Source: Sediminicoccus rosea (GTDB taxonomy: Bacteria; Pseudomonadota; Alphaproteobacteria; Acetobacterales; Acetobacteraceae). Taken from it: 64,000 nucleotides of DNA. Under the pieces are notes generated by a model that had not been told where the DNA came from, did not search any database, and saw only the letters and a list, made by a program, of their open reading frames with translations. The stretch is from assembly GCF_033547095.1 (NCBI RefSeq), contig NZ_CP137852.1:737501-801500 (forward strand), given 5' to 3'. The position numbers and the translations under genes are program-made. Position 1 is the stretch's first letter, and each line of letters starts with the position of its first letter. This document shows, in pieces, positions 1 through 64,000 of the stretch.

Positions 1-1726
<1,726 letters not shown>

Positions 1727-1841
1727 CCCCAATGCAGTGTTCGCTGGCAACAGCGACACACCGCACGCAGCACCAAACCCCACTTCACCCACCCACTCAA
1801 AACCAACCAATCCAACACCACCTGAACCACAGTTTTCGGTT

Positions 1842-1967
1842 CGGTGGCCTGGTGCCTATCGCGGAGTTGAAACACCCGATCCCATCCCGAACTCGGCCGT
1901 GAAACACTCCAGCGCCCATGGTACTGCCGCTCAAGCGGCGGGAGAGTCGGTCAGCGCCAGGCCACCC
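1842..1967 (+). rRNA. rrf: 5S ribosomal RNA
   Basis: This is a 5S rRNA gene about 115 bp after the 23S. The terminal helix is visible as GGTGGCCTGG (from 1843) pairing with CCAGGCCACC (ending 1966). The internal conserved segment with GATCCCATCCCGAACTCGG lies at about 1879-1897. The ends are set from the terminal helix, so plus or minus a few bases. It is in the same orientation as the 23S and is followed by tRNA-fMet, the usual alphaproteobacterial rrn order. Confidence 0.95.
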
Positions 1968-1990
1968 AACCGAAAACTCACAATCACCAC

Positions 1991-3748
<1,758 letters not shown>

Positions 3749-3831
3749 CGGTCACAGGCTCCGACGGGTGAGGGCGAGGCAGTGTGCCTGAGGGAAGGGA
3801 TTCGACGGCAAGGGAATCACCCTGGACATCT

Positions 3832-4926
3832 CTATCCGCCCCCCCGTCGCTGGCGCCGCTCCGCATAGGCCCGGTCCGCCAGCTCCCCTAGCTGCTCGCG
3901 CAGCTCCGAGATGTACGCACCATGTCGACCACCGCTGTGATAGTCGACCGCCTGGGCATAGTATCGCAGGGCAACCCGCGGGGTATGGCCGGCGACCTCT
4001 GCCGCATCGAAGGCGGCCTCCGGCGAGCGGTTCTTGGCGGTCTCGGTGAGCCATTTCCGGGCCATCTGAGGCCCCTCCGCCACGCCTGTGAAATCCCGGT
4101 TCCGTCGCCGTACAACGCCCTCGAAACCCCGGTAGGTCAGTGGCTCACCGACCTTGCCCCACCAAAGCCAATCCTCCTCGGCAGGACCGCAAAGGTGGGG
4201 GCGCGCGAGTTCCAGGTAGTCCCGGACGATGGCGGCAACGACCGGGTGAAGGGGGTATTCCCGCCACCTCTTGTCCTTGGTCGCCGTCTCCCGAAAGCGC
4301 GCGATCATCTGCCCATTCCGGGTCATGCGGAGGTTCTCGCCCATCACCATCGACGAGATATCAGCGTGCCGCGGGCCGTAGACGTAAAGCATTGCCATGA
4401 TTGCCGCGTCGCGGAGGGCCTTCCACCGTTGGTCGCCGTCACGGTCGGTCAGTCCACGGGCATGCAGAGCCTTGGCGTGCTCCAAAAGGTCGCCGCTGTC
4501 ATGTGGGGTAAAGGGCTTGGGCTCGGTCGGGAAGAGCTCGTCCAGCGAGCGGCCGCCGGGGCGCAGGATGAAACTCGTGTCCGTCCCCGGCGCGAGGAAC
4601 GCGAGGATGGCGTGAAGGCTCATGAGATAGAGTTTGATCACCCCGTTCTTGCGCCCCATGTCGCGCATCGTGCGGACCCAGCCGGCGATACGTTCGGGCG
4701 ACGGGCGCTGGCCCGGCCCCTCAGCCGGGTCCAGCTGGCCCGACCGGTCCAGCCAAGCCAGCCAGATTCCATAGGCGCGCGCGTAGCCCTTACGGGTCCA
4801 TGGCCTCAGCCTGAGCGCCTTACCGGCATCGTCCCAGACATCGTAGGAGACGGTATTCGCCAGCTCCCAGGCGGCGCGATCAGCCTCCGGCCAGGCGGCC
4901 GGCTTGCGTCCAGCCATCCGGTTCAT
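3832..4926 (-). CDS. Tyrosine recombinase 2 (364 aa)
   Basis: This is a phage-type integrase-family protein that would cut and rejoin DNA through a tyrosine. The visible catalytic elements are the first arginine in YGPRHADIS, a degenerate second box (GPQMARKW, with Gln where His of the usual HxxR stands), and the closing GHTPRVALRYY with the nucleophilic tyrosine. An N-terminal SAM-like core-binding region precedes them. Its ATG overlaps the stop of the 612-aa recombinase by 4 bases (ATGA), so the two are translationally coupled. Because the box II histidine is replaced, activity may depend on the partner recombinase; that is inference. Confidence 0.85.
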   Translation of the reverse strand: MNRMAGRKPAAWPEADRAAWELANTVSYDVWDDAGKALRLRPWTRKGYARAYGIWLAWLDRSGQLDPAEGPGQRPSPERIAGWVRTMRDMGRKNGVIKLYLMSLHAILAFLAPGTDTSFILRPGGRSLDELFPTEPKPFTPHDSGDLLEHAKALHARGLTDRDGDQRWKALRDAAIMAMLYVYGPRHADISSMVMGENLRMTRNGQMIARFRETATKDKRWREYPLHPVVAAIVRDYLELARPHLCGPAEEDWLWWGKVGEPLTYRGFEGVVRRRNRDFTGVAEGPQMARKWLTETAKNRSPEAAFDAAEVAGHTPRVALRYYAQAVDYHSGGRHGAYISELREQLGELADRAYAERRQRRGGG

Positions 4927-6761
4927 CGGCCGCGCCCCCAGCCGCGCATCGGGCCTGGGCGCCCCTGCCGAGGAAGCGGGCTGCCCGGGCCAGGGCGCTG
5001 CGGCAGTCCGGTGGCGCGCCCCTCGGCGATGATCTCGCCCAGGCGGCGGCCTGCCTCCCAGGTGTTCATGCGGCGATAGAATTTCATCGCAGTGTCGAAG
5101 GTGGAGTGACCGAGGATCGCCCGGACATCATCGATCGCGTGCGGATCCCTCTTGAGGATTAGCGCACCCGCGATCACCCGAAAGGCGTGCGGGTTCACCC
5201 GAAAGCCCAGAACGTCGGCGATGGTCTCGGTGATCGTTGTGCCAAAAGCCTGGATGTCGCGGGGCTTGGCCGGCCCCGGTTTCCCCGGGAAGACCCACTG
5301 GCTGTTCGCGTTCGGCAGCAATGGGCGGAAATCGTCGAGATACTCCTTGAGCAGGCGGCGTGTCTCCGGGCGGATCGGCATCTGCAGCCCCTGACCGGTC
5401 TTGGAGGTGCGTGCGAAGTGGAACGAACCGCTGGCCTCCGGCGAAGCCTCCGCGGGCAGGCGAAGCTCCTGTCCGAGGCGCATCGTCGTGAGGTCCGTGA
5501 TGCGCACCGGGGCGTGCAGCTCGATCTCAACGGCGGCCGCGATGCTCGCGAGCCAGGCGGCCTCGACGGGGCGAGGCGCTTGAGTGACCTTGCCCTTGCT
5601 CCATCCGTCACGGAGGCGCCGCGCGTTGTGCATGATCTGCATCGGCAGCTTGAGAAACATGGCCAGGATGCGGGGGTCCTCCAGGCGCTCCAGAATGCGC
5701 TCGTGGCGGTCGATCAGGCCGGTGCGGCGCTCAGTGACCGCAACCTTCTTGAAGAACGCCTTGAGCTCCGCGCGCTCCTCTCCGTCGACGCCGCAGTAGT
5801 TCGCCACCGAGAAGATCGTGGCCACCATGCTCATGAGGTGGTCGTCGAACTTCTTGTCCTGGATTCCCTTGCGCGCCATGTGCCAGCTGAAGGACCGCCT
5901 GAAGACCTTGGGCGAGAGGATCACGCGCAGGCTGTTCAACTGCTCCATCGGCACGCCGGCCTGGTGTGCACCCCAGAGCAGCGCCCGGACCCCGTAGCGG
6001 CGCGTGCGGACGGTGCGGGCGCTGCGCGGCTGTTTGGGAAGAACCTTGCGGAAGGTAATCACGGGCTCGTCCTCCGGTTCGTCCTCGGACCAGATGTCGC
6101 CGGCCGTCCGGATGTCGCAGAGATAGGTCTCGACCTCCTTCTCGAGCGGCGCCGGATAGGCATCGAAGGGGAGGGACATCTGGCGCGGGTTGGGATTGGC
6201 GAGGCCCGCCTGCGGCCACCCCTCGATGGTGCGGGCGGCGCGGCGCCAGAGGCCTACCACGCGGCGCATATGGTCCGTCTGCTTGTTGCCCCCGCGAGAG
6301 ACCTCGCGCTCGAGCGCATAGGCGGCGAGGTGGTCCTGGCTGGTCTCCGCCGGAGCCACGCCCTGACGCGCCAGCCAGTTCACGAAGGCCTTGAGCCGGT
6401 CGAAGTCATGTCCCTCCTGCGGCAGGCGCTCGAGCAGGGCGACCCACGCCGGATCCTCCACAGGCGCCAGGGCCTCGCGACCCTTGAGCAGCCCAAAGCG
6501 GCGCAGGATGGCGCGGAGGTTGGACCGATAGCCGTTCAGCGTCGCCGCAGACTTGAGACCCAGTTCCGCCGGCGACGCGCGCTCCAGCAGGGCGAGCGAT
6601 TTCTGCGGGTGGAGCACCAGCGATTCGGGCGGCTGGCCCTGGAGGCGCGCCAGCGCCTGGAGGGCAGACCGCAGCTGGCGACGCCGGCTGTCAGAAAAAC
6701 CGGCATCCGTAGAAATACGGTTCAGAGCCTCAGCAATGGTGGGTAAATCACGTTTGCTCAC
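4923..6761 (-). CDS. Tyrosine recombinase 1 (612 aa)
   Basis: This is a long tyrosine recombinase. The C-terminal catalytic domain shows PVRITDLTTMRL (Arg I), NPHAFRVIAG (HxxR), and LGHSTFDTAMKFYRR (third box and nucleophile Tyr). About 380 residues precede the catalytic part, longer than most integrases; paired recombinases of about 360 and 630 aa are known from Tn554-type elements, though there the gene order differs. The GTG start at 6761 is favoured because AGGAGAG lies 8 bases upstream. It is cotranscribed with the 364-aa recombinase (4-bp overlap) and lies 120 bp after a small HTH gene. An inverted repeat at 6801-6843 sits just upstream. Confidence 0.88.
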   Translation of the reverse strand: MSKRDLPTIAEALNRISTDAGFSDSRRRQLRSALQALARLQGQPPESLVLHPQKSLALLERASPAELGLKSAATLNGYRSNLRAILRRFGLLKGREALAPVEDPAWVALLERLPQEGHDFDRLKAFVNWLARQGVAPAETSQDHLAAYALEREVSRGGNKQTDHMRRVVGLWRRAARTIEGWPQAGLANPNPRQMSLPFDAYPAPLEKEVETYLCDIRTAGDIWSEDEPEDEPVITFRKVLPKQPRSARTVRTRRYGVRALLWGAHQAGVPMEQLNSLRVILSPKVFRRSFSWHMARKGIQDKKFDDHLMSMVATIFSVANYCGVDGEERAELKAFFKKVAVTERRTGLIDRHERILERLEDPRILAMFLKLPMQIMHNARRLRDGWSKGKVTQAPRPVEAAWLASIAAAVEIELHAPVRITDLTTMRLGQELRLPAEASPEASGSFHFARTSKTGQGLQMPIRPETRRLLKEYLDDFRPLLPNANSQWVFPGKPGPAKPRDIQAFGTTITETIADVLGFRVNPHAFRVIAGALILKRDPHAIDDVRAILGHSTFDTAMKFYRRMNTWEAGRRLGEIIAEGRATGLPQRPGPGSPLPRQGRPGPMRGWGRGR

Positions 6762-6800
6762 GTTCGCTCTCCTATGTTTGAAACAGGCGGAAATTTCTCT

Positions 6801-6843
6801 GAATGGTCGACAGTGGAACTACCAAATCTACTGCCGACCATTC
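6801..6843. promoter_or_regulatory. 14-bp inverted repeat upstream of recombinase operon
   Basis: GAATGGTCGACAGT (6801-6814) and ACTGCCGACCATTC (6830-6843) are inverted with 13 of 14 positions matching and a 15-base spacer. The site lies between the HTH gene and the GTG of the 612-aa recombinase. It could be an operator for the HTH protein or a recombinase-binding core site; the sequence alone does not decide. Confidence 0.6.
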
Positions 6844-6881
6844 TGGCGTAGGGTTGTCATGCCCTTGTTCTGGAAGGGAAC

Positions 6882-7193
6882 TCATCGCCGTCCCTCCTCC
6901 CAGAGCTTGCGGACGTCCTCAGGGCGGTAGTACCGGCGGCCGCGGATGCGGATCGGGGCGAGCACACCCTTCTGCTCCCAGTTCGACAGCGTCCGGCTGC
7001 AGATCCCGAAGAGCCACGCGACGTGGCCGGGCGTGACGAGAGGCTCGGGGACGGCGCTCTCCGAAAGCGGGGGCGCCTCAGGGGCCGAGGCACCAAATTG
7101 GCGCGCTACATCCGATCGGGCTGAAGCACCCGGCTGCCGGGAAGGGCGCGTCTGAGAAGCGTTCGGAGCGCCAGAGCTGGTACGCCCCGTCAT
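6882..7193 (-). CDS. Small MerR/excisionase-type HTH protein (103 aa)
   Basis: This is a small DNA-binding protein. The first 50 residues are low-complexity and probably disordered. The C-terminal half reads LVTPGHVAWLFGICSRTLSNW, then EQKGVLAPIRIRGRRYYRPEDVRKLW. This is the winged HTH of the MerR/excisionase class: helix-turn-helix, a basic wing with RYY, then a PEDV helix. The ATG at 7193 has GGGGAG five bases upstream. It is the first gene of a same-strand set with the recombinases, so it probably acts as recombination directionality factor or as repressor of that operon; this role is inferred from position. Confidence 0.75.
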   Translation of the reverse strand: MTGRTSSGAPNASQTRPSRQPGASARSDVARQFGASAPEAPPLSESAVPEPLVTPGHVAWLFGICSRTLSNWEQKGVLAPIRIRGRRYYRPEDVRKLWEEGRR

Positions 7194-7799
7194 GGCTCCC
7201 CACTCCGGGCATTAGGCACCGACGCGGCGAACGCCTCGCGTGCCGCTTGGCGGGCGAAAGCGCGGACCAAGTCCATGAGGAGAGACGGGCTGCAGCCGCC
7301 CGGCGAAGGGGCAACGAGGTCAGGTGCGTTCGACAAAAGCGTATTGCCGGTCATGCCAGCACGCAGATCCCAGTGGCGTGGTGTCGCCCTGATCGAGCGA
7401 AGCGCCGCACAATGCGTCGCCGGCTATTCTCGGTATCTGCAAATTTGGGAAAGTAAAGCGAATCACAGAAATGCATGCCAATGCAAGGCAACTACTAGTT
7501 TACATCACGAATGGGACGAACGCCTCTGATAATAAGATAATTTATTTAAGACTATGAATTTCCTCGATTGTCATGTGGGCGGGATATAGGGAGGTAACCC
7601 ACGGTTGCTTCTGAAAAATATTCGTCATTTATTCCAATGAATGCAAAATAGCCAGCCTGGCTCATGCGCGAATCGGAGGCGCGAAGATCCCTCTCACCGC
7701 CGAACGGGCATCGGCCGCTCGGCCGCGCCCCGGTAACGAAAAAACGGCCCCGACTTTCGTCGGGGCCGTTTCGTTGGATTGGGTGCCTGGCAGGTCGTG
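7194..7799. other. Intergenic stretch in the island
   Basis: No convincing gene is seen. The part from about 7430 to 7560 is clearly AT-rich compared with the surroundings (for example ATAATAAGATAATTTATTT near 7529-7547), which suggests foreign DNA or promoter sequence. The only defined structure is the hairpin at 7743-7770. Confidence 0.5.
7739..7770 (-). terminator. Rho-independent terminator for the RHH gene
   Basis: A 12-bp perfect stem, AACGGCCCCGAC at 7743-7754 and GTCGGGGCCGTT at 7759-7770, has a TTTC loop. On the minus strand it is followed by six T (7744-7739). It lies 30 bp after the stop of the gene ending at 7800, so it terminates that minus-strand transcript. Confidence 0.85.
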
Positions 7800-8078
7800 T
7801 CAGGCCAGCGGTGGAAAGCCTCGGTGCGTGAAGAGCATGTTGACCGCCTCGACCAGGAGGTCGTGGGCGTTCTTGCGCTCCTTGGCCGCGAGGATCCTCA
7901 GCTGCTCCCATGCGTCTGGGTCCAGCCGTAGGGTCTGGCCGATCCGCCCATCGGTTGTGCTCCCCCGCAGAATTCTCGAACCGCTGCGCCGCTTGGGTGC
8001 GGGAGGCGGAGGGTCTGGGAGTTCGAGTGCCGGTTGGGGCTGATTGGCTGGTAGTGCCGGTTTCGGAGGCTTGCTCAT
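7800..8078 (-). CDS. Ribbon-helix-helix DNA-binding protein (92 aa)
   Basis: This is a small basic protein with a proline-rich N-terminus (about residues 1-30) and a C-terminal ribbon-helix-helix-like segment: GRIGQTLRLDPDAWEQLRILAAKERKN followed by AHDLLVEAVNMLF. The pattern of a short beta strand (TLRLD) and two helices matches small plasmid and island regulators, including antitoxin-like and ParG-like proteins; no partner toxin is adjacent. The start at 8078 (MSKPPK) is chosen over 8126 because the upstream residues look like untranslated sequence. A palindromic site at 8184-8199 lies upstream. Its function is likely regulatory, but the target is unknown. Confidence 0.65.
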   Translation of the reverse strand: MSKPPKPALPANQPQPALELPDPPPPAPKRRSGSRILRGSTTDGRIGQTLRLDPDAWEQLRILAAKERKNAHDLLVEAVNMLFTHRGFPPLA

Positions 8079-8183
8079 GGCAGGCCGCCATCGCCGGCGG
8101 GTGGGAAGGGGGCGAGCAGCCGGCATGCGGCCACCCGCCCCAGAGCGCGCGGCATGGCGCCGGCGCCCAGTAGTGCTGGGGTC

Positions 8184-8225
8184 ATTAGGTGATCCTAATT
8201 GTGGGGAGGTGAGCGAAATACGCTC
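8184..8225. promoter_or_regulatory. Palindromic sites upstream of the RHH gene
   Basis: Two dyads lie side by side: ATTAGG-TGAT-CCTAAT at 8184-8199 and GAGCG-AAATA-CGCTC at 8211-8225. They sit about 105-145 bp upstream of the RHH start, in an otherwise AT-rich gap. Short palindromes of this kind suit binding by a dimeric RHH repressor; this is inference. Confidence 0.4.
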
Positions 8226-8405
8226 GACGCAACTATGACATAAATTGCCATATAATTCAATTTATTAGTGATCCATTGAGCAGCGCATTGTCGGCCCGTC
8301 CTGACGACCGCCCGTCCGAGGGGGCGGTGATAGCGGACGCTGGAATCCGGCCACTGTCCCAGGATCAAAAAGTGGCCCGCAGTCGAGAAGGTCGGCTCGT
8401 CCTAG

Positions 8406-8575
8406 GTCTCGCGCATCCTGCGGCTGGCCCTGCTAGCGCCAGAGATCGTCGAGGCGATCCTGAACAGGCGGCTACCGGAGGCGCCGACCTTGTGGAGGCT
8501 AATGGCGCGGCTTCATGTGAATTGGCATTTATTGCATCGTGCCATCAAGATGTCATTGTGCGCCAAACAGCCTTT
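8406..8575 (+). pseudogene. Remnant of a second serine recombinase C-terminus
   Basis: In one frame the bases read VSRILRLALLAPEIVEAILN, then RRLPEAPTLWRLMARLHVNW. This matches the C-terminal signature of a common family of large serine recombinases (LRLAxLAPxIVEAILxGRQP followed by a W-containing end). The frame is closed upstream by TAG at 8403 and nothing of the rest of the protein is seen. It is thus a short orphan of another mobile element, in opposite orientation to the recombinase at the island's left end. It sits directly upstream of the GTPase gene. Confidence 0.55.
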
Positions 8576-8613
8576 AAGCGGATATCGCTTGGCGCATTTA
8601 CACTGGGGGACCC

Positions 8614-11526
8614 ATGCAGAAGAAATCGCCATTGCGTATCCGCCAGGACGTCGAAAGCGCGCGAGGCCGGGTTGGTCTCCTGGTCGGGGTCCTCCGCGAG
8701 AATCAGAGAGAGCGGCGATGGCGGCTGGGCGAAGAATGCGAGCGCGCCGCCGACGGTCTCTCGCGGCTGCTGGAGGAGCACGCCGTCCCCGAGGACTACA
8801 AGGTCGCGGTCATCGGCCGTTTCAAAGCCGGCAAGTCCTCCTTCGTCAATGAGCTCCTTGGCAGCCGGCTGGCCGGCGAAGACACAAATCCAGAAACCGC
8901 CGCGGTTACCACGTTCCGGGCCGGTGAGCGGATCGTCGCGAAGATCCGGCTCATCGCGAGGGAGACATGGGACGAGCTCAGGGCGCTCCATGCGAAAGAT
9001 CCAACCGATCCTGCCGCTTACAGAATCGCGAACTGGCTGAAGTTCTCCGGGAAGGATTCGAAGGCATCGGCATCCGGCCCTGTTGAGGTTTTCGACATCG
9101 GCTCGATCGAGAGAGAGCACATCCGGGCAGGCGGCCACACGCTCGTCATCGCTCTGCCGCAAGGCAACGGTGCGGAAGAGGACCGGAAAGCCGGTGCCGA
9201 ATTCCGACGTCGGATCAAGCAGTTCACGTCCAGCACGAGACCTCACCACTGTCTCGTGGAATCCATCGAAATCGAGACGCCGTCGCAAATCCTGCAGCAA
9301 GGCGTTATCCTGGTTGATACGCCCGGCCTCGACGACACCGAGCGCTTCCGCATCCATCTGACCGAGCGCGCTGTCGAGGGTGTCGACGCAGTCCTCTTCC
9401 TGACCAAATCAGGCGGTTCCTACGGCCAGGCTGAGAAGGACTTCTTGCTCCGCCTTCTGCGCAAGGGAACGGTCAAGCAGCTCATCTTCGTCGTCACACA
9501 GGTGGACCAGACCTACGAGCAGCATGTCCGCCAGGCACGGGATCAGGATGAAGACGCCGAGCCCATTTCCGTTCGGATCGCTGCGGAGCGGCGTCGCATT
9601 CGCGCGGAGATCGAGGCAACCCTGGATGAACTAGCGGGTGATGCGGGCACTGTTTCGACCCAGCGCTTTCGTGAGCAGCTCAGCGCAGTCGAAATCGCAT
9701 TCACCTCGGCAGCGAACCACCGCGACCATGCCCGCGGTGAGCGGATCGCGCACCCGATCGATCCCGCAGACCCAGGCGGCCTGAACCAGGTCAAGAGAAC
9801 GCTTTTCCGGATTCTATCTACGGAATCCCGCTTGGCCACGTCCAAGCGAGCCATTGAGCAAGGCACCCGGTCGATCCTTCAGGAGATGCTTGGCGCAATC
9901 GAAAAGCGCCGGCTTGTCGTTGATGGCATGCGGAACAGGGAGGTGGCCGAAGAAAAGCTGGCTACCTTTCGTCAGCAGTTTGAGGAGGCTGGCGTTCGCT
10001 TCACAGAGGTAACGCGGCAGGCATCGGAGGTCCTGAAGAAGCAACTCGTGACGAAAGCGGCGGTCGGTGCCGTGGTGGCGCAGCTCGCCTCGTCCGAAGC
10101 GGATAGTGTCTTGGCTGCCTACGAGACCGATGATGCAGGACGCCACTGGAAGACGCGGCGGAGTGGCCATTGGGGCTACATGTCGGACCTGCAGAACCGT
10201 GTGGCAAACCGCATCTTTCCGCGCGTGGCGGAACACCTCGAGAGCCAAACGGGCGAGTTCGCAGTCTTTATCGATACCTTCCGTGCACACCTCGGAGGCC
10301 TCTCGGACGAAGCAGCGAAGTCCATTCGCGATCTTGAAATCGGGGAGGAACTGCAACTCGACATCGCCTCCAGCCTCGAAGAGTTCCTGGAAGGTGCGCT
10401 GGAGACACAGCAGGAGTTGCTGGAGGGCGAGGAGGCCAAAATCGTCGCGCTTCTGGAGGATTTCGTCGACGAATCTGTAGAGGCAACCATCTCGGCGGCG
10501 CGGGAGCGGGTATCAGGCGTGTGGGGGCGTGGAACAACGACGGCGCAGACAGGCGAGGTCCGTACATTCTATCGAGAGGTCCGCGGCATTTTGCGGAACG
10601 CTGTTAAGGGCCATGTCGAGATACGTTTTACGGAATTCGCACAGACCCTGATCGAACAGGCGGACGCCCTGCCGGAGCGGTCCATGAGCCAAGTGAGGGC
10701 CGAAATTCAGCGCGCTTCTGCTGACATCAAGGCAGCCGCCGAGGCGACCTTCGAGGGGCAGAAGGAGATATTTATTCGTCTGGTCGCGGAGCTGAAGGAG
10801 GCGGCCGAGGCCGCATTGAGGGATGTCGAATTCCTGCTGACGGAAGACCAAGCGATTGCCTTGGACGCACCAGCTTCCCCCGTGCTGCTCTCGGCTCCGT
10901 CGGGTGGAGAAGGCGCGCCAAGTCAGACGAGTTCTGCCAGCCAGGAGAATGAAACCCGCCGGCCATTTCCTGCCACACCTGCGCCAACAGGCTCGGCTGA
11001 AGCCGGGACCGAGGATATCGTAGCTGCGATCCGGCGACAGGCGACGCGGTGTGTGGGGCGTCATATCCTGCGCAACGGGGATAAGAATTGGCCGTTTTCC
11101 CGTATCTTCGCGGCAGAATTTCTCGGCGGCGCCGCAGAGATTTGGCTGATTGACCCCTATCTGGCGCAACCCCACCAGCGCCGGAACCTGCGCGAATTCC
11201 TGGACGCCGCTGCTGCGGCAGCGAGGCCCAAGATCGTCAACATTGTGACGCGCGAGGTTTCGGATTCAGGAGCGGAAGCGGACCAGTCCTTTTACGATGC
11301 ACTGGATCGGACCTTCTTCGAGAAAGCCGGGATGAAGCTCACGCTCACCTTTGATGAGGACATCCATGACCGTTTTGTCGTGCTCGACAACGGCGTCGTC
11401 TTCAAGCTGGGCCGCGGTCTTGACCTTTATAAGCCGGTGGCCGGTCTGGCGGGGCGCGACCCGGCGCTGCGACAGACCCGCGCCTGCGAAATCGACGTGT
11501 TCGCGCCCGGCGATCGCGAGGGCTGA
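8614..11526 (+). CDS. Dynamin-like GTPase with C-terminal MITD1-C-like domain (970 aa)
   Basis: This is a large GTPase of the dynamin/YjdA-like class. Residues 64-76 hold the P loop (VAVIGRFKAGKSS), 235-239 DTPGL (G3) and 295-298 TQVD (G4). A long helical middle follows (about 400-780). The last 130-170 residues read as a MIT_C/MITD1-C (PLD-fold) domain: EIWLIDPYLAQPHQRRNLREF, then IHDRFVVLDNG, then KLGRGLDLYKP and RACEIDVF. In human MITD1 the matching segments have WIEDPYI, IHDREIRFNNG, IGRGLDYFKKP and TTVDIF (from memory). No signal peptide is seen; it is likely cytoplasmic or membrane-associated. GGGG lies just upstream of the ATG. It converges on the methyltransferase gene with about 85 bp between. 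A conflict or defence role is inferred from the neighbours. Confidence 0.82.
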   Translation: MQKKSPLRIRQDVESARGRVGLLVGVLRENQRERRWRLGEECERAADGLSRLLEEHAVPEDYKVAVIGRFKAGKSSFVNELLGSRLAGEDTNPETAAVTTFRAGERIVAKIRLIARETWDELRALHAKDPTDPAAYRIANWLKFSGKDSKASASGPVEVFDIGSIEREHIRAGGHTLVIALPQGNGAEEDRKAGAEFRRRIKQFTSSTRPHHCLVESIEIETPSQILQQGVILVDTPGLDDTERFRIHLTERAVEGVDAVLFLTKSGGSYGQAEKDFLLRLLRKGTVKQLIFVVTQVDQTYEQHVRQARDQDEDAEPISVRIAAERRRIRAEIEATLDELAGDAGTVSTQRFREQLSAVEIAFTSAANHRDHARGERIAHPIDPADPGGLNQVKRTLFRILSTESRLATSKRAIEQGTRSILQEMLGAIEKRRLVVDGMRNREVAEEKLATFRQQFEEAGVRFTEVTRQASEVLKKQLVTKAAVGAVVAQLASSEADSVLAAYETDDAGRHWKTRRSGHWGYMSDLQNRVANRIFPRVAEHLESQTGEFAVFIDTFRAHLGGLSDEAAKSIRDLEIGEELQLDIASSLEEFLEGALETQQELLEGEEAKIVALLEDFVDESVEATISAARERVSGVWGRGTTTAQTGEVRTFYREVRGILRNAVKGHVEIRFTEFAQTLIEQADALPERSMSQVRAEIQRASADIKAAAEATFEGQKEIFIRLVAELKEAAEAALRDVEFLLTEDQAIALDAPASPVLLSAPSGGEGAPSQTSSASQENETRRPFPATPAPTGSAEAGTEDIVAAIRRQATRCVGRHILRNGDKNWPFSRIFAAEFLGGAAEIWLIDPYLAQPHQRRNLREFLDAAAAAARPKIVNIVTREVSDSGAEADQSFYDALDRTFFEKAGMKLTLTFDEDIHDRFVVLDNGVVFKLGRGLDLYKPVAGLAGRDPALRQTRACEIDVFAPGDREG

Positions 11527-11611
11527 ACAGCACTTCGTAGGCGCGGCCGGCGATCCTGATGGGCAGCGCGGCCCCCATTTCGGCTGAACGGTTGGGGGAA
11601 CCGCGCAGGGC

Positions 11612-11909
11612 CTATGTTGAAGCCGCGGGCGGTGCCTCATCCGTCATCCCCCGGAACGCGCCCGGCCAGCCGCCGTGCTCCTCGATGATCTGGTCGATCT
11701 TCGGCATCAGTTCGGCTGTTCGGGTCAGCGCCAGGATGATGCGGCGGTAGTGGAGGATGTCTTGGTCCGTGAGGAGGCGGCCGGGATTGGCTTTCTTGCC
11801 GGATTTCTTGGTAGCGCGGTCCTTCAACCATTTCTGCGCGGGTTGATAGCCGCCGATGTGGAAGTTCCAGGCGAGCTCGGGGACGGTCTCGAACCAGCGC
11901 GTGCCGCTG
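11612..11909 (-). pseudogene. 3' part of the IS-split DNA methyltransferase gene
   Basis: These bases encode the last 97 residues of the methyltransferase whose main part lies at 13147-16419. The reading starts GTRWFETVPELAWNFHIGGY, then QPAQKWLKDR, a motif typical of the C-terminus of type ISP-like restriction-modification enzymes (FHIGGYQ...KWLKDR). Joining 13150 to 11905 after removing the IS and one copy of the 4-bp duplication gives RVYIS-GTRWFET in one frame with no lost base. The fragment has no start codon or ribosome site of its own: the open frame seen from 11935 begins in IS sequence. Confidence 0.9.
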
Positions 11910-11935
11910 TGACGTGCCCCCCTTGATGTATCCAC

Positions 11936-12826
11936 TCAGACGGAGAGTCCTCTGCGTTGATGTCTGATGGTTGATGGGATGGCAACGGGGTTGGGGGCAT
12001 GCCCCCAACCCGGTTGGCCGGCGATCTCGGCGGGGGGCCGCCCGCCCAGCTTCGAGTGCGGCCGGATGGTGTTGTAGTCCTGCCGCCAGGTGGCCAGTAC
12101 CGCCCGGGCCTGCGGCATCGACGTGAACAACGTCTCGTTGAGGCACTCATCCCGCAGGCGGCCGTTGAAGCTCTCGACGAACGCGTTCTGGGTGGGCTTC
12201 CCGGGGGCGATGTAGTGCCACTCCACCTGCCGCTCCTGCGACCAGCGCAGGATCGACGTCGACGTCAGTTCCGTGCCGTTGTCACTGACCACCGCCAAAG
12301 GCTTCCCGCGGAGCGCCACAATCGCATCGAGTTCACGGGCCACCCTCGCACCCGACAGCGAGGTGTCGGCCACCAGTGCCAGGCATTCGCGTGTGAAGTC
12401 GTCCACCACGCACAGGATGCGGAACCGCCGACCACAGCCCAGCGCGTCGGACACGAAGTCCAGCGACCAGCGCTGGTTCGGCCCCTGCGGCAGCACCATC
12501 GGCGCCCTGGTGCCCAGCGCCCGCTTACGGCCCCCGCGGCGGCGCACCTTGAGCCCCTCCTCGCGGTAGAGCCGCAGCAGCTTCTTGTGGTTCGGCGCGA
12601 GGCCCTCGCGGGCCAGCAAATAGCCCAGACGCCGATACCCGAACCGGCGACGCTCGGCCGCCAGCTCCCGCAGCCGCTGCCGCAGGCCAGCGTCATCCGC
12701 CCGGCTCGGCTGATACCGCGCCACCCGCCGGGCGATGCCGATCAGATCACACGCCCGACGCTCGCTCAGCCCGTGACACTCCCGGGCATGGGCGACCGCG
12801 TTCCGCTTCGCGCCGGGCGTCACCAT
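11936..12826 (-). CDS. IS3-family transposase OrfB (296 aa)
   Basis: This is the catalytic half of the transposase. An N-terminal HTH_21-type region ([16 protein letters not shown], then [13 protein letters not shown]) precedes the rve integrase core. The DDE residues are visible in RWSLDFVSD (first D), VVSDNGTE (second D) and [13 protein letters not shown] (E), with the Trp-Arg rich end usual for IS407-type elements. It overlaps orfA by 7 bases. The overlap carries seven A on the coding strand (12832-12826), a typical -1 frameshift site producing the OrfAB fusion. The ATG at 12826 follows the A run. All three catalytic residues are intact. Confidence 0.95.
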
Positions 12827-13086
12827 TTTTTTGTCGAGATGTCCTTCAGCACCGCGATGTCCAGCATCGCTTCCGCCAGCAGCTTCTTGAGCTTGGCGTT
12901 CTCCTCTTCCAACGTCCGCAGCCGCTTGGCCTCAGTCACCTCAAGGCCGCCAAACTTCGCCTTCCACTTGTAGAAGGTCGCGCCGCTGATGCCGTGCCGC
13001 CGGCACACATCCGCCGTAGCCGCACCGGCCTCCTGCTCTTTCAAAATCCCGATGATCTGCTCATCGCTAAACCTGCTGCGCTTCAT
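12820..13086 (-). CDS. IS3-family transposase OrfA (88 aa)
   Basis: This is the DNA-binding half of the IS407-type transposase. It begins [20 protein letters not shown], with an HTH ([20 protein letters not shown]) recognising the terminal repeats. A leucine-zipper-like segment ([20 protein letters not shown]) ends in LKDISTKKW. The length and pattern are standard for the group. It is coupled to orfB by the A7 frameshift site. The copy at 20887-21171 is disrupted by an insertion; this one is open throughout. Confidence 0.94.
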
Positions 13087-13146
13087 TCGTCCGTCCTTCG
13101 CTGGATCGGACTCTACCGAAAAATGGCACCACTTCAGGGGAGCACG

Positions 13147-16100
13147 TCAGCTGATATAGACGCGTCCGGCCTGGAAGGTCGGGGCCTGGGAGACGCGGGC
13201 TTCGCCGCTGCCAGCGAGGCGGATGCCCTTGGGGTCGGCGAAGATCGGCAGTTTCTCGGGGCCGAAGCGATGTTCGGCATCGAGCAGATGGGTGGCGACG
13301 AGATCGGTGCCGATCGGGACCAGCGCTTCGAACAGCGCTGCGCTGCCGGGTAGCGGCACGCGGGCGAAATCGCTCTTCAGATAATCGGCGTAGCGGCTGC
13401 GATAGGCGGGTGAATGCAGCACCGCGTAGATCCAGTCGAGCAGGTCGCGCGGGCCGAAGCTGTGACCGGATTCGCCGCGCTCGCGGCGGTTGGCGAACAT
13501 CGCGGTCTGGGTCGGCTTAGGGGGCAAGACGCCGGTTAGTGCGGCCTGCTTCGGCCCCTCAACGCAATCGTCCCAGGCGAGGCCGGTCAGCACGGCGACG
13601 CGCTTGGCAAAGATGGGCGCTATGTTGGGAAGCGTGCGGGTTTCGGTACCCTGGGGCTTGAGCCAAAGAGGGAATGCTATCGTCATGTCGTAGTTGCCAA
13701 CGATCTTGTGAGCTGGCGGAATGTTGGTAACAAATACGGCAAACGGTTCAGTTGAACTTCGAGTTGCAAGAAATGCAACACTTTTTCCTGATAAATGCTG
13801 CATTACATTCAGGCGCGGATTTGTCACTACATCAGGATGCAAGAGCGTATATCTGTCATCGAAAGGCCGAAAAAGCACGCGTCGTATTTCGCATCGCCAA
13901 TTCAGTTTGTTAAGCCGCGCCTTGGCACGCCCGAAATCCCACTGGTTAGATTTGCAAAGCTCAAAATTGTTCCTCAGCATTGATTCTGTTGAAGCCGCAG
14001 AAGTAAGCTGCTCAATATTTTGTTCAACAGTGAGGGCATCAAACCCAATCGCAAACTCGTCCTGCTGAGATTTGAAACCAGCACCGTAAAAGTGAGTTTT
14101 GTCACTCATCCAATTTCCTGTGCCGAAAATCTCAGCAGCAGATTGCCATTTTGGCCAGTCTAAATCGGTGCGGTCGCGAGGCACGAACGCTTGTGTGATG
14201 TAGTTTTGTGAGAGAATAGACCAACTCATGTCATTGAGAGAGCTCATCAGCTCTTTTGTTTTAACGCCTCGTTTTCCCCACAAATCGGTATATTTGATAT
14301 TAGATTGATTATCACCAAAACGCGATCCTATAAATATAGAAACGCCTTGCTGAATATCGAATACGTTCTCGTCTTTACCCCCATCTGGAGCGACCTCCTT
14401 TTTTCTAGAGTCGCCATGCAAGTTAATGATATTAATTTTAGGCAAGTTATCACCCAGGGAGCGCCGAAGATCCCGAAATATTCGTCCATCAAGATAGCCA
14501 TTATTTGTAATAAATCCAGCAATACCTAGATTATTTTTAATAATTTGTAGCTCTGCTAGTGCAATAAACTTAACGTAGTCGTCAGACAGGGCTTGTATCT
14601 GAGTCTCTTCGGTTCGTACTGTTGTCTTATAATTATTAATGATGTCCCGTACCCAAGGTGTATTGTTATCTGATCGGCTGTTGTACGGGGGGTTTCCAAC
14701 TACAACCGTGAATCGCGTTTCCTTCGCATCATTCGCAGCCTTCGCTTCATGGGCCAACGCATCGCTCATGAAGGCGAGCTGCATGTCTAGGTCCTGCGCC
14801 GGTTCGAGCGCATTCGTAAGATAGATCTGCGCACGAGCGTCGCTACCGAAACGGTAGCCGGTGTCGCTGAGCTTCAGCCCCAATTTGACATGGGCAATGG
14901 CATAGGGGGCCATCATCAACTCAAAGCCGGTCAGGCGCGGCAGTAGGTGTTTCGGGACATAGGCGTTCCAAAGCGCCTTGATGTCGGCTGCGCTGCGTCT
15001 CTCCCTCTGCCATTTGGCCAGCATCGTCTTGTGGATGAGGTCGACGCACTCCACGAGGAATGTGCCGGTGCCGGTGGCGGGATCGAGAATGCGGACGAAC
15101 GGATCGGCGAGGGCGGCGCCTGCGGGCAGTTTAATGGGCTTGGCGCCGCCGCGCGCAGCGCTCGCCGCGATCACCTCGCCCCAGGTCGCGGTGGAGGCGA
15201 GGCCGTCGGCCAGATGAAACTCGCTGCGCAATACTTCGTCGACCGAGCGGACGATGAAGCTAACAACGGGCCGCGGCGTATAGAAGACGCCGCGCTTGAC
15301 CTTCTGTTCGGCGTCATACTCCTTAAGAAAAAGCTCGTAAAAATGGATGACGGGGTCTTCGTCGGGGTTCTTGCGATCAAAATCTGCCAACACCGCGTCC
15401 ATGTCGGCGTTGCGCAGCAGCTCGACGACCTCGCCGATGCCAAGTTCGTCGAAGTCGAGTTTCGCGGCGGCTTTCCCCGTCTTCTTGCCGCCGGCTTCAA
15501 TAAATTGACCGAGCATCTCCTTCAGGAAGGGGCTGGTGCCGGCTACATTGGCGGTGACGTCGTCCTGGGTCAGTCCACCCGAGGCTCGGCTGATTCGGGT
15601 GGAGAGCAGCCCATAGGCGACCGTCTGCGCGTAGGTGTCGGCAAAGCCCGCTGGCGTCAGATCGTGGATTAGCGCCTCCTTGAATGCGGCGTGGAGCTTC
15701 ACCAATGAGCCATTGTCCGTCTGCGCCTCGATCAACTCCGTGGCGCGCGCCCGGATTCGGCGGGCGAGGGCCGCCAGCGCCTTGGCCATCGCCTTCGAAT
15801 CGCGAACGACGGTGCGCGTATCGGCACGGGTGAAGGCCGCTGACCATTGGGCGCGCCAGTGTTCGGTGTCGGCGGGATTGTTCGGCCAGCGCAGCTTGGC
15901 GGCCAGCGTACTCTTGGTCAGCTCCAGCCGCCGTGGCGTGTCATCACCGTCCCACCCGAGGATCTTCAGCGTCGCAGCATTGCCGCCGAGCGGATCGTCC
16001 TGGAAATGCGCAAACGCCAGCCGCCGGTCGGCGCCCGCGCCGGTCGAGGTGATGAACAGCAGGTCACTTTTCAAGAAAGCCGGCCGGGACGGATCGTTCG

Positions 16101-16419
16101 ACGCCTGCCGCTTCTTAACGGTCAGGCGGCCAAGGATGTTGCGGACGATGGTCTGCGGCAGCCGCTTGTGCGGCAGGTTGAGGAAGAACACGCCCCAGGG
16201 CTGGTTGTCGGTCAACTTGCGCAGTTGCTTGATTTCAATCGCGCCGCCGACCGCATCGGCCTTCAGCCCCAGCTCTGGCGGCGTGAAATCAAACGTCGCC
16301 TCCTCGAAGTTGGCTTCATTGATCGGCCAGTCGAGTTCCTCCTCGAGATAGGTGAGCAGCCCCGGGAAGTCGGTGATAGCGTCGAGGTTGGTGGGCGGCA
16401 TCAGTTGAGTTCCATCCAT
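13147..16419 (-). pseudogene. N6-adenine DNA methyltransferase, truncated by IS (1090 of about 1187 aa)
   Basis: This is a methylase subunit of a restriction-modification-like system. Residues 377-391 (RGVFYTPRPVVSFIV) and 446-454 (DPATGTGTF) form the SAM-binding motifs, and 575-578 (NPPY) is the amino-methylase catalytic motif. An extended N-terminal helical region and a C-terminal target-recognition part surround them; the layout resembles the methylase half of type ISP enzymes. The start may be 16401 rather than 16419, since the upstream helicase stop overlaps it as TGATG. The frame ends at the IS, whose first bases TGA supply the stop, removing the last 97 residues. Residues about 590-910 (13680-14650) are encoded by unusually AT-rich DNA, a sign of exchange of the recognition domain. 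Whether the truncated protein still works is open. Confidence 0.88.
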
Positions 16420-19400
16420 GCCTTGAGCAGCGGCTTGACGCCGACCGGGGCCTGCATCTGCTTGAGGTAGCCGTTGCGAATATGCTTCTCGACCGCCTCT
16501 CGCGCCTCAGCGAGCGTGGGCCGCGGCGTCACGATCCGGCGTGGCGTTTCCGGCGTCGAGCGGATGAGGTCAGCGATGCGGTTGACGTCCTCGGCGATCT
16601 CGCCGGAGGCCGCGTCGCGAAAATACCATCGGACGTCGCCCGGGCTGGCGGTCCAGGCGTCGGCACCAAGCGACGGGTCAGCATCGCGCATGCGGACCGG
16701 CAGCGACCAGCAGAAGAAGGTGCCGGTGGCGCCCGGCGCTTCACGGCCACTGAAGATGCGGTTCGGAAAGCCGTCGAGCCGCTCGGCCAGCTTGGGATCA
16801 GCGTTGAGGATATCGGCGAGTTCGAGGCGCAGCGCCTCCTCCGGGCTCGTCGTGCCCTCGTAGTTGGCATTGAAGTCCTGGAGGTCGTCATAATCGTCGG
16901 CCGCGGTGAGCAGTTTTCGGCCTTCAATGCCGAACAGCTTGGAGATCCGCAGCGTCTTGCCGGCAATGCGGCTGTAGAGCGCGAGAAGGCGGTCGAGGTC
17001 GTTGGGCGGCAAAAAGTTCCAATAGGCGACGTGACCACGCAGTGGTGCCTGCTCCGGATGATCCGCAACGATCGCCGCCTCGATCGTCGGGTTCATGCGG
17101 CGGTCGACACGGCCGATGCGCTGCATCAGCCGCACAGGATTCCAGTGCAGGTCGTAGTTGATGAGGCGCGTCGCATCCTGGAGGTTGAGGCCTTCCGACA
17201 GCACGTCGGTCGAAATCAGAATGCGCGTCTCATTTGGCGCGACTTTGCGCGAGTTGCTGCCGTTGTAGTAGGGCGCAAAGCGCTTGATGACCTCGCCGCG
17301 GTCGAGTTTGGTTGTGGAATCGACCTGGGCGATGCCGGTCAGCCCGGCCTTTTCCAATTGCCGCTTGATGTGGCGAGCGGTCACAGTGAATTCGGTGAAT
17401 ATCAGAACCTTATGTTTGCTGAGCACTGGATCGGTCTTGAGCAGGTCGATCAGCGCCGCCAGCTTGCCATCCTGCTCGGCCGTGAAATCACGGAGGGTTT
17501 CCAGCAGGTGCGCGAGCTGCGTCAGGTCCTCATAGGTCTCGTTGACGATGGCGGGGACGTCGTACACCTCGTCGTTTAGCGCCTCTTCCGCCTCGATCAT
17601 CTCGGGCGAGACGAGGTCCTCGCCGGCCTCGGCCTCCTCCTCCTTCCAGGCGGCGCGCACCTTGACGATATGATCGAGCAGGTCGGCGTGACGATCCTTC
17701 CACTGCGCAAGGCGGCGCTTTTCGAGCTCGGTTCCCGCGTTCCGCTCGACGAAGGCGAGCAGCTTGACGAACAGGTTCTGACAGCTGTTGTCGAAGGCCG
17801 GGGTCGAACTCTCCAGTCGCTTGAGAAATCCGGTGCGGATCAGAGTGACAACCTGCTTAAGGCGGCCACGATCGAACTCGGCAGCCGCGCCCTGACCTTT
17901 TCGCCGAAACTCTTCCGGATTGTAGATGGCCAAGCTGAACAGGGGTTTTTTCTTATCGAAAGACGCATCCACCAGATCGAGTAGCTTCACCTGGAGCAGC
18001 GAGTAGCTGTAGTTCGCCACCTTCGGGTCTTCGCGGGTGGGAAACTGGGCTGGCGCTCCCTTCGCCTCCCGCTTCTGGCTCTCTTTCACGTAGGCACGGC
18101 TGCGCTGCACTACTAAGTTTTGAACGAGCGGGTCCGAGGCGAAGATGTCGTGCGCTTCGCCCCCCGTGACATCCTCGTCGACACCTGCGGGTTGGTCTCC
18201 CGGATCGCCTGAGGCCAAGGCGATCCGCTTTTCGAGTTGTCGGAAATGGCCCCGAAGAGAATGGATGCCAAGCGGTGCTTGTTTCAGCTTGGTACCGTCG
18301 CCCGACCAAATTTCCACCAGGTGCATCAGATCGAGCAACGAGTTGTTCACAGGCGTCGCCGTGAGCATAAAGACCTGCTTGCCGGTCGCTAGCCGCTGCA
18401 GCACGCGATACCGCGATTCCTTGCGCTCCCCCTCGCCAGCGATGCCCGGATTCCGAAAGTTATGCGCTTCATCGATGATGAATGCGTCGGCCCGCTCAGC
18501 AATTTGCGCGAGCTGCCGGTCCATGCCGGGCCGGTTGAGATCTGTGTGGTTCAGGATGACAAGGCCCGAGAAGACGCCATCGGCGAGGTCGGGCATGAAG
18601 CGACGAAGGTTGGCGATCCAAACTGACTCGCGAGCCGATTTAGGAACCAGCAGGACGACGTTCTTCTTCTCGTGGCGCACGAGCCGCTCCAGCAGCATCA
18701 GACCAACGAATGTCTTGCCCAAGCCGACGCCGTCACACAGGAATGCACCGCTGAACGCGTCCGCGATCTCGAGCAGCCGCCCATATCCCTCGCGCTGGTA
18801 GCCGTCGAGCTGAGGAAAAATGACTGATTCATGCTGTTCCCATTCCGACGCCGAGAACTCACGGTCGCGGAACAGCTCACGCAATGAGTGTGCATAGACA
18901 TCGAAAGGCGAAAAGGACTGGATGTGTCTATCGATCACCCGAAGCATGTCGAGGGTAACGTCCTCGGCTTCGTCCCAATGCTCGTCGTACCACTCTTGAA
19001 GAACTACTACAGGCTGACCCGTGATCTGAACGTTTAGCTCAATGTTCTGCGTGAGGCCGGGGCGGGTGAAGTTCGACGATCCGACCAGCGCTGCGGAACC
19101 TACCACTTCAAGACGGGCGTGAGTGATGTAGGCCTTCGCGTGGAACCGCTCCTTACGATAGATTCGAAACTTGATCTTGCCGCTCCTAACGGCGTCTGCA
19201 ATCGCTGGAACACCGGTCAGGAAGTCGTCCTGCTCCTTTTCGGCTTCAACGCTTGCATCTAACCTAGCGACGCGCTCAGTGACGGCTCGCTCGAATGCCT
19301 TGCGGGTGCGGCGGCTGACTTCATCCCCCATCAGGACGCGCATTTCGTCGACGCGCTGCCACTCCCCTTCAAGCGCTATTAGCGAGCCGATTTCAAAGTA

Positions 19401-19532
19401 AGCCGTCGCGACATCGATCGCGCGTGAAATCTGACACCAATCGCGGATGTAGCGGAGCGCCCTCCACTCTTCGTCACTATTGTCGACGATGAATAGCTCG
19501 CTGCCTGCACGAGCACTCTTACGCTTTGGCAT
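16401..19532 (-). CDS. PLD-nuclease/SNF2 helicase fusion (1043 aa)
   Basis: This is a predicted nuclease-translocase of a defence-type system. Residues 130-156 hold a phospholipase-D HKD motif (RFHAKAYITHA, then VGSSNFTRPG). From about 240 a superfamily-2 SNF2 helicase follows: CDGVGLGKTF (266-275, Walker A), DEAHNFRN (354-361), TATPVNN (391-397), and in the C-terminal lobe VLIFTEFTVTARHI and RIGRVDRRMNP. The start at 19532 is chosen over 19556 because GGGGG lies five bases before it. The stop overlaps the methyltransferase start, so the two form an operon and probably one complex. DISARM also pairs a PLD protein, SNF2 helicase and N6 methylase, but as separate genes with DrmA/DrmB, which are absent here. 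Confidence 0.88.
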   Translation of the reverse strand: MPKRKSARAGSELFIVDNSDEEWRALRYIRDWCQISRAIDVATAYFEIGSLIALEGEWQRVDEMRVLMGDEVSRRTRKAFERAVTERVARLDASVEAEKEQDDFLTGVPAIADAVRSGKIKFRIYRKERFHAKAYITHARLEVVGSAALVGSSNFTRPGLTQNIELNVQITGQPVVVLQEWYDEHWDEAEDVTLDMLRVIDRHIQSFSPFDVYAHSLRELFRDREFSASEWEQHESVIFPQLDGYQREGYGRLLEIADAFSGAFLCDGVGLGKTFVGLMLLERLVRHEKKNVVLLVPKSARESVWIANLRRFMPDLADGVFSGLVILNHTDLNRPGMDRQLAQIAERADAFIIDEAHNFRNPGIAGEGERKESRYRVLQRLATGKQVFMLTATPVNNSLLDLMHLVEIWSGDGTKLKQAPLGIHSLRGHFRQLEKRIALASGDPGDQPAGVDEDVTGGEAHDIFASDPLVQNLVVQRSRAYVKESQKREAKGAPAQFPTREDPKVANYSYSLLQVKLLDLVDASFDKKKPLFSLAIYNPEEFRRKGQGAAAEFDRGRLKQVVTLIRTGFLKRLESSTPAFDNSCQNLFVKLLAFVERNAGTELEKRRLAQWKDRHADLLDHIVKVRAAWKEEEAEAGEDLVSPEMIEAEEALNDEVYDVPAIVNETYEDLTQLAHLLETLRDFTAEQDGKLAALIDLLKTDPVLSKHKVLIFTEFTVTARHIKRQLEKAGLTGIAQVDSTTKLDRGEVIKRFAPYYNGSNSRKVAPNETRILISTDVLSEGLNLQDATRLINYDLHWNPVRLMQRIGRVDRRMNPTIEAAIVADHPEQAPLRGHVAYWNFLPPNDLDRLLALYSRIAGKTLRISKLFGIEGRKLLTAADDYDDLQDFNANYEGTTSPEEALRLELADILNADPKLAERLDGFPNRIFSGREAPGATGTFFCWSLPVRMRDADPSLGADAWTASPGDVRWYFRDAASGEIAEDVNRIADLIRSTPETPRRIVTPRPTLAEAREAVEKHIRNGYLKQMQAPVGVKPLLKAWMELN

Positions 19533-19556
19533 CAATCCCCCTGTTTCGGACGCCAA

Positions 19557-19864
19557 CCATGCTCACCCATAGCTCTACACAATCAAGCGCGAACGGTCCT
19601 GTGTAAATAGATGATTGATGATGGATGACGGCGCGGGACGAGGTTCTTGGAGGGGGCAAGCCTGTCTATCTAGGTCAGTAGCTCTGAAGGCAATTGGCTT
19701 GCAGAGAGCCATCTGACGGCGTCTCCTCGCTGGGGCAGTCACCAGCTCGGCGCTGGGGCTATCAGTTCAAGGAAACCTGCCCCACAGCTAGGGGCTCTGG
19801 CAGACGGAGAACACGGCTCGCCTGGGAACTGGCGGACCGCCTGAGATCCAAACCGACGCTACGC
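19557..19864. other. Intergenic stretch at right end of the island
   Basis: About 300 bases between the helicase start and the right att repeat. It should contain the promoter of the helicase-methylase operon on the minus strand. No gene, hairpin or repeat is convincing here. Confidence 0.4.
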
Positions 19865-20893
19865 TTATCTGAGCTTAGTTCTCCATAAGCCGAACCCTGT
19901 CCCCGCATCACCCAGTACAGAACCAGAGAACACATCAAGCCCACCGGCAATCGTCGGTGGGCTTTTTGTATTTCCGCCAACATCTTCCATACCAGCAGCA
20001 GCCAGCAACGCGCTGAGCTCACTCAACAGCTCCAGCCGTGGACGGCCGCCCTCCACCGCCGGCGGGTGCACCTCCACCCGCGCGATCAATGCACGCGCCG
20101 CCTCCAACACCTCCCGATCGCTCTGGGCCTCGATCCCCTCCCGAAGACGCGCCACCCGCGCCCGGTAGACCTCGGACAGGTTCGGATGCAGACGCGGCGC
20201 CGACTGACGCGCCTCTAGCGCGGCCAACTCCCCACGAAGCGCCTCCCGACGGGCGCCCAGCGCATCAAGCCGGTCTTGAAGCCCGGGAGCCCGAAGCCCA
20301 TCGGCGATGGCGTCGATCAAGCCATTCAGCTGCCGCTCGACTTGGTCGAGCTCCCGCCGACGAAGAGAAACCCGATCCCCGCTCTCGGCCGAAAGCCGGT
20401 TCCACTCGGCCGTGAACTCCGCCACGAAGGTCGCGACCGCATCAGGCTCCATCAGCCGGGTGCCCAGCGCCTCCAGCACCTCGGCCTCCACCCGGCTGCG
20501 CCGAGTCCTGACTTTGTTGGTGCAAGTGCCCTGACGCTCGGCCGCCTTGCAGCCCATGCAGTCCTTGCCGTTGATGACGTAGCTCCCGCCGCAGACCCCA
20601 CAGACGACCTTGCCGCTCAGAAGCGATACGGCGCGGCGATGTTGCCAAAGCGTCTCTGGGCCATCGCCGCCCTCGCGGGCCAGCAAGTAGCCCAGACGCC
20701 GATAGCCGAATCGCCGACGCTCGGCCGCCAGCTCCCGTAGCCGCTGCCGCAGGCCAGCATCGTCCGCCCGGCTCGGCTGATACCGCGCCACCCGCCGGGC
20801 AATGCCAATCAGATCACACGCCCGACGCTCGCTCAGCCCGTGACACTCCCGGGCATGAGCGACCGCGTTTCGCTTCGCGCCGGGCGTCACCAC
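19865..20893 (-). pseudogene. Chimera of IS OrfB N-terminus and serine recombinase C-terminus
   Basis: One open frame of 342 codons joins two unrelated halves. Codons 1 to about 75 equal the start of the IS3 OrfB (to [10 protein letters not shown]). The rest equals the C-terminal half of the serine recombinase, from GDGPETLWQHRR through the zinc ribbon and coiled coil. The join falls in GCCCTCGCG (20669-20677, plus strand), a 9-base string found at the matching place in both parents (2825-2833 and 12602-12610). The resolvase domain is missing, so the protein cannot recombine DNA. The ending differs from the left copy (FGLWRTKLR instead of FEPVTFRL), since the tRNA-derived codons are altered. 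Confidence 0.9.
19896..19985 (+). repeat. Right attachment repeat (attR) with second terminator hairpin
   Basis: CCTGTCCCCGCATC at 19896-19909 repeats the 3' end of tRNA-fMet. Just before it, CCGAACCC resembles a T arm but the rest of a tRNA is missing, so this is a displaced tRNA end. After it comes the same hairpin as at the left end (AAGCCCACCG 19937-19946, CGGTGGGCTT 19955-19964). The repeat marks the right edge of the 17.8-kb island and the left edge of a second, decayed element. Confidence 0.7.
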
Positions 20894-21234
20894 TTTTTTG
20901 TCGAGATGTCCTTCAGAACCGCGATGTCCAGCATCGCCTCCGCCGGCAACTTCTTCAGCTTGGCGTTCTCTTCTTCCAGCGCCCGGAGCCGTTTGGCCTC
21001 GGTCACCTCAAGGCCACCAAACTTCGCCTTCCATTTGTAGAAGGTCGCGCCGCTGATGCCGTGACGGCGGCACACATCCGCCGTCGACGCACCGGCCTCG
21101 TTGATCCGCTTTGCGGCTCAACTCTTCAATATCCCGATGATCTGCTCATCGCTGAACCTGCTGCGCTTCATTCGTCCGTCCTTCGATGGAGCGGACTCTA
21201 CCGAAAAATAGCGCCATTTCAGAGGAGCACGTCA
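20669..21234 (-). mobile_element. Truncated second copy of the IS407-type element
   Basis: The sequence matches the right part of the intact IS: its right inverted repeat ends at 21234 (GAGCACGTCA), and the orfA region and first quarter of orfB are present. The left three quarters of orfB and the left inverted repeat are gone, replaced at 20669-20677 by recombinase sequence. No matching target duplication can be seen, as expected after an IS-linked deletion. Confidence 0.88.
20887..21171 (-). pseudogene. Broken IS OrfA copy
   Basis: The start reads [15 protein letters not shown] and then runs into TGA, because extra bases (around 21098-21122) replace the EQEAG codons found in the intact copy. 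Downstream the frame recovers as [20 protein letters not shown] to the end KDISTKKW. The slippery A7 of the intact copy is AAAAAAG here, so frameshifting would also be weakened. It is non-functional. Confidence 0.85.
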
Positions 21235-21344
21235 CTTCCGTCGCATCGCGCCTGCGGGAAGATGGTCCCGGCCGATCAGCGCCAGATGCCGCGCTTATCC
21301 TGAATTAGCTTGCGGTGAATACAGTGTTGCATAATTCTAGCCGG

Positions 21345-22061
21345 ATGCGTTCCGCCAAAGTCCCCCCCACCAAGATCGAACCCGCCCGGGGCAGCGCTGG
21401 TGACATGGCGTATGAAGCCCTGCGCGGGATGCTGCTGATCTTTGAGCTGCGCCCTGGCGAACGGCTCAACGAGGTTCATCTGGCTGAGCGTCTGGGCCTC
21501 TCGCGCACGCCGGTACGCGAGGCGCTGAACCGCCTGGCTGCCGAGCGCCTGGTCCTCGCGCGCGGCGGGCACGGCTTCTATGTGCGCGACCTCGACCTCA
21601 AGGAAGCGATGGACCTCTACGAGCTTCGCACCGCGCTGGAAATTACCGGGTTTCAGCAGGCCTGCGCCCGGGCGAAGGCGGCCGACATCACGGCGCTACG
21701 CCGCTCCTGGCGCGCCGCGCTCCGCCAATCGAACCGCATGAACGACCGTGCGGCGATGGTGGGCGAAGATGTGCGCTTCCACGAGGCGCTCTGCGCGCTC
21801 GGCGGCAACCAGGAATTGCTACGCATGCTGGGCGAGGTGAATGCGCGCACCACCTTCATCCGCTGGGCCTACGCCACCGGCCCGCGGCCCGAGCTCAACT
21901 TCGACGAGCATGACACGCTGCTGGAAGCGCTGGTGGCGCGCGATGCCCCAGCCGGCGCGGAGATCCTCACCCGCCATATCGGCCGCCGGGCCGAGGCGCT
22001 GACCACCTTGCTGGCGCCCGAGCGCGCCTTCCCCATCGTCCCCCGCAGGAGGAATCCCTGA
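21345..22061 (+). CDS. GntR-family (FadR/FCD) transcriptional regulator (238 aa)
   Basis: This is the regulator of the following operon. An N-terminal winged HTH has LRPGERLNEVHLAERLGLSR and TPVREALNRLAAERLV, and a C-terminal all-helical FCD ligand domain follows (YELRTALEITGF; histidine-bearing FHEAL, and DEHDTLLEAL near the end). The ATG at 21345 is preferred to a GTG at 21315, since the bases in between include CATAAT-like promoter sequence; neither has a strong ribosome site. It ends in TGATG, overlapping the cupin gene, so regulator and catabolic genes are cotranscribed. The likely effector is the organic acid, or a product of it, moved by the TRAP system. Confidence 0.88.
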   Translation: MRSAKVPPTKIEPARGSAGDMAYEALRGMLLIFELRPGERLNEVHLAERLGLSRTPVREALNRLAAERLVLARGGHGFYVRDLDLKEAMDLYELRTALEITGFQQACARAKAADITALRRSWRAALRQSNRMNDRAAMVGEDVRFHEALCALGGNQELLRMLGEVNARTTFIRWAYATGPRPELNFDEHDTLLEALVARDAPAGAEILTRHIGRRAEALTTLLAPERAFPIVPRRRNP

Positions 22062-22561
22062 TGTCCGAGACCCTCGCACCGCTGGTGGTCGTGCAGCCCG
22101 ATGACGCGCGCTCCTTCTGGCAGCCCGTGCCGGCCAATGGCTTCGTCCGCTGCATGCTGGCGTCCAACGAGATCGGTGCCGACACGCCCTTCTCGATGGG
22201 CACGCAGCTGGTGGATCCCGGCTGCTTCGTGCGTGAGCACGTTCATCCCGACAATGAGGAGGTGATCTTCGTCCTGGAAGGCAAGGGCGAGGCGCTGCTG
22301 AACGGCACGGACAAGGTGCCGATGCAGAAGGGCACCTGCATCTTCCTCGGCAAGAACCGCTCGCACCGCTTCCAGGCCAGCGATGACGGGCCGATGACCT
22401 TCATGTGGCTGATGATGCCTGGCGGGTTGGAAACCTTCTTCGCCCGCATCGGCCGGGAGCGGAAGCCGGGCGACCCCCAGCCGCCGAATTTCCCGCGCCC
22501 CGTGGACGTGCTGCAGATCGAGGCCGAGACGGTCTTCGGCACGCTTCCGCCCAAGGCCTGA
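22061..22561 (+). CDS. Cupin-domain protein (166 aa)
   Basis: This is a single-domain cupin. The metal-binding motif 1 is seen as REHVHPDNEEVIFVLEGKGE (His, His, Glu), and motif 2 around GTCIFLGKNRSHRFQ (His). Such proteins may be isomerases, dioxygenases or metal-dependent decarboxylase-like enzymes; the family alone does not decide. It starts on the stop of the GntR gene and is followed after 4 bases by the NIPSNAP gene. The context suggests an enzymatic step on the substrate imported by the TRAP transporter. The substrate is not known. Confidence 0.82.
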   Translation: MSETLAPLVVVQPDDARSFWQPVPANGFVRCMLASNEIGADTPFSMGTQLVDPGCFVREHVHPDNEEVIFVLEGKGEALLNGTDKVPMQKGTCIFLGKNRSHRFQASDDGPMTFMWLMMPGGLETFFARIGRERKPGDPQPPNFPRPVDVLQIEAETVFGTLPPKA

Positions 22562-22565
22562 GCGC

Positions 22566-22880
22566 ATGATCGTCGAGGAGCGGGATTATCGCCTGAAGCC
22601 CGGCAAGCTCGGGCTTTTCGTCAGCACCTATGAGAAGCACGGGCTGCCGCTCCAGGTGAAATACCTGGGAAAGTTCCTGGGCTACTTCACCACCGAAATC
22701 GGTGAGCTCAACCACGTCGTCGCGCTTTGGGGCTATGAGGGGCTGGATGACCGCGCGCGCCGCCGCGCCGCCATGCTGGCCGACCCGCAATGGCAGGAAT
22801 ATCTCGGCATGGTCGCGGATTACCTGGATGTGCAGAGCACGCGCATCCTGACACCCTCCAGCTTCTCGCCGATCCAATGA
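22566..22880 (+). CDS. NIPSNAP-family protein (104 aa)
   Basis: This is a small ferredoxin-like alpha-beta protein of the NIPSNAP family. The typical start is VEERDYRLKPGKLGLFV, followed by a central GELNHVVALWGYEGLDDR and the C-terminal RAAMLADPQWQEYL. Bacterial members often accompany catabolic operons, but their reaction is rarely known. Its stop overlaps the dehydrogenase ATG (ATGA), giving tight coupling. The length is normal for the family. Confidence 0.85.
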   Translation: MIVEERDYRLKPGKLGLFVSTYEKHGLPLQVKYLGKFLGYFTTEIGELNHVVALWGYEGLDDRARRRAAMLADPQWQEYLGMVADYLDVQSTRILTPSSFSPIQ

Positions 22881-23815
22881 GCGTGTCGCTGAAAGTGGCG
22901 CTGATCGGCGCCGGCACCATCGGGACGGCCTGGGCCGTGGTCTTCGCCCGCGCCGGCTGCACCGTGCGCGTCTGGGATGGCGATGCGGGCGCGCTGGAGC
23001 GCTTTCCCGCCCGCGTCGCCGCTGTCTTCGAGGCGCTGGAAGGCTCGGCCATCGCGGGACTGCCCGGCGGCGCCTCGCGCATCACCACCCATGCCGCCCT
23101 CGCGGATGCCGTGGGCGATGTGGATTGGGTGCAGGAACAGGTCAAGGAGGACCTCGCCATCAAGCAGGAGGTCCTGCCGCGCGTGGAGGCCGCGATGCGG
23201 GCGGATGCCATCCTCGCCACCTCCACCTCCGGCCTGTCGCAGGCGGCGCTGGCTTCGGTGCTGGCGCGGCCGGAGCGCTTCATCGTGGTGCATCCGCTGA
23301 CGCCCCCCTTCCTGCTGCCGGTGACGGAAGTCGTCACCCATCCCGGCACCTCGGAGGCGACCCTGGCCGAGGCCTATCGTGTGATGGAAGCGGTGGGCCA
23401 GAAGCCGATCCGCGTGCATGGCGAGATCAGCGGCTTCGCGATGAACCGCATCCAGGCCGCCATGCTGAATGAGATGGTGGCGCTGGTGCGCGATGGCGTG
23501 ATCAGCCCCGAGGATGCCGACACCACGCTGACCCATGGCTTTGGCCTGCGCTGGGCCGTGATCGGCCCCTTTGCCGGCGTGGACCTGAACGCGCTGGGCG
23601 GCATCCGGCAATACATGGAGCTGTTCGGCTATATCCTGAATGATGTGGCGAAGGATCGCGGCGCGGCGAAGGCGCTGACGCCGGCCGCGGTGGACAAGCT
23701 GGAAGCAGGGCTGCGCGCGCAATTGCCGCTGACTGAACTGCCCGCGCGCCAGAAGCGGCGGGACCGTGCCATTGCCGCCCTGCGCGGCCACCTAGAGAAG
23801 GCGGGCCGCCCGTGA
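22877..23815 (+). CDS. 3-hydroxyacyl-CoA dehydrogenase-family NAD-dependent enzyme (312 aa)
   Basis: This enzyme probably oxidises a 3-hydroxy acid or its CoA ester with NAD. The N-terminal Rossmann motif is VALIGAGTIGTAWAVVFARAG (residues about 7-27). The substrate part shows STSGLSQ, VVHPLTPPFLLPVTEVV (catalytic His) and later GFAMNRIQAAMLNE. The single-domain length of about 310 residues resembles L-gulonate/carnitine dehydrogenase-type members rather than beta-oxidation FadB. The ATG at 22877 overlaps the previous stop; the longer frame from 22790 is not needed. The next gene starts with GTGA on its stop. Confidence 0.87.
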   Translation: MSVSLKVALIGAGTIGTAWAVVFARAGCTVRVWDGDAGALERFPARVAAVFEALEGSAIAGLPGGASRITTHAALADAVGDVDWVQEQVKEDLAIKQEVLPRVEAAMRADAILATSTSGLSQAALASVLARPERFIVVHPLTPPFLLPVTEVVTHPGTSEATLAEAYRVMEAVGQKPIRVHGEISGFAMNRIQAAMLNEMVALVRDGVISPEDADTTLTHGFGLRWAVIGPFAGVDLNALGGIRQYMELFGYILNDVAKDRGAAKALTPAAVDKLEAGLRAQLPLTELPARQKRRDRAIAALRGHLEKAGRP

Positions 23816-24336
23816 AGCTGATCCTGGCCGGCATTGATGCCGTCAACCTCCTGCTGAAATACGTGCTGGCCCTGCTGCTGGTGATGATGACGGTGGGCGC
23901 GTTGGGCCAGGTGATCGTCCGCTTCGTGGTGCCGCTCTTCGGCTTCAACGCCTCCGCCGCCTGGACCGAGGAGGTGGCGCGCTTCTCGATGATCTGGACG
24001 GTCTTCCTGGGCGCCGCCTGGGCGCTGCGGCATGGCGAACTCATCGCGCTGGATCTCGTGACGCATGCGGTGCCGCGGATGCTCGGCATCGCCATCAAGG
24101 CGCTGGCCTACCTCAGCTGCGCCGCCTTCTGCCTGCTGCTCATTGTCGTCGGCCTGGAATTTGCCGAGATCGGCGAGATCGAGCGCAGCCCGGTGCTGGG
24201 GCTGTCGAAGTGGTATGTCTTCATGGCGCTCCCCGTGGGGGCGGGGCTCATGGTGATGAATATCGCGGGCTTCCTGCTCGCCTGCATCATCGAGGGCCGC
24301 GATCCCCGCGGCTCGCTCGATGCCGTGGCGGATTGA
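23812..24336 (+). CDS. dctQ: TRAP transporter small permease DctQ (174 aa)
   Basis: This is the small membrane subunit of a TRAP uptake system. Four predicted transmembrane segments are visible (about residues 8-35, 50-70, 88-115, 135-160). The second includes the family pattern WTEEVARFSMIWTVFLGAAW, and RHGELIALDL follows. The GTG start overlaps the preceding stop. DctM follows after 3 bases. It works with DctM and the binding protein DctP to import an organic acid with a sodium or proton gradient. Confidence 0.93.
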   Translation: MKLILAGIDAVNLLLKYVLALLLVMMTVGALGQVIVRFVVPLFGFNASAAWTEEVARFSMIWTVFLGAAWALRHGELIALDLVTHAVPRMLGIAIKALAYLSCAAFCLLLIVVGLEFAEIGEIERSPVLGLSKWYVFMALPVGAGLMVMNIAGFLLACIIEGRDPRGSLDAVAD

Positions 24337-24339
24337 GCG

Positions 24340-25611
24340 ATGATCGGGACCGCCATCGCGCTGATCATCATGTTTGCCGCCGCGGTGCCGATTGCCTTTT
24401 CGCTGGGCATGGCGCCGCTCATCGCGCTGGACGCGCAGGGCATCCCGCTGATCGTCATTGCCCAGGCCGCGCTGGAAAGCCTCGACAGCTTCACGCTGCT
24501 CGCCATTCCCTTCTACGTTATGGCCGGGCGCATCATGCTGGCGGGCGGGATGGCGACGCGCCTTGTCGGCCTCGCCGCCGCGCTGGTGGGCTGGGTGCGC
24601 GGCGGGCTGGGTGCCGCGGGTGTGCTGACCGCGATGTTCTTTGCCACCATCAGCGGATCCTCCTCGGCGACCGCAGCCGCGATCGGCTCGATCCTCGTGC
24701 CCGAGATGACCAAGCGGAACTATCCGAAGCCTTATGCGGCGGCGATCATCGCTTCCTCGGGCGAGATCGGCGTCATCATCCCGCCCTCCATTCCCATGGT
24801 GATCTACGCGGTCACGGTGAGCGAGAGCATCGGCTCGCTGTTTCTCGCAGGCATCCTCCCCGGGCTTCTTATCGGCTTCAGCATGATGGCGCTGATCATC
24901 GTGCAATCCACCATGCGCGGCTATGGCGACCCCACGCGCTTCGCCCCGCGCGAGATCGCCCGTGATGTATGGGCGGCGACGAAGCGCGCGGCTCTCTCGC
25001 TCCTCATGCCCGTGATCGTGCTGGGCGGCATCTATGGGGGCATCTTCACCGCCACCGAGGCGGCCGTGGTCGCCGCTGTCTATGCGCTGATCCTCGGGCT
25101 GTTCGTCTACAAGGAGCTGCGCTGGCGCGACCTGCCGGATATTCTCGCCGGCAGCGCCAAGACCTCGGCCATCGTGCTGATCATCGTCGCCTTCGCCAGC
25201 GTCTTCGCCTATGTGCTCACCACCTATCAGGCGCCGCAGGCCGTGGCCGCCTGGCTCACCGCCGTCACGGCGAGCCCCCTGATCTTCCTTCTGCTGGTGA
25301 ACGGCTTCCTCTTCATCGTCGGCATGTTCATGGAGACGCTGGCGGCCATCATCATCCTGGCGCCGGTGCTCGCACCGGCCGCCATCGCCTTCGGCATTGA
25401 TCCCATCCATTTCGGCACGATCGTCGTGGTGAACCTGGCGGTGGGCATGGTGACGCCGCCGGTCGGCGTCAATCTCTTCGTCGCGTGCAGTATCAGCAAG
25501 CTCCGCATGGAGCAGTTGATGCCACCGCTGCTGCCCTTCCTCGCGACCCTCATCCTCTGCCTGCTCATCATCACCTATGTGCCCGCGCTGTCCCTGGCGC
25601 TGGTGCGATAA
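24340..25611 (+). CDS. dctM: TRAP transporter large permease DctM (423 aa)
   Basis: This is the large membrane subunit of the TRAP system, with about 12 hydrophobic segments over the normal length of about 425 residues. Family signatures are IPFYVMAGRIM, FFATISGSSSATAAAIGSI, and ASSGEIGVIIPPSIPMVIYA. A second half-repeat holds FTATEAAVVAAVYAL and near the end VGMVTPPVGVNLFV. It is placed between DctQ and DctP in one transcript. The substrate cannot be read from the permease. Confidence 0.95.
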   Translation: MIGTAIALIIMFAAAVPIAFSLGMAPLIALDAQGIPLIVIAQAALESLDSFTLLAIPFYVMAGRIMLAGGMATRLVGLAAALVGWVRGGLGAAGVLTAMFFATISGSSSATAAAIGSILVPEMTKRNYPKPYAAAIIASSGEIGVIIPPSIPMVIYAVTVSESIGSLFLAGILPGLLIGFSMMALIIVQSTMRGYGDPTRFAPREIARDVWAATKRAALSLLMPVIVLGGIYGGIFTATEAAVVAAVYALILGLFVYKELRWRDLPDILAGSAKTSAIVLIIVAFASVFAYVLTTYQAPQAVAAWLTAVTASPLIFLLLVNGFLFIVGMFMETLAAIIILAPVLAPAAIAFGIDPIHFGTIVVVNLAVGMVTPPVGVNLFVACSISKLRMEQLMPPLLPFLATLILCLLIITYVPALSLALVR

Positions 25612-25631
25612 CGCCCAGGAGAATCCCCGAG

Positions 25632-26630
25632 ATGACCGCCATTCCCCGCCGTACCCTGGCCCTTGGAGCCATCGCCGCGCCGCTGGCCACGCCCTTCGTC
25701 GCGCGCGCGCAGGCCGTGACGGAGCTGCGCCTCGGCCACGTGCTGTCCGAGCAATCCTCCTATCACGTCGCCGGCACCAAGCTCTCCGAGCTGGTGGACC
25801 AGCGCACCAATGGCCGCGTCAAGATCGTGGTCTTCGCCAACTCGGCCCTGGGTGGCGAGTTGCGGCTGATCCAATCGGCCCGCACCGGCGCGATTGACCT
25901 GATGTTCAACAGCCAGCCTTCGCTGGAGAACACCATCCGGGATCTCGGCGTGCTCTCGCTGCCCTGGCTCTTCGACAATTACGAGCAGGCGAACCGCCTG
26001 ATGCAGGGCCCGATGGGCCAGCGCCTGCTGACGCTGCTCGAGCCGGTCGGCATGGTCGGCCTGTCCTGGTTCAACCTGTTTGAGCGCAGCGTGCTCACCA
26101 ACCGCCCCTTCACCAACCTGGCCGAGGCGCGCGGCCTCAAGATCCGCGTGATCCAGTCGCCCGGCTATGTGGAGACCTACCGCGCCATCGGCATGCAGCC
26201 GACGCCGACCGCCTATGCCGAGCTCTTCCTCGCCCTGCAGAACGGCGTGGTGGATGCGGCGGAGCTGGCGCCGGATCAGATGATCGCCGATCGCTTCGTC
26301 GAGGTGATCCGCCACTACGTGCTGACCAAGACGCACCAGCTGCCCTCCGTCCTCATCGCCTCGCGCTCGCGCTTCAACGCGCTGCCGGCGGATGTCCAGG
26401 CGGCGATCCGCGCCAGCGTGCCGGCCGCCATCACCGAGGGGCTGGCCTATTACAACCGCTTCCGCGAGGAGAGCTTCGTCGAGGTGCGCCGCCGCGGCAT
26501 CAACATCATCGAACCCGATCTCGCCCCCTTCAAGGCGGCCGCCCGCCCGGCCTATGACACCATCCTGGCCAATGCGCCCAATGGCCGGGCGCTGCTGGCC
26601 GAGATCGAGGCGGCGAAGGCGCGCGCTTGA
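25632..26630 (+). CDS. dctP: TRAP transporter solute-binding protein DctP (332 aa)
   Basis: This is a periplasmic binding protein with a twin-arginine-like or Sec signal (MTAIPRRTLALGAIAAPLAT to about residue 26, ending FVARAQA). The mature part shows LRLGHVLSEQSSYHVAGTKL, and the central GLKIRVIQSPGYVETYRAIG with the conserved arginine that binds a carboxylate. ATG 25632 has AGGAG upstream. It belongs to the cupin-dehydrogenase operon, so the ligand is probably the operon's carboxylic acid substrate. Confidence 0.93.
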   Translation: MTAIPRRTLALGAIAAPLATPFVARAQAVTELRLGHVLSEQSSYHVAGTKLSELVDQRTNGRVKIVVFANSALGGELRLIQSARTGAIDLMFNSQPSLENTIRDLGVLSLPWLFDNYEQANRLMQGPMGQRLLTLLEPVGMVGLSWFNLFERSVLTNRPFTNLAEARGLKIRVIQSPGYVETYRAIGMQPTPTAYAELFLALQNGVVDAAELAPDQMIADRFVEVIRHYVLTKTHQLPSVLIASRSRFNALPADVQAAIRASVPAAITEGLAYYNRFREESFVEVRRRGINIIEPDLAPFKAAARPAYDTILANAPNGRALLAEIEAAKARA

Positions 26631-26652
26631 TCAGCCAGCGCGGGACGCGCCC

Positions 26653-27438
26653 GTGCTGATCGAGCGGCCCGACGGCGCCCGCCTTGCCGTGACCGTGACG
26701 GGGGAGGGGCCGCTGCTGCTGCTTCTCTCTGGCCTGGGCGGCACTGCGTCCTTCTGGAATGGCGTGGTGCCGGACATCGCCCGGCACCACCGCGTCGCTG
26801 TCATGGACCAGCGCGGCATCGGCGCCAGCACACGCGGGACGGCGTCCGTCACGATCGGCACGCTGGCCGAGGATGCTGCGGCGGTCGCCCTGGCGCTTGG
26901 TGGGCCCGTGGCGCTCTGCGGCCATTCGACGGGTGCCGCGATCGTGCTGACGATGGCGGCCGGGCGCCTCTGCCCCGTCTCGCGCCTGGTGCTCTCGGCC
27001 GGATGGCTGCGGCCGGACCCCTATCTGCGCGCGCTGTTCGAGATGCGCCTCGCCGTCCTCGAGCGTGCCGGCTTCACGGCCTATGAGTTGGCGGGGCGTT
27101 TCCTGGCTTATCCGCCGGAGGTGCTGGTCACCGAGGGGAAATTCCCCACGCCTGACTGGCTGCCGGCCGAGCGCGAAGCGGCCGAGAGAACCCGCTGGTC
27201 GGAGCGGATCGGCGCGCTGCTGGGCTTTGACGGCATGGACCTGCCGCAGCATGTGGCGGTGCCCACGCTGGTCCTGGGCACGCCCGATGATGTGATCGTG
27301 CCGCATCACCACCAGCGGGAGATGGCCGCGGCCATCCCGGGCGCGGCCTTGCAGCCGCTGCCCGATGGCGGGCATTTCTACCCGCAGACACGGTCCGCCG
27401 CCTTCCTGGACCGGCTGCTGCCGTTCCTGGCGGCCTGA
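26653..27438 (+). CDS. Alpha/beta-fold hydrolase (261 aa)
   Basis: This is a serine hydrolase of the alpha/beta fold. The nucleophile elbow GHSTGAA (serine) is preceded by an oxyanion region LLLSGLGGTASFW. The acid is in TPDDVIVP and the histidine in PDGGHFYPQ. It resembles 3-oxoadipate enol-lactonase and related C-C or lactone hydrolases, but the substrate is not determinable. The GTG at 26653 is chosen because the frame upstream overlaps DctP in another frame without a start near it. It is the last gene of the operon, 22 bases after dctP. Confidence 0.83.
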   Translation: MLIERPDGARLAVTVTGEGPLLLLLSGLGGTASFWNGVVPDIARHHRVAVMDQRGIGASTRGTASVTIGTLAEDAAAVALALGGPVALCGHSTGAAIVLTMAAGRLCPVSRLVLSAGWLRPDPYLRALFEMRLAVLERAGFTAYELAGRFLAYPPEVLVTEGKFPTPDWLPAEREAAERTRWSERIGALLGFDGMDLPQHVAVPTLVLGTPDDVIVPHHHQREMAAAIPGAALQPLPDGGHFYPQTRSAAFLDRLLPFLAA

Positions 27439-27441
27439 GCC

Positions 27442-28194
27442 TCACATCACCACGCCGCCACCATCCACGACATAGGTGGCGCCTGTGACGAAGGACGCAT
27501 CGTCGGAGGCGAGGAAGACGATCACCTGCGCCACCTCCTCCGGGCGCCCCGTGCGGTTCATCGCGCTCCGGGAGTTCAGCACCCGCTTGAATTCCTCGGG
27601 GTCGGCGGCGGTGGCGATCATCCGGTCGAAATAGGGGCTGCTGATCGGCCCAGGCGCCACGGCATTCACGCGGATGCCATCGGCGACATGATCGAGCGCC
27701 ATCGCGCGGGTCAGGCTGTCCACCGCGCCCTTGCTGGCCACATAGGTCACGCGGTCCTTCAGGCCGATGATGGCGATGTTGGACGCCGTGTTGACGATGG
27801 CCCCGCCGCCCTGCGCGCGCATCACCGGCACGACGTGCTTCGCCGAGAGAAAGACGCCCTTCACATTGACGTCAAAAAGCGCGTCCCAATCCTCCTCGCG
27901 CGTGCTCACGACATCCCCCTGGATGCCGTAGCCCGCATTGCTGCAGAGGATGTCGATGCGGCCGAAGCGAGCCACCGTCGCCGCTGCCATGCGCGCACAA
28001 TCGGCACTGATGGTCACGTCGGTGCCGATGGCGAGGCCCGGCCCCGCCAGCAGGCCGACCGTCTCTTCGGCGGAGGCAAGGTTGCGATCGGCGACGGCGA
28101 CCGAGGCGCCCTCGCGCGAGGCCAGAAGGGCGGTGGCCCGGCCGATGCCGCTGCCTCCGCCGGTGATGAGGAGCACCTTGTTCGCAAGCCGCAT
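27442..28194 (-). CDS. SDR-family oxidoreductase (250 aa)
   Basis: This is a classical short-chain dehydrogenase/reductase. The cofactor motif LITGGGSGIGRATAL, CSNAGYG and the catalytic TYVASK (Tyr, Lys) with the upstream serine in NTASN are present; D33-like acid in VAVADRN suggests NAD. The end YVVDGGGVV is typical. It converges on the hydrolase gene with only 3 bases between stops, so it is in a separate transcript. It may act on the same pathway; this is a guess from proximity. Confidence 0.9.
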   Translation of the reverse strand: MRLANKVLLITGGGSGIGRATALLASREGASVAVADRNLASAEETVGLLAGPGLAIGTDVTISADCARMAAATVARFGRIDILCSNAGYGIQGDVVSTREEDWDALFDVNVKGVFLSAKHVVPVMRAQGGGAIVNTASNIAIIGLKDRVTYVASKGAVDSLTRAMALDHVADGIRVNAVAPGPISSPYFDRMIATAADPEEFKRVLNSRSAMNRTGRPEEVAQVIVFLASDDASFVTGATYVVDGGGVVM

Positions 28195-28573
28195 GTCGCA
28201 TCGCCTTCACTCGGGAGAAATCCGCCGGACCAGGCGGTCTCCGCATTGCTGTCTCAGCGCTTATCCTAGGCGGACGAGGTGCTTCTGCACAAACCGCGTG
28301 TCACAGTTCGGCGACCGCGTGCGCACGCGCCGGAAGCGGCCGGAGATGGCTGTGCTGCGTACGCCGGAGGGGGTGGAACGAAGCCCGCCACCTCCTCTCC
28401 GGCTCTGTCACGGACACCCCCCGCCGGCAGCCAAATGGTGCATTCGACCACGCCGGACTTGCCGAAGGCTCCGGTGCCTGGAGAGGCTGGAGCAACTGCC
28501 ATACCCCCGTAGAAGCGGTCCGCCGATAATGTGAGATCGGCGGAACCGTGGAAGGTGTTGGAATGGCGATTAA
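28195..28573. other. Intergenic stretch
   Basis: It holds the promoter side of the SDR gene and, toward the right, the edge of the RTX tail fragment. No other gene is supported. Confidence 0.4.
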
Positions 28574-28735
28574 GCGTTCACCTACCTGGGTGCAGGCGCT
28601 TTCAGCAACACGGCGGGCCAGTTGCGTTTCTCAGCGAGCGCACTCCAGGGGGATGTCGATGGGGACGGCGTTGCAGACCTCCACATCGATATGACTGGCG
28701 TCGTCACGCTCGCCGCCATCAGCATCTGGTTGTAG
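28574..28735 (+). pseudogene. Orphan C-terminal tail of an RTX-type secreted protein (copy 1)
   Basis: The frame ending at TAG 28733-28735 reads FTYLGAGAFSNTAGQLRF, then LQGDVDGDGVADLHIDMTG and ends AAISIWL. It aligns without gaps to the ends of the other two RTX tails at 50545 and 55142 (FTWIGGADFGEVVGELRF ... LEGDLDGDGGADFQVTLTG ... LWL). This is the C-terminal domain of serralysin-like, type I-secreted proteins. An in-frame stop at 28571 closes it upstream and no nonapeptide repeats or catalytic part remain, so it is a broken gene end of about 53 codons. Confidence 0.75.
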
Positions 28736-29243
28736 AGACCACAGGGCGGGTAGGGCAGCGCGACGGCGATATGGTGGAGGCGTGGACCGCGCCTACCGCC
28801 GCGTTAAACCACCAGCAGCAAATCAAGCTGTCTGCGCGTTCCTGCATCCCAAAAAGCCCGTTAACTCACAAGATCGGCGGGTTTCGTGCGTTTGGGCCCC
28901 GAAAGCGAGCCACATCCAGCAAGCGCATTGAAAGCAACAGGAAAAACCGCACGGGGCGATAGGCGATAAAGCCCGCTGTGATCTGCAGAGTTATGTTGAA
29001 GCAACCAGCCCGCTGTCGTAACCAACCCGGAAAAACACCAGCTTCCGGCGATCCAAACATTGGTCGCGGATCACGGAGGGAGCACCCAAGTGTCCAACAG
29101 ACGGGGTACGTTACACGGCAAATGCCCGGCCAAGGACCGCCGAAGCGACGTAGAGCGCAACGGATGCTTGCTCAAAATCCATATTATTTTTTGCAATAAG
29201 TCAAACGTCGCGCTAGCGTGGCCCGGACGACCGGGAGACGGAA
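28736..29243. other. Intergenic stretch before the Ntn hydrolase
   Basis: About 500 bases without a supported gene. A locally AT-rich piece (ATATTATTTTTTGCAATAAG near 29181-29200) about 45 bp upstream of the next start is a candidate promoter for it. Confidence 0.4.
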
Positions 29244-30416
29244 TTGACCCAAATCCTGCCGCGCCGCCTTCGTGTCGCGCTCACCAGCCTGGTGGCGTTA
29301 CTCCTCTTCGCGGTCAATGTCGCGCAGGCCTGCACCTCGCTGATCTACCGCGATCAGGCGGGGCGCATTTACTTCGGACGAACGCTCGAGCTGGCCATGG
29401 AGCTGCCCTATCAGGTCACGGTGTTTCCGGCCGGGCTGTCCTACACGTCACGCACGTCGCCCCAGGCGCCGGCGGCGAGTTGGACGACGCGCTACCGCAT
29501 GCTGGCCGTCACCATGCCGGATGCGGGCCCGGATGACCTGAAGATCGTCGAAGGCTTCAATGAGGCGGGGCTGACCTTCAGCCTGCTCGCCTTTGCCAGC
29601 GCGGCGGGGCCGCGTGATTCCGCCCTACGCACCCGCGCTGCCCTCGCCGCGATCGACCTGGGCGCCTTCACCTTGGGCCAATTCGCGACAGTGGCCGAGG
29701 TAAAGGCAGCGCTGGCGGCGCAGCCGGTGCTGCTGACGCCGCTCGGGCCGGTGGGGGGCGCCGCCAGCCCCTTCCACTTCGCCCTGCATGACCGCTCCGG
29801 CAGGTCGATCGTTGTCGAATTCGTCAATGGCCAGCAGTTGGTGCATGACAATCCTGTCGGCGTCATGACCAACGGCCCGTCGCTACCTTGGCACCTGACC
29901 AACCTCGCCAACTACAGCTTCCTGCGGAACACGGACGTGTCCACCGGCCAGTTCGGCTCGCTGGCGGTGGCGCAGCCGGATTCGGGCATCGCAACGCAGG
30001 GCTTGCCGGCGTCCAACACCTCGGTCGGGCGCTTCGTGCGGGCGGCCTTTTACGCGCAATATGCCGAGAAGGTCGCAGCCCCGGATGATGCGGTGCGGAC
30101 ATTGGCGCGCATCATGAACAACTTCGATCGCCCGCGGAACATCACGATCGACCCGCGCGGCGCGAGCGGGGAGGGGCTGAGGGTCCCCACGGCACCGGGG
30201 GCAGCCGTACCGGACTTCTCCAGCGAGTACACATCCTGGACCGCGCTGACCGATCTGGACCGCTCAACCTTCTATCTGCGGACCTATGGCGGCCTGAACT
30301 ACGTAAAGTTCGACCTCACGACGATGACTGGAATCACGCGGACACAGTCCATCCCGCTCGCCTCGTTGAACGGCATGGCGGCGGACGGAACGGCCGCCCT
30401 GGTCGCGGCGCGATAG
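29244..30416 (+). CDS. Choloylglycine hydrolase-family amidase, exported (390 aa)
   Basis: This is an Ntn-type linear-amide hydrolase (bile salt hydrolase/penicillin V acylase family). A signal peptide of about 29 residues ends NVAQA, directly followed by Cys30, which after cleavage would be the N-terminal nucleophile: CTSLIYRDQAGRIYFGRTLE fits the family start (CTS...GRT.E). Further family parts are GFNEAGLTFSLL and VMTNGPSLPWHL. The substrate (bile-salt, penicillin or acyl-homoserine lactone-like) is not decided. The TTG start at 29244 has GGGAG upstream. It precedes the autotransporter gene by 104 bases on the same strand. Confidence 0.88.
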   Translation: MTQILPRRLRVALTSLVALLLFAVNVAQACTSLIYRDQAGRIYFGRTLELAMELPYQVTVFPAGLSYTSRTSPQAPAASWTTRYRMLAVTMPDAGPDDLKIVEGFNEAGLTFSLLAFASAAGPRDSALRTRAALAAIDLGAFTLGQFATVAEVKAALAAQPVLLTPLGPVGGAASPFHFALHDRSGRSIVVEFVNGQQLVHDNPVGVMTNGPSLPWHLTNLANYSFLRNTDVSTGQFGSLAVAQPDSGIATQGLPASNTSVGRFVRAAFYAQYAEKVAAPDDAVRTLARIMNNFDRPRNITIDPRGASGEGLRVPTAPGAAVPDFSSEYTSWTALTDLDRSTFYLRTYGGLNYVKFDLTTMTGITRTQSIPLASLNGMAADGTAALVAAR

Positions 30417-30520
30417 GCGGCGGGAAGGAACAGGCGCTCGCCTGAGGCGGGTGAACCTCGAGAGTCTTCGGGCCGGACACCGGCTGACGACCAGGACGCG
30501 AGCGGAGCATAGAGGCAAGG

Positions 30521-33500
30521 ATGCAGCGCGAAGACTGTCGGCGGAAACTGCTTCGGGGCGCGCGAGGCGGCGCGGCTCTGGCCCTGCTCGCCGGCGCGCC
30601 TGCCACGGCACAAACCGTCCCGGCTTTCCAGCTCTCCGCGGGGAACATCGCGCTGGTCACGTCGCAGGCGCCTGACCCCGCGAATAACTGCTCGGCACGG
30701 CAGACGGTCTATAATTCCGCGACACAGGCCGCAGGCTTCGCGAATGGCGTCGTGGCCTGTGTCGCCGGCATCTCGTCGCCCGGCACGGTCATCTCCGGCC
30801 CGACCAGTGACTCTGCCGGCACCGTCACGATTGCCAATTCGGCGAATATCGTGGCGACCACGGCCAATGCGCCAGGCGCGGCAGGGATTGTCGGCCTGTC
30901 CATCGGCGGCACGCCCGATGTGGCCACGCCCAGCTTCGTGCCGGGGGCCGGGGCGGGCGGGGCGGTGATCATCAACAATACGGGCAGCATCAGCGCCGTG
31001 CCGGGAACGGCCACCCCACCTACAACTTTCGTCAGTGGCCAGAATTTTGGCTTCTTCGTCCTGCCCTTCGGCGGGGCCGTGGCGGGCGTTTCCTTCGGCG
31101 GGCAAGGGACGGGCGGGTTCGCGTCGAACAGCCAGTCCGGTGCCGCCACGACGCAGGTCACCGGCGGGGCGGCGGGGGACGTGACCATCGCCAACGGCAT
31201 TGATGCGTCCGGCAACCAGAGCTTCGTCAACATCTCCACCGGCGCCAGCGTGACGGTGCCGGCGGCCGGCTCATTCCAGGCACAGCCCAGCATCAATGCC
31301 GGGCTGCTCGCCATCAGCCTGGGTGGGGATGCGGCCTATGATTGGGGCATCGGCATCGGCCAGGGCGGTGCGGGTGGTACGGTCAGCATCACCACCTTGG
31401 GCAACATCACGACCATCGCCGACAACAGCCCGGCCGTGCTGGCCTTCAGCGCGGGCGGAGGCGGTTCGGTCGCCGCGGGCAGCCAGGGCGGCGGGAGTGG
31501 CGGGGCGGTCGGCGTCTCGTTCGTGGCCTATCTGGGCAATACCGGCGGCAGCATCTCGACCAGCGGCGGCGCCGCGCCGGGCATCCTCGCCATCAGCGCG
31601 GGCGGCAACATCATCGGCAGTGAGGAGCAGGGCAATGGCGGCCCGGGTGGGCCGGTCACGGTCAACGTCGCCAGCCCGAACCAGATCGTGACGTCGGGTG
31701 CCTTCTCGGCCGGCATCATCGCCGGCAGCCTCTCCGGCGGGGCCACGACCGGCGTCACGCAAACCCGCCCCTTCTTCAACGCGCCCGGCAATGGTGGCGC
31801 GGTCACGGTCACCAGCAACGCGACCATCGTGACGCAAGGGCCTGGCAGCGACGGCATCGTGGCGCAGAGCATCGGCGGCGCGGGCGGGACGCAGCAGGCC
31901 AGCAACGTGACCAGCAGCTTCACCCTTGGCTTCGGCACGAGCAATGTCAGCACCGCGAGCCTGGTCACGGTCACCCATGGCGGCAGCATCACGGTGGGCG
32001 CGGCCGGCATGTCGACCGGCACCCAGGCCGATTCGCAGAATCCCAATCTTATGGCCAATGGCATCGGCATCCTGGCCCAGAGCATCGTAGGCGGCGGCGG
32101 CATCGCCTATCTCGTCAACACCGCCGAGGGCGCTACGGTCAATCTCGGCGCGCCGAGCGGCGGGGGCAATGCGTCCGCCGCAGGCGGCGTCACAGTCACC
32201 AACACCGGCGCGATCACCACCTGGCAGGCGGGCGGCGTCGGTATCCTGGCGCAGTCCATCGGTGGCGGTGGCGGCAACGCCAAGAGCGTCTCTGGCCTGT
32301 TCCGCGTCGGCGGGAATGGCGGCGAGGGCGGCACGGGTGGCGTGGTCACGGTCGTCAATTCGGGCAGCATCCTGGCCAATGGCTGGCAGGCCCAGGCGAT
32401 CGTGGCGCAAAGCCTGGGCGGCGGCGGCGGGAGCGGCTCCACCGTGCGCTCCGCCTTTTCGGCCGTCGGCGGCAGTGGCGGTGGTGGCGGCGCCGGCAAT
32501 ACCGTGCAGGTGACGGCGGGGGCCGGTGGCAGCATCCGCACCACGGGCGATGACAGCGCGGCCATCGTGGCGCAGAGCATCGGCGGGGGCGGCGGCCTGG
32601 GCGGCAAGGCCAGCGCCTGGGGGATCATCGCGAGTGTCGCGGTCGGCGGCACCGGCGGAGAGGGCGGCCCCGGCGGGGCGGTGACCGTGACCGCGGCCGG
32701 CACCATCGCCACCGGGACGGCCACCACCGACGGCACCAACATCTTCACCACGGGCGCCCACGCCTTCGGCATCCTGGCGCAGAGCGTCGGCGGCGGCGGC
32801 GGCGCGGCAGGTGCTGCCTTCTCGACCCAGGCGGGTTCTCCCTTCGCCATGAGCGTCGCGGTCGGTGGCACGGGCGGGACGGGCGGCGATGGCGGGACTG
32901 TCTCGGTCGCCTTCGGGGGAAGCGGGCCGGGCCAGCTTTCCACGATCGGCCCCGATGGACATGCCATCGTCGCGCAATCCATCGGCGGCGGCGGCGGGGC
33001 AGGGGGGCAGTCGCGCGCGCGCTCCTGGGGCCTGGTGTCCACCACGGCCATGCCGAGCCTGCAGATCGCGACCGCGGTCGGCGGGGCCGGGGGCGTGGCG
33101 GGCACGGCGCAGGGCGTGACCGTGACGACGGCGGCGCCGATCACCACCTCGGGGATTGGCGCCATGGGCATCCTGGCGCAGAGCATTGGCGGCGGCGGCG
33201 GCGCAGGCGGCGACAGCACCGCCCTGGCCACGACTCTTTTCGCGACCGGCAGCGCCGCCATCTCGGTGCCGGTCTCGGTGGGTGGCCGGGGCGGCGCGGG
33301 GGGCGATGGCGGCACCGTGGCGGTCACGCTCGGGGGCAGCCTCTCGACCATCGGCGATGGCGCGCATGGCATCGTCGCGCAGAGCATCGGCGGGGGCGGC
33401 GGGACCGGCAGTATCGGCAATTCGGCGGCGCTTCCGACGCTCGGCACTGGCACGCCGGCAACGGTCGCCTTTGCCGTTGGCGGCGATGCGGCGGGGGCCG

Positions 33501-36500
33501 GGGCCGGCAATACGGTCAGCGTCACCACCACGGCCGCCTTGCAGACGCAGGGGCTGCAGGCGCATGGCATCCTGGCGCAATCCATCGGCGGTGGCGGCGG
33601 CGTGGCCAATGGTGGCCTGGTCAATGGCTCCACCTCGACGAGCGCGGGCAGCGCGTCCTATGCGCTGACCGCCACCATCGGCGCCAAGGGTGGCGCGGGC
33701 GGCAATGGTGCAGCGGTGACGGTCAACGCCGGCGCGGGGATCGCCACGAGCGGCGCGTCCTCCATCGGCATCCTGGCGCAGAGCATCGGCGGCGGCGGCG
33801 GCGCGGGCGGTACGGCCGCCCCGCCACCGCCGGAGAGCTGGCTGGCCGCGCTCGCGAACCAGGCCAACCAGATCTACGGCTTTGGGACCGTGGCGCAGGC
33901 GGCACTGCTCCAGGGCAAGTTTCCGAGCATCATCAGCCTGACCTCCTTCACCGCCAACCTCACCATTGGCGGCCGCGGCGGCGCGAGCGGCGATGGCGGG
34001 AGTGTCACCATCAACCAGACGGCGGGGGTCATTTCCACCAGCGGCCTGCAGGCGCATGGCATCGTCGCGCAGAGTATCGGCGGCGGCGGCGGCATTGGCG
34101 GAGCCTCCTCCACGACCTCCAGCACCTCGACCCTGACGGCACCGCTCTCCGCCTCGCTCGATCTCGCGCTGGGCGGGGCGGGCACGTCTGGCGGCACGGG
34201 TGGGCAGGTGACGGTCAATCTCGGCACCGCCGGCCAGCCGGGGCAGACGGGCGTGTCCACCACCGGTGTCTCGGCCCATGGCTTGCTGGCGCAATCCATC
34301 GGCGGCGGCGGTGGCCTGGCTGAATCCGGCGGGGTGCAGAGCGCCGGCGTGATGACCCTGGGCTTCGCGCAATCCGGCAACGGGGGCGGCGGGGGCGCGG
34401 GCGGGACGGTCAACGTCACCAATTACAGCGCCGTGCAGACGGCGGGCGATGGCGCGCTCGGCATGCTGGTACAAAGCATCGGGGGTGGCGGCGGCGCCAG
34501 TTCCCCGCCGACCCTCACGGCCGGCGCGGGGCCGATCTCCTTCCGCCTGGGCGCGACCTTCTCCGGCAGCGAGGGCAGCGGCGCCATGGGTGGGGCCGTG
34601 AACATCGCGCATAACGCCGGGCTGACGACGAGCGGGCCGCGGGCGATCGGCATTCTCGCGCAGTCCATCGGCGGCGGCGGCGGCTACGCGCCCACGCTGT
34701 ATGGGCAGACGGCTCCGGTCTCCCTCGTGGCGGCCGGTTCCGGTGCCGCGAGTGGCGGCGCTGTCAGCGTCAACCTGGGGCCGGGCGGCTTCGTCGCCAC
34801 CAGCGGGGCCGGGGCGCATGGCGTCATCGCGCAGAGCATCGGCGGCGGTGGCGGTGTGGCTGGCAATATGGACCAGCCGACCGTCTTTGGCTTGGCATCC
34901 GGGACCATCTCGAGCACCGCGAACGGCAATGGCGGTGCGGTGACGGTGCAGGTGACCGGTGGCAGGGTCTCGACCACCGGAGCCAATGCACATGGCATCA
35001 TCGCACAATCGCTGGGCGGCGGCGGTGGCATCTTCGGCGGCAACATGGGTGCCAGCGGCGTCAAGGGTACGGCGGGGACTGTCACCGTGAACATCGTGGG
35101 CGGCAGCGTCACCTCCGCCCAGGGCTATGGCATCCTGGCCCAGAGCATCGGCTCGACCGCCGGCGGCGCGGCCCAGCTTTCCATCACGGGCGGCGCCCAG
35201 GTGTCGGGCGGGTTGGCGGGGGTGGCCATCCATACTTCAGGTGTCGGGAACCCTATCACGAGGCTGACCATCGGTCAGGCATCGGCGCTCTGCGGCATAA
35301 GCTGTTCCACCAACACCGGCAGCCCGGTCACTCTGGTCAATCCGTCGAGCCAGGTGGTCGTCACCACCTACGGGCTGATTGCCGGCACGTTTCAGTCAGA
35401 AGGGATTCAGCTGGTAGCCGAATCGGGAAGCACATTGCGCCTGAGCGGGACGAACACCTTGGGCGCGCTGACGATGGCCCCCGGCAGCACCCTCGATCTC
35501 CAGACTTTCAGCAGCTTTGCCGGCGTGACACTCCAGCTGCCGTTCGGGGCTGTTGCCCTGGACAAGGCGACCATCCTGATGCCGGTGGATTTCCTGAACC
35601 AGCAGTCCAACCGCCTGACGGTTGTTGGGAACTATAGCGTCAACGGGGTGAACCTCAGTATCTTCCCAACCAACCTCTACCCGGTCTCCACCCCGGTCGA
35701 GGTCATCGCCAGCCAGGGGCTCAACGTCGGAACCAACACCGTCGCGAACGGCGTGTCCGTCGGGAACAGCGACCTCGTCTACAGCTTCTCGCTGGTGAGC
35801 CAGGTCCTCCAGCAGGTCAACACCCTGGGTGTGACGGTTGGCGCCAATTTCACGCCGGCCAATGTCGCGCTGACCGGCAATCAGTCCCAGGTGGCGGCGG
35901 CGGTGCAGTCCAGCTGGAATACGGATGCGGCAGGGCAGCCCAACTCCTACACGCCGCAGCAGCGCGCCGTGGTCTATTCCAGCCTCTATGGCCAGAGCGC
36001 CAGCAGCTATGGCACCGCGCTTGGCAACCTCCAGAGCCAGACGCCGGGCGCCCAGGTTGCCAACAGCCTGAGCAGCGGGGCTGCGCTGGCCAATACCCTG
36101 CAATCCTGCCCGGATTTCGCGGGGCCGGAGACGCTGCTGCGTGAGAATACCTGCCTTTGGGCCAGGGTGATCGGCCGGCTCAGCGACACCGGTCGCACCC
36201 AATTCGGCTCCACCTCCAGCGCCTCCGCCGTGGCGTTCCAGATTGGCGGGCAATATGAGTTTGCGCCCAATTGGTTCATCGGCGCTGTGTTCAGCGAGGA
36301 GCAGGCCTGGCTTCGTGCCTCGGCCGGCAATGAGCGTGCGACGCTCCAGGGCCAATCCTTCGGCGTGACGCTGAAGCGCCAGATCGGCACCTGGCAGGTC
36401 TCGGCCTCGGCCATTGCCGGCTATGCTTCGGGGGATGCGCGTCGCAGCCTTCCCGCCTTCGGCGCGAACGCCACGAGCTCGCCCGGCGGCGACATTCAGA

Positions 36501-36958
36501 TCGGGCGGTTGCGCGTGTCACGGGAATTCGTGGGCGAGGCCGTCTATGCGAAACCGGCCGTCAACCTCGACGTGATCCGGCTGGGCGCCTGGGGCTACAC
36601 GGAGCAGGGTGCCGGCGCCTTCGGATTGCGTGTGGCTGGCAGCAGCCAGGTGCAATTCGCCGTCACGCCGCAGGTCGAACTGGGTGGCCGCTGGAATGTC
36701 TCCGAGAATACCGTGCTGCGTCCGAACGTGACCCTTGGCGCCACCTTCCAGTCGGAGAGCAGCTACGAGACGCGGCAATATCTGCTGGGCCAGCAGATGC
36801 GGATCCGAAGCCCGCTGGCGGGGACGATCGGAAGCTTCGCCCTCGGCGTGGACCTGACGCATAGTCGCGGCTTCCAGATGCGGGCGCAGTATGTGCTGGA
36901 CGCATCCGCGGACATGACGGCCCATACGGGGACGCTCCGTGCGGGGTATCGGTTCTGA
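30521..36958 (+). CDS. Giant repeat-rich autotransporter (2145 aa)
   Basis: This is a type Va autotransporter adhesin. A signal peptide (residues 1 to about 31, ending PATAQ) precedes a passenger of about 1840 residues and a beta-barrel from about residue 1875 (CLWARVIGRLSDTG) to the terminal YRF. The passenger holds about 18 copies, mainly between residues 440 and 1550, of GI(L/V)AQSIGGGGG, spaced mostly 55-90 residues apart, with the lead-in GxGGxVTVxxxGxIxTxGxxAHG. Such repeats build a right-handed beta helix. Many Gly codons are GGC, giving a very GC-rich tract. AGAGGCAAGG before the ATG is a good ribosome site. The family function is adhesion or surface structure; the ligand is unknown. 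Confidence 0.93.
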   Translation: MQREDCRRKLLRGARGGAALALLAGAPATAQTVPAFQLSAGNIALVTSQAPDPANNCSARQTVYNSATQAAGFANGVVACVAGISSPGTVISGPTSDSAGTVTIANSANIVATTANAPGAAGIVGLSIGGTPDVATPSFVPGAGAGGAVIINNTGSISAVPGTATPPTTFVSGQNFGFFVLPFGGAVAGVSFGGQGTGGFASNSQSGAATTQVTGGAAGDVTIANGIDASGNQSFVNISTGASVTVPAAGSFQAQPSINAGLLAISLGGDAAYDWGIGIGQGGAGGTVSITTLGNITTIADNSPAVLAFSAGGGGSVAAGSQGGGSGGAVGVSFVAYLGNTGGSISTSGGAAPGILAISAGGNIIGSEEQGNGGPGGPVTVNVASPNQIVTSGAFSAGIIAGSLSGGATTGVTQTRPFFNAPGNGGAVTVTSNATIVTQGPGSDGIVAQSIGGAGGTQQASNVTSSFTLGFGTSNVSTASLVTVTHGGSITVGAAGMSTGTQADSQNPNLMANGIGILAQSIVGGGGIAYLVNTAEGATVNLGAPSGGGNASAAGGVTVTNTGAITTWQAGGVGILAQSIGGGGGNAKSVSGLFRVGGNGGEGGTGGVVTVVNSGSILANGWQAQAIVAQSLGGGGGSGSTVRSAFSAVGGSGGGGGAGNTVQVTAGAGGSIRTTGDDSAAIVAQSIGGGGGLGGKASAWGIIASVAVGGTGGEGGPGGAVTVTAAGTIATGTATTDGTNIFTTGAHAFGILAQSVGGGGGAAGAAFSTQAGSPFAMSVAVGGTGGTGGDGGTVSVAFGGSGPGQLSTIGPDGHAIVAQSIGGGGGAGGQSRARSWGLVSTTAMPSLQIATAVGGAGGVAGTAQGVTVTTAAPITTSGIGAMGILAQSIGGGGGAGGDSTALATTLFATGSAAISVPVSVGGRGGAGGDGGTVAVTLGGSLSTIGDGAHGIVAQSIGGGGGTGSIGNSAALPTLGTGTPATVAFAVGGDAAGAGAGNTVSVTTTAALQTQGLQAHGILAQSIGGGGGVANGGLVNGSTSTSAGSASYALTATIGAKGGAGGNGAAVTVNAGAGIATSGASSIGILAQSIGGGGGAGGTAAPPPPESWLAALANQANQIYGFGTVAQAALLQGKFPSIISLTSFTANLTIGGRGGASGDGGSVTINQTAGVISTSGLQAHGIVAQSIGGGGGIGGASSTTSSTSTLTAPLSASLDLALGGAGTSGGTGGQVTVNLGTAGQPGQTGVSTTGVSAHGLLAQSIGGGGGLAESGGVQSAGVMTLGFAQSGNGGGGGAGGTVNVTNYSAVQTAGDGALGMLVQSIGGGGGASSPPTLTAGAGPISFRLGATFSGSEGSGAMGGAVNIAHNAGLTTSGPRAIGILAQSIGGGGGYAPTLYGQTAPVSLVAAGSGAASGGAVSVNLGPGGFVATSGAGAHGVIAQSIGGGGGVAGNMDQPTVFGLASGTISSTANGNGGAVTVQVTGGRVSTTGANAHGIIAQSLGGGGGIFGGNMGASGVKGTAGTVTVNIVGGSVTSAQGYGILAQSIGSTAGGAAQLSITGGAQVSGGLAGVAIHTSGVGNPITRLTIGQASALCGISCSTNTGSPVTLVNPSSQVVVTTYGLIAGTFQSEGIQLVAESGSTLRLSGTNTLGALTMAPGSTLDLQTFSSFAGVTLQLPFGAVALDKATILMPVDFLNQQSNRLTVVGNYSVNGVNLSIFPTNLYPVSTPVEVIASQGLNVGTNTVANGVSVGNSDLVYSFSLVSQVLQQVNTLGVTVGANFTPANVALTGNQSQVAAAVQSSWNTDAAGQPNSYTPQQRAVVYSSLYGQSASSYGTALGNLQSQTPGAQVANSLSSGAALANTLQSCPDFAGPETLLRENTCLWARVIGRLSDTGRTQFGSTSSASAVAFQIGGQYEFAPNWFIGAVFSEEQAWLRASAGNERATLQGQSFGVTLKRQIGTWQVSASAIAGYASGDARRSLPAFGANATSSPGGDIQIGRLRVSREFVGEAVYAKPAVNLDVIRLGAWGYTEQGAGAFGLRVAGSSQVQFAVTPQVELGGRWNVSENTVLRPNVTLGATFQSESSYETRQYLLGQQMRIRSPLAGTIGSFALGVDLTHSRGFQMRAQYVLDASADMTAHTGTLRAGYRF
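31840..35165 (+). repeat. Array of about 18 glycine-rich coding repeats
   Basis: In-gene repeats of the autotransporter, with the core AQSIGGGGG encoded by near-identical strings such as GCGCAGAGCATCGGCGGCGG. Spacing is irregular and the units between cores differ. They arise by duplication within the gene and are not a CRISPR array. Confidence 0.85.
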
Positions 36959-37491
36959 CGCAACTGACGTCTCGCCTTGCACGTGCACTGCGACCTCAAG
37001 TCTTGTGCTGCTGGATTCTTCCTCGCCACATCCTCGGTAGCAACGGAGCCACGCTCTACCGATCGCCTTGCGGCAAGTGGTCCTGTCAGGCCGCCGCATT
37101 GTGGTGCGCGGCGTGATCCCTCGAACCAGCGGCCATGGCTATGCTGCCGCTGGACGAGGGAGAGGGCGTTGCGGTTCGGCACGGCACGTCCTGCTCGTCC
37201 CGCGCGGCAGATCAGAGCGCATCCGTGACCGAACCTGGGAGGAGGCGAGACCGACCACAGGCGATCCATGGTACGTCCTTGCAGGGCTCCGGTGACGTTC
37301 TTAGGTGCCGCGCGAACCAGAGCGAGACTGGCGGAGAAGGTGCGCCTCGGGACAGGCGGTCTCCAGGCTGACGCCTTGGAGAGCGGCGCTCACCGCACCC
37401 CCGTTGCTGGCTTGTCGAGCGATCGCCTGGGGCTCGGAAGATGCCTTATCTCAAAGGCGCGCATCCGGGAGAACAAGCCGGCCTGACGCAA
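36959..37491. other. Intergenic stretch after the autotransporter
   Basis: About 530 bases between the autotransporter stop and a convergent SDR stop. No gene, RNA or clear terminator hairpin is recognised. Confidence 0.4.
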
Positions 37492-38286
37492 TCAACGGGT
37501 GGAAGCCGTCAATCCACCATCGACGACGAGTTCCGTCGCGGTCACGTACTTCGCCTCGTCAGAGGCAAGGAACAGCGCGGCATGGGCCACGTCCCAACCC
37601 TCGCCCATCTGGCCGATGGGAACGGCGGCGTTGCGCTTCGCCACGAATCCCTCCAGGTCGCCGCCCGCAAATTGTTCGGCGAGCTTGGCCACCAGCGGCG
37701 TGTAAATGAGGCCTGGCAGCACGCAGTTCATGCGGATGCCGCGCGGAGCATAGGTAATGGCGGTGGTCTTGCTGAAATGGATCAGCGCCGCCTTGGCCGC
37801 GGAATAGGCCGCCTGGGGCTTGCCCGTGTAGCGAATGCCCGCCGTGGAGGCGATGCTGACCACGGCTCCCTTTCCCTGCTTCTGCATGATCGGCAGCACC
37901 GCGTGGCAGCAAAGGAAAGCGCTTTTGAGGTTGATGGCGATCTGGCTGTCCCACAGCGCCTCGTCCATCTCACCGGGGATGGCGGGTTCGGACTTGCCGA
38001 CATTGTTCACCAGCACGTCGATACGGCCGAAGCGCGCCATGCAGGCATCGACCAGCCGCGCCACCTCGGCGGAATCCGTGACGTCGCCCGTCGCGATCTC
38101 GCAGGTGCCGCCCTCGCCCTGGATGATCGCCTGCGTCTCGCGTGCCGCGGCTTCGTTGATGTCCACGCCGAAGATGCGCGCCCCCTGCCGGGCAAACAGC
38201 ACCGCGATCGACTTGCCGTTGCCCCAGCCCGGTCCGACCGAGCCGCAGCCGGTCAGGAACACCACCTTGTCCGTCAGCTTGAACAT
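37492..38286 (-). CDS. SDR-family oxidoreductase (264 aa)
   Basis: This is a short-chain dehydrogenase. The glycine motif is atypical, FLTGCGSVGPGWGNGKS, with extra residues between the glycines. VDINEA gives the NAD-type acid, and LVNNVGKSE and the catalytic SIASTAG with YSAAKAA are intact. It is the second gene of a minus-strand operon, 6 bases after the Bug-type binding protein. A dehydrogenase of an imported acid is plausible; the substrate is not known. Confidence 0.9.
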   Translation of the reverse strand: MFKLTDKVVFLTGCGSVGPGWGNGKSIAVLFARQGARIFGVDINEAAARETQAIIQGEGGTCEIATGDVTDSAEVARLVDACMARFGRIDVLVNNVGKSEPAIPGEMDEALWDSQIAINLKSAFLCCHAVLPIMQKQGKGAVVSIASTAGIRYTGKPQAAYSAAKAALIHFSKTTAITYAPRGIRMNCVLPGLIYTPLVAKLAEQFAGGDLEGFVAKRNAAVPIGQMGEGWDVAHAALFLASDEAKYVTATELVVDGGLTASTR

Positions 38287-38292
38287 GCGCGC

Positions 38293-39267
38293 CTACTCGA
38301 TCTCGATATTGGCGGCGCGAATGACGGGGCCCCAGAGCGCCGCCTCCTCCGCGATGAAGCGCGTCGCGCTTTCGGGCGTGGAATCCGTCACGGGCACAAA
38401 GGCGATGGCCTCCAGCGCGCGGGCAATCTCGGGCGTGGACATCGCAGCGCGAGCGGCAGCGGCCAAGCGCTCCAGCCGGTCCGGCGGCGTGCCGGGGGGT
38501 GCAGCCAGGTAGTTGGCGATGCGGGTCACGACGTCGAAGCCGCTCTCGCGCGCGGTCGGCACATCGGGCACCACCGCTGCGCGCTGCTCGCCGAAGACGG
38601 AGATGATCCTGAGCTTCCCCTCGCGGTGCTGCGGCAGCAGCGTCGTGAAGGCGTCGACGGCGAAGGAGATCGTCCCGGAGAGAAGATCCTGGGTCAGCGG
38701 CCCCGAGCCTCGGTAGGGCACGTGCACCACATCAAGGTTGCCGACCCGTATCCGCAGCAACTCCGTCGAGAGGTGCGGGGCGCCCCCGATGCCCGAACTG
38801 CCATAGCTGAGCCGGCCCGGCTGGGCGCGGATGAGCGCAATCAATTCGGCCAGGCTGTTCACGCCAAGCCGTGGATTGACCGCCAGGGCGAGCGGCGTGA
38901 TGCCGAGGATGGCGATATGCGAAAACCCCGTCACGGGATCGAAGGGCGGCACGCGACGTGTGAGTGGGCCGGTGATCCCGGCCGTCGGGCTTTGAAAGAT
39001 CAACGTATACCCATCCGGCCGGGCGCGATGCACCTCGGCCGAGCCGATGAGACCCCCCGCCCCGCCGCGATTGTCGACGACAACGGATTGGCCGAGCGCC
39101 CGCCCGAAGGGCTCGGCAAACATGCGCCCAAAAATGTCGGTGTTTCCACCCGGCGGGAAAGCCACCACCATGCGGATGCTGGAACTGGGGAAAGGCGCTT
39201 GCGCATAGGCGGGGGCGGCCAGCAGTCCAAGGCCGGCTGCCGCGCGCAGGATCTGGCGCTTCTTCAT
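38293..39267 (-). CDS. Bug/TTT-type tricarboxylate-like solute-binding protein (324 aa)
   Basis: This is a periplasmic binding protein of the Bug family. A signal peptide (MKKRQILRAAAGLGLLAAPAYAQA, positions 1 to about 24) is followed by IRMVVAFPPGGNTDIFGRMF, VVDNRGGAGGLIGSAEVHRA and PDGYTL, all family signatures. The C-terminal part has VPTARESGFDVV. No TctA/TctB membrane partners are nearby, as is common for Bug proteins. The start at 39267 is preferred, since it begins the signal peptide. It is the first gene of an operon with the SDR and is divergent from the TetR gene. Confidence 0.92.
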   Translation of the reverse strand: MKKRQILRAAAGLGLLAAPAYAQAPFPSSSIRMVVAFPPGGNTDIFGRMFAEPFGRALGQSVVVDNRGGAGGLIGSAEVHRARPDGYTLIFQSPTAGITGPLTRRVPPFDPVTGFSHIAILGITPLALAVNPRLGVNSLAELIALIRAQPGRLSYGSSGIGGAPHLSTELLRIRVGNLDVVHVPYRGSGPLTQDLLSGTISFAVDAFTTLLPQHREGKLRIISVFGEQRAAVVPDVPTARESGFDVVTRIANYLAAPPGTPPDRLERLAAAARAAMSTPEIARALEAIAFVPVTDSTPESATRFIAEEAALWGPVIRAANIEIE

Positions 39268-39571
39268 GGCTTTTTCCTCATCGCCCTCTCGCGGGGCCGA
39301 TGATAGGCAACGCCGCCCCGCCCCGGCTGTCAATGTGAGGGTGAGGTCATGTGGCGTGCCTGACGTGCTCCCGCCGGACCAGTTTCAGGGGTCAGGACCA
39401 GGGGCGAGACGGCACCACCAGCCGGGCGATCGAGGCACGCGGATCCGAAGCGGGCGGGATGGCCCGCGGCCCGGCGGCCCCAACCCCTGGGAGGGGTGAT
39501 GACTGAGCGATCACTCATTTCCCTTGACCACCCGGCCGCAGCGGTCGCAGGCTCCTCCGGGGAGCAACGCC
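39268..39571. other. Divergent promoter region between Bug and TetR genes
   Basis: About 300 bases with the starts of both divergent transcripts. The only clear element is the palindrome at 39504-39517. No gene is supported. Confidence 0.5.
39504..39517. promoter_or_regulatory. Candidate TetR operator palindrome
   Basis: TGAGCGATCACTCA is a 14-bp dyad with one mismatched pair (the inverse complement is TGAGTGATCGCTCA). It lies 54 bp upstream of the TetR-family ATG and within the shared divergent promoter region. Its size and position fit a TetR dimer site; this is inference. Confidence 0.55.
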
Positions 39572-40201
39572 ATGACGCCAACGCGCGTGATCACGGCACA
39601 AGTCAGTGACACCGGCCTCGTGAACGAGCGCCGCGCGCATATCGCGCAGGCCGCCGCGCGGGTGTTTCGCCGCAAGGGCTTCCACAACGCCACCATCCGC
39701 GACATTGCGGTCGAGGCCGGGCTTTCGCAGGGCAGCCTCTACAACTACGTCCGCACCAAGGACGATATCCTCTACCTCGTGCATCAGGACATGACGGCGG
39801 CCTATGCGCGCGATGTGGAGCGCGCGCTGGAAGACGTGACCGAGCCCCGCGCGCGGCTGCACGCCGCCATCGCCGCCTTCATCCATTCGATGCGGGAGCG
39901 TCGCGCGGACATCGCCCTGATCTACCAGGAGACGCATGCGCTGGGCGAGGAGTCGCGCCGCGCTGTGCTGGCGCAGACCCAGGCCTTCATCCAGCGTTTC
40001 GCCCAGTTGATCGAGGAGGCGCGCGCCGCCGGCATGGCGCTGCCGGGCGCCGGCCCGCTCGCCGCCGATATCGTGACCTTCCTGCCCGTCATGCTCTCGC
40101 TGCGTGCCTGGCGCCTCCGGGACATCATGCCGGGCGATGCCGCCGAGGCGGAGCTGGTCGGTTTCCTCATGCGTGGATTGGGCATTCAGGATGGAGTTTG
40201 A
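39572..40201 (+). CDS. TetR/AcrR-family transcriptional regulator (209 aa)
   Basis: This repressor probably controls the downstream SDR-Liv-ligase operon. The N-terminal HTH is AARVFRRKGFHNATIRDIAV, then EAGLSQGSLYNYVRTKDDIL, a standard TetR pattern. The C-terminal domain is helical and resembles regulators of acyl-CoA metabolism. The ATG at 39572 has GGGGAG upstream. The stop overlaps the next gene by 11 bases, so it is part of the operon and likely autoregulated through the dyad at 39504-39517. The effector may be an acyl-CoA made by the ligase; this is inference. Confidence 0.88.
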   Translation: MTPTRVITAQVSDTGLVNERRAHIAQAAARVFRRKGFHNATIRDIAVEAGLSQGSLYNYVRTKDDILYLVHQDMTAAYARDVERALEDVTEPRARLHAAIAAFIHSMRERRADIALIYQETHALGEESRRAVLAQTQAFIQRFAQLIEEARAAGMALPGAGPLAADIVTFLPVMLSLRAWRLRDIMPGDAAEAELVGFLMRGLGIQDGV

Positions 40202-40955
40202 CCGGCAGCGCCTGCTGGTGGTGGGCGGCAGCCGCGGCGTGGGCCGCGCCATCGCGCTGGCGGGTGCCGAGCGTGGCGCCGATGTCGCCATCCTCTATCG
40301 CAGCCGAAGCGAGGAAGCGGAGGCGGTGCTGCAGGCGATCCGCGCCAAGGGCCGGCGCGCCGTCGCGGTGCAGGCCGATCTGGCCGCCGCCGAAGCGACT
40401 TCCGCCGCGATCAATGCTGCCGCCGAGGCGCTCGGCGGGCTTTCGCTGATGGCGCATGCGGCGGGCGCCATGGGGCAATGGGCCAGCGTGGCCGAGATGT
40501 CGCCGTTGGATTGGGGGCGCTACATCGCGGTGGATCTGAATGGCTGCTTCCACGCGCTGCATGCGGCGATTCCGCATCTGCGCCAGGCCAAGGGGGGCGC
40601 CATCCTCGCCATCTCCTCCATCGCCGCGCAGATGTGCCAGGCGCGCAATGCGCAAGGGGCTGCCGCCAAGGCCGGCGTGGAGGCGCTGATCCGCGTCACC
40701 GCCAAGGAGGAGGCGCGCCATGGCATCCGCGCCAACGCGCTCGCCATCGGCCTGACGCAGACCGACATGGCGCAGACCGCCTTCGATGCCTGGGGGCCCG
40801 AGACCTCGGCGCGGATCATCAAGGGCATTCCGCTGCAGCGCATCGCGACGGCCGAGGAAGTGGCCGGCGTCGCCTGCTTCATGATGGGACCAGCCTGCAG
40901 CTATCTCACCGGCAAGGTGCTGCAGCTTGATGGAGGCCAGATCATCGCCGGTTGA
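40191..40955 (+). CDS. SDR-family protein lacking the catalytic tyrosine (254 aa)
   Basis: This protein has the SDR fold: LLVVGGSRGVGRAIALAG (cofactor motif), AHAAGAMG in place of NNAG, and LAISSIAAQM with the serine. At the YxxxK site it reads QGAAAKAG, so glycine stands where the catalytic Tyr should be, with the Lys kept. It may be an enoyl reductase-like or structural member, or use another acid. The C-terminus VLQLDGGQIIAG is normal. It overlaps the TetR gene by 11 bases and begins the Liv-ligase operon. Confidence 0.85.
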   Translation: MEFDRQRLLVVGGSRGVGRAIALAGAERGADVAILYRSRSEEAEAVLQAIRAKGRRAVAVQADLAAAEATSAAINAAAEALGGLSLMAHAAGAMGQWASVAEMSPLDWGRYIAVDLNGCFHALHAAIPHLRQAKGGAILAISSIAAQMCQARNAQGAAAKAGVEALIRVTAKEEARHGIRANALAIGLTQTDMAQTAFDAWGPETSARIIKGIPLQRIATAEEVAGVACFMMGPACSYLTGKVLQLDGGQIIAG

Positions 40956-41009
40956 TTTCACGCAAGACGGCAGCCGGAACACCGGCGCCATTCCAGGAGG
41001 AACACCCGC

Positions 41010-42206
41010 ATGACCATGAACATCGCCCGCCGGCCTGCCTTGGCCGCACTTCTCGCCGCCCCCGCCTTCATCAACACCGGCCGCGCCCAGGGGGCGCCGC
41101 TCAAGATCGGCGTGCCGACAGCCATGACCGGCACCTGGGCTGCGCTGGGCGCGCAGGTCGTGCGCTCCTGCCGGCTCTGGGCCAAGACAACCAATGCCGA
41201 GGGCGGGCTGCTCGGCCGCCCCGTCGAATTTCTCTTCGAGGACACGCAGGGCGTGCCCGCCAACTGCCTGCGCAAGGCGCAGGAAATGGTGGAGCGGGAC
41301 CGCGTGAACATCCTGCTCGGCCTGATGGCGAGCAGCGAGGCGCTGGCGGTGATGCCCAAGCTCGCCGAGTGGAACGCGCTCTTCATCTCGTCGGTGAACG
41401 GTGCCGGTTCCATCACGGCGGAAGCCTGGGTGCCGAACGCCTTCCGCTCCAACACCTCGGGCCCCATGGGCGCGCGCGCGCTGGCGCTCTGGCTGCGCAA
41501 TTCGCCGCAGACGGATTTCTTCTCGCTTTCGCTCGACTATGCCTGGGGCCGTTCCTCGGTGGAGACCTTCGAGGGGCTTCTGCGCGGCATCGGCAAGCGC
41601 TCCATCGGCAGCGTCTTCGCCCCCGTCGGCACGCGCGACTATTCCAGCTTCATCACCCGCGTGCGCCAGGCCAATCCGCAGGCGCTCTACATCGCGCTCA
41701 CCGGCGATGACGGCACGGCCTTCCTGCGCCAGGCCGCGCAGTTCCGGCTCTTCGAACGCATGCCGGTGGTGACCGAGACGGTGGACATGCTGTTCACGCG
41801 CCCCGCCGGCGATGCGGCGATCGGCCTCGTCGGCGGCAGCCGCTACACCTTTGCTTACGATCACCCGGCCAACAACGCCTTCGTCCAGCGCTTCCGCGCC
41901 GAATACAACGACCTGCCCGACACCTACGACGGCGAGCAGTGGCAGGCCTGCGAGGTGCTGCGCGCCGCGGTGAACAAGGCGGGTTCGACGGAGACGCCGG
42001 CCGTGGTGGCCGCGCTGCGTGACCTGGAGCTGAACTCCATCAAGGGCCCGCTGAAGATCCGCGGCTGCGATGGCCAGGCCGAGCAGCAGGGCTTCGTGGT
42101 GCGCGTGGCGCGTCGCGAGGGCTTCCCCGTTCCGGCGCCGGAGGTGATCGCGACCTTCACGGCCTCCGAAGTGACGCCGGCCTGCCGCGCCTCCAACTTC
42201 ACCTGA
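41010..42206 (+). CDS. livK: Liv-type ABC transporter substrate-binding protein (398 aa)
   Basis: This is a periplasmic branched-chain amino acid-type binding protein. A signal peptide ends near residue 27 (NTGRAQG), then LKIGVPTAMTGTWAALGAQV; the family fold continues with NILLGLMASSEALAVMPKLAEW. AGGAGG is nicely placed before the ATG. In company with an acyl-CoA ligase and hydratase, the ligand is probably an organic or aromatic acid rather than an amino acid; many Liv-family systems import such acids. All five Liv parts follow in order. Confidence 0.92.
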   Translation: MTMNIARRPALAALLAAPAFINTGRAQGAPLKIGVPTAMTGTWAALGAQVVRSCRLWAKTTNAEGGLLGRPVEFLFEDTQGVPANCLRKAQEMVERDRVNILLGLMASSEALAVMPKLAEWNALFISSVNGAGSITAEAWVPNAFRSNTSGPMGARALALWLRNSPQTDFFSLSLDYAWGRSSVETFEGLLRGIGKRSIGSVFAPVGTRDYSSFITRVRQANPQALYIALTGDDGTAFLRQAAQFRLFERMPVVTETVDMLFTRPAGDAAIGLVGGSRYTFAYDHPANNAFVQRFRAEYNDLPDTYDGEQWQACEVLRAAVNKAGSTETPAVVAALRDLELNSIKGPLKIRGCDGQAEQQGFVVRVARREGFPVPAPEVIATFTASEVTPACRASNFT

Positions 42207-42213
42207 ACGGGCG

Positions 42214-43083
42214 ATGGACCCCCTCGCGCTCTTTACCCTGCAGACGCTGAACGCGCTTTCGCTTTCGGCGCTGCTCTTCTTCATTTCGCTGGGGCTGACG
42301 CTGATCTTCGGCATCATGCGGGTGGTGAATTTCGCGCATGGGGCGCTGTTCATGCTGGGCGCCTATGTCGGCGTGGCGACCCAGACGGCAACGGGCAGCT
42401 TCGCCCTCTCGCTGGTCGCGGCCCCGCTCGCGGCAGCGCTGCTCGGCCTCGCCTTCGAGCGGAGCGCCCTCTCGCGGCTTTATGCGCGGGAACATTCGGC
42501 CTTCCTGCTGGTCACCTTCGGCCTCGCCCTCGCGCTGACCGAGGCGATCCGGCTGATCTGGGGGGCGGATGCGCGCCAGGCGGAACTGCCGCAGGCTTTG
42601 GCGGGCATCGTCTGGGTGATGGATGAGCCGTTTCCGGTCTATCGCCTGGTCCTGATCGGCGCCGGGCTGCTCTGCGCGCTGCTCTGCTGGGCAGGGTTGC
42701 AGCGCACACGGCTCGGGCTGCTGCTGCGCGCCGCCTCGCAGAACGCGACGATGACGGCCGCACTCGGCAATGACGTGGGCCGCGTGCGGGCGCTGGTCTT
42801 CGCGCTGGCCTGCGGGCTCGCGGCGCTGGGGGGCGCGCTGGCGGCCCCCTTGCTCAGCGCGTCGCTCGGCCTCGGTTCCAACGTCATCATCGACGCCTTC
42901 GTGATCGTGATGATCGGCGGGATGGGAAGCTTCATCGGCACGGCGGCGGGCAGCCTGCTCGTGGGCTTCGTGCAGACCTTCGGCAATTTCTACGTGCCCG
43001 AGCTGGCCCTGGGCATGACCTACGCGCTGATGATCGCGGTGCTCGTGCTGCGGCCGGGCGGCCTGTTCGGACGGAGTGAATGA
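42214..43083 (+). CDS. livH: Liv-type ABC transporter permease LivH (289 aa)
   Basis: This is an inner-membrane permease with about eight hydrophobic segments. The family signatures are GLTLIFGIMRVVNFAHGALF near the start and GMGSFIGTAAGSLLVG near the end. It lies 7 bases after the binding protein and overlaps LivM by 4 bases (ATGA). With LivM it forms the membrane channel. Confidence 0.94.
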   Translation: MDPLALFTLQTLNALSLSALLFFISLGLTLIFGIMRVVNFAHGALFMLGAYVGVATQTATGSFALSLVAAPLAAALLGLAFERSALSRLYAREHSAFLLVTFGLALALTEAIRLIWGADARQAELPQALAGIVWVMDEPFPVYRLVLIGAGLLCALLCWAGLQRTRLGLLLRAASQNATMTAALGNDVGRVRALVFALACGLAALGGALAAPLLSASLGLGSNVIIDAFVIVMIGGMGSFIGTAAGSLLVGFVQTFGNFYVPELALGMTYALMIAVLVLRPGGLFGRSE

Positions 43084-44012
43084 AGCTGACCGATCCGCGA
43101 TGGGTGCTGGCCGGGATCGCGTTGGCGGCCGCGTTGGGCTTCGTGCTGCCGGGTCATGCGACGACGCTGCTGACCGAGGCGCTGATCCTCGCCCTCTTCG
43201 CGCTGAGCCTCGATCTTCTGGTGGGGCATGCGCGGCTGACGTCCTTCGGCCATGCCGGGCCCTGGGCCTTCGGCGCCTATACGGCCGCCACGCTGCTGCT
43301 GGTCTGGCAGGTGCCGCTGCCGCTTGCCGTACTGCTGGCCGGCGCCTTGACCGCGCTTGTCGCCATTCCGGTGGGATGGCTCTGCGTGCGCACGGGCGGT
43401 GTCACCTTTGCCATGCTGTCGCTCGCCTTCGCGCAGCTCGGCTATGCCGTGGTGTTCAAATGGAATGCGGTGACCGGCGGCTCGGACGGGCTGGCCGGCA
43501 TTCCGCGCGCCGGCCTGCCGGAGATGTTCTCCGGCCGCGAGGGCTATCATCTTCTCGTCTGCCTCTTCCTGGCGTCGGCCTATCTGGTGGCGCATGGCTT
43601 CATCCGCTCGCCCTTCGGGCATGTCGTGGCCGCGGTGCGCGAGAACGAGCAGCGCGCCGAGGCGCTGGGCCATGATCCCCGCCGCATCCGCCTCGTCGTC
43701 TTCGTGCTGTCCTACGCCCTCGCCGGCGTGGCGGGTGCGCTCTATGCGGGCTTTGCCCGCTATGTCTCGCCGGAGCTCTTCTTCTGGACCGTCTCCGGCC
43801 ATGTGCTGGTGATGGTGGTGCTGGGCGGCGCGGGCACGCTCGTCGGGCCCATGCTTGGCGCGCTGGCGCTGTTCTATGCCGAGCATGAACTCTCGGGCCT
43901 TACGCAAAGTTGGGGCCTGGCGCTGGGCATCCTCTTCGTGCTCGTCGTCATCTTCGCGCCCGCGGGACTGATGGGCTGGGTGCAGGCGGCGCTGCGGGGG
44001 AGGGCACGATGA
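43080..44012 (+). CDS. livM: Liv-type ABC transporter permease LivM (310 aa)
   Basis: This is the second inner-membrane permease. It shows LSLDLLVGHARLTSFGHAGP and later GGSDGLAGIPRAG and VRENEQRAEALGHDPRRIRL, the usual LivM cytoplasmic loop that contacts the ATPase. It overlaps LivH by 4 bases and LivG by 4 bases. The length is normal for the family. Confidence 0.94.
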   Translation: MKLTDPRWVLAGIALAAALGFVLPGHATTLLTEALILALFALSLDLLVGHARLTSFGHAGPWAFGAYTAATLLLVWQVPLPLAVLLAGALTALVAIPVGWLCVRTGGVTFAMLSLAFAQLGYAVVFKWNAVTGGSDGLAGIPRAGLPEMFSGREGYHLLVCLFLASAYLVAHGFIRSPFGHVVAAVRENEQRAEALGHDPRRIRLVVFVLSYALAGVAGALYAGFARYVSPELFFWTVSGHVLVMVVLGGAGTLVGPMLGALALFYAEHELSGLTQSWGLALGILFVLVVIFAPAGLMGWVQAALRGRAR

Positions 44013-44752
44013 GCCTTCTGGAATGCCGCGGCCTGACCCGTGCCTGGGGCGCCTTCCGCGCCGTGGATGGCGTGGACCTGACAGTCGAGGAGCGCGAGAT
44101 CTGCGCCGTCATCGGCCCCAATGGCGCGGGCAAGAGCACGCTCTTCGCCATGATCGCGGGCAACCTGCGCAAGACCTCCGGCACGGTGCGGCTGGGTGGC
44201 GAGGATGTGACGGCGCTGCCCGCCCATGCATTGGCAAGGCGCGGCGTGGCGCGCAGCTTCCAGATCACCGCCATCTGCCCAGGGCTGAGCGCGCTCGAGA
44301 ATGTGCGCCTGGGCGCGCAGGCCAAGATGCCCTGGCGATTCTTCGGCGGTGCCGCCGCGATGCGCCAGGGCGAAGAGCGGGCGATGATCTGGCTGGACCG
44401 CCTCGGCCTTGCCGCGCAGGCCGGAACCCTGGCCGGGGAACTGGCGCATGGCGACCAGCGCCTGTTGGAAGTGGCCGTGGCCCTGGCGCAGGAGCCGCGG
44501 CTGCTGATCCTCGATGAGCCGACGCAGGGGATGTCGGTCGAGGAGACGCGCCGCACCGTGGAGTTGCTGCGCAGCGTGATGGCGGAGGCGCGCACGGCCA
44601 TCCTGCTGGTGGAGCACGATCTGGAGGTGGTCTTCGCGCTGGCGCCGCGCATCGTGGTGCTGCATCGCGGCCGCAAGATCGCCGATGGCCCGGCCGATGA
44701 GGTTCGGGCCGACCCCGCCGTGCAGGACGCCTATCTGGGCGGGCTCCATTGA
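44009..44752 (+). CDS. livG: Liv-type ABC transporter ATPase LivG (247 aa)
   Basis: This is a cytoplasmic ATPase. Walker A is GPNGAGKST, Walker B LLILDEPTQGM, and the switch histidine is in LVEHDLEVV. The signature ABC motif is degenerate, LAHGDQRLLEVAVAL instead of LSGGQ, which is usual for LivG (LxxGxQR). The ATG at 44009 overlaps the LivM stop. The stop overlaps the LivF ATG. Confidence 0.94.
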   Translation: MSLLECRGLTRAWGAFRAVDGVDLTVEEREICAVIGPNGAGKSTLFAMIAGNLRKTSGTVRLGGEDVTALPAHALARRGVARSFQITAICPGLSALENVRLGAQAKMPWRFFGGAAAMRQGEERAMIWLDRLGLAAQAGTLAGELAHGDQRLLEVAVALAQEPRLLILDEPTQGMSVEETRRTVELLRSVMAEARTAILLVEHDLEVVFALAPRIVVLHRGRKIADGPADEVRADPAVQDAYLGGLH

Positions 44753-45447
44753 TGCTGGAACTGCGCGACATCCGCGGCGGCTATGCCTCGGCCGAGGTTC
44801 TGGGCGGCGTAAACCTGCGTGCCGCGCCCGGCGAGGTGACGGCGCTGATCGGCCGCAACGGCGTGGGCAAGACGACGCTCCTGCGCGGCGTCATGGGTTT
44901 GCTGCCGCGCTGCGCGGGGCAGGTCACGCTGGCCGGCGCGGCGCTGGCCGGTCTGCCCACGCACCGCATCGCCCGCGCCGGCATCGGCTATGTGCCGGAA
45001 GGCCGGCAGATCTTTCCCGAGCTGACGGTGATGGAGAACCTGGCCGTCGGTCAGCGGACACCCTCGCGGCTCTGGCCGGAGGAGCGGCTCTTCGCGCTGC
45101 TGCCCAATCTGCGCGAGCGTCGCGCCAATGCCGGCCGCGCGCTCTCGGGTGGCGAACAGCAGATGCTGGCCATCGCCCGCGCGCTCGTCACCGATCCCCG
45201 CGTGCTGCTGCTGGATGAGCCGAGCCAGGGCTTGGCCCCCATGGTGGTGCAGGAGCTCGCGCGCGTGCTGCGGCAATTGGCGGGCGAGGGCGTGGCGGTG
45301 CTGCTGGTGGAACAGAACCTGCGCATGACGGAGGCGGTGGCGGACCGCATCCTGATCATGGCGCGCGGCCAGGTGGTGCATGACGACACGGCAGCGGCCT
45401 TCCAGGCCGATGCGGATGCGCTGCGCCACCGCTGGCTGACGATGTGA
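44752..45447 (+). CDS. livF: Liv-type ABC transporter ATPase LivF (231 aa)
   Basis: This is the second ATPase. Walker A is GRNGVGKTTL, the signature ALSGGEQQMLAIARAL, and Walker B VLLLDEPSQGLAP; LVEQNLRM holds the switch residue. YVPEGRQIFPELTVMENL is diagnostic for LivF. The ATG at 44752 shares its A with the LivG stop. The next gene, a CoA ligase, starts 11 bases after the stop. Confidence 0.94.
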   Translation: MLELRDIRGGYASAEVLGGVNLRAAPGEVTALIGRNGVGKTTLLRGVMGLLPRCAGQVTLAGAALAGLPTHRIARAGIGYVPEGRQIFPELTVMENLAVGQRTPSRLWPEERLFALLPNLRERRANAGRALSGGEQQMLAIARALVTDPRVLLLDEPSQGLAPMVVQELARVLRQLAGEGVAVLLVEQNLRMTEAVADRILIMARGQVVHDDTAAAFQADADALRHRWLTM

Positions 45448-45458
45448 GGGAGGCAAGG

Positions 45459-47093
45459 ATGCGTTTCACACCCCGGCGGGATGAGGCGCGCGCGGCGCGA
45501 TGGCGTGCCATCGGCCAATGGACCGGCGAGACCCAGCACGACCTGCTGGAGCGCGCCACCGCCGCCACGCCGGACAAGATCGCCATCACCGATGGCACGG
45601 CCAGCATCACCTATGCCGAACTGCGCGACGCGGTGGACCGCATGGCCGCCGCCTATCGCGCGGCGGGGATCGGCGAGGATGATGTCGTCGCCATCCAACT
45701 GCCCAACTGGATCGAGTTCGCGCCGGTCTTCTTCGCGCTGGAGCGTGTCGGCGCTGTCGCCGTCACCGTCTCCACCGATTTCCGCGCACGGGAGCTGGAG
45801 TACATCCTCCGCTTCAGCGAGGCGCGCGGCTTCGTGACCACCGGGCAGTATCGCGGCTTCGACCATCTTGGCATGGCGCTCGATCTGCAGACGCGGCTGC
45901 CGAACCTCGCGCTGATCGGCAGTCTGCGGGCCGAGCCACGCGCGGGGGTGACGGCGCTGGATGCCGCCTTCGCAGCCAGCGGCCAGCCGCCCGGTTTCCG
46001 GCCGCTGCGCCAGCCGGCGGCGGCGGTGATGCGGATGGCCTTCACCTCCGGCACCACCGGCAACCCCAAGGGGGTGATGCACAGCCACGAGACGACGCTG
46101 CCGGCCGCGCGCATCCTGAATCACGATCTGCGCCTCGGCCCGGAGGACCGGATGATGATCTGGCTGCCGCTCGGGCTGAACTGGGGCTACCTCACGCTCG
46201 TGCAGGCCATCATGGCGGGGGCGACCGCCGTGCTGCTGGAGCGGTTCTCCGCCAAGCCCGCGCTGGCCCTGCTGGCCCGTGAGCGCTGCACCTATGTGCC
46301 GACGGCGCCGGCTTCGCTCACCGCGTTGCTGCAATTGCCGGACATGGCGGGGGCGGATCTCTCGGCGCTGCGGCTTGTCGTCTCCGGGGGCGCCTCTGCG
46401 CCGGTTGAGACCATCCGCGCCTGGCGCGCCGCCGCCCCGGGCCATTTGCTCGAGCTCTACGGTATGCTGGAGGACGGGTTCCACACCTTCACCCGCCAGG
46501 AGGATGATCCGGAGGAGGTGGCGGGCTCCGTCGGCCGCGTCGCGACCGCCATGGGCCTGCGCCTGCTCGACCCCGAGGGGCATGATGTGCCGGCAGGCAG
46601 CGAGGGCGAGATCGCGGCCGATGGCCCCTCCGTGCATCTGGGCTATCACGCCAACCCCAGCGCCAATGCCGAAGCCTTCACGCCGGATGGATGGTTTCGC
46701 ACGGGCGATCTCGGCTTCATTGATACGCGTGGCAATCTGCGCATCAGCGGCCGCGTGAAGGAGATGATCAATCGCGGCGGCAAGAAATTCTTCCCGCGCG
46801 AGATCGAGGAGGTGCTCTACACCCATCCCGGCATTCTCTACTGCGCCATAGTCGGCCTTCCTGATGCGCGGCTGGGCGAGCGCGCCTGCCTCTGCATCGT
46901 GCCCCGCCCCGGTGAGCCGGTCCTGGACCTGGCGGGCGTGCTGGAATTCCTCGGCGATGGCTTCGCCACCTACAAGCTGCCGGAGCGCGTGGTCGTGCTC
47001 CCGGAGCTTCCCTTCACCCCCACCGGCAAGATTCAGCGCCACAAGCTGGCGCAGGCCATTCTCGCCCGCGATCAAGAGGACACGACGCCGTGA
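45459..47093 (+). CDS. AMP-forming acyl-CoA ligase (544 aa)
   Basis: This enzyme activates a carboxylic acid with ATP and CoA. ANL-family motifs are visible: MAFTSGTTGNPKGVMH (P loop), YGMLEDG, WFRTGDLGF, RVKEMINRGGKKFFPREIEE, and the C-terminal TPTGKIQRHKL with the adenylation lysine. GGGAGG upstream supports the ATG at 45459. It follows the Liv genes and is coupled to an enoyl-CoA hydratase (GTGA overlap), so the operon codes for uptake, activation and beta-oxidation-like breakdown of an acid. Whether the acid is aromatic or aliphatic cannot be told. Confidence 0.92.
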   Translation: MRFTPRRDEARAARWRAIGQWTGETQHDLLERATAATPDKIAITDGTASITYAELRDAVDRMAAAYRAAGIGEDDVVAIQLPNWIEFAPVFFALERVGAVAVTVSTDFRARELEYILRFSEARGFVTTGQYRGFDHLGMALDLQTRLPNLALIGSLRAEPRAGVTALDAAFAASGQPPGFRPLRQPAAAVMRMAFTSGTTGNPKGVMHSHETTLPAARILNHDLRLGPEDRMMIWLPLGLNWGYLTLVQAIMAGATAVLLERFSAKPALALLARERCTYVPTAPASLTALLQLPDMAGADLSALRLVVSGGASAPVETIRAWRAAAPGHLLELYGMLEDGFHTFTRQEDDPEEVAGSVGRVATAMGLRLLDPEGHDVPAGSEGEIAADGPSVHLGYHANPSANAEAFTPDGWFRTGDLGFIDTRGNLRISGRVKEMINRGGKKFFPREIEEVLYTHPGILYCAIVGLPDARLGERACLCIVPRPGEPVLDLAGVLEFLGDGFATYKLPERVVVLPELPFTPTGKIQRHKLAQAILARDQEDTTP

Positions 47094-47893
47094 ACTACGA
47101 CACGCTGCCCCATATCCTGGCCGACCGGCCGCATCCGCGCGTGCTGCGCCTCACGCTCAACCGTCCCGACCAGCTCAATGCGCTGACCCCCGACATGCAC
47201 CGCGCGCTGACCGATGTCTGGCGCGAGATTGACGCAGATCCGAGTGTCAGCGTGGTCATCGTCACCGGCGCGGGGCGGGGCTTCTCGGCCGGCGGCGATC
47301 TCGATCTCGTCGGCCGCATGATGGAGGATTTCGAGACCCGCATCCGCGTGTGGAAGGAGGCGCGGGACATGGTCTACAACATGATCGGCTGCTCCAAGCC
47401 GATCATCTCCGCCATCAACGGCCCGGCGGTGGGCGCGGGCCTGGTCGTGGCGCTCATGGCGGACATCACCATCGCCGGGCATTCGGCCAAGCTGATCGAT
47501 GGGCACACGAAGCTCGGCGTCGCGGCTGGCGATCATGCGCCGATCATCTGGCCGCTGCTCTGCGGCATGGCCAAGGCGAAGTACTACCTGATGACCTGCG
47601 AGCCGTTGGACGGCATCGAGGCCGAGCGCATCGGCCTCGTCTCCCTCGCCGTACCGGATGACGTGCTGCAGGCGCGCGCGCTGGAGACGGCGGTGCGCCT
47701 GGCCGAGGGGCCGCAAAGTGCGCTGCGCTGGACCAAGCATTCCATGAATCTCTGGCTGCAGCAGGCGCGCCCCATTTTCGAGGCGGCGGTGGCGATGGAG
47801 TTCCTGGGCTTCACCGGGCCGGAGTTGCCCGAGGGCGTGCAGGCGCTGCGCGAGCGGCGCAAGCCGAGCTTCGTACCCGGCAGCCCGATCTGA
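47090..47893 (+). CDS. Enoyl-CoA hydratase/isomerase-family protein (267 aa)
   Basis: This is a crotonase-fold enzyme. LRLTLNRPDQLNALTPDM is the N-terminal signature, and the oxyanion hole is built by GAGRGFSAGGDLDL and INGPAVGAGLVVALMADI. The residues after LIDGHTKLGV differ from the common GxxPGxGGT, so the reaction may not be hydration; a hydrolase or isomerase is also possible. The GTG start at 47090 overlaps the ligase stop. It is the last gene of the TetR-headed operon. Confidence 0.9.
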   Translation: MNYDTLPHILADRPHPRVLRLTLNRPDQLNALTPDMHRALTDVWREIDADPSVSVVIVTGAGRGFSAGGDLDLVGRMMEDFETRIRVWKEARDMVYNMIGCSKPIISAINGPAVGAGLVVALMADITIAGHSAKLIDGHTKLGVAAGDHAPIIWPLLCGMAKAKYYLMTCEPLDGIEAERIGLVSLAVPDDVLQARALETAVRLAEGPQSALRWTKHSMNLWLQQARPIFEAAVAMEFLGFTGPELPEGVQALRERRKPSFVPGSPI

Positions 47894-48106
47894 GGCAGCG
47901 CTGGCGACGTCGGCACGGATGCCGCGCGTTTGAGGCCGGGAGTGGGCGGTCGCATCGCCCTTCGGTCTCGGGCGGCGAAGCCTGGCTTTCGGCGGTTGCA
48001 ATCGGCAGCGTCTCGTGCGCTGCATGGACCACGTAGAACCCGGATCAAAGCCGCAATGCCCGGGCCCGAGTCTGGGTGCGTCCTATAGAGGCATGGAGTC
48101 CATCGC

Positions 48107-50416
48107 GTGAGCGCCGAGATCGAAGCGAGCCAGGATTTCCTGCCGCACAGTTCGCATTGGGGTGTCTTCCAGGCGGCGCTCCGCGAGGGCGCACTCCTGG
48201 TGCGCCCCTATTCGGGCGATCCCGACCCGAACGACATTCTCCAGAACTTCCCCGCCGCCCTGCGCCATCGGGCGCGCATCGCCCAGCCCATGGTGCGTCG
48301 CGGCTGGCTCGAGCGCGGCCCGGGTCCGGATCGTGGACGCGGCCGGGAAGAGTTCGTCCCGATGTCCTGGGATGCGGTGCTGGATCTGCTGGGCGGGGAG
48401 CTCCGCCGCATCCGCGACAGGCACGGGGCGGGCGCGGTCTTCGGCGGTTCCTATGGCTGGGCCAGTGCTGGTCGCTTCCACCACGCCCAGAGCCAGATCC
48501 ATCGCTTCCTGAACTGCGCCTTCGGCGGCTATGTCGCCTCGGTCAATTCCTACAGCTCCGGCGCGGCCTCGGTGATCGTTCCGCACATCCTCGGCAACTA
48601 CGAGGACCTGACGAAGCACAACGTCACCTGGGATCAGGTGGCGGCCCATAGCGAGGTGGTCCTGGCCTTCGGCGGCATGGCGCTCAAGAACGCGATGGTC
48701 GCGGGCGGTGGCATCAGTGAGCATGTCGAGCGCGGCGCCATGCGGGCGGCACGCGAGCGCGGCTGCGACTTCATCCTGGTCGGTCCGCTGCGCAGCGATC
48801 TGCCGGAGGAGGTCGGCGCCGAGTGGATCGCCAATATCCCGGGAACCGACACCGCGCTGATGCTGGCGCTCGTGCACACCTTGGTGACGGAGGGGCTGCA
48901 TGACCAGGCCTTCCTCGATCGCTACACCACCGGATGGCCCGTCTTCGCGCGCTATCTGCTCGGCGAGGCGGATGGCCAGGCGAAGGACGCCGAATGGGCA
49001 GCACCGATCACGGGGATCGCAGCCCAGGACATCCGAGACCTCGCCCGGCGGCTGCATGGCCGCCGCGTGCTGGTGACCGTGGCGCACGCCCTGCAGCGCG
49101 CGGAGCATGGGGAACAGCCGGTCTGGATGGGCGCCGTGCTGGCGGCCGCACTAGGGCAGATCGGCTTGCCCGGCGGGGGCTACGGCTATGCGCTGGGCGC
49201 CATCGGCTACTACGGACGCCGCGCCAATGCCGTCCCCGGCCCGACCCTGTCTCAGGGGCGCAACCGGCATGGCAACTATATCCCCGTCGCCCGTATTGCC
49301 GACATGCTGCTCAAGCCGGGCGCGGCTTATCGCTACAACGGGCAGACGCGCACCTATCCCGATATCCGGCTGGTTTATTGGGCGGGCGGCAACCCGTTCC
49401 ATCACCACCAGGACCTCAACCGGCTACGCCAGGCCTTCGCGCGCCTGGACACGCTGGTTGTGCACGAACAGGCCTGGACCGCCACGGCGCGCCACGCCGA
49501 CATCGTGCTGCCGGCCACGATGACGCTGGAGCGCGAGGATATCGGCTATAGCTCGCATGATCCGCTGATGGTGGCGATGCATCGCATCGCGCCGCCCTTC
49601 GGCGAGGCGCGGGACGACTACGATATCTTCGCCGGGCTCAGCCAGCGCCTCGGCGTGGGGCAGGCCTTCACGGAAGGCCGGAGCAGCCGCGAGTGGCTTC
49701 GTCACCTCTATGCGCGCACGCAGCAGGGTCTGCGCGATCAAGACCTGCCGGCGCCCGATTTCGATGCCTTCTGGGCCGCCGGAACATTGCGCCTGCCGCA
49801 GGCGCCCGATGATGGCGGCCCCTGGCGCGCGTTCCGCGAGGATCCGGAGGCCAACCCGCTGCCGACAGCGAGCGGGCGGATCGAAATCTTCTCCGAGACC
49901 GTTGCCAGTTTTGGCGAGGTGAGTTGCCCCGGCCACCCGGCCTGGTTGCCACCCGAGGAGGCGCCCGGTCCGGGCACGCCGCTGCACCTGGTCGCCAACC
50001 AGCCTGCCACACGGCTGCACAGCCAGCTCGATTTCGGCGCGCACAGCCTCGGCTCGAAGCGACAGGGGCGTGAGGTGGCCACCATGCATCCCGCCGATGC
50101 GGGGCCGCGCGGCATTGCCGATGGTGACATCATTCGTCTGTTCAACGGCCGTGGTGCCTGCTTGGCCGGGGTGCGGCTGAGCAGGGAGATCCGCCCCGGC
50201 GTCGTGCAACTCGCCACGGGCGCCTGGTACGATCCGGAGGACCCGGAGGATGACCGGCCGCTCTGCGTGCATGGCAACCCGAACGTGCTGACCCGAGATG
50301 TCGGAACCTCAGCGCTTGCCCAGGGGTGCACCGGGCAGTTGACCGTGGTGGAGGTGGAGCGCTTCAGGGGCAACCTCCCGCTGATCCGTGCCTTCGATCC
50401 GCCGACAGGCGTGTGA
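48107..50416 (+). CDS. BisC/TorA-like molybdopterin oxidoreductase (769 aa)
   Basis: This is a bis-MGD molybdenum enzyme of the DMSO reductase family, of the S/N-oxide reductase branch. The Mo-ligand region is GSYGWASAGRFHHAQSQ (Ser ligand). Further parts are NSYSSGAASVIVPHILG, YWAGGNPFHHHQDLNRL, and the C-terminal ASGRIEIFSE and QPATRLHSQLDFG (molybdopterin-binding beta barrel). No iron-sulfur cysteine motif and no twin-arginine signal are present, so it is cytoplasmic, like BisC. Possible roles are reduction of biotin or methionine sulfoxide. The start is GTG at 48107. It stands alone; no electron-transfer partner is adjacent. Confidence 0.9.
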   Translation: MSAEIEASQDFLPHSSHWGVFQAALREGALLVRPYSGDPDPNDILQNFPAALRHRARIAQPMVRRGWLERGPGPDRGRGREEFVPMSWDAVLDLLGGELRRIRDRHGAGAVFGGSYGWASAGRFHHAQSQIHRFLNCAFGGYVASVNSYSSGAASVIVPHILGNYEDLTKHNVTWDQVAAHSEVVLAFGGMALKNAMVAGGGISEHVERGAMRAARERGCDFILVGPLRSDLPEEVGAEWIANIPGTDTALMLALVHTLVTEGLHDQAFLDRYTTGWPVFARYLLGEADGQAKDAEWAAPITGIAAQDIRDLARRLHGRRVLVTVAHALQRAEHGEQPVWMGAVLAAALGQIGLPGGGYGYALGAIGYYGRRANAVPGPTLSQGRNRHGNYIPVARIADMLLKPGAAYRYNGQTRTYPDIRLVYWAGGNPFHHHQDLNRLRQAFARLDTLVVHEQAWTATARHADIVLPATMTLEREDIGYSSHDPLMVAMHRIAPPFGEARDDYDIFAGLSQRLGVGQAFTEGRSSREWLRHLYARTQQGLRDQDLPAPDFDAFWAAGTLRLPQAPDDGGPWRAFREDPEANPLPTASGRIEIFSETVASFGEVSCPGHPAWLPPEEAPGPGTPLHLVANQPATRLHSQLDFGAHSLGSKRQGREVATMHPADAGPRGIADGDIIRLFNGRGACLAGVRLSREIRPGVVQLATGAWYDPEDPEDDRPLCVHGNPNVLTRDVGTSALAQGCTGQLTVVEVERFRGNLPLIRAFDPPTGV

Positions 50417-50544
50417 CGATGCACGGGAATCGCGGATCGACCATGGCGGCCGTGCGTCAGGGGATGCGAACTCTCATCCCTTGATCAAGGGCTGGTGCCC
50501 CCCCGTTACGCAGCCTCGTCCTGCATGAGCCGAACCCTGTTGTC

Positions 50545-51003
50545 CTAGAGCCAGAGATCGGTTGCGGTCAGCGTGGCGATCCCGGTGAGCGTGACCTGGA
50601 AGTCGGCCCCGCCATCGCCATCCAGGTCACCCTCGAGCACCCCGCTGGCAAAGCGCAACTCGCCCACCACCTCGCCAAAATCGGCACCACCAATCCAGGT
50701 GAAGCTCTGATTGCCCAGCAGGCTGGAATCCGGGTCGATCCGGCGCAGGTCGATCCTGTCGCCCGCCGCCACGTTGAAGTCCGCGATGACATCACCATCG
50801 GCCTCGGTCGCGCTGCCGAACAGGAAGACATCGGCCCCGAGCCCGCCCTCGATGCTGTCCGCGCCCGCGCCGCCATCGAGGGTGTTGGCCCCGGCATTGC
50901 CATCCAGCCGGTTGGCCATGCCATTGCCCGTGCCGTCGAGGTCATCGCTGCCCTCGAGGCTCAGCCGCTCCAGGTTGGCATCCAGCGTGTAGCTGATCGA
51001 GGC
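50545..51003 (-). pseudogene. C-terminal RTX fragment with calcium-binding repeats (copy 2)
   Basis: About 150 codons of the end of a type I-secreted RTX protein. It begins within SYTLDANLERLSLEGSDD, has nonapeptide-like repeats NTLDGGAGADSIEGGLGADVFLFG, then the serralysin-type C-terminal domain FTWIGGADFGEVVGELRF and LEGDLDGDGGADFQ to the end ATDLWL. Nothing of an upstream catalytic or adhesive part exists: the coding match stops near 51003. Its last 230 bases are nearly identical to those of the copy at 55138-55370. Its 3' end directly abuts an att-like string at 50524-50540. Confidence 0.85.
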
Positions 51004-51134
51004 CGAGGATCCTCTCCCTTGGCGCGTGTGGCCGCGCCACAAGCGCCGGTCGGGGCCGTGAGACCAGCCTCAGTCGTGGCTGGCCCAAACGGATCCCATC
51101 AGCCTGCCTGACTGCGACGGGCAACTTTCGCGCG

Positions 51135-52217
51135 TCAGTAAGGGATGTCCCTCATGCCGAGGCTGGCCGCTGCCCGCGCTTGATAGGCCAGCAATTCCGG
51201 TGTGACCTGGCGTCCCTTGAAGCCACCCCGAACCGTGCCGCGCTCGACGCTCTTATAGGCATCTTCCAGCGCCGCGCAGAGCGGGCGTCCGCTCGGCACC
51301 GCGAGCCAGAGGCGGAACAGGTGGCGCTTGAGCTCCTCTTTGTCGTGATCCTCGTAATGCGTGCGCGAGTGATAGAGCACGTGGTTGTTCACGAGCTGCA
51401 GGTCGCCCGGCTCCAGCCACATGTCGAAGGAGAAGGCGGGGCTGCTCGCCATGTCCTGCAATCGGTCCAGCGCCTCGTGCTGCAACGCCGTCAGCCGCGG
51501 CTCGCCCTCCATCAGTTGCGTCGAGCGGATGTGGTTGCGGAGGTAGCGGCTGGCGAAATGCCCCTCGCGCAGGCTGTAGACCGGCGCCATGTAGGTGGGT
51601 GGCTCATCCGGCGCATGCTCGTTCTGGCGGCTGTGCGGAAAGAGGCCGTAGAGCGTCTCCACGAGGTCGGGCCGTTCCGTCAGCAGCGCGTTGTGAATGG
51701 CGACGGAACTCGCCAGCCGGCTCAGCCCGCCCGACTTCGCCGTGTTGCGGCAAAGCAGCGCGACGATGTCGCTGCCATCGGTGTGATAGTCCAGCTCAGC
51801 ATTGGTGTTGTACCCGCGCCCGCTGCCGCCGCGGTAGGTGCCCCCTGCGTCGCGCACATCGGACATCAACTGGCTCGCCTTCCCCTGAGGTCGCGCCACG
51901 CCAAGATGGGTCCCGATGGCCCAGGCCATCAGGCGGTTGTGCTCCACGTCCTGTCCTTCCATGGGCAGACCCCGCAGGACGAGGAAGCCGATGCCTTCTT
52001 CCATCTCCGCCTCGGCCTCGGCCAGGACAGCGCCGAAGGCGCCAAGCGGCACGTCGGCACGGGTGATCTCAAGCATCGGCCGGCCGGATTCCGCCAAGCC
52101 ATCAATGGCGGCGCGCAGATCGGCCCTCTCGCGGTCGGTCAGGACGCGGAGCCAGCGCCCGGATTGTTCCAGCTCCGAGGGGCGCCAATCGGCCCGGCTG
52201 ATGATCTTGTGTGTCAC
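51135..52217 (-). CDS. TauD/TfdA-family Fe(II)/2-oxoglutarate dioxygenase-like protein (360 aa)
   Basis: This is a non-heme iron oxygenase of the TauD family. The iron ligands appear as YHTDGSD (HxD) and the distal His in VLYHSRTHYED, with the 2-oxoglutarate-binding arginine in LKRHLFRLWLA. GIGFLVLRGLPM is the family's N-terminal segment. The substrate is unknown. It is a single gene on the minus strand, with an RTX remnant downstream. The length is slightly above TauD (about 280), as in TfdA-like subgroups. Confidence 0.9.
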   Translation of the reverse strand: MTHKIISRADWRPSELEQSGRWLRVLTDRERADLRAAIDGLAESGRPMLEITRADVPLGAFGAVLAEAEAEMEEGIGFLVLRGLPMEGQDVEHNRLMAWAIGTHLGVARPQGKASQLMSDVRDAGGTYRGGSGRGYNTNAELDYHTDGSDIVALLCRNTAKSGGLSRLASSVAIHNALLTERPDLVETLYGLFPHSRQNEHAPDEPPTYMAPVYSLREGHFASRYLRNHIRSTQLMEGEPRLTALQHEALDRLQDMASSPAFSFDMWLEPGDLQLVNNHVLYHSRTHYEDHDKEELKRHLFRLWLAVPSGRPLCAALEDAYKSVERGTVRGGFKGRQVTPELLAYQARAAASLGMRDIPY

Positions 52218-52522
52218 TCTCGTCCTCGCCTCGTTCCGCGCGGTTCTGGCGGCCGCGACCGGAGATAGATTTGCACGGACCTATTCTCCGGACCAGCGGT
52301 CGCTTCACCTGATCCCCCGTCAGGCTGCCGAAAATCCGTCCACCGGCGATTGCAGGTCGGCTCCGTCACCCCGATTGCTCGCAGCGCACCGGCCACGATC
52401 TTCCTCTCGCCAACCCGCCCCTCCGCCGACCGTCGCTTTGCCACGCCGTAGGACGCGGCAGGCGTGAGAGAGGAGGGCTTCGATGCCCCAGGGTGCAGCG
52501 TTGCCGCCCCCCATCCGTGCCG
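52218..52522. other. Intergenic stretch
   Basis: About 300 bases upstream of the TauD-like gene and downstream of the amidohydrolase. No gene or clear signal is recognised. Confidence 0.4.
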
Positions 52523-53782
52523 TCAGGTCGCCAGCCATTCGGCGAGGACATGGATGGCCGCCATCAGGTCCGGCGTATCCATCGCCTCATGGGGGTTGTG
52601 GCTGCCATTCTGGTTGCGGACGAGCAGCATGCCCGTCGGCACGCCGGCGGCGGCGAAATTGTTCGCGTCATGGCTGCCCGGGCTGTTCAGGCGTGGGGCG
52701 TTGACGCCGCAGCGTCGCGCGGCCGTCGACAGGCCTTCGATCAACGCCGGGTCCATGGGGCCGGGTGCGGCGGCGCTGCGCTCGCCCAGCGCGATCGTGA
52801 CGTTGCGATGCGCCGCGACCTCGGCCGTGATGGCCTGCAGCCGCGCCTCCAGCGCCGCCAGATGATTGGCGTTGTAGGCGCGCAGATCCAGGCTCAGCTC
52901 GAACTCGCCCGAGACGGCGGTGAGGCTGTGGCGCGCGACGGGCGTGTGGAAGCGGCCGATGGTGACGGCCATGGGGCGGCCCTGCGCTTCCTCGTCCAGC
53001 CAAAGCCGCTCCAGCGCGAGCGAGAGATCGGCACCGGCCAGCGCCGCGTCCCGGCGAAAGCGGTGCGGCAGGCCGGTATGCGCGTCCTCGCCCGTGATGC
53101 GGATGAAGGGGTGGCGCACATTGCCGGGATTGGCGAGGCAGATGGCCAGCGGCGCGCCGGCCTCGATCAGCTGTGGCGCCTGTTCGATATGGATTTCGAG
53201 ATAGGCGCCGATGGCGCGTGGGTCGCGCAGGGGGGTCGCTTCGCGCAGGCGCGCGGGGTCGCCGCCGCAATCCGCGATGCTCTGCGCCAGGGTGCGGCCG
53301 GTGCGGGCATGCGGCAGGTCCAGCGCGCCCTGCGGCAGGCGCGCCAGCATGCAGCGGCTGCCGATGAGGCCGAGGCCGAACCACACCGCCTCCTCGCAGC
53401 GCAACGCCAGCACTTCGATGTCGCGCCTCGGCTGGATGCCGGCGGCCTTGAGTGCCGCGATGGCGCCGATGCCCGCGATGACGCCCGCCGCGCCATCGAA
53501 ATTGCCGCCCTGCACGATGCTGTCGAGGTGCGAGCCGATCAGCACCGGCGCGACCTCCGGCCTGGGCGCGGCCCATCGCAAGGTGAGGTTGGCACCCGCG
53601 TCGGTGCTGGCGGTGAGGCCCAGCGCAGCGCCAGCCTCGGCGATCAGGGCCTGGGCCTGGTTCTCGCCCAGCCCATAGGCATCGCGCGTGATCCCCGGCG
53701 GATCCGCGCCGATCGTGGCGACACCGTCCAGCAAGCGCTGCACGAGCGGGGTCTGCGCCGCGATGGCATCGGCGAGGGTCAT
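52523..53782 (-). CDS. M20-family amidase (carbamoylase/hydantoinase type, 419 aa)
   Basis: This is a metal-dependent amidohydrolase of the N-carbamoyl-L-amino-acid hydrolase/allantoate amidohydrolase type. Metal-binding motifs are GSHLDSIVQGGNFDGAAGV (His, Asp), LRCEEAVWFGLGLIGSR (Glu), IHIEQAPQL (His) and, near the end, GSHDANNFAAAG. The dimerisation domain includes ITGEDAHTGLPH. The stop is on the minus strand at 52523, and the ATG overlaps the stop of the preceding hydratase gene (ATGA), so both are one operon. Confidence 0.92.
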   Translation of the reverse strand: MTLADAIAAQTPLVQRLLDGVATIGADPPGITRDAYGLGENQAQALIAEAGAALGLTASTDAGANLTLRWAAPRPEVAPVLIGSHLDSIVQGGNFDGAAGVIAGIGAIAALKAAGIQPRRDIEVLALRCEEAVWFGLGLIGSRCMLARLPQGALDLPHARTGRTLAQSIADCGGDPARLREATPLRDPRAIGAYLEIHIEQAPQLIEAGAPLAICLANPGNVRHPFIRITGEDAHTGLPHRFRRDAALAGADLSLALERLWLDEEAQGRPMAVTIGRFHTPVARHSLTAVSGEFELSLDLRAYNANHLAALEARLQAITAEVAAHRNVTIALGERSAAAPGPMDPALIEGLSTAARRCGVNAPRLNSPGSHDANNFAAAGVPTGMLLVRNQNGSHNPHEAMDTPDLMAAIHVLAEWLAT

Positions 53783-54504
53783 GCCTTCATCATCCTCGCG
53801 CGGTAATCCTGGATACGCTGCTTGAGGCCCGGCCGCGCGACCGAGCGCGCCAGCGCGGCAAGGTCGCCGTTATCATCGGCCTGGCGCGTGCGCCCGTGCA
53901 GCGCAGCCACGGTTTCCGCGTCGAGCCGCGTGGCGGCCGCGGTCGCGGCGGCGATGTCCTCGCCCATGGCGGTGGCGAGGCCAAGCGCCAGCGCCGCTGC
54001 CGCGTCCACCGCTTCACCCGCGAGCAGCAGTCGCCGCGCCGCGTCGCCGCCCACCAGGCCCGCCAGACGCGCGGTGCCGAGGATCAGGCCGAAGGCGGGG
54101 CCGGGAAAGGCAAAGCTGGCGCCAGGCATGGCAAGGCGGTGGTCGCAGGCGGCGAAGAGATCAGCCCCCGCGCCGAAGACGCGGCCCTGCGCGATCGCCA
54201 CCGTCGTCACCGGCAGGGCGTGAATCTTCTGGAGCAGGATCTCGATGCGAAGGATGCGCAGCGCCAGATCGCCATCCGTGCAGGCCTCAAGGTCGCCGAG
54301 ATCGAGGCCGGTGCAGAAATGCCGGCCCTTGCCGCGCAGGATCAGCATGCGCGCACCAGCCGCCAGCGCCGTGTCGATCGCGGCGTCCAGCGCCTCGACC
54401 AGGGCCGCGCCCAACGCATTGCCGCGCTCGGCGCGGTTGAGCCAGAGGGTGGCGGCGGGTCCATCCGCCTCGATGAGGACGAGGTTCTCTGTCTGCACGG
54501 TCAT
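53779..54504 (-). CDS. Enoyl-CoA hydratase/isomerase-family protein (241 aa)
   Basis: This is a crotonase-fold protein. ATLWLNRAERGNALGAALVE starts the fold, and the oxyanion hole is provided by GRHFCTGLDLGDLE and IAQGRVFGAGADLFAACDHRL. It is short for the family (about 260) and the usual catalytic glutamates are not obvious; the segment FAFPGPAFGLILGTARLAGL replaces the common PExxxGxxPGxGG. It is upstream of and coupled to the M20 amidase. Its role with an amidase suggests breakdown of a cyclic or N-acyl compound, which is inference. Confidence 0.87.
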   Translation of the reverse strand: MTVQTENLVLIEADGPAATLWLNRAERGNALGAALVEALDAAIDTALAAGARMLILRGKGRHFCTGLDLGDLEACTDGDLALRILRIEILLQKIHALPVTTVAIAQGRVFGAGADLFAACDHRLAMPGASFAFPGPAFGLILGTARLAGLVGGDAARRLLLAGEAVDAAAALALGLATAMGEDIAAATAAATRLDAETVAALHGRTRQADDNGDLAALARSVARPGLKQRIQDYRARMMKA

Positions 54505-55002
54505 TCCCGCAAGTTATGGGCAACAACGGTGCAGGATTCGGGAGTTGGCGTCGATACGCTGCTGGTGCGGCCGGTTGCCATCCTCCGGCGCAAGCGGCGC
54601 ACGCCATGGCGCGCATGCCTGCCGGCATCGCATGCGGTGAGGGCTGGATCCACGGTGTCGAAGCGCAGACGGCGTTCGTTGAACCGGGCTGTCCGTAGGA
54701 GAATAGCTGCGACGAGCGCTGCAACGGCAAATTTCCAAACCAACCGCTGGACGCAGAGCTGTTAAACCTTCTCCGGGAGGCTCAAATCCTGATCGAGGAA
54801 TGAGGGTGCCACTGCAACCGGACCCGGTCACGCTCATCGCAGGGATATCGCCCGCCCGCACCTGAAACGCCATGGCAGGCGGCCCATCCAAGATGGCTCA
54901 GGAAGAGGTCCGGCAGGGATGGTGACCTGAAGTTTCGCCCGGATCATTCAACGGGGCCTGTCCATCAGACCACACGTGTTCGCCATGATCCGAACGCGGT
55001 CC
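54505..55002. other. Intergenic stretch before the diverged att-like site
   Basis: About 500 bases with no supported gene. A TTG-started frame of 80 codons on the minus strand (54501-54743) begins with a hydrophobic stretch but has no ribosome site and overlaps the start of the hydratase gene, so it is not called. Confidence 0.4.
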
Positions 55003-55105
55003 CAACATCCATCAACACAGAGCCAAAGAGCAGATCATGCCCATTGGCCCACGCCAACGGGCTTCTTGCGTTAGCGCCAACACCCTCCGCCCCTCCGGGG
55101 CAGAT
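55003..55105 (+). repeat. Diverged copy of the tRNA-end/terminator repeat
   Basis: The sequence from CCATGATCCGAACGCGGTCC to GCGCCAACACC aligns without gaps over about 100 bases to 19883-19984 (CCATAAGCCGAACCCTGTCC to CGCCAACATC), with about two thirds of the bases equal by eye. The hairpin is kept although its stem has changed: GCCCATTGG (55039-55047) faces CCAACGGGC (55054-55062), so CC to TT is matched by GG to AA. This points to an older attachment or recombinase end. Confidence 0.55.
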
Positions 55106-55141
55106 ATTCAAACGGCAGACCAAGTCATGCAGCGCCTTGTC

Positions 55142-55368
55142 CTAGAGCCAGATATTGGCTGCCGTCAGCGCTGCGATCCCGGTGAGCGTGACCTGGAAGT
55201 CGGCCCCGCCGTCGCCATCCAGGTCACCCTCGAGCACCCCGCTGGCAAAGCGCAACTCGCCCACCACCTCGCCAAAATCGGCACCACCAATCCAGGTGAA
55301 GCTCTGGTTGCCCAGCAGGCTGGAATCCAGGCCGATCCGGCGCAGGTCGATCCTGTCGCCCTCCGCCA
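55142..55368 (-). pseudogene. C-terminal RTX tail fragment (copy 3)
   Basis: About 75 codons reading EGDRIDLRRIGLDSSLLGNQ, FTWIGGADFGEVVGELRF, LEGDLDGDGGADFQVTLTG and ending AANIWL. It is the C-terminal secretion domain only; the calcium-binding repeats seen in copy 2 are missing. Over about 230 bases it is almost identical to 50540-50772, so one is a recent copy of the other or both come from one source. It lies about 40 bases after the diverged att-like repeat. Confidence 0.82.
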
Positions 55369-55545
55369 CGCCAGGCCTGTCCGATGCCCTGCGCCGCCCC
55401 GGGCTTGATGATGGGTGCGCGCCGGCCCCGCTCCTGGGCTAGCCTGGCGTGAGACTGGGCTGCATCGCCCCGCCCGCGCCGCGGGCCGGCGCCAGGCCCG
55501 GATCACCCACGCGCCCCGGCCATGGGGCCAGCCCGGAGCCCGCGC

Positions 55546-55905
55546 ATGCCTGTCGTGCCCCTTCCCGAAGGTCTCGAAGCCGCGGTGATCGCGGTGGCCT
55601 CCTGGCTCAAGCTGGGCATCGAGGCGGTGAGCATCGCCATCATCCTCGTCGCCATGCTGATGGCGGTGGGGCGGTTGCTGCGCCAGGCGCTGGGCCGCGC
55701 GGCGCCGGATGTGCGGATGGGCCTGGCGCGCGGCCTCTCGCTCGCGCTGGAGTTCCAGCTCGCGGCCGACATCGTCGGCACGGCGATTTCGCCGGGCTGG
55801 GACCAGATCGGCAAGCTCGCCGCGGTGGCGGCGATCCGGACCTTCCTCAACGTCTTCCTGCAGCGCGAGATGGTCGAGGTGCCGCGCGCCAGCCCACCCC
55901 GCTGA
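55546..55905 (+). CDS. DUF1622 membrane protein (119 aa)
   Basis: This is a small predicted inner-membrane protein. It has a hydrophobic helix AVSIAIILVAMLMAVGRLL, then a basic stretch, then LARGLSLALEFQLAADIVGTA and the amphipathic LAAVAAIRTFLNVFLQREM. The pattern ALEFQLAADI...RTxLNxFLxRE is typical of the DUF1622 family. The function is unknown. The ATG at 55546 follows a GGAG. It stands alone in front of the AspT-like genes. Confidence 0.83.
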   Translation: MPVVPLPEGLEAAVIAVASWLKLGIEAVSIAIILVAMLMAVGRLLRQALGRAAPDVRMGLARGLSLALEFQLAADIVGTAISPGWDQIGKLAAVAAIRTFLNVFLQREMVEVPRASPPR

Positions 55906-56016
55906 TCGCGGCCCACGCCCGGGTGCCGCCCATGCGGGCCTGTCCGCTCACCGCTCGCGAGGGCCGCGACGGTCATGGCGGAGGGTTAGAGGACAAAGCA
56001 CTCCCGTCACCATGAG

Positions 56017-56406
56017 GTGGCGCCGCCCGTGAAGGTGCGGCTCACGGAGCATGCCCCTTGGCGCGTGCCCCAGCGCCCGCATGACGCCATCGGACGGCCG
56101 ACGCTTGCCATCGTCACGACCCTGGGCGTCCTGATCGTCCAGACCGGATTGCCGGCCTTCGGCGCCGAGATGGGCCTGGGCCATGCGGGCAGGCTGACGG
56201 TCTTGGGCGTCATCCTCCCCTCCATCGCGCCGCGGCCGCGCGGCTGCGCCGATCCGCCGGCGGTGGCGCGCCATCTGCTGAAGGATCCGGGCCTGATCGC
56301 CTTCGTCGCCATCATGGGCCTCCGTGCGGGCAATCCGCTGCTCGCGCGGGGCATGGGCGTGCGGCTGACGGACGCCGGTTATCTTGCCATGCTGCCGGCG
56401 CAATAG
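56017..56406 (+). pseudogene. Possible remnant of an AspT-like exchanger (129 codons)
   Basis: The last part reads DPGLIAFVAIMGLRAGNPLL, which resembles the GLAAFVAMTGLHAGPVFV segment of the full exchanger starting 24 bases downstream. Upstream is a hydrophobic part (LAIVTTLGVLIVQTGLPAFG) and a charged stretch of no clear family. The frame uses a GTG start. It may be a decayed partial duplicate or a real small protein; both remain possible. Confidence 0.35.
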
Positions 56407-56430
56407 CCCGATCGGCCAAGGAGAGCAGGA

Positions 56431-58122
56431 ATGGCGTGGTTCGCGGAATTTCTCGTCAGATATCCGGAACTCGCGCTGTTCCTGGTCATCAGCATCGGAT
56501 ACCTCATCGGCCGCGTGCGGATCGCGGGCTTCAGCCTCGGTCCCGTCACCGGCTCGCTCTTCGCGGGCATCCTGATCGGACAGTTCGCGCATGTGCCGGT
56601 CTCGGGCATGGCGAAGTCCTTTCTCTTCCTGCTCTTCCTCTTCGGCATCGGCTATTCGGTCGGCCCGCAATTCGTGCAGGCGCTGAAGCGGGACGGGCTG
56701 AAGCCCGTGCTGCTCGCCATCATCTGCTGCGTCACGGGGTTGCTCACCGCCATCACCGTGGCGAAGACGCTGGGCCTGGATGCGGGCTTCGCGGCCGGCC
56801 TCGTCTCCGGCGCGCTGACCGAAAGCCCCGCCATGGGTACCGCGACCGAGGCGATCAACGCCCTGCCGCTCCCGCCCGAGGAGCGTGCGCGCCTGGTCGC
56901 GCACATCGCGGTGGCGGATGCGGTCTGCTACGTCTTCGGGGCGGTGGGTGCCATCCTGTTCTGCAGCGTGGTCGGCCCACGCCTGCTCGGCATCGACCTC
57001 AAGGCCGAGGCGTTGGCGCTGGAGCGTGAACTCGGTATCACCCGGCGTCCGCCGGGCACCATCTCCGCCTGGCGCCGCATCGAGGCGCGCGCCTATCGCG
57101 TGCCGGAGGGCGCGGCCGTCATCGGCATGACCATCGCGGCGGCGGAGGCGCGCAGCGGGGTGCACCGTCTCTTCGTCGAGCGCGTGCGGCGGAATGGCGA
57201 ATTGCTGGAGGGCACGCCGGAGCTGGTGCTGGCGGTGGGCGACGTGGTGGCCGTCACCGGCCCGCGCGCCGCACTGCTCGAAGTGGTGGGCCCGCTGGCG
57301 GAGGAGGTCGAGGACCAGGAGCTGCTCGACATCCCTGTCAGCCTGGTGGACGTGCTGCTGACGAGTGCGGAGGTCGCCGGCCGCTCCGTCGCGGAGCTGG
57401 CGCGCGAGCCGGGCGCCCGCAGCCTCTTCCTGCGCGGGGTGCGCCGCGGCGGGCAGGAACTGCCGCTCTCACCCGGCCTGGTGCTGGAGCGCGGGGACAT
57501 GCTCCGCCTCGCCGGGCCCGCCCCCACCGTGGCGCGTGCGGCCGCGCGCATCGGCGCGGTGGTGGCGCCGGTCGCCAGCACGGATTTCGTCGTGCTGGGC
57601 CTCGCCATCTTCCTGGGCGGGCTGGCCGGCGTGCTGGTCACCTTCACCGTGGGCGGGCTGCAGATCTCGCTCAGCACCAGCGTGGGCACGCTGCTGGCCG
57701 GGCTCGTCGTCGGCCATCTGCGTACGCGCTTCCCGCTCTTCGGCCGCATCCCGGATGACGCCGTCTCGCTGATGACGGCGCTCGGCCTCGCCGCCTTCGT
57801 GGCGATGACCGGGCTGCATGCCGGGCCGGTCTTCGTCTCGGCGCTGGCTGAGGCGGGCATTGGCCTGCTCTTCGGCGGCATGGTGGTGACGCTCATGCCA
57901 ATGATCGTGGGCCTCTATTTCGGCCGCTATGTGCTGCGGATGAACCCCATCCTCCTCCTGGGCGGGCTGGCGGGCGCGCAGACCATGACGCCTGCGATGG
58001 CTGCCGTGCAGGATCGTTCGGGCAGCGCGGTCGCGGTGCTGGGCTATACGCCCGCCGCACCCTTCGGCCACATCCTGCTGACCACCTGGGGCACCATCAT
58101 CGTGGGCGTGATCGCCGGATGA
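56431..58122 (+). CDS. AspT-like aspartate:alanine exchanger-family transporter (563 aa)
   Basis: This is an inner-membrane transporter. Two membrane halves of five to six segments each surround two central RCK_C/TrkA-C-type domains (about residues 215-300 and 305-385; EVAGRSVAELAREPGARSLF and LVLERGDMLRLAG). The first half has GIGYSVGPQFVQALKRDG, the second GLHAGPVFVSALAEAGIG and NPILLLGGLAGAQTMTPAMA, the repeated YidE/AspT signature. The family exchanges carboxylates or amino acids; the substrate is not known. AAGGAGAG before the ATG supports the start. Confidence 0.9.
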   Translation: MAWFAEFLVRYPELALFLVISIGYLIGRVRIAGFSLGPVTGSLFAGILIGQFAHVPVSGMAKSFLFLLFLFGIGYSVGPQFVQALKRDGLKPVLLAIICCVTGLLTAITVAKTLGLDAGFAAGLVSGALTESPAMGTATEAINALPLPPEERARLVAHIAVADAVCYVFGAVGAILFCSVVGPRLLGIDLKAEALALERELGITRRPPGTISAWRRIEARAYRVPEGAAVIGMTIAAAEARSGVHRLFVERVRRNGELLEGTPELVLAVGDVVAVTGPRAALLEVVGPLAEEVEDQELLDIPVSLVDVLLTSAEVAGRSVAELAREPGARSLFLRGVRRGGQELPLSPGLVLERGDMLRLAGPAPTVARAAARIGAVVAPVASTDFVVLGLAIFLGGLAGVLVTFTVGGLQISLSTSVGTLLAGLVVGHLRTRFPLFGRIPDDAVSLMTALGLAAFVAMTGLHAGPVFVSALAEAGIGLLFGGMVVTLMPMIVGLYFGRYVLRMNPILLLGGLAGAQTMTPAMAAVQDRSGSAVAVLGYTPAAPFGHILLTTWGTIIVGVIAG

Positions 58123-58279
58123 GCGGCCTCACCCTCGCGGGCGTGGTGGGCCGGCGCCGTGGAGGACAAGGAGGCGGTGCGGGCCGGCTTGCTCTCCGCC
58201 AGCGTCGCCATCCTGACCGTGGGGCGACCGTGGCCCCCTGAACGCCCATGGCGGGGCGCGCCTGAGGGGCTGGCGCCAA

Positions 58280-59080
58280 TCAAAGGTCGAAAGGCCCGCT
58301 CTGATCGAGATAGTCGTGGCTGTGCACGATCACCGCGTCGTCGCTCACCCGCACCAAGGCATAGGCGGCAGGTTCATGGCTGCCCGGCACGGTTCCGCGT
58401 TCGGAGAGGTCGAGTGCCACCTGGTGCGCGGTGCCGCGGATCGAGCTGAAGGGGATGCCCCGCCATGATCCCGCCAGCGGCCGGTGCAGATGGCCGTGGA
58501 ACATGTGCCGGATGCGCGGCTGGTGCGGCGCGAGCACGGCGGCCAGCTCGGCCGCATGCATCATCTGGATGCGATCCATCTGGACGATGCCCACGGGCAT
58601 GGGCGGGTGGTGCAGGAACAGGAAGACCGCCCCCTCGCTCTCGGCCAGGCGGGCGGCCAGCCAGGCCAGCCGCTTCTCGCACAGCGCACCGGCATGGGTG
58701 CCGGGTGTCTTGGTGTCGAGTAGGAGGAAGAGCCCTGCCTCCGTTTCGATCGCCTGCTGGACGAAGCCGTCTTCGTCCACGCCCTGATCGGGGAAGGCGG
58801 CGCGGAAATGGTCGCGCTCGTCATGATTGCCGAGCATCAGGTGGAAGGGCAGGGGCAGCCCCTCCAGGATCTCGCGCAGCTGCGCATAGGCTTCGGGCTG
58901 GCCGTGATGCGTCAGGTCGCCGGTGGCGATCACGAATGCAGCCGGTGCTGCGCTGCCGGGGCCGTGCCGCTCGGCGATGCTCCTGACCGCCATGCGCAGC
59001 CGCTCCGCCGGGTCGAGCCCGTAATTGGTCTCGCCGGCGGGCAGGATGTGCAGGTCGGTGATGTGGATGAAGTCGAACAT
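58280..59080 (-). CDS. GpdQ-like metallophosphoesterase (266 aa)
   Basis: This is a binuclear metal phosphodiesterase. Metal ligands are seen in HITDLHI (DxH), IATGDLTHHG (GD), MLGNHDERD (GNHD), FLHHPP and FHGHLHRP (GHxH). The GpdQ/cyclic nucleotide phosphodiesterase class fits in length and motif spacing. It is the last gene of the minus-strand ABC operon, 4 bases after the binding protein. With Ugp-like genes next to it, it may release glycerol-3-phosphate from imported glycerophosphodiesters. This is inference. Confidence 0.88.
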   Translation of the reverse strand: MFDFIHITDLHILPAGETNYGLDPAERLRMAVRSIAERHGPGSAAPAAFVIATGDLTHHGQPEAYAQLREILEGLPLPFHLMLGNHDERDHFRAAFPDQGVDEDGFVQQAIETEAGLFLLLDTKTPGTHAGALCEKRLAWLAARLAESEGAVFLFLHHPPMPVGIVQMDRIQMMHAAELAAVLAPHQPRIRHMFHGHLHRPLAGSWRGIPFSSIRGTAHQVALDLSERGTVPGSHEPAAYALVRVSDDAVIVHSHDYLDQSGPFDL

Positions 59081-59084
59081 CGGA

Positions 59085-60356
59085 TCAGCGGCGCGGCAGC
59101 AGGGCTTGCACGTCGGCCGCCATGCGGGTCAGCGCCGCCTGCGGCTCGGCCCGCCGGGCCACCACGCTTTGCAGATGGTCATTGATCGTGTCGGTGATGC
59201 GCAGCGCGTTCTGGCCGGGGAAGGCGTACCAGCCGGTGATCACATCCTGCTGGCGGAAGGTGACGAGGTGGTTCGGGTTCTCGCGGTAGAAGCGGCCCAG
59301 CATCTCCTCGCGCTGCGCCGGGATGGTGCTGGCGGGCATATAGCCGGTGGCGTTGACCATCATGGTGGCGCCGACCGGGCCGGTCGCGAATTTGATGAAC
59401 TCCCAGGCGGCGGCCTGCTTCGCCGCGTCGCGCGTGAACATCATCGCGACATTGCCGCCGGCCGGCAGCCGCGCATTCGGGGCCGAGAGCGGGTAGCGGC
59501 CGCAGACCAGCGGGAAACGGCCGCCGATCTCGCGGTTGTAGCGGCCGAGCTGGGCGGTGGACTGCATCGAGATGCCCAGGCGCCCGGCGAAGAAATCGGC
59601 GATGGCGGCGTTCGGCCGCATGTCGGGCATGCGGCCCTCATCCACGAGCATGCGCAGGGCCGCGATGGCGCGCTGGCCCTGCTCATTGCCCATCGCCACC
59701 TGGCGCTCATCGGCTGACAGCATGGTCCCGCCATGGCTGAAGACCAGCGCCTGCCAGGCCCAGTTTCCGGTGATGGTCCAGTCGTAGAACATGCCGTTCA
59801 GGTTCTCGGCCGTGCCATGGATGGCACGCGCCAGCGCCGCGACCTCGGCCCAGCTGCTGGGCAGCTTCTCCGGATTGCCGCCGGCGCGGCGCAGCTGTTC
59901 CATATTGTAGTAGAGGATGGGCGTGGAGAGCGCGAAGCCGATGCCGGTCTGCAACTGGCCGACCTGGCCGAGCGACAGCAGGCTCTCCGAATAACCCTGC
60001 TCGGCGAGGCGCGCATCGGCCGCCATGAAGGGCTTGAGGTCCACCGGGATTTCGCGTTCGACCAGCGTGCGCTGCCGGTTCAGGCCATGGAAGGCGACAT
60101 CGGGCAACTGGCGCGTCACCGCATCGCGCAGGTTGCGCTGGAGGATGGCCTCGTAATCGGGCTCGGGCGCGCGGATCGTCACGCGGATGTTGGGGTTGGC
60201 CCGCATGAAGGCGGTGGCCACCTCCTCCATCAGGCCGCGGAACAGCTCCGGGATGGAATACTGGATGGAGATGTCCGTGGGGGCGGTCTGTGCCAGGGCT
60301 GGCGCTGCCAGGGCAGGAAAGGCAAGCGGCGTGGCAAGCAGGGTGCGGCGATGCAT
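59085..60356 (-). CDS. ABC transporter extracellular solute-binding protein (Ugp/sugar type, 423 aa)
   Basis: This is a family-1 periplasmic binding protein. The signal peptide (MHRRTLLATPLAFPALAAPALAQT, cut at about residue 23) has a twin-arginine-like start. The mature part has TAFMRANPNIRVTI, NMEQLRRAGGNPEKLPSSWAE and FFAGRLGISMQSTAQLGRY. The ATG at 60356 is preceded by GGAG. The order permease, permease, binding protein, phosphodiesterase and the resemblance to UgpB suggest G3P or glycerophosphodiester uptake; sugars are possible too. Confidence 0.91.
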   Translation of the reverse strand: MHRRTLLATPLAFPALAAPALAQTAPTDISIQYSIPELFRGLMEEVATAFMRANPNIRVTIRAPEPDYEAILQRNLRDAVTRQLPDVAFHGLNRQRTLVEREIPVDLKPFMAADARLAEQGYSESLLSLGQVGQLQTGIGFALSTPILYYNMEQLRRAGGNPEKLPSSWAEVAALARAIHGTAENLNGMFYDWTITGNWAWQALVFSHGGTMLSADERQVAMGNEQGQRAIAALRMLVDEGRMPDMRPNAAIADFFAGRLGISMQSTAQLGRYNREIGGRFPLVCGRYPLSAPNARLPAGGNVAMMFTRDAAKQAAAWEFIKFATGPVGATMMVNATGYMPASTIPAQREEMLGRFYRENPNHLVTFRQQDVITGWYAFPGQNALRITDTINDHLQSVVARRAEPQAALTRMAADVQALLPRR

Positions 60357-60382
60357 GGCGGGGCTCCAGCGAGTGTTGTGGG

Positions 60383-61198
60383 TCATTTCACGCCCGTCAT
60401 CGTCACGCCCGAGATGAAGGCGCGCTGGGCGAGCAGGAAGGCGAGGGCAAGGGGCGCGGTCACCACCGTGGCGGCCGCCATCAGCGGCCCGAAGGAGGTG
60501 CCCGCCTCGGCATTCGAGAAGAAGGCGATGCCGAGGGGCGGCGTCATCAGGTGTTCCTCCTGCACCGCGATCAGCGGCCAGAAGAACTCGTTCCAGTTCC
60601 AGATGAAGGAGAGGCAGGCGAAGGCCGCGATGGCGGGTGCGGCGGTCGGCAGCATGATCCGCCAAACGATGGCCCATTCGGACAGCCCGTCCATCCGCGC
60701 CGCCGCGATCAGGTCATCGGGCACGGTGCGGAAGAATTGCCGCATCAGGAAAATGCCGAACACCGAGATGGTGGAGGGCAGGATGATGGCGGCGTAGGTG
60801 TTGAGCAGCCCGAGCTGCCACAGCCCGATATAGAGCGGGATGGCCGGCACCTGCGGCGGGATCAGCAGGGCCAGCACCACCAGCGCGAAGGCCGCCTCGC
60901 GCCCACGCCAGCGCAGCTTGGCCAGGGCATAGGCCATGGGCAGCGCGGTGATGGCCTGGGCGGCGAAGATGCAGAGCGTGACGAAGAGCCCGTTCGCCAT
61001 GAAGCGCGCCAGCGGCACCTTGGTGAAGGCGGCCGTGTAGTTCTCGACTGCGTGCCATTGCGTGGGCAGGAGTGCGAATTGCGGTGAAAACACCTCGCCC
61101 GGCGGCTTCAGCGAGATGGACAGCATGATGACGAAGGGCGCCAGCATGGCCACGGCACCGGCCAGCAGCACGAGATGTGTCAGCGCGCGCCTAACCAT
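60383..61198 (-). CDS. ABC transporter permease, MalG/UgpE type (271 aa)
   Basis: This is an inner-membrane permease with six hydrophobic segments. MLSISLKPPGEVFSPQFALL is the typical first periplasmic part and AARMDGLSEWAIVWRIMLPT the EAA loop that binds the ATPase. It overlaps the previous permease by 8 bases. Forms the channel with the MalF-type permease. Confidence 0.94.
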   Translation of the reverse strand: MVRRALTHLVLLAGAVAMLAPFVIMLSISLKPPGEVFSPQFALLPTQWHAVENYTAAFTKVPLARFMANGLFVTLCIFAAQAITALPMAYALAKLRWRGREAAFALVVLALLIPPQVPAIPLYIGLWQLGLLNTYAAIILPSTISVFGIFLMRQFFRTVPDDLIAAARMDGLSEWAIVWRIMLPTAAPAIAAFACLSFIWNWNEFFWPLIAVQEEHLMTPPLGIAFFSNAEAGTSFGPLMAAATVVTAPLALAFLLAQRAFISGVTMTGVK

Positions 61199-62096
61199 AA
61201 TGCGCCCGCCGATCCAGGATCACGGTCTGCGCCAGGGTGATGGCGAGGGTGAGGAGCAGGAACACCATCGTGATGGCGGCGCCATAGGCCGAGCGCAGGA
61301 AGGTGAAGCCCTGCTGCACCATGGTGAAGAGCAGCACCTCGGTGGATTTCGAGGGCCCGCCCTCGGTCAGCACCTGGACCGTGTCGAAGACCTGGAAGCT
61401 ACGGATGGCGGTGATGGCGACGACGAAGACCAGTGCCGGGCCCAGCATCGGCCAGGTCACGCGGCGGAAACGCTCCCAGGTGCCATCGGCGCCATCCATC
61501 GCCAGCGCCTCGTACAGATCAGGCGGGATGGCTTTCAGCCCCGCCATGAACAGCACCATGGCCAGGCCGAGATTCTGCCAGACGCCGATGGCGGCCAGCG
61601 CGAACAAGGCCGTGTCCGGGTTCTGCAGCCAGTCGGCGGTGGGCAGGCCCAGGGCCCGGAAGACCTGATTCACGAAGCCCACACTGGGGTGGAACATGAA
61701 CTCCCAGACCAGCGCCATGGCCAGCAGCGTGCTGGCCACCGGCAGGAAATAGGCGGCGCGATAGAAGCCGCGCAGCTTGGGCCCCACGCTCTCGATCGCG
61801 ACGGCGGCGAGGAGCCCGAGCATTACCGTGGCGGGCACCGAGATGCCGACATAGATCACCGTGTTGCGCAGGCTGATCCAGAACACCCGGTCGCCCCACA
61901 TCTCCTCGTAGTTGTCGAGGCCGGCGAAGCGGATCTGCGGCTCGCCGAAATTCCAGTCGGTGAGCGAGAGCAGGCCGACCGCGACGGCTGGGCCCAGCAG
62001 CATGAGCCACATCAGGATGAGGGCCGGCAGCGCCAGCAGCGTGCCGGCCAGCGCCTCTGCGCGCCGGGGGCTGGGTGGGCGTCGCGGATCAGCCAA
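61191..62096 (-). CDS. ABC transporter permease, MalF/UgpA type (301 aa)
   Basis: This is an inner-membrane permease. It shows LLSLTDWNFGEPQIRFAGLD near the start and the EAA loop EALAMDGADGTWERFRRVTW. The start is taken as TTG at 62096 (then ADPRRPP), which overlaps the end of the ATPase gene by 8 bases. A longer frame to 62240 lies over that gene and would not add a family domain. Confidence 0.9.
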   Translation of the reverse strand: MADPRRPPSPRRAEALAGTLLALPALILMWLMLLGPAVAVGLLSLTDWNFGEPQIRFAGLDNYEEMWGDRVFWISLRNTVIYVGISVPATVMLGLLAAVAIESVGPKLRGFYRAAYFLPVASTLLAMALVWEFMFHPSVGFVNQVFRALGLPTADWLQNPDTALFALAAIGVWQNLGLAMVLFMAGLKAIPPDLYEALAMDGADGTWERFRRVTWPMLGPALVFVVAITAIRSFQVFDTVQVLTEGGPSKSTEVLLFTMVQQGFTFLRSAYGAAITMVFLLLTLAITLAQTVILDRRAHYG

Positions 62097-63219
62097 GCGC
62101 GGCCTCCCGCAGCGCGGCCTGCAGGGGCAGCCGCCGGCCATCCGGGCCGAACAGCACCGCCTTGCGCACGGCCAGCCGCAGGGCCTGCCCCGCGAGCATC
62201 CCCCGCGCCGCGTCAGGTGCGAGCCGCAGCACCGCGCCACCCTCGAGGTGGCACAGGGTCTCGGCGCCCAGATGCTCGATCAGCGCGATGACGCCAGGGA
62301 TGCCGTGGCCGGCCGGCACCCAGCCCTCGGGCCGGACGCCTAGCATCACCGGACCACGCGCCGGGCTGAGCCAGGGCAGGCGGACATCACCAACCATCAC
62401 CGCGCCGTCCTCGCCGACATGGGCGGGCAGCGCGTTCATGGGCGGCGAGCCGATGAAGCGGGCGACCTCCAGACTGGCCGGCTCGTCATAGAGCTCCTGC
62501 GGCGGCGCCAATTGCAGCACGCGGCCGGCCTGCATCACCGCCACGCGGTCGGCCATCGCCATCGCCTCACCCTGGTCATGGGTGACGTAGAGGGTGGTGA
62601 CGCCGAGCCTGCGGGTGAGCGCCACGATCTCGGCCCGCGCCTCCGCCCGCAGGCGCGCATCGAGGTTGGACAGCGGCTCATCCATCAGGAAGGCCGCGGG
62701 GCTGCGAACCATCGCGCGGGCCAGGGCCACGCGCTGGCGCTGCCCGCCGGAGAGTTGCGCCGGCTTGCGGGCGAGCAGCGGCGCGAGACCGAGCGGCGCC
62801 GCGACGGCCGCGACATCGGCCGCGATCGCCTGGCGCGCCGCGCCCGACCAAATCCGCCCCAGCACCGGAATGCGCTGGATCGCCGACATCCGGCGCATCT
62901 CCAGCGGGAGGGCGATGTTCTGGCCGACGGTCATGTAGGGGTAGAGGGCGTAGCTCTGAAACACCATGGCGAGGTCCCGCGCCTTGGGGGGCAGCGCATC
63001 CACGCGGCGGTCACCGATCAGCACCTCGCCGGCATCGGCGGTTTCCAATCCGGCGAGGATCCGCAGCAGGGTGGATTTGCCACAGCCGGACGCGCCCAGG
63101 ATGGCGACGAACTCGCCCTCGGAGACGTCGAGCGTGACGTCCCGCAACACAGGTGTGGCACCGAAGCTCTTCTGGATGCCTCGCAACAAAACGCCCGGCA
63201 CAAGCACCCTCCCACCCAT
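62089..63219 (-). CDS. ABC transporter ATPase, UgpC/MalK type (376 aa)
   Basis: This is the first gene of the operon. Walker A is LGASGCGKST, Q loop VFQSYALYPYMTV, signature QLSGGQRQRVALARAM, Walker B FLMDEPLSNLDA, and the switch VTHDQGEAMAMADR. The C-terminal TOBE/MalK-like domain (VMLGVRPEGWVP) is present. The N-terminus carries a few extra residues before LLRGIQKSFG; an alternative start is GTG within them. It serves both permeases as the energy subunit. Confidence 0.93.
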   Translation of the reverse strand: MGGRVLVPGVLLRGIQKSFGATPVLRDVTLDVSEGEFVAILGASGCGKSTLLRILAGLETADAGEVLIGDRRVDALPPKARDLAMVFQSYALYPYMTVGQNIALPLEMRRMSAIQRIPVLGRIWSGAARQAIAADVAAVAAPLGLAPLLARKPAQLSGGQRQRVALARAMVRSPAAFLMDEPLSNLDARLRAEARAEIVALTRRLGVTTLYVTHDQGEAMAMADRVAVMQAGRVLQLAPPQELYDEPASLEVARFIGSPPMNALPAHVGEDGAVMVGDVRLPWLSPARGPVMLGVRPEGWVPAGHGIPGVIALIEHLGAETLCHLEGGAVLRLAPDAARGMLAGQALRLAVRKAVLFGPDGRRLPLQAALREAALG

Positions 63220-63938
63220 CAGGTTGCGAGGCGGGGGTAGGGCAGGGGCATGTCACCGATGCTGCGAATGGAAGAAGCTTTGGCGACAGGCGGTGGCGTG
63301 TATCCCGCCTGCCTCCACCTCTTCCGGATTCATCCGCGAAGCTTGAGAGGCTTCAGCGAAGCCAGCCCCCGTGCCGCACCCGGCCCAGACACCTCCTGGC
63401 GGGAGGCCGTGGCCATCCCCGGCATCCTGTGGTCCAGCGCCTCACTCCGCTTCCGCATCCCGGTCCATGCCCTCCGGATGATCGCGATGGCGCCGCCGGC
63501 GCCGGGCAGCGTGCAGCCGACCCGCCCATCCGTCGGGCAATCGCTGTCGCGCGCGGGCTGGTCCTGCGGGTGCGGATGGCGAACCGGGCTGAGGATCACC
63601 GCGGCGGCGTGTTCGGCGATGGATTCGGGCCAATGGGCCGGCACTCGGATGCGCTCCTTGGCCTCCGGCCGTCCCCCCTTCAATCGATCCCGATGCACGA
63701 CCCAGGCCTCCCTGACCCCAACGGGTCACGTGCGTCTCGGCGTCCTGCGACGCCAGAACGGCCGGAGAGCCAGCCTTTCAAGCAGTCGGCCGGGCGAAGC
63801 ACATTTATCCATGCGGTCAGCCCCATGGACGGGCTAAACAAGCATGAGGCTCTGCGCATCGAAGGCGAGGCGAACAACCTCATCCGGATGCGTTGAGGAC
63901 CGAGCTGCCGCCACCAAGGCACGAGGGAGGAAAGCCGC
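63220..63938. other. Intergenic stretch at the right end
   Basis: About 720 bases upstream of the ABC operon and of the last gene. Several open frames exist (for example 63250-63837 plus, 63330-63698 minus), but none shows a known domain, a ribosome site or convincing codon use. It probably contains the divergent promoters. Confidence 0.4.
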
Positions 63939-64000
63939 ATGCTGCGTGCAGCCGGAGAGGAAGCCGCCGTCGGCTTCCGCCGCTTCGCCGAGCCGGAGGA
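63939..64000 (+). CDS. Start of an unidentified gene, cut by the window edge
   Basis: A strong ribosome site (GGGAGG, 63925-63930) precedes ATG 63939 and opens the frame MLRAAGEEAAVGFRRFAEPE to the end of the window. The 20 codons are too few to name a family. Confidence 0.5.
   Translation, partial: MLRAAGEEAAVGFRRFAEPE

Follow-up and report, generated by a model that had tools for sequence, protein, structure and literature searches.

A dynamin-like GTPase with a BrxL-type C-terminal domain, carried on a tRNA-bounded island of Sediminicoccus rosea and found near restriction genes in related loci

The window analyzed here is a 64,000-nucleotide stretch of the Sediminicoccus rosea genome (NZ_CP137852.1, positions 737,501 to 801,500). 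A tRNA-Met gene located by ARAGORN on its plus strand (1991..2067) is the probable attachment site of an island. Fourteen identical bases of the tRNA end occur at 2052-2065 and again at 19896-19909, the latter copy forming the right island edge and being followed by recombinase-like DNA. Because these repeats bound the genes for a GTPase, a helicase and a methyltransferase, the three genes share a single segment of about 17.8 kb, in keeping with the tRNA-inserted island described in the initial annotation. A serine recombinase gene (2024..3748, minus strand; PDB matches to the TP901-1 integrase and to resolvases) runs over the 3' end of the tRNA-Met gene, and two minus-strand ORFs at 3832..6761 (3832-4926 and 4923-6761) resemble tyrosine recombinases in motifs read by eye and gave no PDB match at E<=0.01. 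The ORF at 19865-20893, past the right edge, joins fragments of an IS3 element and of a recombinase. No empty island site was found among the relatives searched, and the flanks were non-adjacent wherever both were found.

The helicase gene (16401..19556, minus strand) is an ORF of 1051 codons, or 1043 when counted from the ATG chosen in the initial annotation. Its product carries a PLD domain of the HKD type and SNF2 helicase domains (PLDc_2, SNF2-rel_dom and Helicase_C in Pfam), and matches the PADLOC model C3a139 HKD+Snf2 at E=4.4e-43. On the same strand, with an overlap of 19 bases between the two ORFs, lies an interrupted gene for an N6-adenine methyltransferase with a type ISP C-terminal specificity domain (13147..16419; N6_Mtase, Eco57I and Type_ISP_C in Pfam). 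Its product matches REase_MTase_IIG PDLC03610 of PADLOC at E=3.8e-141 and, in the PDB, LlaGI and LlaBIII. The gene is interrupted by an IS3-family element (about 11910..13149, minus strand) with two ORFs (12820-13086 and 11936-12826; rve, rve_3 and HTH_21 in Pfam) and with inverted repeats, read by eye, at its ends; 300 bases of the element are repeated, at 94%, at 20669-20968. The C-terminal tail of the methyltransferase lies past the insertion at 11612..11909 on the minus strand, and was assigned to ORF 11612-11935 because the methylase of a GTPase-bearing locus, L009, matches both sides of the element in order (14478-13273, then 11908-11615). The two parts, 1090 and about 97 amino acids, agree with the length of about 1187 previously given for the enzyme before its interruption. 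The PLD-nuclease/SNF2 helicase and its operon with the methylase, on which the plus-strand GTPase gene converges, had also been described correctly. The methylase and the helicase look like a restriction-modification unit, and the IS3 insertion probably impairs self-marking in this genome.

At E<=1e-150 the only helicase orthologue in 240 genomes was that of the window itself. Among plasmids, 498 records matched the helicase at E<=1e-5, 31 of them over at least 80% of its length. Eight of these plasmid loci, with 26-29% identity, were opened. Close to the helicase gene, a DNA methylase or methyltransferase is annotated in five of them (L044, L047-L050), a TaqI-like specificity-domain protein in one (L043) and neither in two (L045, L046). 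None of the eight matches the window methylase (P0002) or P0001. An N-terminal HKD nuclease on an SNF2 helicase beside an N6 methylase, as found in the window, is the arrangement of the PADLOC HKD+Snf2 system (C3a139) and of the Type-2 BR systems in the accessible text of PMC12839542. Type ISP enzymes such as LlaGI and LlaBIII have methylase and specificity domains like those of the window methylase, but they hold nuclease, helicase, methylase and specificity functions in one chain, whereas the window methylase gave no helicase or nuclease match and the PLD-SNF2 protein has a gene of its own. A DISARM label seems unlikely, the helicase scoring far below the DrmD cutoff (137.6 bits versus 610); against DrmC it reached 22.9 bits (cutoff 133). 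The initial annotation had noted DISARM-like parts without DrmA and DrmB. DrmB was not matched among the five window ORFs scanned with PADLOC; the helicase matches DrmA at 68.1 bits.

The third gene (8614..11526, plus strand) encodes the 970-amino-acid GTPase. Its dynamin-like character, already recognized in the initial annotation, is borne out by a Dynamin_N match at residues 64-296 (Pfam; E=4.6e-20, 72.8 bits, cutoff 27) that comes with the P-loop, DTPG and T/N-K/Q-x-D motifs by which the superfamily was recognized. GRFKAGKS, DTPG, TQxD and H918-D-R920 are invariant across 14 aligned family members; the D of HxRxxxxD is variable (D, N or S). The family architecture consists of a dynamin-type GTPase, a long middle part and a C-terminal MIT_C tail. 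Truncation has left the GTPases of L014 and L015 without the tail, and the last part of the L013 tail is encoded in a different frame. None of the 14 GTPases has a transmembrane-like segment, defined as a 19-residue window of at least 1.6 on the Kyte-Doolittle scale, the highest value being 1.58. The Dynamin_N domain is shared with the bacterial dynamin-like proteins (BDLP 2j68, 5owv and Bacillus subtilis DynA), from which the window GTPase differs in its MIT_C tail, its restriction neighbors and the lack of a detected transmembrane-like segment. The LeoABC system of PADLOC matches the GTPase region at E=5e-8, a match confined to residues 44-275, and a scan of five window ORFs gave no match to a Leo partner.

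The MIT_C tail, a PLD-like domain missed in the initial annotation, occupies residues 828-963 (11095..11502, plus strand; Pfam E=2.8e-22) and contains the HDR motif. Residues 799-963 match positions 524-693 of the PADLOC BrxL model at E=5.8e-19. The residues DP, Q, N, T, HDR and G-x-GLD are invariant across seven tails, four from GTPases and three from BrxL proteins of plasmids, and the window GTPase has the C-terminal HDR, G-x-GLD and related residues that characterize the BrxL-type MIT_C/HRD domain. When the tail of the L011 GTPase was used as query, 17 of the 23 plasmid records were labeled brxL. The tail is homologous to the C-terminal domain of the HRD (HKD-type) BrxL of type 1 BREX, in which the carrier is an MCM AAA+ ATPase, whereas here it is a dynamin-like GTPase. 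The same conserved residues, HDR included, are found in human MITD1 (2ymb, 4a5z), which matches a profile of the seven tails at E about 1e-41. MITD1 is a membrane-binding eukaryotic cytokinesis protein; it has an MIT domain where the window protein has its GTPase domain, and its HDR motif is not known to be catalytic. Since MITD1 has HDR too, the motif is no proof of nuclease activity. In the accessible text of PMC12839542 an HRD-motif DNase domain replaces LonP in 1030 of 2913 BrxL-bearing type 1 taxa, its activity is proposed, and BREX systems with added backup nucleases are reported; the term PF16565 occurs once in PMC12715929.

The GTPase is rare. Searches of 150 genomes at E<=1e-20, 398 at E<=1e-40 and 299 at E<=1e-60 each found it once, in the window's own genome, and no relative was found in the viral contigs or phage records searched. 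Sixteen usable relatives were obtained after exclusion of L017 (an 88-residue fragment) and L019-L032 (short matches in the P-loop region), and their loci were read by Pfam, PADLOC and tblastn. Restriction-type genes lie within 10 kb of the GTPase gene in 11 of the 16 (type III in five, type 1 BREX in two, Hma-like in two, methylase plus HNH in one and McrBC in one). In nine loci (L006, L008, L009, L010, L011, L012, L014, L015 and L018) the restriction neighbor is on the same strand and is reached directly or across small ORFs only. The GTPase gene adjoins a type III res gene in five loci, with a 4-base overlap of the two ORFs in L011, and sits between brxC and pglX, with gaps of 47-76 bases, in the two BREX loci. 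McrBC lies beside it in L004 (61% identity), and in L009 an HNH protein gene separates it from a methylase related to that of the window. Restriction genes were not seen among the ORFs scanned, a part of the total, in L002, L003, L005, L013 and L016; the contig of L003, the closest relative (76%), ends 1.3 kb downstream. In the GTPase tree the type III group is supported at 100/100 and the Hma-like pair at 100/99, and the copies from the two BREX loci fall into separate places.

To set these counts against a background, seven genomes supplied 20 control regions, each of 20 kb, whose 65 ORFs of at least 510 residues were read by PADLOC, and so in fewer ways than the GTPase loci; 11 of the regions share contigs with four GTPase loci and none overlaps a locus. 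Their tallies cover the best 25 of 90 and the best 25 of 62 families, and seven ORFs (four of L070 and one each of L077, L060 and L066) were left out of the second. Restriction-type genes occur in at least 2 of the 20 regions (L070 and L077) and doubtfully in L066; up to 5 regions may have them, because matches to a second mad2 (6.6e-15), DpdF (2.1e-95), HerA, GajA/Old and mad8 could not be placed. By a one-sided Fisher test that ignores shared ancestry, 11 of 16 exceeds 2, 3 or 5 of 20 at P=0.0004, 0.0014 or 0.011, respectively. When the relatives were grouped, by our own criteria, into lineages (5 of 10), P was 0.056 against 3 of 20 and 0.17 against 5 of 20; for the nine same-strand loci it was 0.058 against 5 of 20.

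Of the BREX loci, L018 (extended as L059) shows a nearly whole operon on which BrxA, BrxC, the GTPase, PglX, at least three unassigned ORFs, PglZ and a LonP-type BrxL follow one another, brxC and pglX identifying it as BREX; no brxB was identified. That the GTPase replaces BrxL was rejected for this locus, since its contig encodes the LonP-type BrxL on the strand that also carries the GTPase gene. The L008 genome also has a BrxL, on a different contig. Within the window, BrxA, BrxC and PglX of L018 match nothing at E<=1e-4 (tblastn), the methylase scores weakly against the PglX models (22.8 bits), and one query for the DUF499 ATPase expected of a Type-2 BR system (HmaC-like, from L007) likewise matches nothing at E<=1e-4.

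Several explanations were weighed. The initial annotation had treated the three proteins as a candidate conflict module and had asked whether the GTPase recurs next to the helicase-methylase pair. It does not: the pair is in view in none of the 16 relatives, and the surroundings of L003 and L004 differ from those in the window. A conserved system of all three was accordingly rejected, and that they form one dedicated conflict system in this island is very improbable, even though all three lie within it. The helicase is matched, weakly, in a single relative (L006) and the methylase in another (L009); the L009 methylase has the same best PADLOC model, PDLC03610, and the contig begins inside its gene, so that a helicase upstream is conceivable. 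It is also unlikely, though less so, that the GTPase is a solo defense gene which merely gathers in defense islands, with the restriction genes as non-partners and the window copy as unrelated island cargo. This would fit the five relatives without restriction genes in view, the widely varying partner types, the convergent orientation in the window, the different surroundings of the close relatives L003 and L004, and a control count of possibly 5 in 20; it fits poorly with a gene placed between brxC and pglX twice and beside type III res five times, and with GTPase branches that partly track partner type (the type III group and the Hma-like pair).

The membrane or abortive layer that the initial annotation had added to a restriction-like layer fared unevenly. 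To picture restriction with a further layer on top is reasonable, since members of the GTPase family repeatedly occur next to restriction systems; for the membrane part, the absence of a transmembrane-like segment and the MITD1-type tail point in opposite directions. In such a scheme the GTPase would be defense-linked without contacting DNA: it would remodel or seal the membrane during infection, with MIT_C binding lipid, and so delay lysis or cause abortive infection. The PDB matches of the dynamin domain to bacterial dynamin-like 2j68 and to 5owv, and the homology of the tail to MITD1, agree with this. B. subtilis DynA, moreover, has an anti-phage effect and delays phage lysis at the membrane, according to the accessible text of PMC8844932. 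Given that no transmembrane-like window occurs in the 14 GTPases, that the plasmid relatives of the tail are mostly BrxL, a DNA machine, and that the neighboring genes serve DNA restriction, we consider a membrane role somewhat unlikely.

The reading that we tentatively prefer, at somewhat less than even odds, is that the GTPase belongs to a rare, mobile family whose members assist methylation-based restriction systems as accessories, or backup effectors, and act through the BrxL-type tail. The methylase would mark self DNA and the helicase-nuclease would attack unmarked DNA. The GTPase might assemble on a phage-induced structure or on a restriction complex, GTP turnover could drive or time this assembly, and the tail would then execute, most likely through attack on DNA. 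The effector role, a nuclease activity and any physical link of the GTPase to the methylase or the helicase are inferred. Against an effector role, the window GTPase gene is convergent on the helicase-methylase pair and outside their operon. A narrower proposal, which we regard as rather doubtful, is a portable dynamin effector, a GTP-driven backup common to unrelated methylation systems, which would oligomerize on a stalled restriction complex or on the invading DNA and would cut with the BrxL-type tail.

No description of a dynamin fused to a BrxL-type tail was found in a full-text literature search. The main text of PMC12839542 contains neither the word dynamin nor the word GTPase, and in the accessible text of that article and of PMC8844932 no dynamin with a BrxL tail near five kinds of restriction locus appears. 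If the portable effector proposal is true, a member of the dynamin family acts on DNA, with a tail domain common to BREX and to eukaryotic MITD1. An effector role would allow the idea of a single module shared by many restriction systems to be tested, together with a direct test of MIT_C in BrxL, and because of the homology to MITD1 a single purified protein could decide between DNA and membrane.

The initial annotation had observed in the window three large genes, for a dynamin-like GTPase, a PLD-SNF2 helicase and an N6-adenine methylase. This was right: ORFs and domains were confirmed for the GTPase (970 aa; 8614-11526, plus strand), the helicase (16401-19556, minus strand) and the methylase (13147-16419, minus strand), which also has a specificity domain of type ISP. 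All three genes are enclosed by tRNA-Met (1991-2067) on one side and, on the other, by 14 bases that repeat the 3' end of this tRNA (19896-19909). The ORFs of the helicase and the methylase share 19 bases. The methylase gene is broken by an IS3-type element (about 11910-13149), beyond which lies the part for the C-terminal tail (11612-11909); both pieces are matched, in order, by the methylase of L009, a locus with a relative of the GTPase. This interruption probably impairs self-marking. A serine recombinase lies at the left end of the island, and two island ORFs, judged by eye from motifs, look like tyrosine recombinases. To the left of the GTPase, the minus strand carries two short ORFs (6882-7193 and 7800-8126) that by eye resemble an excisionase of the MerR type and a ribbon-helix-helix protein. 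The genome has two copies of the stretch 200-2067, which probably represents the terminal part of an rRNA operon. Right of the island (19865-21234), an ORF joins the N-terminus of an IS3 transposase to the C-terminus of a serine recombinase, with IS3 sequence behind it; this looks like what is left of a second, related element at the same tRNA.

The reading of the three genes as one conflict module was half right: relatives of the GTPase do occur beside restriction genes, and the helicase-methylase pair of the window was not found elsewhere. The helicase family is frequent on plasmids: 498 records match at E<=1e-5, and in 31 of them the match covers at least 80% of the helicase. An annotated methylase was close by in five of the eight plasmid loci opened, and a TaqI-like specificity protein in a sixth. 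The window unit is not a type ISP enzyme, its domains being split, and by searches with BrxA, BrxC and PglX it is not BREX; one DUF499 query found no match, so that it does not amount to a complete Type-2 BR system.

The GTPase is rare: in samples of 150, 398 and 299 genomes it was matched in the centre genome alone, and ten genomes checked carry one copy each (E<=1e-30). Two short peptide patterns, scanned against genome contigs, yielded 30 loci, 14 of which were dropped since the match was confined to the P-loop surroundings; a plasmid search added one full-length relative (L002). Of these 17 relatives, L017, an 88-aa fragment, was excluded. Restriction-type genes were found at 11 of the remaining 16, as same-strand neighbours at nine. 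In five loci (L010, L011, L012, L014, L015) the GTPase lies beside a type III res gene. In four of them mod lies upstream, broken in L014 and reduced to an 80-aa remnant in L015; mod was not found in L010, whose contig starts 2.7 kb upstream. L008 and L018 are BREX loci with the GTPase between brxC and pglX (gaps of 47-76 bases). When L018 was extended (L059), pglZ and a LonP-type brxL were found further on; brxB was not identified there. In this Aquabacterium operon three ORFs between pglX and pglZ (13413-17869) had no PADLOC match at E<=1e-5. L006, from a Vicinamibacteria MAG, encodes an HmaB-like methylase, a BrxHI/HmaA-like helicase, the GTPase and a GHKL ATPase; L007, from Cognatazoarcus, has an HmaB-like methylase and an HmaC-like ATPase on the opposite strand, a WYL regulator and a GHKL match. 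The GHKL ATPase genes behind the GTPase (L006 12826-14793, L007 12834-14789) are 96% identical, reflecting either recent transfer or a binning error. L009 combines a methylase of the window's PADLOC family (PDLC03610, REase_MTase_IIG), an HNH protein and the GTPase, and L004 carries McrBC plus an integrase. A 1088-aa ORF near this Rhodoplanes GTPase (L004 13881-17147) had no Pfam or PADLOC match. Among the subset of ORFs scanned at L002, L003, L005, L013 and L016, no restriction genes were seen.

In a tree of 16 GTPases (the window and 15 relatives, L015 and L017 excluded) the type III group (100/100) and the Hma-like pair (100/99) were supported, and the two BREX copies were adjacent, not one clade. 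The window GTPase clusters with L003 and L004 (100/100), next with L009 and L013 on long branches. Partner type tracks descent only partially, which is the pattern one would expect if the module occasionally switches host systems.

The initial annotation had overlooked a PLD-like MIT_C domain at the C-terminal end of the GTPase (residues 828-963, 11095-11502; Pfam E=2.8e-22). The same stretch is matched by the C-terminus of the PADLOC BrxL model (E=5.8e-19), and 17 of the 23 plasmid records matching the L011 tail query are labelled brxL. In an alignment of the tails of four GTPases and three plasmid BrxL proteins, DP, Q, N, T, HDR, G and G-x-GLD are invariant. PMC12839542 reports an HRD-motif domain of such kind, proposed to be a DNase, in 1030 of 2913 BrxL-bearing type 1 taxa. 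Human MITD1 structures, which also carry HDR and GRGLD, were found with a profile of the seven tails at E about 1e-41; the BrxL-type tail (window 11095-11502, L080-L082) and the MITD1 MIT_C domain are plainly homologous.

Could the GTPase and the restriction genes be neighbours by coincidence? As a control, seven genomes supplied 20 regions, each 20 kb long. These hold 91 ORFs of 450 aa or more, and PADLOC was run on the 65 that reach 510 aa. Proteins of restriction type were assigned to L070 and L077 and, doubtfully, to L066; one mad2 and one DpdF match had no region assigned. One-sided P for 11/16 was 0.0004 against 2/20, 0.0014 against 3/20 and 0.011 against 5/20; for 9/16 it was 0.012 against 3/20 and 0.058 against 5/20; and for five of ten lineages (our own grouping) 0.056 against 3/20 and 0.17 against 5/20. 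On these values the enrichment is therefore suggestive; the position inside operons is the stronger argument, and we rank coincidence third. The HmaC-like and mREase_IV-like proteins of L070 (553-3552 and 11996-13684) lie, in a control chosen by chance, on the Rhodoplanes contig, 30-50 kb from the GTPase.

As to mechanism, the tail argues both ways: BrxL is a DNA machine, whereas MITD1 binds membrane and is not known to be catalytic. The search for TM-like segments in 14 proteins found none, a mild argument against a dynamin inserted in the membrane. A membrane role is ranked second. Domains, conserved residues, recurrence and adjacency were observed directly; the reading ranked first is a DNA-acting effector, in which GTP would drive assembly and the tail would act on DNA. 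The interest lies in the GTPase's family more than in the trio of the window, and the homology between the BrxL-type tail and MITD1 links BREX to a eukaryotic cytokinesis protein.
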